Below, one piece after another: positions 1 through 21,318 of a DNA stretch of 21,318 nucleotides (its first letter is position 1; each line of letters starts with the position of its first letter). Origin of the DNA: a virus; IMG/VR virus record IMGVR_UViG_3300027896_000265, positions 1 through 21,318 of that record. One strand, given 5' to 3'. Under the pieces are notes generated by a model. The model ran no database searches. It saw only the letters and a list, made by a program, of their open reading frames with translations, and was not told the DNA's origin. The translations under genes were made by a program, and so were the position numbers.

Positions 1-1690
1 TAAAACCAGTTATAGTAGAGACAATAGCTACACCAACTAGCCTAGTCATAATAACTGTACTTAATAATTCTACTGCTTGTATGATACCTTTAATATTAGT
101 AGTTATAGCATCTACCATATTAGCTGATTCTTTAACTATCTGGTTCATAGTTTCTTTGGTATCAGCAAAGATAGCACGATCCATCAAAGTATAAGATGAT
201 TGTAATCTATATAAGTTACTTTGTAGTCTATCTTTAGTTAGATTAAATACACTATCATCAGGCCCACCGAAAATCTTTCTATAATATTCTGCGAAAATAG
301 GAACAGCATCTTTAGCTATAACTTCATTAGCTTTCATCGCTTGCATAAACTCAGCAGGAGTCTTACCCATAGACTTAGCAAAAGTTTCTACTGCTCCGGG
401 AAGTACGTTACCTAACTGCTTCTTTACTTCTTCAGATTGAACTACACCTTTAGCAAACATTTGATCTAAAGCTAAGAAAAGTGAGTTAATCTTTTCTTCT
501 GGTAAATGTAGTATTGTTCCTACTTCTGCAAACTCTTTAAAACTCTTATTAACAGCAGCTTGATTAGTTCCAGCTAATACAGCAGAAGGAGCATAACGTC
601 TGTAAGCTTGTTCAAGTATAACTAATGATTGACCAGCTTCTTTAGCTACATCTTGTATAAAGGCTAAGTTCTCTTGTGTTTTTGCTGAACCAAAGATACC
701 TAATAAACTAGATTCTGTTACTTGTTGTTCTAAACCAGCTTTAGGAACATCAAGAAGGGCTTGTTTAGTATATTGTAAAGTTATATTTAAGAGTTTATAA
801 GCTCCCATAACCTCAGCAATACGTAAAAGTAGATTTTGGTGATGAACTACATTAGAAGAAACAGCGGCACTATTAGTATTAGTTGCTGTAGTATGCTCAG
901 TAACAGTGGAAGTATTAGCTTGTCTAGCTGCGGCTTCTGCTCTAGTAAACTCAGTTAAACGCTGAGTCATTTGTATTTGATTTATAGTATTAGGATCAAA
1001 TCTAGCAGACTCACTTAAGCGACTAAAACCACTAGCAGCTTCAGTTCTAGCCATAGCAGCATTATGGGCAGCAGCTCTTTCTTCTATAGTTCTAGCCATA
1101 TTACCATACATGACTATTCTTCTATTAGCTTCTGCTTGAGCTATAAATTCTCTTTGTTCTGCTCCGTGTGCATCCATAGCAGCAGTAGCAGCATTAAAGT
1201 TTTGTCTTAAAGTTTCTTCTCTAGCTAATCTAGCTTGGACTGCTGCTTCCGATCCTGTTAGAGTACCACTAGATAGACCTGTACCTGTACTTTTACCACC
1301 AGCCATAATAGAAGCACCAGCAGCAGCAGCAGAAGCTAAATTACTTGTTCTTTGATGTTCTGCATTTAAAGCTATTAGTTTATCTTTAGTTTGATCTATA
1401 ACTTTATTATAAGCAGCAAGAGAGCGTTCAGCATTTCCCCAAGCTAAATTACTTCCTCTACTACCTTCAGCTAACGAATTATTAGCATTAATGATAGTAT
1501 TCTGTAACTTTATATAAGCGTTTTCTTGCTTTTCTAATAAAGTTAACCGTTCTTGTTCTTTCTCAGTTAGATTAACTGTAGCTGTAGTTACTGTTTCTAC
1601 TGAAGAAGCCATCTCCTTAGTAATAGAAGCAAATTTAGCACCGTCTGTTGTATCAACACTTAGTTTAATTGATAGTAACTTATCGGTCAT
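1..1690 (-). CDS. Tail tape measure protein (lambda gpH-like), N-terminal 563 residues; C-terminus beyond window
   Basis: The gene is partial: the frame is open from the ATG at 1690 to the left edge with no stop. Tape measure proteins set tail length and are built into the tail tube. Residues about 30-80 are charged and helical, and about 80-330 are Ala/Glu/Arg-rich helix, as expected for the rod-like N-terminal part. Around residues 404-431 lies the hallmark of the tape-measure N-terminal domain, reading ALDQMFAKGVVQSEEVKKQL and then LPGAVETFAKSMG. Hydrophobic helical sequence begins near the edge (residues about 530-563). The start at 1690 is supported by GGAG 8 nt upstream and by its place 3 bp after the stop of the G/GT chaperone frame, which is the usual V-G-GT-H order. 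Family assignment is firm; full length is unknown. Confidence 0.93.
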   Translation of the reverse strand, partial: MTDKLLSIKLSVDTTDGAKFASITKEMASSVETVTTATVNLTEKEQERLTLLEKQENAYIKLQNTIINANNSLAEGSRGSNLAWGNAERSLAAYNKVIDQTKDKLIALNAEHQRTSNLASAAAAGASIMAGGKSTGTGLSSGTLTGSEAAVQARLAREETLRQNFNAATAAMDAHGAEQREFIAQAEANRRIVMYGNMARTIEERAAAHNAAMARTEAASGFSRLSESARFDPNTINQIQMTQRLTEFTRAEAAARQANTSTVTEHTTATNTNSAAVSSNVVHHQNLLLRIAEVMGAYKLLNITLQYTKQALLDVPKAGLEQQVTESSLLGIFGSAKTQENLAFIQDVAKEAGQSLVILEQAYRRYAPSAVLAGTNQAAVNKSFKEFAEVGTILHLPEEKINSLFLALDQMFAKGVVQSEEVKKQLGNVLPGAVETFAKSMGKTPAEFMQAMKANEVIAKDAVPIFAEYYRKIFGGPDDSVFNLTKDRLQSNLYRLQSSYTLMDRAIFADTKETMNQIVKESANMVDAITTNIKGIIQAVELLSTVIMTRLVGVAIVSTITGF

Positions 1691-1693
1691 ATC

Positions 1694-2071
1694 TTAATCT
1701 CCAGTAGATTCAGGTTCAGGTGGCGATATAACTTCTACATAAGCACTATGCAAGTAAGGTATATCATGGAGGGTTTTCTCCATTGGAGCAGAATTAGCTT
1801 TTATTAATTCTATAATAATCATTGTATCTAATTGATGGTATTCTTTCAAGTAGTTTATGGCTATCTTATAGATTCTAAAGATACATTCAGAAGTATCCCA
1901 AAGATAAAATACTTCTTCTTCTATTATTTGTGGTAGTTCTACTTCCTCTTCAAAAGACATCATTGAAAAGATAGAAGCTGCCTCATTAGTTGTTTCTTTT
2001 ACTTTATAATCTTCCCAGTAGGTTCTAGCAAACAAAATATTATTTGCTAGAACTTTACCAGCCTCTATGAG
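1694..2071 (-). CDS. Tail assembly chaperone T part, made as G-T fusion by -1 frameshift
   Basis: This frame has no convincing start of its own; the only candidate is a TTG at 2035 lying within a hairpin. It is open upstream past the G stop and joins the G frame at the heptamer 2077-2071. Slippage there gives a fusion of about 309 residues (184 from G, 125 from this frame) spanning 2622 to 1694. In lambda the gpGT fusion binds the tape measure and recruits tail tube subunits. The T part is acidic (EEEVELPQIIEEEVFYLW), with a YLWDTSE segment that recalls the short T-domain families of siphoviruses, though I cannot prove homology. It ends 3 bp before the tape measure ATG. Position and frame relation carry the assignment. 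Confidence 0.8.
   Translation of the reverse strand, partial: LIEAGKVLANNILFARTYWEDYKVKETTNEAASIFSMMSFEEEVELPQIIEEEVFYLWDTSECIFRIYKIAINYLKEYHQLDTMIIIELIKANSAPMEKTLHDIPYLHSAYVEVISPPEPESTGD
2022..2053 (-). promoter_or_regulatory. 11-bp stem-loop downstream of the frameshift site
   Basis: On the minus strand, GTTCTAGCAAA (2053-2043) pairs perfectly with TTTGCTAGAAC (2032-2022) around a 10-nt loop. The stem starts 17 nt after the slippery heptamer, further than the 5-9 nt usual for stimulatory structures. A pseudoknot or a role for ribosome queuing is possible. It is not followed by a T-run, so it is not an intrinsic terminator. Confidence 0.7.
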
Positions 2072-2622
2072 TTTTTTAGTTCTTCACCTTTAAGGTCAAT
2101 ATTGAAGACTGCATTAGTAATAGTTGTTTGGAGAGATTCTCTAAAGGATGGGTTATCTAAGTACATGTTCAGGAGGACGACTAAACATTCCTCACCATCA
2201 TCCCAAAGAGAATCAATAGGTTTAGCATCTCTAGTATCAGCGATAAGTAAATCTGTTACTTTATCTTTATCGTTTAAGCTAAGAGAAGAATTTTTAATAA
2301 ATAAGACATGGCTCTTATAGAATATATCCATATCTTTAGTTCTTTTATCCGTAGCATCTTCAATAGCTTTATTAAGAAAAGAAGTTTTTTCATCTAGCTC
2401 TTCATAAGATAAACTTGTATCTTCTTTTACTTTAGTTAAATCCTTTAACCAGCGTTCTACTTTAACTGTATTTAATATCTCTTGAAAATTCTTACGAACT
2501 TGATTTAGTTCACTTTCGGTATAAGCTTTTACACCAATAGTAATATTATCTTTAATTCCACCAGTAGCTTGTACTTTATGTTCGGTGAAAGGTTTAGCTG
2601 TTTTTATTGCGATTGTAGCCAT
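2065..2622 (-). CDS. Tail assembly chaperone G-like protein, 185 aa
   Basis: This protein is the upstream partner of the frameshift pair and lies between the major tail protein and the tape measure gene. It starts with a short beta-like stretch (MATIAIKTAKPFTEHKV) and continues as charged helical sequence (about residues 35-115), ending GEELKNS. A strong AGGGGA ribosome site precedes the ATG at 2622, just after the terminator of the major tail protein gene. Chaperones of this type coat the tape measure during tail assembly and are absent from the virion. Lambda gpG is 140 residues, so this one is somewhat long. No signature motif is recognised; the call rests on gene order, size and the slippery site at its 3' end. 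Confidence 0.75.
   Translation of the reverse strand: MATIAIKTAKPFTEHKVQATGGIKDNITIGVKAYTESELNQVRKNFQEILNTVKVERWLKDLTKVKEDTSLSYEELDEKTSFLNKAIEDATDKRTKDMDIFYKSHVLFIKNSSLSLNDKDKVTDLLIADTRDAKPIDSLWDDGEECLVVLLNMYLDNPSFRESLQTTITNAVFNIDLKGEELKNS
2071..2077 (-). promoter_or_regulatory. -1 ribosomal slippery heptamer A AAA AAC
   Basis: On the minus strand the G frame reads CTA AAA AAC TCA TAG, so the heptamer A AAA AAC is in the exact X XXY YYZ register with the stop codon two codons later. Shifting by -1 enters the T frame, which is open to 1694. The pattern matches the canonical -1 slippery motif; lambda uses G GGA AAG at the equivalent site. Confidence 0.85.
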
Positions 2623-2640
2623 TAGGTGTCCCCTAGATAT

Positions 2641-2677
2641 AAAAAAAATCCTCCTACTATTAAATTATAGTAGGAGG
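2641..2677 (-). terminator. Rho-independent terminator after the major tail protein gene
   Basis: On the minus strand, CCTCCTACTAT (2677-2667) and ATAGTAGGAGG (2660-2650) form a perfect 11-bp stem with a 6-nt loop. One A and eight T (2648-2641) follow. It lies 17 bp after the major tail protein stop and before the chaperone gene, so it should reduce transcription into G/GT and the tape measure relative to the abundant tube protein. Confidence 0.9.
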
Positions 2678-2693
2678 TTGTTTACTTACTAAA

Positions 2694-4163
2694 TTAAGAT
2701 AGAAGAATACTAGATATACCAGTATTTCTAAATTTTACTTCTCTACCAAAGTATTGACCTACTTTAGCTTCTTTAACGTCAGCAAGTTGCAAAGTATTCC
2801 AAGTATAAGTAATATATTTACCTGCACCTGTACCAAATTTTAACTGTACTGTGAAGAAGTTACTAATATTTAAGTCTGGATCAAACTGAGTTCGGTTATT
2901 ATCCATACCAATTAAAGTACCAGTTGCACTACTAGCAGGAGTAGACAGCATAGTATAGGTAAATGTGCTTGTAGTCAAGACAGTTACTTTATAATAACCA
3001 TTATAAATAGCTGCATCAACACCAGTAGCACCTGAAACTATAACATAATCACCAGTTACCATACCATGAGCAGGAGCAGTTACAGTAGCTAAAGTAGCTA
3101 CAAAAGTAATACTAGAAATAGTAAAATTGGTTGCTTCTGCTTCTAACATAGTTACAGTTACATCAGAAGGTGTAGCAGTACTAGCAAAACCTTCTTCACA
3201 ACCTGTTTGATAACGAGATAAGTCACGACCAAAGAAATTAGGAGCAGATAAGTTAGCATGACAGAAAGATTTAGCATAACCACCAACTTTAGCAAGTACT
3301 GTACCTGTAGCTGGAGAAGCAGCAGGAGTAGCACCCATAACATAACTAAAAGTAGTAGTAGATAATACTGTTATTTGAAAGTCACCATTATAAATAGGAT
3401 CAACTGAACCTGAAATATTAACATAACGGTTAGTTGCTAAACCATGTACAGCAGACATAGTAACAGTAGCAACAGTACCTACACGGGTAATAGTAGTAAC
3501 AGTACCAGCAGAAGCTTGAGAAGTAAATACTTCTCCTAAAGGTGCTATTTGAGCAGCTACTATACTTTGTTGTCTAATTGGCGCACCAACTGATTGTATT
3601 TGTGTTCCATAACTAGGAGTTAAAACAGCACTTTCAATAGGTGAATAAGCATTACCTTTTAGAGCAAACTTAAGTCTAGGTACATCACCGATATTAGCTG
3701 TAACATCTAATATAGCTTGAACACCATAAAACTGAATTAACTTTTGGTTAACAGCATTTTGTGCAGTAGTTTTTCTATAATCAATAGAAAGAGTTAAAGG
3801 ATTCATAGTAGAGTTAGTATATAATACTGAACCATCACCATTAACTGTACCAGTACCACCAGAAGCTTGTAACCAATCTGATAAAGGAGCATTAATTAAA
3901 GTTAAACTTGGATTTAAACTACCTAGAATTTGTTGTGGTGTTTCTAAGGTAACATCAGCATAACTATCTTTTTGATAAGTTACTTCATTACGACTATTAG
4001 AATCACCTAAATAAAGTAAAGCACCAGTTACATAAGTAACAGCACCAGTTAAAGTAGTTGCAGCCACAACATCAGTACCAATTGGTGCAAGATATACACC
4101 AGCAGTAGCTTCTTGTGACGAAAATAGAACTACGTTCTTTTCATGAAATTTAATTACTGCCAT
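2694..4163 (-). CDS. Major tail tube protein (lambda gpV-like) with two Ig-like insertions, 489 aa
   Basis: The protein is placed after the tail terminator and before the G/GT pair, where siphoviruses encode the tube subunit. The outer parts (about 1-215, 290-345 and 415-489) form the presumed core, with segments such as EVTYQKDSYADVTLETPQQ. Two copies of a domain of about 65-70 residues interrupt it at about 219-290 and 345-415. Each carries an HGL/HGM, then YNG, then VTVLTTSTFTYTM and ATGT pattern seen in many phage virion proteins as a beta-sandwich decoration. The insertions explain why it is about twice the usual tube-protein size. Its ATG is 5 bp after the stop of the small ORF upstream, and a strong terminator follows. 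The core fold is inferred from position; the duplicated domains are clear from sequence. Confidence 0.82.
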   Translation of the reverse strand: MAVIKFHEKNVVLFSSQEATAGVYLAPIGTDVVAATTLTGAVTYVTGALLYLGDSNSRNEVTYQKDSYADVTLETPQQILGSLNPSLTLINAPLSDWLQASGGTGTVNGDGSVLYTNSTMNPLTLSIDYRKTTAQNAVNQKLIQFYGVQAILDVTANIGDVPRLKFALKGNAYSPIESAVLTPSYGTQIQSVGAPIRQQSIVAAQIAPLGEVFTSQASAGTVTTITRVGTVATVTMSAVHGLATNRYVNISGSVDPIYNGDFQITVLSTTTFSYVMGATPAASPATGTVLAKVGGYAKSFCHANLSAPNFFGRDLSRYQTGCEEGFASTATPSDVTVTMLEAEATNFTISSITFVATLATVTAPAHGMVTGDYVIVSGATGVDAAIYNGYYKVTVLTTSTFTYTMLSTPASSATGTLIGMDNNRTQFDPDLNISNFFTVQLKFGTGAGKYITYTWNTLQLADVKEAKVGQYFGREVKFRNTGISSILLS

Positions 4164-4167
4164 TAGA

Positions 4168-4320
4168 TTAGCCTATATTTTGGGTTAAAAGTTCTTGTTT
4201 CTTTTCATCAAGTAATTTGTTTAACCTTTCAATACTTGCTCTTTGACAAGCACTATCTGGTTTCATTTTACTTATATGTAGTTCTAGTTGTTCTACAGTC
4301 ATATCATTTACGGTTAGCAT
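4168..4320 (-). CDS. Small 50-aa ORF between tail terminator and tail tube genes
   Basis: Starting at ATG 4320, an AAGGA ribosome site lies 5 nt upstream, overlapping the stop of the previous gene. The product begins MLTVNDMTVEQLELHISKMK and ends ELLTQNIG. It is almost wholly charged helix (about residues 8-46), compatible with a coiled coil. It fills the gap between its neighbours with only 5 bp before the tail tube ATG. No family is recognised. Spacing and ribosome site make it a probable real gene; its product could be a tail assembly factor or a translational coupling peptide. Confidence 0.65.
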   Translation of the reverse strand: MLTVNDMTVEQLELHISKMKPDSACQRASIERLNKLLDEKKQELLTQNIG

Positions 4321-4327
4321 AAATTCC

Positions 4328-4753
4328 TTAAAGGTCTACATTAGCTGTTGGGAAACCTATCTTCCATCTACTGACATCCCAAACTTTACCATTAGATTGT
4401 TGTGTTGCTCCTTGAGCAAAAGTAAAGCCAGAAGTAGAAGCTAAACTAGAAGTAGTAGATGTAGGTGTATAGCCTATAAGACTAGCATAAACTTTCTTCC
4501 AGATAGTAGGAAGATCATTATAAGCGCAAACTATCTGGATATTAAAAGTTTGTACTAAATCTTCTCCATAAAGATCATAGAGATCATGAGCAATAGGAGC
4601 ATTAGGACTATGAGCATCAATACTAAAGTAATCTACATAGACTATAGGTAAAATAGCTATATCTTGTAGATTAGGTTCAATACTTCTAGCTCTCTCAACA
4701 GTATAACCTGTTTGTGAGCTTATTCTATCAATAACTACTTGAGAATCTATCAT
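4328..4753 (-). CDS. Tail terminator protein (lambda gpU-like), 141 aa
   Basis: Tail terminators cap the tube and meet the head connector; they are about 130-150 residues and sit just before the tail tube gene, as here. The protein has an N-terminal helix (IDSQVVIDRISSQTGYTVERARS), alternating strands around IAILPIVYVDYFSID and VQTFNIQIVCAYND, and a helix followed by C-terminal strands ending DVSRWKIGFPTANVDL. This alpha/beta order fits the gpU-like fold. The gene overlaps the upstream one by ATGA. Homology is inferred from size, order and predicted strand pattern, not from a diagnostic motif. Confidence 0.62.
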   Translation of the reverse strand: MIDSQVVIDRISSQTGYTVERARSIEPNLQDIAILPIVYVDYFSIDAHSPNAPIAHDLYDLYGEDLVQTFNIQIVCAYNDLPTIWKKVYASLIGYTPTSTTSSLASTSGFTFAQGATQQSNGKVWDVSRWKIGFPTANVDL

Positions 4754-5070
4754 ATTACTTCCGTGCTAATGAGTAATACAGCCAATCTATCCCAACCATC
4801 ACCATAAGGAATAGGTGGACGATCAATACTAAAAGTAAACTTGTACTCATTTGTATTGTAAACAAAACTATCATCAACGCTAATATTATTAAGCTTAGTA
4901 TCCGCAGATGCAATTTGCACCTCCCATAACTGTTGTTCCACACCACCAGAAAATAAATCTGCTGTTACAAAACCTAATATACCATAAATAGTATAAGTAG
5001 GAAAGACAAGTAATTCCCCAATTAATTTAACTGTTTCTTGTATCTCTAAAGGTGTTTCTAGTAAACTCAT
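4750..5070 (-). CDS. Small head-tail joining or tail completion protein, 106 aa
   Basis: A beta-rich protein with a short N-terminal helix (about residues 5-20), then strands, including DSFVYNTNEYKFTFSID, and a Pro-rich loop PPIPYGDGWDRL near the end. Its size and composition recall the small beta-barrel joining proteins of lambda-like phages (gpFII, 117 aa), but it lies after the Z-like gene instead of before it, so the assignment is tentative. It is coupled on both sides by ATGA overlaps (5070-5067 and 4753-4750), which implies fixed stoichiometry with its neighbours. No signature motif was seen. Confidence 0.4.
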   Translation of the reverse strand: MSLLETPLEIQETVKLIGELLVFPTYTIYGILGFVTADLFSGGVEQQLWEVQIASADTKLNNISVDDSFVYNTNEYKFTFSIDRPPIPYGDGWDRLAVLLISTEVI

Positions 5071-5672
5071 GGTATAAACTTCTCTAATATAATACTTTCA
5101 ACATTATTAAGAATTTGTTGTACTTGTGGATCATAAGTATAGACTACGTTAGCCATATCAACTAAACTCATAGCTTGTAATACTCTTACTGGTGCGCGAA
5201 CACCTTTAGAAATCCAAGTAGCTTGTTGCATACGTTCATACATAAACTTCTGGTAACTTCCAGCTTGTCTCCCAGCAACAAAACCACCGAAATGCTGTTT
5301 ACCATAAACTGTTTTAACTTGTCCTCTAACAACAGTAGTAGAATAAACTCTACCTTTTCTTACAGCTTCTGGATTAATATTACCTAATTCGCTAGTATAA
5401 GGAAATTGGCTAAGACTAGGAATACTAGCAGTATAAGTTAACCCATTAGTTATAAAATTCTTACCTGTTGTAACTAAACTACTACTTCTCTTGAAAGCTC
5501 TATCTAAATCATTAGGAGGGCTATAACGAGTAAATACTGCATGTTTCATAGCCATGTGAAGTTGTAGAACTGTTTCACCGACAGCTATAGCTAACTGTTT
5601 ATTAATACGATCTGGATTTATATAATCTTTTATTTCTTCTAAACCAAATACATCTAGTTTAATAGTTGCCAT
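5067..5672 (-). CDS. Minor tail / tail completion protein (lambda gpZ-like), 201 aa
   Basis: The first morphogenesis gene after the capsid gene and its hairpins. Length is close to lambda gpZ (192 aa). It has an N-terminal helical region (GLEEIKDYINPDRINKQLAI, then QLHMAMKHAVFTRYSPP) with the basic, Pro-containing motif usual for Z/HK97-gp10-type proteins. A Gly-rich middle (KQHFGGFVAGRQAG) and a helical C-terminal region end EKFIP. Proteins of this group work at the head-proximal end of the tail so that tail and head can join. The stop overlaps the next start by ATGA. Assignment is from pattern and gene order. Confidence 0.65.
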   Translation of the reverse strand: MATIKLDVFGLEEIKDYINPDRINKQLAIAVGETVLQLHMAMKHAVFTRYSPPNDLDRAFKRSSSLVTTGKNFITNGLTYTASIPSLSQFPYTSELGNINPEAVRKGRVYSTTVVRGQVKTVYGKQHFGGFVAGRQAGSYQKFMYERMQQATWISKGVRAPVRVLQAMSLVDMANVVYTYDPQVQQILNNVESIILEKFIP

Positions 5673-5695
5673 ATAGAAATCATATTAATAAAAAG

Positions 5696-5731
5696 CCTCC
5701 AAGTAGTCACGTTTTAAGTAACTAAAGGAGG
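5696..5731 (-). promoter_or_regulatory. Second of two covarying hairpins after the capsid gene, possible terminator
   Basis: On the minus strand CCTCC pairs with GGAGG, followed by an internal loop (TT opposite CTT) and a 7-bp upper stem TAGTTAC/GTGACTA containing one G-T wobble, with a 7-nt loop. The 3' arm is followed by CTTTTT, so it can act as a modest intrinsic terminator. It repeats the hairpin 48 bp upstream with compensatory changes. Confidence 0.75.
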
Positions 5732-5744
5732 GCATATTAAAGAA

Positions 5745-5779
5745 CCTCCAAGTAGCTATAATTAAATAGCTAAAGGAGG
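5745..5779 (-). promoter_or_regulatory. First of two covarying hairpins after the capsid gene
   Basis: On the minus strand the structure is CCTCC, internal loop TT/CTT, upper stem TAGCTAT/ATAGCTA, 6-nt loop, GGAGG. It begins 15 bp after the capsid gene stop. The tract after it (TTCTTT) is weakly T-rich. It may protect the capsid mRNA 3' end, act as a processing site, or attenuate transcription. Confidence 0.72.
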
Positions 5780-5794
5780 CCATGTTAAACTACT

Positions 5795-7021
5795 TTACTT
5801 TACTTTCCAAGAAATTAAAGCATTAATATTAGTATGACCCATCATGAAAGAGGTATGTTCTTCCCATTCCCATTTACCAGTCTTACTATTCTTCCAGCTA
5901 TTTACAAATCGTGGCATAGCAGCATATTGAGCGTCTGGGTGCATGATACGACCATAAACTTTAATACCATTTTCAGCAATAGGTAAACCTAGAACCCAAC
6001 CACTACCAATATAAGCTGTTTGTACACCAGTCATACGATCATGGTAAGTAGCATTATAAGTATAGATTGGTAAGCTTTCACCATTGTCAAAAGCCCAAGT
6101 TCTACGGAAAGTTAAACCTTGAATTTGTTGCGCTCTAGGTAAAATATCACGTTGAATAGACAAAATAGCATTAACAGTATTTAAACCAGCACTTGAATAG
6201 TTAGTTTCAACATCAAAGTTAAATGCAGCATAAGCATCATCTGACATATGGAAAGCAGCTAAACGAGTTCGTTTTAAAGCTGTAGCATACATCTTAACTA
6301 AGTCTTTAACTGGAGTAGCAGTACCATTAGTTACGTTAGCTTTAGTCCAAGCTTTCATACCAGCAGTATAAGTACCAGTATTTAAGTCAGAATCCCAAGT
6401 ACCAGAACCACCTGTAGCAATAACAGGCATAACAGTAATAGAAGAATCCCAAGGAGCAGTAACAGCAGTAGTAGTTAAGTTTACTGAAGGCATTAAAGGA
6501 CTTTGGAAGTCAGTGTAAGCAGTAGCTACAGTACGGTTAAAGTTGTAACGAACTCTAGGATGTTTTTCAGAGCTAGCTTCATAACCACCATAAAGAGCTA
6601 AGTTTACTGCACATTGCTCAAACAAGTTCTCAAAACGATGTTCTGCTTCTATCATCTTTTCTTGTAATCTTCTAGCAGCATTAGCTAAAGGATTAACAAT
6701 ACCAAATTGATCACCCATTTGACGTTGATTGATTTGATTAAAGCTATCATCAGTCCAACCTTCTTTAGCATAAGAAAAGTAGAACTCTACTGTATCAAAG
6801 TTAGATAATTGAATAGGAGTAACATCAGCATCAGGTGATACGAATGTACCCATTACATTTTTAATACCGTATTCTCTATCAAAGTTGATTGTTTGTTTTT
6901 CAGAGGTTTTAAAACCAGTACCGAAAAATGTTTGCATCCAGTTAGGTCTTGACAAAGGTAGTGCTTCTAACACTCCTGACAAAACTTTACCAACTGCATA
7001 AGGGCTAAGAAATTCAGACAT
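5795..7021 (-). CDS. Major capsid protein (lambda gpE family), 408 aa
   Basis: This is the shell subunit. The N-terminal part (MSEFLSPYAVGKVLSGV, then a FFGTGFKTSEKQTINFDREY stretch and GTFVSPDADV at about 55-67) follows the E-family pattern of a short helix, a strand ending in an acidic residue and a P-containing loop. Residues about 100-150 form the long spine-like helix (RRLQEKMIEAEHRFENLFEQ). About 165-235 is a Thr/Gly-rich stretch that may be an inserted loop or domain. The C-terminal part carries GSGWVLGLPIAENGIKVYGR and RFVNSWKNSKTGKWEWEEHTS, typical of E-family ends. Lambda E is 341 residues, so this is longer. The start overlaps the decoration gene stop as TAATG. Two hairpins follow the stop. 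Confidence 0.9.
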   Translation of the reverse strand: MSEFLSPYAVGKVLSGVLEALPLSRPNWMQTFFGTGFKTSEKQTINFDREYGIKNVMGTFVSPDADVTPIQLSNFDTVEFYFSYAKEGWTDDSFNQINQRQMGDQFGIVNPLANAARRLQEKMIEAEHRFENLFEQCAVNLALYGGYEASSEKHPRVRYNFNRTVATAYTDFQSPLMPSVNLTTTAVTAPWDSSITVMPVIATGGSGTWDSDLNTGTYTAGMKAWTKANVTNGTATPVKDLVKMYATALKRTRLAAFHMSDDAYAAFNFDVETNYSSAGLNTVNAILSIQRDILPRAQQIQGLTFRRTWAFDNGESLPIYTYNATYHDRMTGVQTAYIGSGWVLGLPIAENGIKVYGRIMHPDAQYAAMPRFVNSWKNSKTGKWEWEEHTSFMMGHTNINALISWKVK

Positions 7022-7902
7022 TATAAGTATACCTCACCAGCGTTTAAGAAACCTAATGGTTCAAATTCAGAGCCATTAACAAATTGTGCTTGTAATCTCA
7101 TAGTAGTAGCTAAGTCAGGACCAACAGTACCAGTATTATAAGCTGTACAAGCAGTAGTAGAACCATCCCAGTTAGTTACTGTATCTGCGTTTACATCATT
7201 TACCCAAACTAAATAAGATGCCCAGAAACTAGCTTCTTGATATGCAGTTGCTAATACATCACCAGAAGAAGCATTAACATCATATTCAAGTATACCAGCA
7301 ATAAGAGGAAAAGTAGTTGTACCTTGAACAGCAGAAATTAAAGCACCTGATGCAGTACCAGTTGCAGCCAAATCTGTTACGTTAGCTGCACCACCAGTAG
7401 AAGTAAAAGTTACTTGGTTAGTTAAAGTAATAGTAGGTACACCACCAGTAGCACCAGTAATTGTAGAAGCTTGGTAACCTGTATTCCAACCAGTTAAAGA
7501 ACCAGCAGTAAAAGTACCAACTGTAGTTGCAAAACCAGCAGCTAAAATAGCAGTAGAAGCAGCAGCATAACCAGTACCATCAACTAAACCTGACCAAATA
7601 GCAGCTAGTTGTAAAGCAGTTGCACCAGCAGAACCAGCAGTAAAAGTTAAACCACCTAAAATAATAGTTTGTGCAGAAGTTAAAGCAGGAAATTCTACTA
7701 CTGCTGATTCACTCAAACCTATATGAGCAATAACTTTACCTTGGTTAGCACCAGAAGTAACATACTGTAAGAAAGTACCAGCTTTTAGTACTTGTCCACT
7801 TTGTACAGTTACACTTTTACTATATCTATCAGTACTACGAAAATACTTAGGAGGTGTTTGACGACCTACATAAGGAAATAAACCACCATTATACGAAGTC
7901 AT
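7021..7902 (-). CDS. Head decoration protein (lambda gpD-like) with a large inserted beta domain, 293 aa
   Basis: The N-terminus has the D-family strand SKSVTVQSGQVLKAGTFLQY (about 28-47). The C-terminal half resumes with PLIAGILEYDVNASSGDVLA and a YQEASFWASYLVWV segment, as in D proteins. Between them (about residues 70-200) is an Ala/Gly/Thr-rich domain with the ILGGLTFTAGSAGAT then TFTAGSLTGW and VTFTSTGGAANVTDLAA pattern, known from surface-exposed beta repeats in bacterial and phage proteins. D trimers reinforce the shell, so the insertion should project outward. Lambda D is 110 residues. The gene is linked by TAATG overlaps to the protease upstream and the capsid gene downstream. Confidence 0.82.
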   Translation of the reverse strand: MTSYNGGLFPYVGRQTPPKYFRSTDRYSKSVTVQSGQVLKAGTFLQYVTSGANQGKVIAHIGLSESAVVEFPALTSAQTIILGGLTFTAGSAGATALQLAAIWSGLVDGTGYAAASTAILAAGFATTVGTFTAGSLTGWNTGYQASTITGATGGVPTITLTNQVTFTSTGGAANVTDLAATGTASGALISAVQGTTTFPLIAGILEYDVNASSGDVLATAYQEASFWASYLVWVNDVNADTVTNWDGSTTACTAYNTGTVGPDLATTMRLQAQFVNGSEFEPLGFLNAGEVYL

Positions 7903-8300
7903 TATCTAATACCTGCAAATAAGTCTTTGTCTTTACCAAGCTCTTCAAAACCTTTCATGATATTATCTTCCATAGTTTCAGGAGTAAGAGCAGTTTTAAT
8001 AGAATCAATAATTACTGCGTCAGCACTACCTAAACTACCAGCAGAAGTTTTAATTCCTGTTTGTTCACCTTTAGCTTCTGCTAAATCAGTAAACATATCA
8101 TTCATAGTATCTAAACTATAACCTTTTGTTAAAGCTTTAATAACAGTAGTATCTGAGATACCGAATGTTTTTGCAGCTTCAATACCTTTAACACATCTTT
8201 GTCTTTCTGTCTGAATAGCTTTACCAACATCAAGAGCTACCGATGCTTTTAAAGTGTCATGTTCAGCCATAAGAGCAATATATTTCTCTTCTGTTGTCAT
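7902..8300 (-). CDS. Possible nested scaffold protein from an internal in-frame start, 132 aa
   Basis: Within the protease-scaffold gene, Met289 (ATG at 8300) begins MTTEEKYIALMAEHDTLK, exactly at the start of the scaffold-like helical region and just after the flexible linker. A modest AGGT ribosome site lies 6 nt upstream. Lambda makes scaffold Nu3 from such an internal start inside the protease gene C, so a free scaffold is plausible. The ribosome site is weak and no direct evidence of expression can be seen in sequence. Confidence 0.45.
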   Translation of the reverse strand: MTTEEKYIALMAEHDTLKASVALDVGKAIQTERQRCVKGIEAAKTFGISDTTVIKALTKGYSLDTMNDMFTDLAEAKGEQTGIKTSAGSLGSADAVIIDSIKTALTPETMEDNIMKGFEELGKDKDLFAGIR

Positions 8301-9164
8301 TATAATACCTATGGGTTTTGTGGATAAATTTAAAACTTCTTCTTTAGGAAGCGGAACTTCCTCTTTTACTACTTCTTTTACTACTTTTTCTTCTTCTACT
8401 TTATCTGTTTTAATTGATAAAGTAGGAGTTAAACTATTAGCACCAAATAAAACACAACTATTTTCCATAACAGTCATATCTGAAATAACATAGAAATAAC
8501 CTCTAGCATCAACTAGGTCTTTATTAATAACATTAGGATAATATTGATCCCATAATGCTTTTTCTTCTGCATAATCTTCAGTATTGTTATTTATAGCTAT
8601 ATCTAAACCATTATAGCGTAAACCTATACTATGTTGATCTATCTTACCATTTTGGTAGAACTTAAAAACGTCAGCATTATAATCTTGCCTAATTGTTGTT
8701 TCCATAATTAGAGCAGTAGTATCTCCTGCTTGATCTAATCCTAGTTCCTTTAAAGACATAACCTCAGTATAGAAAGCAGTAACATCACCTACATGAGAAG
8801 TAGAAGTTTGCTTATGGTCAGCTATATGAGGGATAGTTAAGTTAGTTTTATTAGCAGCTACAGAACTATCATAAGCTGTGTCAGTAATAACATCCATGTG
8901 TAAGTCACAAAACCAAGCGGCATTACAGACAACTTTAACATCGAGTGTTGTAGAAGAGTCAACAGGTAAAGGATCAGTAGGGATTATAGCTGACTTAGTT
9001 GATTCTTCTTTAACTTCTCTTGTTTCCCTCTTAGCAATAACATGTGGTTTGTTAATTATACTAGAAGTATATTTTATGTCTGCTTTCTTAGCAGCAATAA
9101 GAGTTGACTTATTACTTTTTAAGTAACGAGCTGCTTCTTCTTTGCTTAAGTGTGATAAATCCAT
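7902..9164 (-). CDS. Prohead protease (HK97/S78-type) fused to scaffold domain, 420 aa
   Basis: Residues about 75-250 match the S78 prohead protease pattern: HIADHK (His117), then IDQHSIGL (Ser179), then MENSCVLFGAN (Glu234), giving an inferred His-Ser-Glu triad in family order. Residues 1-70 hold an N-terminal helix with KKADIK as in related phage proteases. Residues 255-275 are a Lys/Glu/Val linker, and 289-420 are helical and charged, the delta-domain or scaffold type. The protease matures the prohead by cleaving scaffold and capsid tails. The fusion means scaffold is delivered with its protease, and a nested start may also make free scaffold. The ATG at 9164 has AGGAA 6 nt upstream. The gene precedes decoration and capsid genes, coupled by TAATG. 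Confidence 0.87.
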   Translation of the reverse strand: MDLSHLSKEEAARYLKSNKSTLIAAKKADIKYTSSIINKPHVIAKRETREVKEESTKSAIIPTDPLPVDSSTTLDVKVVCNAAWFCDLHMDVITDTAYDSSVAANKTNLTIPHIADHKQTSTSHVGDVTAFYTEVMSLKELGLDQAGDTTALIMETTIRQDYNADVFKFYQNGKIDQHSIGLRYNGLDIAINNNTEDYAEEKALWDQYYPNVINKDLVDARGYFYVISDMTVMENSCVLFGANSLTPTLSIKTDKVEEEKVVKEVVKEEVPLPKEEVLNLSTKPIGIIMTTEEKYIALMAEHDTLKASVALDVGKAIQTERQRCVKGIEAAKTFGISDTTVIKALTKGYSLDTMNDMFTDLAEAKGEQTGIKTSAGSLGSADAVIIDSIKTALTPETMEDNIMKGFEELGKDKDLFAGIR

Positions 9165-9236
9165 ATAAATTCCTGAACAGTCTATCTTTTAGTAAACTTA
9201 GTGTAACAAACTAAATAAAAGAATACAAGCATTATC

Positions 9237-10712
9237 TTAACTTCCCGTAGTAGCACTTGTAGGTTTACCGTTATTTTGAGCTGGATTTTGTGGACTAGCA
9301 AAAAGAAAACCAAAACCCATATCATCTAACATAACTTTACTCTGTTCTATTTCTTCTTTAGTGTAACCACGTTCAGACCAAATAGCTGAAATAGGAGTAA
9401 AACCAGATACAACTTCTAGTAAATCAGCTTGACAATCTTTTAAATCATCTACTCCATACCATCTAGGATATTGGAAAGTAGGAAAAGCATCATCTACAGG
9501 ATAGTTTAATGCTACAGCTATCTCTTTGAATCTACTAGACCAAGGAGCTAACGCATCAGGAATAGTAATGATATTGTATATAAACTCAATGCGATTCCTA
9601 AAAGAGGTAAGAATAGCACGGATAGAACTAAAGTCCATTCCACTTGTATCACCACTTATTTGATAGTAAGGGATATTAATAGCCGAAGCTATTTTCTGGT
9701 ATTCTTCTTTCAATAATGAAACTAAATTAGGTCCAATATCTCTACTCTGAACTAATTGTATCTTTTCTCCAGGATTTGTATATTGTACACTTCCACCTGT
9801 AGATTTAAAATGTAATTGTGTTTTTGCATCATTATCATAAGCTCTACCTCTAGTACTAGCAGTACCAGTAGATAAATCAGCTATTCCACCTAATGCTCTT
9901 TCTATTACCCAAGAGATAGCAGAAGCAGAAGTTTGGGTTTGTACAGTAGCAGTACAAAGATCATCTATTTCATAAAGTGCAAGTAAGGAACTAGCTAATA
10001 AAGGTATACCTCTCCATTGATTACTTCTCTTTCTTTCAAAGATATGTATGATCTCGTTAGCTGGAACTGGTACTCTTAGTTGATTACTAATAGTAGAAGA
10101 TAAACCGAAATGTCTTTCTTGGAAGAAGTTATAGAATTCAGGTATATTAAGAGTTTCTTTATCAAAAGTAATACCATATCTAGTTCTACCATAAGGGAAA
10201 GTTTCTTTTTCTCCTAGTCCCATATAAGCTGCATCAAGATATTCTGCTTCTATACTTTGTATTTTAAGAGGAATTCTAGCAGGATTATTCTTCTTAACTA
10301 TAAGAAATCTACCAAAAGCTTCACCACTTTCAAAACGATCACCAAGCCAAGTAGCTTGTAAAGTATCTCCATTACCTTTACCATCTAAAGTAGGTTTAGC
10401 ATAATGTTCATCCCAAAGTTCTTGCATTAATGGGTGGCTTTGACCATCTTTAGTTTTCCATTGAACTTTAATAGCTCCATGAGAAGTAACAAACTTATCT
10501 CTAGCTGCACTTGCTACAGGATTATTTCTAACAACATGGCGGCAACGACTAGAAATAAATCTAAGTTCTGATATAGCAAGTAAGTCAGCATCAGCTATTA
10601 AAGCTTCTCTATGTGCATTTTTATAATCAGTACTAGCAGCATCGAAAGCAGGTCTATATAAAGTATTACCGTATGGATCAAACCCTTCCTTAGAATTTAT
10701 AAAATCTGTCAT
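9237..10712 (-). CDS. Portal protein (lambda gpB family), 491 aa
   Basis: The portal forms the dodecameric ring at the head vertex through which DNA is pumped. Family features seen are the N-terminal SRCRHVVRNNPVASAARDKFV region (about 54-74), EIIHIFERKRSNQWRGIPLL (about 218-237), the following helix ALYEIDDLCTATVQTQTSAS, and INIPYYQISGDTSGMDFSSI (about 343-362). Length is close to lambda B (533 aa). It starts 1 bp from the gpW-like stop and precedes the protease, the standard lambda order. The C-terminal 25 residues are Gln/Asn/Pro/Thr-rich and probably disordered. The assignment is secure. Confidence 0.93.
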   Translation of the reverse strand: MTDFINSKEGFDPYGNTLYRPAFDAASTDYKNAHREALIADADLLAISELRFISSRCRHVVRNNPVASAARDKFVTSHGAIKVQWKTKDGQSHPLMQELWDEHYAKPTLDGKGNGDTLQATWLGDRFESGEAFGRFLIVKKNNPARIPLKIQSIEAEYLDAAYMGLGEKETFPYGRTRYGITFDKETLNIPEFYNFFQERHFGLSSTISNQLRVPVPANEIIHIFERKRSNQWRGIPLLASSLLALYEIDDLCTATVQTQTSASAISWVIERALGGIADLSTGTASTRGRAYDNDAKTQLHFKSTGGSVQYTNPGEKIQLVQSRDIGPNLVSLLKEEYQKIASAINIPYYQISGDTSGMDFSSIRAILTSFRNRIEFIYNIITIPDALAPWSSRFKEIAVALNYPVDDAFPTFQYPRWYGVDDLKDCQADLLEVVSGFTPISAIWSERGYTKEEIEQSKVMLDDMGFGFLFASPQNPAQNNGKPTSATTGS

Positions 10713-10713
10713 A

Positions 10714-10980
10714 TTAGAACCTTTGTACAGTCATTGGAATATTAGTATTAGCTCTAAATACTTGAGTAGTAGCTGTCAGTGTATTTATATACTCGGTTAA
10801 GTTAAAGCGTTCCATTCTTAAAACTTTTAGCATATCTTGAGGATCAACAAAATCATAAACTCTTTTAAAAGCATGACTTCCTATTTCTACTCGTTTTCTT
10901 CTTGTACCAGCATAAATATCAGATAGAGCGGCATTTACTGTTAGTAATTCAGCTTGTGCTTCTATAAGTGTTAAATTCAT
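10714..10980 (-). CDS. Head-tail connector gpW-like protein, 88 aa
   Basis: A small protein between terminase and portal, the position of gpW in lambda. The sequence follows the gpW plan: N-terminal helix ending AALSDIYAGTRRKRVEIGS, short hairpin AFKRVYDFVDPQD, then helix MLKVLRMERFNLTEYINTLT. In lambda gpW (68 aa) this is GKR, a beta hairpin and a second helix. gpW plugs the portal after packaging so the tail can attach. GGGGAA precedes the ATG at 10980. The extra C-terminal tail after residue 70 is not in lambda. Confidence 0.8.
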   Translation of the reverse strand: MNLTLIEAQAELLTVNAALSDIYAGTRRKRVEIGSHAFKRVYDFVDPQDMLKVLRMERFNLTEYINTLTATTQVFRANTNIPMTVQRF

Positions 10981-10992
10981 TAGTAGTTCCCC

Positions 10993-11397
10993 TTAAAAAA
11001 GCTCAATTTCTTCTTTATATCTATTGATAATTATACCTAATTTAGCATAGATAGCAAATTGTTTCCTAGCTTCTTTAACTTCTCCTTCTTTATAAAGATT
11101 AGCTATATTAGATTGAGTAAATTTCTCTATACCTAAAGTAAAAATCAAACTTGTTAAGGCTATTAGTTGATTCTTCTTTAACTTAGGATAACTTACCCCA
11201 AATTGTTTTATTAAGCAGTTATTAATATTTTTTAATTGTGTTAGTAGTAATCTATCTGCTTGTTCTAAAGTACAAGTAGAACCATTATGTATATTAATAG
11301 TATAGTTATAACCTACAAACCAATAGCCAGCCTCATTTTTCCTAGCTAGAAGACTTGGTTTATTATACTTTTTTATAAAGGCTATTCTTTCTTTCAT
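10993..11397 (-). CDS. GH24 lysozyme-fold protein lacking all three catalytic residues, 134 aa
   Basis: Aligned by eye to T4 and P22 lysozymes, the fold signature is clear: EAGYWFVGYNYT at the active-site loop, TLEQADRLL, then NQLIALTSLIFTLGIEKFTQ and NIANLYKEGEVKEARKQF, ending RYKEEIELF. The residues equivalent to T4 Glu11, Asp20 and Thr26 are Asn, Asn and Phe, so hydrolysis is not expected. There is no signal peptide. It lies between large terminase and gpW, inside the packaging operon instead of a lysis cassette, so a structural or regulatory role is likelier. The ATG at 11397 is preferred: GGAG lies 5 nt upstream and it forms an ATGA overlap with the terminase stop. A TTG 15 nt upstream is in frame but poorly placed. 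Confidence 0.82.
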   Translation of the reverse strand: MKERIAFIKKYNKPSLLARKNEAGYWFVGYNYTINIHNGSTCTLEQADRLLLTQLKNINNCLIKQFGVSYPKLKKNQLIALTSLIFTLGIEKFTQSNIANLYKEGEVKEARKQFAIYAKLGIIINRYKEEIELF

Positions 11398-13367
11398 TTT
11401 GACTCCAACCAAATTTCAATAGCTTCCCAATGAGCATTAGTAAATTCTCTAATTCTCCTAAAATACATAGCATGAAAAGCATTTTTACAACTATCCATAG
11501 CTTCTTTTCTTTTACCTGTTATAAGTTTATAAACTTCCTTCTGACTATTAGAAGTTACATCTATAAGTTTCCTACAACTTGTCATTTGTTCCTCGAATCC
11601 TCCATAAGAAGTTTCATTAAAGTAAAATACATCATGCTTATTATCTGGATTTTTATTAAGTATAACTCTACGTAAGATTTCATCATGACATCTGTGCGCT
11701 CCCAAGGGGTATACAGGAACGCCCATAGTTTCAGCCATAGTTTTTCTGTATTGTAAGGCATTAACAATCTCCGTGTCTCTAGGTTCTCTGTAAATTTCAT
11801 CAGCAGAATATTTAAGTTCTCTTGTACCTTTAGTAGCTAAGACTACTTTTTTATGTTCCTCATTCATCATCTTAACCCAACGATAAACAAGTTCTACTGT
11901 TTGACCATCACCAGAATCTATACTTGTAGCTTCAATAGCAAGTTGTTTTCCACTTACATGAGGGATACCTTCAAGTATAATATTAGTTAATTTATCCCAA
12001 ACTGGATCTTCCCAATTAAAAACATTACCAAATATTTCTTCCCATTTAACTAACCAAGTACAACCATTTCTCCCAGCAACAAGTGTAACTACTGCAAATC
12101 TATTATGTTGAACATCTATACCTATAAAAGGTACAAGTCCTTCCATTGGAGCAATACCTTCAGGATAATTACTTCTAAGTTGTATCATCTCTTCTGTTTC
12201 TAAGCTAGAGAAACCACTTGCATAAGGTAAACCCATCTTATTATTATGAAAACTTTTTAAACTAGCTTCATTACCCATAGCGCAATCAAGATCAGCTAGT
12301 ATTTTAGCCTTAGCTAAGTTCTGGAAACTACTAGATCGAAAGGGTGACATAAGTTCACTAAAGCCAAATCCAAAAATATCAGTTATCTTAGGTTTATTAG
12401 GATGCCAACCTTTAGAAAAGTTACCTGTATGATCTACAAAACCATACTTCTTTCCATTAACTATATTTATATTTTTCTGATCAAAAGTCCAATTAGCTTG
12501 GCAATGTGGGCAAAGATAGTAAGCACTCTTAGGATCATATTTACCATAAATTTCATCTATAACTCGGTCTTGGAACTCATCGTAATGTAAATTACTAAAA
12601 CCTGAACCATCCATAGCTACAAGTTCGTTACATTCATGACATTCAGCCTTAAATATAAGTTGGTTACTCTGCTTAAATGCTTTTTCTACTCGGCTAAAAT
12701 CTTTATTAGTAGGAGTTCCACCAAAGATAAACTTACGCATCTTATCTGGGATAGTCTTCTGTCTTTCTCTAAAGTTACTAAAAGTATCTCCTTGCCCAGA
12801 TATGTTATCTTTCATATCATCTGGTTCTTCAAATAGCATCTTAGGATATGCTTTACTCTTTTGTGTGGCTATTGAACCAGCAGTATCAACAATTAAGCTA
12901 CCATTAGGAAACATATAATAGAAAGCAGACTCTTTATTCTTTGCAACCCCAACATTAATAAGAGTTTGTAAGATAGGTGTATTTTGTATGAAAGGTTTCC
13001 ATCTATCTTTAGCAAATAAAGCAGCAGCAGTCTTAATTGGAAATGCTAATAGCATATTACTTGGTTTAACATGTATAGAACTACCTAACCAATTAAATGT
13101 TACTTCACTCCAACCTATTTGTGCAGACTTCATTGAGGTTATATCTGGTATTCCTGGATTGTCTAAGCAATCATAAACATACTCCATATAAGGAGTTACG
13201 TTAGGATCAAAAGTACCTACACCTACAGAAGTTTCAGTAGAACTCATAACACGATACTTCTTAGCCCACTCTACTGTTGATATTCTTATAGGTGGTTTAA
13301 ATAAACTTAACAACTGACCAAAGAAACTTCTTTCAGATATATTTTCTAAAGTTCTAGTATAACTCAT
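11394..13367 (-). CDS. Terminase large subunit (lambda GpA family), 657 aa
   Basis: This is the packaging motor and end-cutting enzyme. The ATPase part has a variant Walker A, SMKSAQIGWSE (about 78-88, Lys80), a Walker B MLFEEPDD (177-184) and the coupling segment FGGTPT (215-220). Two Cys pairs, CHEC (243-246) and CPHC (286-289), suggest the zinc-binding insertion of GpA enzymes. The nuclease part begins at FIGIDVQHNR with Asp418 and continues through AIEATSIDSGDG, giving the acidic metal ligands. Length matches lambda gpA (641 aa). It is coupled to the small subunit by an ATGA overlap. GpA-type terminases usually cut at cos sites; no cos site could be identified in this window. Confidence 0.95.
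   Translation of the reverse strand: MSYTRTLENISERSFFGQLLSLFKPPIRISTVEWAKKYRVMSSTETSVGVGTFDPNVTPYMEYVYDCLDNPGIPDITSMKSAQIGWSEVTFNWLGSSIHVKPSNMLLAFPIKTAAALFAKDRWKPFIQNTPILQTLINVGVAKNKESAFYYMFPNGSLIVDTAGSIATQKSKAYPKMLFEEPDDMKDNISGQGDTFSNFRERQKTIPDKMRKFIFGGTPTNKDFSRVEKAFKQSNQLIFKAECHECNELVAMDGSGFSNLHYDEFQDRVIDEIYGKYDPKSAYYLCPHCQANWTFDQKNINIVNGKKYGFVDHTGNFSKGWHPNKPKITDIFGFGFSELMSPFRSSSFQNLAKAKILADLDCAMGNEASLKSFHNNKMGLPYASGFSSLETEEMIQLRSNYPEGIAPMEGLVPFIGIDVQHNRFAVVTLVAGRNGCTWLVKWEEIFGNVFNWEDPVWDKLTNIILEGIPHVSGKQLAIEATSIDSGDGQTVELVYRWVKMMNEEHKKVVLATKGTRELKYSADEIYREPRDTEIVNALQYRKTMAETMGVPVYPLGAHRCHDEILRRVILNKNPDNKHDVFYFNETSYGGFEEQMTSCRKLIDVTSNSQKEVYKLITGKRKEAMDSCKNAFHAMYFRRIREFTNAHWEAIEIWLESK
11403..11406 (-). 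promoter_or_regulatory. Ribosome binding site that fixes the start of the GH24-like gene
   Basis: GGAG on the minus strand lies 5 nt before the ATG at 11397, within the end of the terminase gene. It favours that ATG over the in-frame TTG at 11412 and implies translational coupling through the ATGA overlap. Confidence 0.7.
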
Positions 13368-14002
13368 AACATTAATTCAGCTTCTGCAACAATATCATCA
13401 AGATCAACTTCTTTCTCTAACATAGCTTTCACATACCTTTCACTATCAAGATCAGCTTGTGAACAAAGTCTATCTCCTAGATTAAATAAACTAACAAAAC
13501 ATTTATCTATAGTAGGCTGTAAAGCTGGTTCACTCTCAGCAGCATTTCTTAAAACACTAGCAATATTACTAACAATAGGTGAAATAAGTTCAAATAGTTT
13601 AGTTTTATCTAAAATAGACCCTCTATCTCTAATATTAGCTATATGTACTTGTTCTTCTCTAGCTTTATCTAGTTTAATTTTCTGAATGATACTAGCTTCT
13701 TGAATTTTAGGAAGACCACTCTCAGAGTCACTATTTCTATAGTTACGTTTTTTATCTTCTTTTTCTGAATTAAGTTTAACTCGTTCAAGAGCTACTTCTT
13801 GTTTTTCTTTATAATGACGAAAGACAGGTACAAGCATTTCTTGATAAGTACCACTAATAGGTATAATCCCTTTTGTCTTTAATTCGTTCCATGATTTATC
13901 ATTAATTCCTAATAGTTTTTTTAATCTACTATCAATACATTTATCTTGTAAGGAATAAGTAAATAAAATTTTATCTTCTGTAAGTTCTTGATTAGTTTCC
14001 AT
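13364..14002 (-). CDS. Terminase small subunit (Nu1-like), 212 aa
   Basis: This is the first gene of the leftward operon. Residues about 25-65 look like the Nu1-type winged helix-turn-helix: RLKKLLGINDKSWNELKTKG, followed by IIPISGTYQEM and VPVFRHYKEKQ. A charged linker (75-100) leads to a helical region (IIQKIKLDKAREEQVHIANI) with the pattern seen in many Nu1-like proteins, probably oligomerisation, and the C-terminal acidic helix is likely the contact with the large subunit. The protein selects the viral packaging site. AGGGA lies 5 nt before the ATG at 14002. The gene overlaps the large subunit start by ATGA. No DNA target can be read from the sequence. Confidence 0.82.
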   Translation of the reverse strand: METNQELTEDKILFTYSLQDKCIDSRLKKLLGINDKSWNELKTKGIIPISGTYQEMLVPVFRHYKEKQEVALERVKLNSEKEDKKRNYRNSDSESGLPKIQEASIIQKIKLDKAREEQVHIANIRDRGSILDKTKLFELISPIVSNIASVLRNAAESEPALQPTIDKCFVSLFNLGDRLCSQADLDSERYVKAMLEKEVDLDDIVAEAELML

Positions 14003-14012
14003 CTATCCCTAC

Positions 14013-14041
14013 TTGTTATACTATAATGTTTGTGGTATATT
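14013..14041 (+). promoter_or_regulatory. Rightward sigma70-type promoter for fibre operon
   Basis: TTGTTA (14013-14018) is followed after exactly 17 nt by TATATT (14036-14041). Expected initiation is near 14048, giving a leader of about 40 nt. Its -10 overlaps the leftward -10 by five bases, so the two promoters cannot be occupied at once. A second TATAAT at 14022-14027 has no good -35. Confidence 0.5.
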
Positions 14042-14065
14042 AAGCTAAATTGTTATTAATGTAAA
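14037..14065 (-). promoter_or_regulatory. Leftward sigma70-type promoter for packaging and head-tail operon
   Basis: On the minus strand TTTACA (14065-14060) is followed after exactly 17 nt by TAATAT (14042-14037). Expected initiation is near 14030, giving a leader of about 28 nt that includes AGGGA before the terminase ATG. Matches are 5 of 6 in the -35 and 4 of 6 in the -10. AT-rich DNA makes chance matches possible. Confidence 0.55.
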
Positions 14066-14087
14066 GTTAAATCACTTCTGGAATTTT

Positions 14088-14360
14088 ATGACTATAGGCA
14101 AAGCGGAAACTCTAGTAGATTTAGTAAAATCAAAACAAGAACTAGATGAACTATTTATTCAATGTCCAAGATTTATTAAGCATGATATAACAGAGGAACA
14201 AGTTTTATATATAGCTAGGAAAGCAGTACTCTTAGCTAAAGAGGATAGTGAAAGGGAATTAGGTAGGTTAACGAAGAAAGGGATTGTATATTTAATCGGA
14301 GCTATCCTAACAGGATTATCTTCATGGGCTATTCAATCAGGTTTCTTTACTAAAGGTTAA
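14088..14360 (+). CDS. Small one-pass membrane protein, 90 aa; weak holin candidate
   Basis: Residues 1-62 are charged and mostly helical (ITEEQVLYIARKAVLLAKED at about 34-53). Residues about 66-86 are a single hydrophobic span (IVYLIGAILTGLSSWAI) after a basic LTKK, predicting a cytoplasmic N-terminus and a short outer tail. It is the first gene of the rightward operon. GGA precedes the ATG, and the next gene begins 2 bp after the stop. No family is recognised with confidence. A role in lysis as a holin or antiholin is possible but no lytic partner lies next to it. It could equally be a virion or inner-membrane factor of adsorption. Confidence 0.7.
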   Translation: MTIGKAETLVDLVKSKQELDELFIQCPRFIKHDITEEQVLYIARKAVLLAKEDSERELGRLTKKGIVYLIGAILTGLSSWAIQSGFFTKG

Positions 14361-14361
14361 T

Positions 14362-16062
14362 ATGTATCCAATAGAATATAAAGATAGTGTAAGCGACCAA
14401 ACAACTACAACAGGTACAGGTACAGTAACTATTACTGGAATTGCTAATACAGGTTGTCGAACTATAGCAAGCGCACATACAACTGGTGCGACTATTCATT
14501 ATCGTATACAAGATTCAACTAACACTAATTGGGAAGTTGGTGAAGGGGTTTGGACATCTTCAGGTTCTACTTTAACAAGAGTAACTATTTCTGCTTCGAG
14601 TAATAGTGGTAGTTTAGTTAGTTTTGCTTCTGGAACTAAAACTGTTATGACAGGTATGGGTTCTACTGATATACAATCTCTATGTACAAGAACTTTACCT
14701 ATAACTATAACAGGAACTCTCCTAAGCAACCCAAATATAACTTTTAGTTCTCCAAGAACAATAGTAGTAAATAATATTCTTTATTGGTTTCCTAATGAGA
14801 GATTTTCATATGATTATACTGAACTAACTCCTATGCCAGTAGGACGTACTATAGGCCTAACTACTTTTAATTCTTCTTCCCCTGCACTAGATACATTAAG
14901 TTTAGAGCAATGTCCTTTACTTACCTCTGTTAATCTATCTACAGCTAAGTATATATATTCTGTATTGTTAGATCAACTTCCTATATTAACTACTATAAAC
15001 TTTTCTTCTGCTATAGGATTTAATGACATAACGTTATCTTATCTTCCTAGCATAACATCAGTGAGTTTTTCTTCTATGATAGAGATTATCTATAATCTTA
15101 GATTAAGTTTTTTATCTACTTGTACTTCTATTTCTTTCCCTGTTTTAGTTAATAGCCCAATTACTATAGATCATTTTCCTCTACTAACTTCAATATATTT
15201 TCCCTTATTACAGTATAGTAATGATTTATTTATATCCTATTGTGATATTTTAACAAGTATATCTTTTCCATCTTTAACTACAGGAGAAAGTATAAATATA
15301 ATTTATAATAATAGTTTAACTTCTATTTCTTTTGCTGTTCTAACAGCTTGTACAGGAGATAGTATTATACAATTTTGTCCTCTTCTTACTTCTATTTCTG
15401 CTCCTTCCCTTCTTTATACAACTCAATCTCTAACCATACAAGAAAATGCTACTTTAGCTACTATAAGTTTCCCAGCTTTAGTTGCCTTAAATAATGGTAT
15501 AATTATAGATTTTTTACCTTTATTATCTTCACTTAGTCTTCCTTCTCTTACTTATGCTAATATTTTAATGATAGGTGATATTTATGAAGCTACTAATAAT
15601 CTACCACTTTTAACATCTATATCTTTTCCTGTTCTTGATTCTATAGTTAGTTTTAGTTGTGGTGGTAAATCTATAACAAGTTTTTATTTACCACTTTTAA
15701 CAAAAATAGATTCTTTTCTTATTTATGATACTTTAGCTACTTCTATAAGTTTACCAGCACTACTACACCTAGGTACTTTTGACCTTCTACATTTGAATAC
15801 TACTCCTTCATCAGCAACAACAGTTAGTTTTAATTCAGGTTTACTTTCTGTAACTGGTTCGATACAAATAGATTATCCATTAACTCAAGTATCTGTTGAT
15901 GGTATATTAGCTTCTTTGGTAGCATTAAATGGCTCAAGCGGAACTACTTTATTTAATTCAGGTGTAGTTGCACTAGAGGGTTTATGTTCTGCGCCTAGTT
16001 CTACTGGCTACACTAATGCAGCCACCCTTGTTGCTCGTGGCGTTACCGTTACAACAAACTAA
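14362..16062 (+). CDS. Tail fibre-like protein with leucine-rich solenoid, 566 aa
   Basis: Residues 1-105 are a virion-attachment type domain common at the N-terminus of phage fibres: YPIEYKDSVSDQTTTTGTGT, then RIQDSTNTNWEVGEG, TLTRVTI, SASSNSG and FASGTKTVMTGM. Residues about 185-470 form 11 or more repeats of 22-23 residues with the core LTSISFPSL, like BspA/receptor-L leucine-rich solenoids, so ligand contact is likely there. Residues about 505-566 (VDGILASLVALNG, then VVALEGLCSAPSSTGYTNAA) form a separate C-terminal module. The start has AAAGG 6 nt upstream. Its product probably recognises a host surface structure; the ligand is unknown. Codon use is as in its neighbours. Confidence 0.8.
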   Translation: MYPIEYKDSVSDQTTTTGTGTVTITGIANTGCRTIASAHTTGATIHYRIQDSTNTNWEVGEGVWTSSGSTLTRVTISASSNSGSLVSFASGTKTVMTGMGSTDIQSLCTRTLPITITGTLLSNPNITFSSPRTIVVNNILYWFPNERFSYDYTELTPMPVGRTIGLTTFNSSSPALDTLSLEQCPLLTSVNLSTAKYIYSVLLDQLPILTTINFSSAIGFNDITLSYLPSITSVSFSSMIEIIYNLRLSFLSTCTSISFPVLVNSPITIDHFPLLTSIYFPLLQYSNDLFISYCDILTSISFPSLTTGESINIIYNNSLTSISFAVLTACTGDSIIQFCPLLTSISAPSLLYTTQSLTIQENATLATISFPALVALNNGIIIDFLPLLSSLSLPSLTYANILMIGDIYEATNNLPLLTSISFPVLDSIVSFSCGGKSITSFYLPLLTKIDSFLIYDTLATSISLPALLHLGTFDLLHLNTTPSSATTVSFNSGLLSVTGSIQIDYPLTQVSVDGILASLVALNGSSGTTLFNSGVVALEGLCSAPSSTGYTNAATLVARGVTVTTN

Positions 16063-16072
16063 GAGAATAAAT

Positions 16073-16477
16073 ATGTGGCATTTAATTTATAAAGATATAG
16101 AAGTACTCCATATTATAGAAAGTACAGTAACCCCACAAACTATCTATAGTATCTTTAGTGCAGCAACAAAAGAAGAATGTTTAGTACAAGCTAAAACTTT
16201 AGGTTTATCTTTTCCTACTATTCTTCCTACTGATATGACAGAAAAGAAATTTATAACAGCTAAGTTTATAAAATTATTTACACAAGCTGAATGGATTTCT
16301 TGTCTTTCTTTTACCTATTCAGGTACAGGTAATGTTATAGCAATGATACTCATGATGAGGGTGCAAACACAACCAGAGATAGACCTACATCATATAGATA
16401 CAATTAATGGTATTAATTTTTGGGTACAAGTAGGTTGCTTAACCGAGCAACGAGCTAGCATTATCCTTAACTCATAA
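16073..16477 (+). CDS. Conserved small phage protein of unknown function, 134 aa
   Basis: The frame is open from 16016, but the first ATG that does not overlap the fibre gene is 16073 (MWHLIYKDIEVLHI), with AAGAGA 6 nt upstream. It is taken as the start. The last 70 residues (KFIKLFTQAEWISCLSF, then TQPEIDLHHIDTINGINFWV and CLTEQRASIILNS) follow a pattern found in many small phage proteins encoded after fibre or tail genes: an FT..E helix, a middle helix, a vDl segment and a closing helix ending aL/iL. That family has no known function. Placement after the fibre suggests a virion component or fibre-assembly helper. Confidence 0.7.
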   Translation: MWHLIYKDIEVLHIIESTVTPQTIYSIFSAATKEECLVQAKTLGLSFPTILPTDMTEKKFITAKFIKLFTQAEWISCLSFTYSGTGNVIAMILMMRVQTQPEIDLHHIDTINGINFWVQVGCLTEQRASIILNS

Positions 16478-16489
16478 TTAAGGTTATTT

Positions 16490-16909
16490 ATGATTTTAGG
16501 TTATTCTCCTTTAGGTATTTCTCCACTTAGTATAGGAATAATAGCTCCTAGTGGGATAACTTTAGTTATTTCTTCTTTAAATCAAACTAATATACTTACT
16601 ACTACCTCTTTATCAGCCTATATATTAAGAGTAGCCCAAAACAGAAGTGTTATTTTAGATTTTGGTACTGGGAATAATACAGCTACAGTTTTTATATCTG
16701 ACTCTACTATAACTAGCACAGCTAAGGTAGATACTATGGTAAGAGCTGATGATACTACTTCAGATCATACAGCTAATGACCATAAATATTTTCCTTGTTT
16801 TGCACAACTAATAGCTGTTCCTATTGGTACTACAGGTATACAATTAACTGGTAGCAGCGATCATAAATTAACAGGTACTTTTAAAGTCCGTGTGGTATGG
16901 AGTAACTAA
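16490..16909 (+). CDS. Beta-rich virion protein, paralogue A, 139 aa
   Basis: Residues 1-30 (ILGYSPLGISPLSIG) are a Leu/Gly/Pro segment resembling short anchor motifs at the N-terminus of phage structural proteins. Residues about 50-139 form a beta domain with DFGTGNNTATVFISDSTIT, then ADDTTSDHTANDHKYFPCF and a closing KLTGTFKVRVVWSN. This domain is repeated in the next gene, with about the same spacing of DFG/NFG, SHT..DH and GTF.VR.VWS. AAGGT lies 6 nt upstream of the ATG. The family is commonly seen in phage fibre or virion regions; function not established. No catalytic motif is visible. Confidence 0.7.
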   Translation: MILGYSPLGISPLSIGIIAPSGITLVISSLNQTNILTTTSLSAYILRVAQNRSVILDFGTGNNTATVFISDSTITSTAKVDTMVRADDTTSDHTANDHKYFPCFAQLIAVPIGTTGIQLTGSSDHKLTGTFKVRVVWSN

Positions 16910-17203
16910 ATGTCAAATGGTCAAGGACAAGCAACTATTAATTTTGGTTCTGGTCAAGGTTCTAATGAAGCAAGTGTAGTTGTTACTGGTCAAACAAGTA
17001 TAAGTTCTACTTCTAATCTGGAAGCTTATACTATGGCTTCAGATACAACAACAAGTCATACAGCAGGAGATCATCAGTATTTAGGTTTATTTGCTAATTT
17101 TACTTGTGGTACAATAGTAGTAGGAACAGGTTTTACAATTTATGCTAGAACTTTACAAAAGTTATCTGGCACTTTTATCGTTCGTTGGGTTTGGTCAGAT
17201 TAA
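16910..17203 (+). CDS. Beta-rich virion protein, paralogue B, 97 aa
   Basis: This protein consists almost wholly of the domain that forms the C-terminal part of the previous product: NFGSGQGSNEASVVV, TTTSHTAGDHQYLGLFA, then KLSGTFIVRWVWSD. It starts directly after the previous stop (TAAATG), so coupling is likely. The pair looks like an old tandem duplication, diverged but keeping strand and loop pattern. A virion protein that oligomerises with its neighbour is the simplest idea. No known enzyme motif is visible. Confidence 0.68.
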   Translation: MSNGQGQATINFGSGQGSNEASVVVTGQTSISSTSNLEAYTMASDTTTSHTAGDHQYLGLFANFTCGTIVVGTGFTIYARTLQKLSGTFIVRWVWSD

Positions 17204-17212
17204 GGAAATATT

Positions 17213-18718
17213 ATGAGTTTAGATGTAGATATAGTTGGTGGTACAACAGGTAATAAGGCCGAAGTTAATACCAGTAACCAACTTAAAGTAATTTTAGAAA
17301 CAAATGCGGTAACTAATCCACAAAACGTAGGAGTTATTAGAACTTATACAGAGAATGATGAAGGTATTATTTCTGGTACTCCTTTTCTTAAAGCTAATGA
17401 GACTTCACAAGACTTTAGATTAAGAGTTGGTACTGATACTTTACTCTTTAATGATAACTTTAATGCTTCTACACAAAATACAACTAACTGGTTATATACT
17501 TTTACTACTTTAACAGCTTCCCAACCTGGAGCTGGTACTTTAAACTTTGGTACAGTACAAGGAACTGCTGCTAGTATGGGTGCGTCTATGCGTACCTTTC
17601 AGTATTTCCCAGTTATTGGTACTTTTCCTTTAGCTATACAGTTTACTGCTGGTCAATTTACTGCTGCTTTAGTAACAAATGAAGTTTTCTTAATGGGTTT
17701 AGGTGTTCCTTCAACTGGTGGTTATACTCCTCCTACTGATGGTACTTGGTTTCAAATTACTCCTTCTGGTTTAATTGGAGTACTCAACTTTAATGGTACA
17801 ACTACCCAAACAGGTACTTTAGCTACCCTAGCTTCTCTATCTATAGGTGAGTTAGATAAATTCTCTATTGTAGTTGGTATACAAGAAGTAGAATTTTGGA
17901 AAAATGATATACTACTAGGAGCAATTTCATATGGTGTTGTCCCTTCTTCTGTTAATACACAATTTCCAGTAGCATCAGGACAACCTTTCTTAAGTACATC
18001 TTTACCTATTTTTATGATGAAGTATTGTACTGGAGCTGTTTCTAATACTAATACTATGCGTGTAGGTAATGTTTCAGTAAATCAACTTGATTTAGTAAGT
18101 AATAAACCTTGGGCAACTCAACAAGCTCTTATGGGTTTAGCTGGTTATCTTGGTCAAAATGGTCAAACTCAAGGTAAAACTTCTGTTTGGGCTAATAATA
18201 CTGCTCCAACTGCGGTTGCTTTAACTAATACTGCTGCTTCTTTTACTGGTTTAGGTGGTATTGGTGCTATTTTACCTACTTTAACAGCTCAAAATGATGG
18301 TATTTTATTCTCATACCAGAATCCAGCACCTAGTATAAATATTACAGGTAGAAACTTGGTTATAACTGGTGTTCAGTTACAAGGAGCAGTATCAGTTATC
18401 CTAGCTGGTGGGCCTGTTACTTATGCTTATGCTTTAGCCTTTGGTATGACTTCTTTAACTCAGGTAACTACTGAAACTGCTTCTTTTGCTACTGCTACTA
18501 CCCATGCACCAAGAATAGTACCAATAGGTATAGAAAACTATGTTGTTACTGCTGCTGCTGGTACTTTAGGAAGTCCTGCTGGTATAACTTTAAAACTTAA
18601 TACCCCAGTAGTAGTAAGATCGGGGGAGTTTGTAGCTATACTTGCTAGAAATATTGGTACTGTTACTACTACTGGTGCTATAACAGTAGTAGCATCTATA
18701 GATTCTTACTGGGAATAA
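17213..18718 (+). CDS. Large beta-rich virion or fibre protein, 501 aa
   Basis: Residues 1-70 (MSLDVDIVGGTTGNKAEVN, then ENDEGIISGTPFLKANETSQ) form an N-terminal attachment-like part. Residues about 70-290 include DFRLRVGTDTLLFNDNFNAS and many short strands, plus AILVG-like WKNDILLGAIS, consistent with a jelly-roll or lectin-like sandwich. Residues about 330-501 form a second sandwich, ending VASIDSYWE. It is rich in Thr, Gly, Asn and Val with few charged residues, typical of proteins at the tail tip or capsid surface. AAGGAA lies 6 nt upstream of the ATG. The family resembles virion proteins seen in many uncultured phages; ligand and location are not known. Confidence 0.7.
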   Translation: MSLDVDIVGGTTGNKAEVNTSNQLKVILETNAVTNPQNVGVIRTYTENDEGIISGTPFLKANETSQDFRLRVGTDTLLFNDNFNASTQNTTNWLYTFTTLTASQPGAGTLNFGTVQGTAASMGASMRTFQYFPVIGTFPLAIQFTAGQFTAALVTNEVFLMGLGVPSTGGYTPPTDGTWFQITPSGLIGVLNFNGTTTQTGTLATLASLSIGELDKFSIVVGIQEVEFWKNDILLGAISYGVVPSSVNTQFPVASGQPFLSTSLPIFMMKYCTGAVSNTNTMRVGNVSVNQLDLVSNKPWATQQALMGLAGYLGQNGQTQGKTSVWANNTAPTAVALTNTAASFTGLGGIGAILPTLTAQNDGILFSYQNPAPSINITGRNLVITGVQLQGAVSVILAGGPVTYAYALAFGMTSLTQVTTETASFATATTHAPRIVPIGIENYVVTAAAGTLGSPAGITLKLNTPVVVRSGEFVAILARNIGTVTTTGAITVVASIDSYWE

Positions 18719-18721
18719 CAA

Positions 18722-20026
18722 ATGTCCTTACTTTTACTTATAACTTCTTTTGCACCAGCTCCAGTTACATTAACTTCTACTAATGTTTCTAGTTCTGTTG
18801 CTTTAAGTAGTGTAAGTTTAATAGGATCAACTACTAATTTAGTAGCTGCTAATGTGGCAGCTACTTTAATTCTTTCTTCTGTGAGTTTAGCTGCTAATAA
18901 TTCTCTAGTTTTAGCAAATACAAGCCAAACTGACATACTTTCTACAGTAAATTTAGTAACTCAATCTACTTTAAGTCTAGCTAACCTATCTCAAGCTAAT
19001 ACTTTAACAACTACAGTTATTTCTGTAGCTATAAATCTTATTTTAGCTAGTTTAACTCAAGCAAATACTCTTGGAACTGTTAATTTAACTCAACAAAACA
19101 GATTAACTTTAGCTAATTTAGCTGAAGCAGTTACTTTAAGTACTGTAATTTTAACTCAACAAAATAGTTTAGTTCTAGCAAATACTACTCAAAGTAATAT
19201 TTTAACTAGTCCAACTTTAGTACAACAAAATAATTTAGCTCTTTCTAATCTTAGCCAAGCAAATACATTAGCAACTGTAGGTTTAACTCAAGCAAGTCTA
19301 TTAAGTTTAGTTTCTCTTACACAAACTAGTATACTTTCGACAGTTATCCTTAATACAATTCTTAGTTTATCTTCTAATAATCTAAGCCAAGTTGATATTC
19401 TTACAAGTCCTAGTTTAATCCAACAAAACTTCTTAAGTTTACTTAATATAGCTGAAGCTAATACTATTTCTGTTGTAACTTTAAGCCAACAAAATAACTT
19501 AACTATTCAAAGTGTTACTGAAAGTAGAAGTTTAAGTTCTCCTACCTTATCTACAGCTAATACTTTACTTTTAGCTAACTTAGCTCAAGCAGAGGGACTT
19601 TCTGCTGTTAATATAACAATGAACTTAACTTTATCTCCTAACTCTATTATAGAGTCAGAGACTTTAGGTACAGTTAATTTAATACAAAACTTAGTTCTTA
19701 ATATTAATAGCTTACTAGAATCTAGGGTATTACAAAATGTAAATTTACAACAAGCAAATACTTTAGCTATAGGAAATATATATTTACAATCTAACTTAAC
19801 TAATGTAAACTTGGCTCAAGATTATATATTATTTGCTAATAATATACTTCAATCTATTAGTCTTGATAATATAGTTTTACCTCCTGAAATCTTTATATTA
19901 AAGATAGAAGAAAAAGTTATCTATATGATAAATATAGGAAATGAAATAATAGTTATGAATGTAACTCAATCTGGCATAGTAGGAGTTCCTTCTACACCTG
20001 ATAAAATTAATGTAGTATCTGAATAA
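18722..20026 (+). CDS. Virion-type protein of seventeen 22-residue repeats, 434 aa
   Basis: After residues 1-9, residues 10-384 split into 17 consecutive repeats. Sixteen are exactly 22 residues and one (32-54) is 23. The consensus is roughly L.LANLSQANTLSTV.LTQQ, with alternating short strands and polar turns, suggesting a beta solenoid or triple-stranded fibre shaft. Residues 385-434 (PPEIFILKIEEKVIYMINIG onward) are different and may form a cap. Similar Leu/Gln/Ala/Thr repeats occur in phage structural proteins, without known function. The predicted protein has almost no charge in the repeats. It follows the 501-aa protein by 3 bp. It is coherent in frame throughout despite repeated DNA, so selection keeps the register. 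Confidence 0.78.
   Translation: MSLLLLITSFAPAPVTLTSTNVSSSVALSSVSLIGSTTNLVAANVAATLILSSVSLAANNSLVLANTSQTDILSTVNLVTQSTLSLANLSQANTLTTTVISVAINLILASLTQANTLGTVNLTQQNRLTLANLAEAVTLSTVILTQQNSLVLANTTQSNILTSPTLVQQNNLALSNLSQANTLATVGLTQASLLSLVSLTQTSILSTVILNTILSLSSNNLSQVDILTSPSLIQQNFLSLLNIAEANTISVVTLSQQNNLTIQSVTESRSLSSPTLSTANTLLLANLAQAEGLSAVNITMNLTLSPNSIIESETLGTVNLIQNLVLNINSLLESRVLQNVNLQQANTLAIGNIYLQSNLTNVNLAQDYILFANNILQSISLDNIVLPPEIFILKIEEKVIYMINIGNEIIVMNVTQSGIVGVPSTPDKINVVSE
18749..19873 (+). repeat. Tandem repeat array, 66-bp period, inside the repeat-protein gene
   Basis: DNA corresponding to the 17 protein repeats. The nucleotide copies have diverged in the third position and share short tracts such as actcaacaaaa. 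The regular protein period with loose DNA identity points to old expansion followed by selection. Confidence 0.8.
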
Positions 20027-20045
20027 CCAAACTAAAGGAAATACA

Positions 20046-20279
20046 ATGACAGACAAAATACAAATTCGAGTTACTATTGCTGGAGGTTTTCAGCATGATT
20101 ATGTAACTTATTCTTTCGGTGATGTATCAACAGAACCTTATGAACTAGGTTTATATTTTATTAAAGCTGGTTGGGCAGAAGATACTTCTGGAGTTATTCC
20201 AAGTGAACATCCTAGTTCTACTGATATTATTCTTGCTCCAGTTAATCTGGTAGCAGCAACACCTGTAACAGGGGTATAA
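20046..20279 (+). CDS. Small conserved-type phage protein, 77 aa
   Basis: A short beta-rich product with strands MTDKIQIRVTIAGG and YVTYSFGDV, then a YELGLYFIKAGWAED segment of a type that recurs in small virion-region proteins of uncultured phages. The C-terminus (ILAPVNLVAATPVTGV) is uncharged. AAAGGA lies 7 nt before the ATG. It is compactly placed between the repeat protein and the next beta protein, so co-expression is likely. Function is not known. Confidence 0.6.
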   Translation: MTDKIQIRVTIAGGFQHDYVTYSFGDVSTEPYELGLYFIKAGWAEDTSGVIPSEHPSSTDIILAPVNLVAATPVTGV

Positions 20280-20282
20280 TAA

Positions 20283-20660
20283 ATGGCTACTCAAAAATAT
20301 GTATCTTCAGGAATGGTTAATGGTGGTCTTACTGCTACAGCAACTTGTAATAGGGTAACTGTTCTATCAGGTTTATCTGCTACTCCTGTTTTATCAGATA
20401 TAACTACTACTTATAAACTAGCTACTGGTTCTATGACTGCTGGTACTGATTTGCCTATTACTGCTGGTACTGGTGATAGTCGCCTAGTAACAGTTGCTTC
20501 CCACTCTGGTTTATCTATAACTACTTCTGGTACTGCTGTTATGATAGCTATTGATAATGGTACTGACTTTATTGTTACTACTTGTACAAGTCAAGCTTTA
20601 ACTTCAGGTGGTACTGTAACAGTTCCTTCGTTTACCCAAACAATCGGACCTTCTGCATAG
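20283..20660 (+). CDS. Beta-rich phage protein with SGLP-like domain, 125 aa
   Basis: Thr/Ser/Gly-rich throughout and predicted to be all beta. The segment GTDLPITAGTGDSRLVTVAS, then SGLSITTSGTAVMIAIDNGTDFIV and the end FTQTIGPSA match a pattern found in small proteins of unknown function near phage fibre genes. No charged catalytic set is visible. It begins 3 bp after the previous stop with GGGGT upstream. It is probably a virion or tail-tip component; the exact role is unknown. Confidence 0.62.
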   Translation: MATQKYVSSGMVNGGLTATATCNRVTVLSGLSATPVLSDITTTYKLATGSMTAGTDLPITAGTGDSRLVTVASHSGLSITTSGTAVMIAIDNGTDFIVTTCTSQALTSGGTVTVPSFTQTIGPSA

Positions 20661-20676
20661 TTGTAGTTATAAAACT

Positions 20677-20704
20677 AATACTTCTAGTTTAGGCTAGAAG
20701 TATT
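20677..20704 (+). promoter_or_regulatory. 11-bp stem-loop between two fibre-region genes
   Basis: AATACTTCTAG (20677-20687) pairs perfectly with CTAGAAGTATT (20694-20704) around a 6-nt loop. No T-run follows; instead AGGAG for the next ATG begins 2 nt after the stem. It may protect mRNA or modulate translation of the next gene. Confidence 0.65.
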
Positions 20705-20716
20705 CTAGGAGTTGTT

Positions 20717-21241
20717 ATGCTTTATAGTGTAGTTAATGGCACACAAGTTAGTCTTACTCATGATACAAATGAGAAGAATATTTTTACTTTGGTTTATAGA
20801 CCTGAAACTTGGACTGCTAGTGAAGAAGTAATACAAGGAGATAGGTTATATATACCAACTATTCCTAATGGTTGTATGTATACTGCTGCTCAAGGTGGTA
20901 TTACTGGTTTAGTTGAACCTGTTTGGAATACTGGTAAAGGTACTATTACTACAAGTGGTAGTGTTAAATTCCAAGCTTTACCTTATAATTTAATGTTAAA
21001 TACAGGTGATATAATACAAGCTGATGCTACTAATAGTATTCCTGCTTATCAAATTATCTTACCTACAGGTGTAACTATAGATAGTGTTGGCTTAATTAAT
21101 AGTTCTTCTTTACATTTTAGGATAATTACTTCTCCTAGTAGTGGTACTTTTAGCATAACTATTAGAGTTAGTGTGCTAAAATCAAGTGGGATTTACACCC
21201 TCCACGACTCCACCCTAAACTTCACCATCCAAACCAACTAA
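20717..21241 (+). CDS. Fibre-region protein with carbohydrate-binding-like and Ig-like domains, 174 aa
   Basis: Residues 25-90 contain YRPETWTASEEVIQGDRLYI, NGCMYTAAQGGITGLVEPVW and a GTITTSGSVKFQAL stretch. This is the W..s..v..Gd.v.p...nG..Y....gG.sG..EP.W pattern found in many phage fibre and decoration proteins, likely a small surface-binding domain. Residues about 95-174 resemble an Ig-like sandwich, ending DSTLNFTIQTN. AGGAG lies 5 nt upstream of the ATG. Codons 159-174 use C in the third position in 13 of 16 cases, unlike the rest of the gene; the protein pattern stays sensible through this change. It is the last gene in the window. Confidence 0.7.
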   Translation: MLYSVVNGTQVSLTHDTNEKNIFTLVYRPETWTASEEVIQGDRLYIPTIPNGCMYTAAQGGITGLVEPVWNTGKGTITTSGSVKFQALPYNLMLNTGDIIQADATNSIPAYQIILPTGVTIDSVGLINSSSLHFRIITSPSSGTFSITIRVSVLKSSGIYTLHDSTLNFTIQTN

Positions 21242-21318
21242 TTCACCAAACCTCTAAAAAACCACCTCTAAGCAATTTTAACCTCTAAGCCACCCTAACA
21301 CCTTAACCTAAAATTATC
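21242..21318. other. C-rich, G-poor non-coding tail with short CCTCTAA-like repeats
   Basis: There is no gene. Units CCTCTAA occur at 21251, 21265 and 21282, followed by CCCTAA (21293), CCTTAA (21301) and CCTAAA (21307). Only two G occur. It continues the compositional change that begins inside the previous gene. Confidence 0.6.

Follow-up and report, generated by a model that had tools for sequence, protein, structure and literature searches.

A predicted -1 ribosomal frameshift between two tail assembly chaperone frames, G and T, in an uncultured phage and its relatives

The window analyzed here, which at 21,318 bases is an entire IMG/VR record, carries on its minus strand a group of tail genes in the order tail tube, G, T and tape measure. 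The tape measure protein gene (1-1690; Pfam TMP_3, 6.9e-17; PHROG tape measure, 3.6e-23) is truncated by the contig end, and its N-terminal 563 aa are present. The ORF directly upstream of G (2694-4163, minus strand) received no tail tube name from Pfam, and is identified as the probable major tail tube protein by its position and by homologues that precede G in L003, L006, L009 and L007. G itself (2065-2622, minus strand), a short tail assembly chaperone ORF of 185 aa, was placed between these two genes with its homologues aligned, and the T part (1694-2077, minus strand) overlaps its end in the -1 frame, comprising 125 residues when counted from the codon after the slippery heptamer and belonging to an 18-sequence family alignment. 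In terms of the functional class of G and G-T chaperones, the locus shows both a short ORF with an overlapping -1 ORF between the tail tube and tape measure genes and an in-register slippery heptamer in the overlap that is conserved in relatives. In addition, a hairpin resembling a terminator (CCTCCTACTAT..ATAGTAGGAGG, ending in a T8 tail) was observed on the minus strand at 2644-2683, in the interval that separates G from the tail tube-like ORF; it is also present in L003 and could lower the amount of G relative to the tail tube.

The final codons of G read CTA AAA AAC TCA TAG, placing A AAA AAC (2071-2077, minus strand) in the exact -1 register (X XXY YYZ) of G, with the TAG stop (2065-2067, minus strand) one codon past the heptamer. 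A previous sequence-only reading of this DNA had reported this register, together with a -1 frame open to 1694 and lacking a credible start, and the sequence bears out all three points. The T frame extends from stop to stop over 1694-2083, and its first ATG, GTG or TTG is a TTG at 2035. This TTG lies inside the downstream hairpin, 42 nt from the start of the heptamer and 14 codons beyond the slip, and inspection by eye showed no Shine-Dalgarno (SD) sequence upstream of it. The predicted G-T fusion of 184 + 125 = 309 residues likewise agrees with the product of about 309 residues that had been expected beside the 185-residue G. Between the window and L003, the codon position of T with the most changes is the third (20/15/31), indicative of a protein-coding pattern of change.

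As AAAAAAC is not rare in the window (6 found against 9 expected), the presence of the heptamer alone is little evidence, and its place and register are what count. A scan of window ORF pairs that overlap or adjoin each other found an in-register -1 heptamer in the G/T pair only. In seven related G ORFs, XXXYYYZ heptamers occupy 6 of 1194 in-register slots (approximately 0.5%) and the five strong heptamers none of the 1194, and each G/T overlap offers about 3-11 slots. A second AAAAAAC in G (2384-2390) was rejected as a slip site, being out of slip register and not kept in L003.

One close relative, L003, was found by G (78%), and further loci were found by means of a major capsid protein alignment; searching genome contigs with portal and capsid alignments gave no relatives, and searching phages by tblastn with G, the capsid, the tail tube protein and a family-A T gave no matches. 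The junctions of the G-T loci were read without requiring any heptamer sequence beyond XXXYYYZ. An in-register heptamer was observed at the G/T overlap in the window and in seven other lineages (identified through homology of the capsid or of G), namely A AAA AAC in the window, L003, L006, L013, L015, L018 and L019, and G GGA AAC in L009. The -1-frame peptide directly after the slip follows the pattern KL(I/M/T)xxG in 8/8 junctions. In all but L003, which has ATG in place of ATA inside this peptide, it precedes every canonical start. The L003 junction (L003:5546-5560) contains TAATG in CTAATGG, with a T-frame ATG overlapping the G stop, and retains the heptamer, the upstream SD-like element and the hairpin despite this ATG. 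L003 is the only one of the eight with ATG, GTG or TTG at the junction, the others having ATA, ATT or ACT, and in these others the first canonical start to follow is 42-294 nt from where the heptamer begins or, in L015, missing altogether. Across the junctions, T has no start of its own, with the TAATG of L003 as the one exception.

Downstream of the heptamer, a 9-nt spacer (UCAUAGAGG; 2062-2070, minus strand), defined by folding, leads to a predicted stem-loop (2015-2061, minus strand). Its lower stem (2056-2061 with 2015-2020) has 6 bp, CUGGUA/UACUGG, including two G-U pairs, and is separated by a 2/1-nt internal loop from an upper 14-bp helix (2040-2053 with 2022-2035) that includes one G-U pair and is closed by the loop at 2036-2039. 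Folded alone, the hairpin has an energy of -22.2 kcal/mol (z -5.4; 0/200 shuffles), and by folding stability it ranks 1/21,270 among the 48-nt windows of the strand. The perfect 11-bp hairpin of the sequence-only reading is therefore real, as the core only of a 14-bp helix standing on a 6-bp lower stem, and the 17-nt spacer given there shrinks to 9 nt once the structure is counted from that stem. Most published frameshift spacers measure 5-9 nt, with overlooked lower stems as a known cause of seemingly long ones (PMC5009743); the spacer, formerly regarded as unusually long, falls in the usual 5-9 nt. The roadblock or pseudoknot role proposed on account of the long spacer was dropped once the lower stem was recognized, because a 9-nt spacer leaves no need for such alternatives. 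L003 has the same stem-loop and spacer, and all three stem differences between it and the window (U-A to U-G, A-U to G-U and U-G to U-A) retain pairing. Folding did not find the hairpin in L096, the next nearest relative, and among the lineages tested it is common only to the window and its nearest relative, L003. The check suggested earlier, whether relatives keep the heptamer and the hairpin, has a different answer for each: the heptamer is present in 7/7 other lineages, the hairpin only in L003.

Two features had escaped the earlier reading: the T-frame ATG of L003 and an SD-like AGGTGA (2084-2089, minus strand), which stands 6 nt before the heptamer with its GG 9 nt before. The published SD distance for -1 frameshifting is 9-14 nt (PMC5009743). 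The best anti-SD duplex directly before the heptamer in the window has an energy of -8.5 kcal/mol, equalled or bettered at only 3% of same-phase G positions. The window junction has both this element and the downstream hairpin, and an upstream SD-like element is common among relatives, L009 being without one. Over 39 junction clusters, a set mostly picked by a pattern containing the heptamer and LIEAG, mean anti-SD pairing is strongest 5-7 nt ahead of the heptamer (-4.2 vs -1.3 kcal/mol), at the position of the window element, and in seven capsid-derived junctions the corresponding means are -5.3 vs -0.9. The downstream fold has z < -2 at 14 of the 39 junctions, where about 1 is expected. SD pairing lies in the top tenth of its own G gene at 14/39 junctions (p = 1.3e-5), and where SD pairing is weak the downstream fold tends to be stronger (Mann-Whitney p = 0.039; Spearman against fold z, p = 0.30 and not significant for SD energy, p = 0.009 for SD rank), all of these p-values being too small since the 39 clusters are mutually related.

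Neither G nor T gave a significant Pfam or PHROG match, and against Phage_TAC_4 and DUF1799 (PF08748, PF08809) neither gave a profile match above the curated cut-off. The G of a relative, L040, matched TAC_4 weakly (E 0.02), below the curated cut-off. Homology of the window T to DUF1799 was considered and rejected: the 94.8% obtained rested on the shared KKLIEAG, a motif already selected by the 20-nt pattern described below, and fell to 3% (hhalign) when the motif was left out. The structural models of G and T have pLDDT values of 87 and 83, respectively. The T model is confident and helical, with the junction residues included in helix 1 (residues 2-36), 14 residues of which would be removed if T started at TTG 2035. 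The G model had no match in the PDB at E <= 0.001, the HK97-type chaperone fold included, and its weak matches in BFVD include annotated chaperones, none of them significant; a fold search of the T model against the PDB gave no match.

We consider it very probable that a programmed -1 ribosomal frameshift produces two tail assembly chaperones, G and G-T, from one gene start. The joining of G and T by -1 slippage, as previously proposed, is upheld by the conservation of the heptamer, its register and the -1-frame peptide in independent contigs. Most ribosomes would terminate on the TAG that follows A AAA AAC, releasing G of 185 aa, whereas a minority would slip back one base on the heptamer, bypass the TAG and complete a G-T fusion of approximately 309 residues; both the slippage and its rate are what we infer from the sequence. 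The SD-like element, which would pair with 16S rRNA as the ribosome translates, may work jointly with the stem-loop in the manner of dnaX. G and G-T may direct the assembly of the tail tube on the tape measure protein as their lambda counterparts do; on this analogy, G would coat the tape measure protein and tail tube subunits would be recruited by the T part of the fusion.

Alternatively, ribosomes could terminate and reinitiate at or near the G stop and so make T separately, from the ATG of L003, the ATA of the window or TTG 2035; AGGTGA would then be the ribosome binding site of T. Coupled starts can indeed be served by SD sequences close to the end of a gene (PMC5009743), and coupled initiation of T is possible at the TAATG of L003; however, a canonical start at the junction is confined to that one of eight lineages, the others having the non-canonical triplets given above, and even L003 retains the heptamer. 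The SD-like element is positioned at a frameshift distance rather than an initiation distance, and the conserved -1-frame residues begin upstream of the start position, and we rate reinitiation as very improbable, though it is the least improbable of the rivals.

A single-base sequencing or assembly error, or decay of the gene, might also have split one true ORF, and a homopolymer at the split in a metagenome contig invites this suspicion. We give it hardly any credence, as the split recurs at the same codon in contigs of many different samples and, in L009, at GGGAAAC, and as T retains its protein-coding pattern of change. Slippage of RNA polymerase on the run of six A, generating mixed mRNAs that encode the fusion, is rated only slightly above such an error and below reinitiation: six A is a short run for polymerase slippage, the same junction occurs at GGGAAAC in L009 with no A6 run, the register and the final C are conserved, and the spacing of the SD-like element and the hairpin suits stimulators of the ribosome.

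The programmed ribosomal frameshift favored here has several known counterparts. Slippage by -1 near a gene end, yielding a short and a long tail helper protein, is a well-known device. The frameshift type is thus already known, and what is new, as judged by the profile searches, is a putative chaperone family without Pfam or PHROGs recognition. The locus resembles lambda G / G-T in having a short ORF and a -1 overlapping ORF between the tail tube and tape measure genes and an in-register slippery heptamer near the G end (PMC5009743), and differs from it in that A AAA AAC is not the lambda heptamer and no similarity is detectable via Pfam or PHROGs. The G : G-T ratio is about 30:1 in lambda (PMC5009743), and frameshifting of 6-7% has been measured in HK97-like chaperone genes (PMC3711429). 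The two heptamers of the window family also occur, as a likeness of heptamer and not of compared sequence, at the chaperone junctions before the tape measure gene in phiCbK (AAAAAAC) and Colossus (GGGAAAC) (PMC3556154), and in gp12/gp13 of Acinetobacter phage Loki, where AAAAAAC adjoins the stop codon (PMC5313236). Escherichia coli dnaX likewise combines an A-rich heptamer, an upstream SD-like element and a downstream stem-loop, and the window has the dnaX-type arrangement of an SD-like GG 9 nt upstream and a stem-loop after a 9-nt spacer, the stem-loop being conserved only in L003; the heptamer differs (A AAA AAC vs A AAA AAG of dnaX), and in the window the frameshift product is the longer one. 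Counting against the frameshift reading, A_AAA_AAC shifts less well than A_AAA_AAG in E. coli (PMC5009743). The present locus adds a frameshifted tail chaperone family that gene callers would split or truncate. The stable parts of its junction are the heptamer and the -1-frame junction peptide, with the downstream hairpin as a variable extra, and this distinction may aid the annotation of tail chaperones in uncultured phages.

An exact 20-nt pattern of the junction, AAAAAACTNATAGARGCNGG, was found in 73 stretches in IMG/VR, far above the handful expected by chance according to our own estimate from base counts. In 63 of the 72 stretches scanned outside the earlier loci, it lies in register where a G-like ORF meets a T-like ORF in the -1 frame; L076 is apparently a chance match. 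This 20-nt junction (L028-L099) occurs in at least three chaperone families, although, as the pattern requires the heptamer and LIEAG, it reveals recurrence across families and not frequency. Among the pattern members tested with Pfam, L042 and L028 belong to Phage_TAC_4 (PF08748) with DUF1799 (PF08809), and L033 to the XkdN-like Phage_TAC_5 (PF08890); they share the 20-nt junction and KKLIEAG with the window, whose G and T match neither family. Tentatively, and with more doubt than confidence, we suggest that the junction may be a recurrent cassette, composed of the SD-like element, A AAA AAC, a stop within two codons and the LIEAG codons, in at least three chaperone families without other recognizable relatedness, in which the post-slip residues might serve the fusion alone, as a functional hinge or the beginning of a helix, and that phages may lean on either the upstream SD-like element or a downstream hairpin.

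The cultured Synechococcus phage S-CBS1 (L100:1201-1539) has the same heptamer at GAAAAAACTGATTGG, and its annotation divides the junction into two genes, the T start being put downstream. A different organization was observed in L007 (18229-19432) and L008 (18274-19477), with a portal at 57%, where a 236-aa ORF precedes a separate G-like ORF (34%) with no overlap. The C-terminal 56 residues of the 236-aa ORF resemble T (hhalign 84.5%), and this arrangement is apparently a different way of making both activities without a frameshift overlap. Elsewhere in the window, two repetitive proteins encoded on the plus strand (14362-16062 and 18722-20026) carry LTSISFP-like and LSQANTL-like repeats and are probably receptor-binding or structural.
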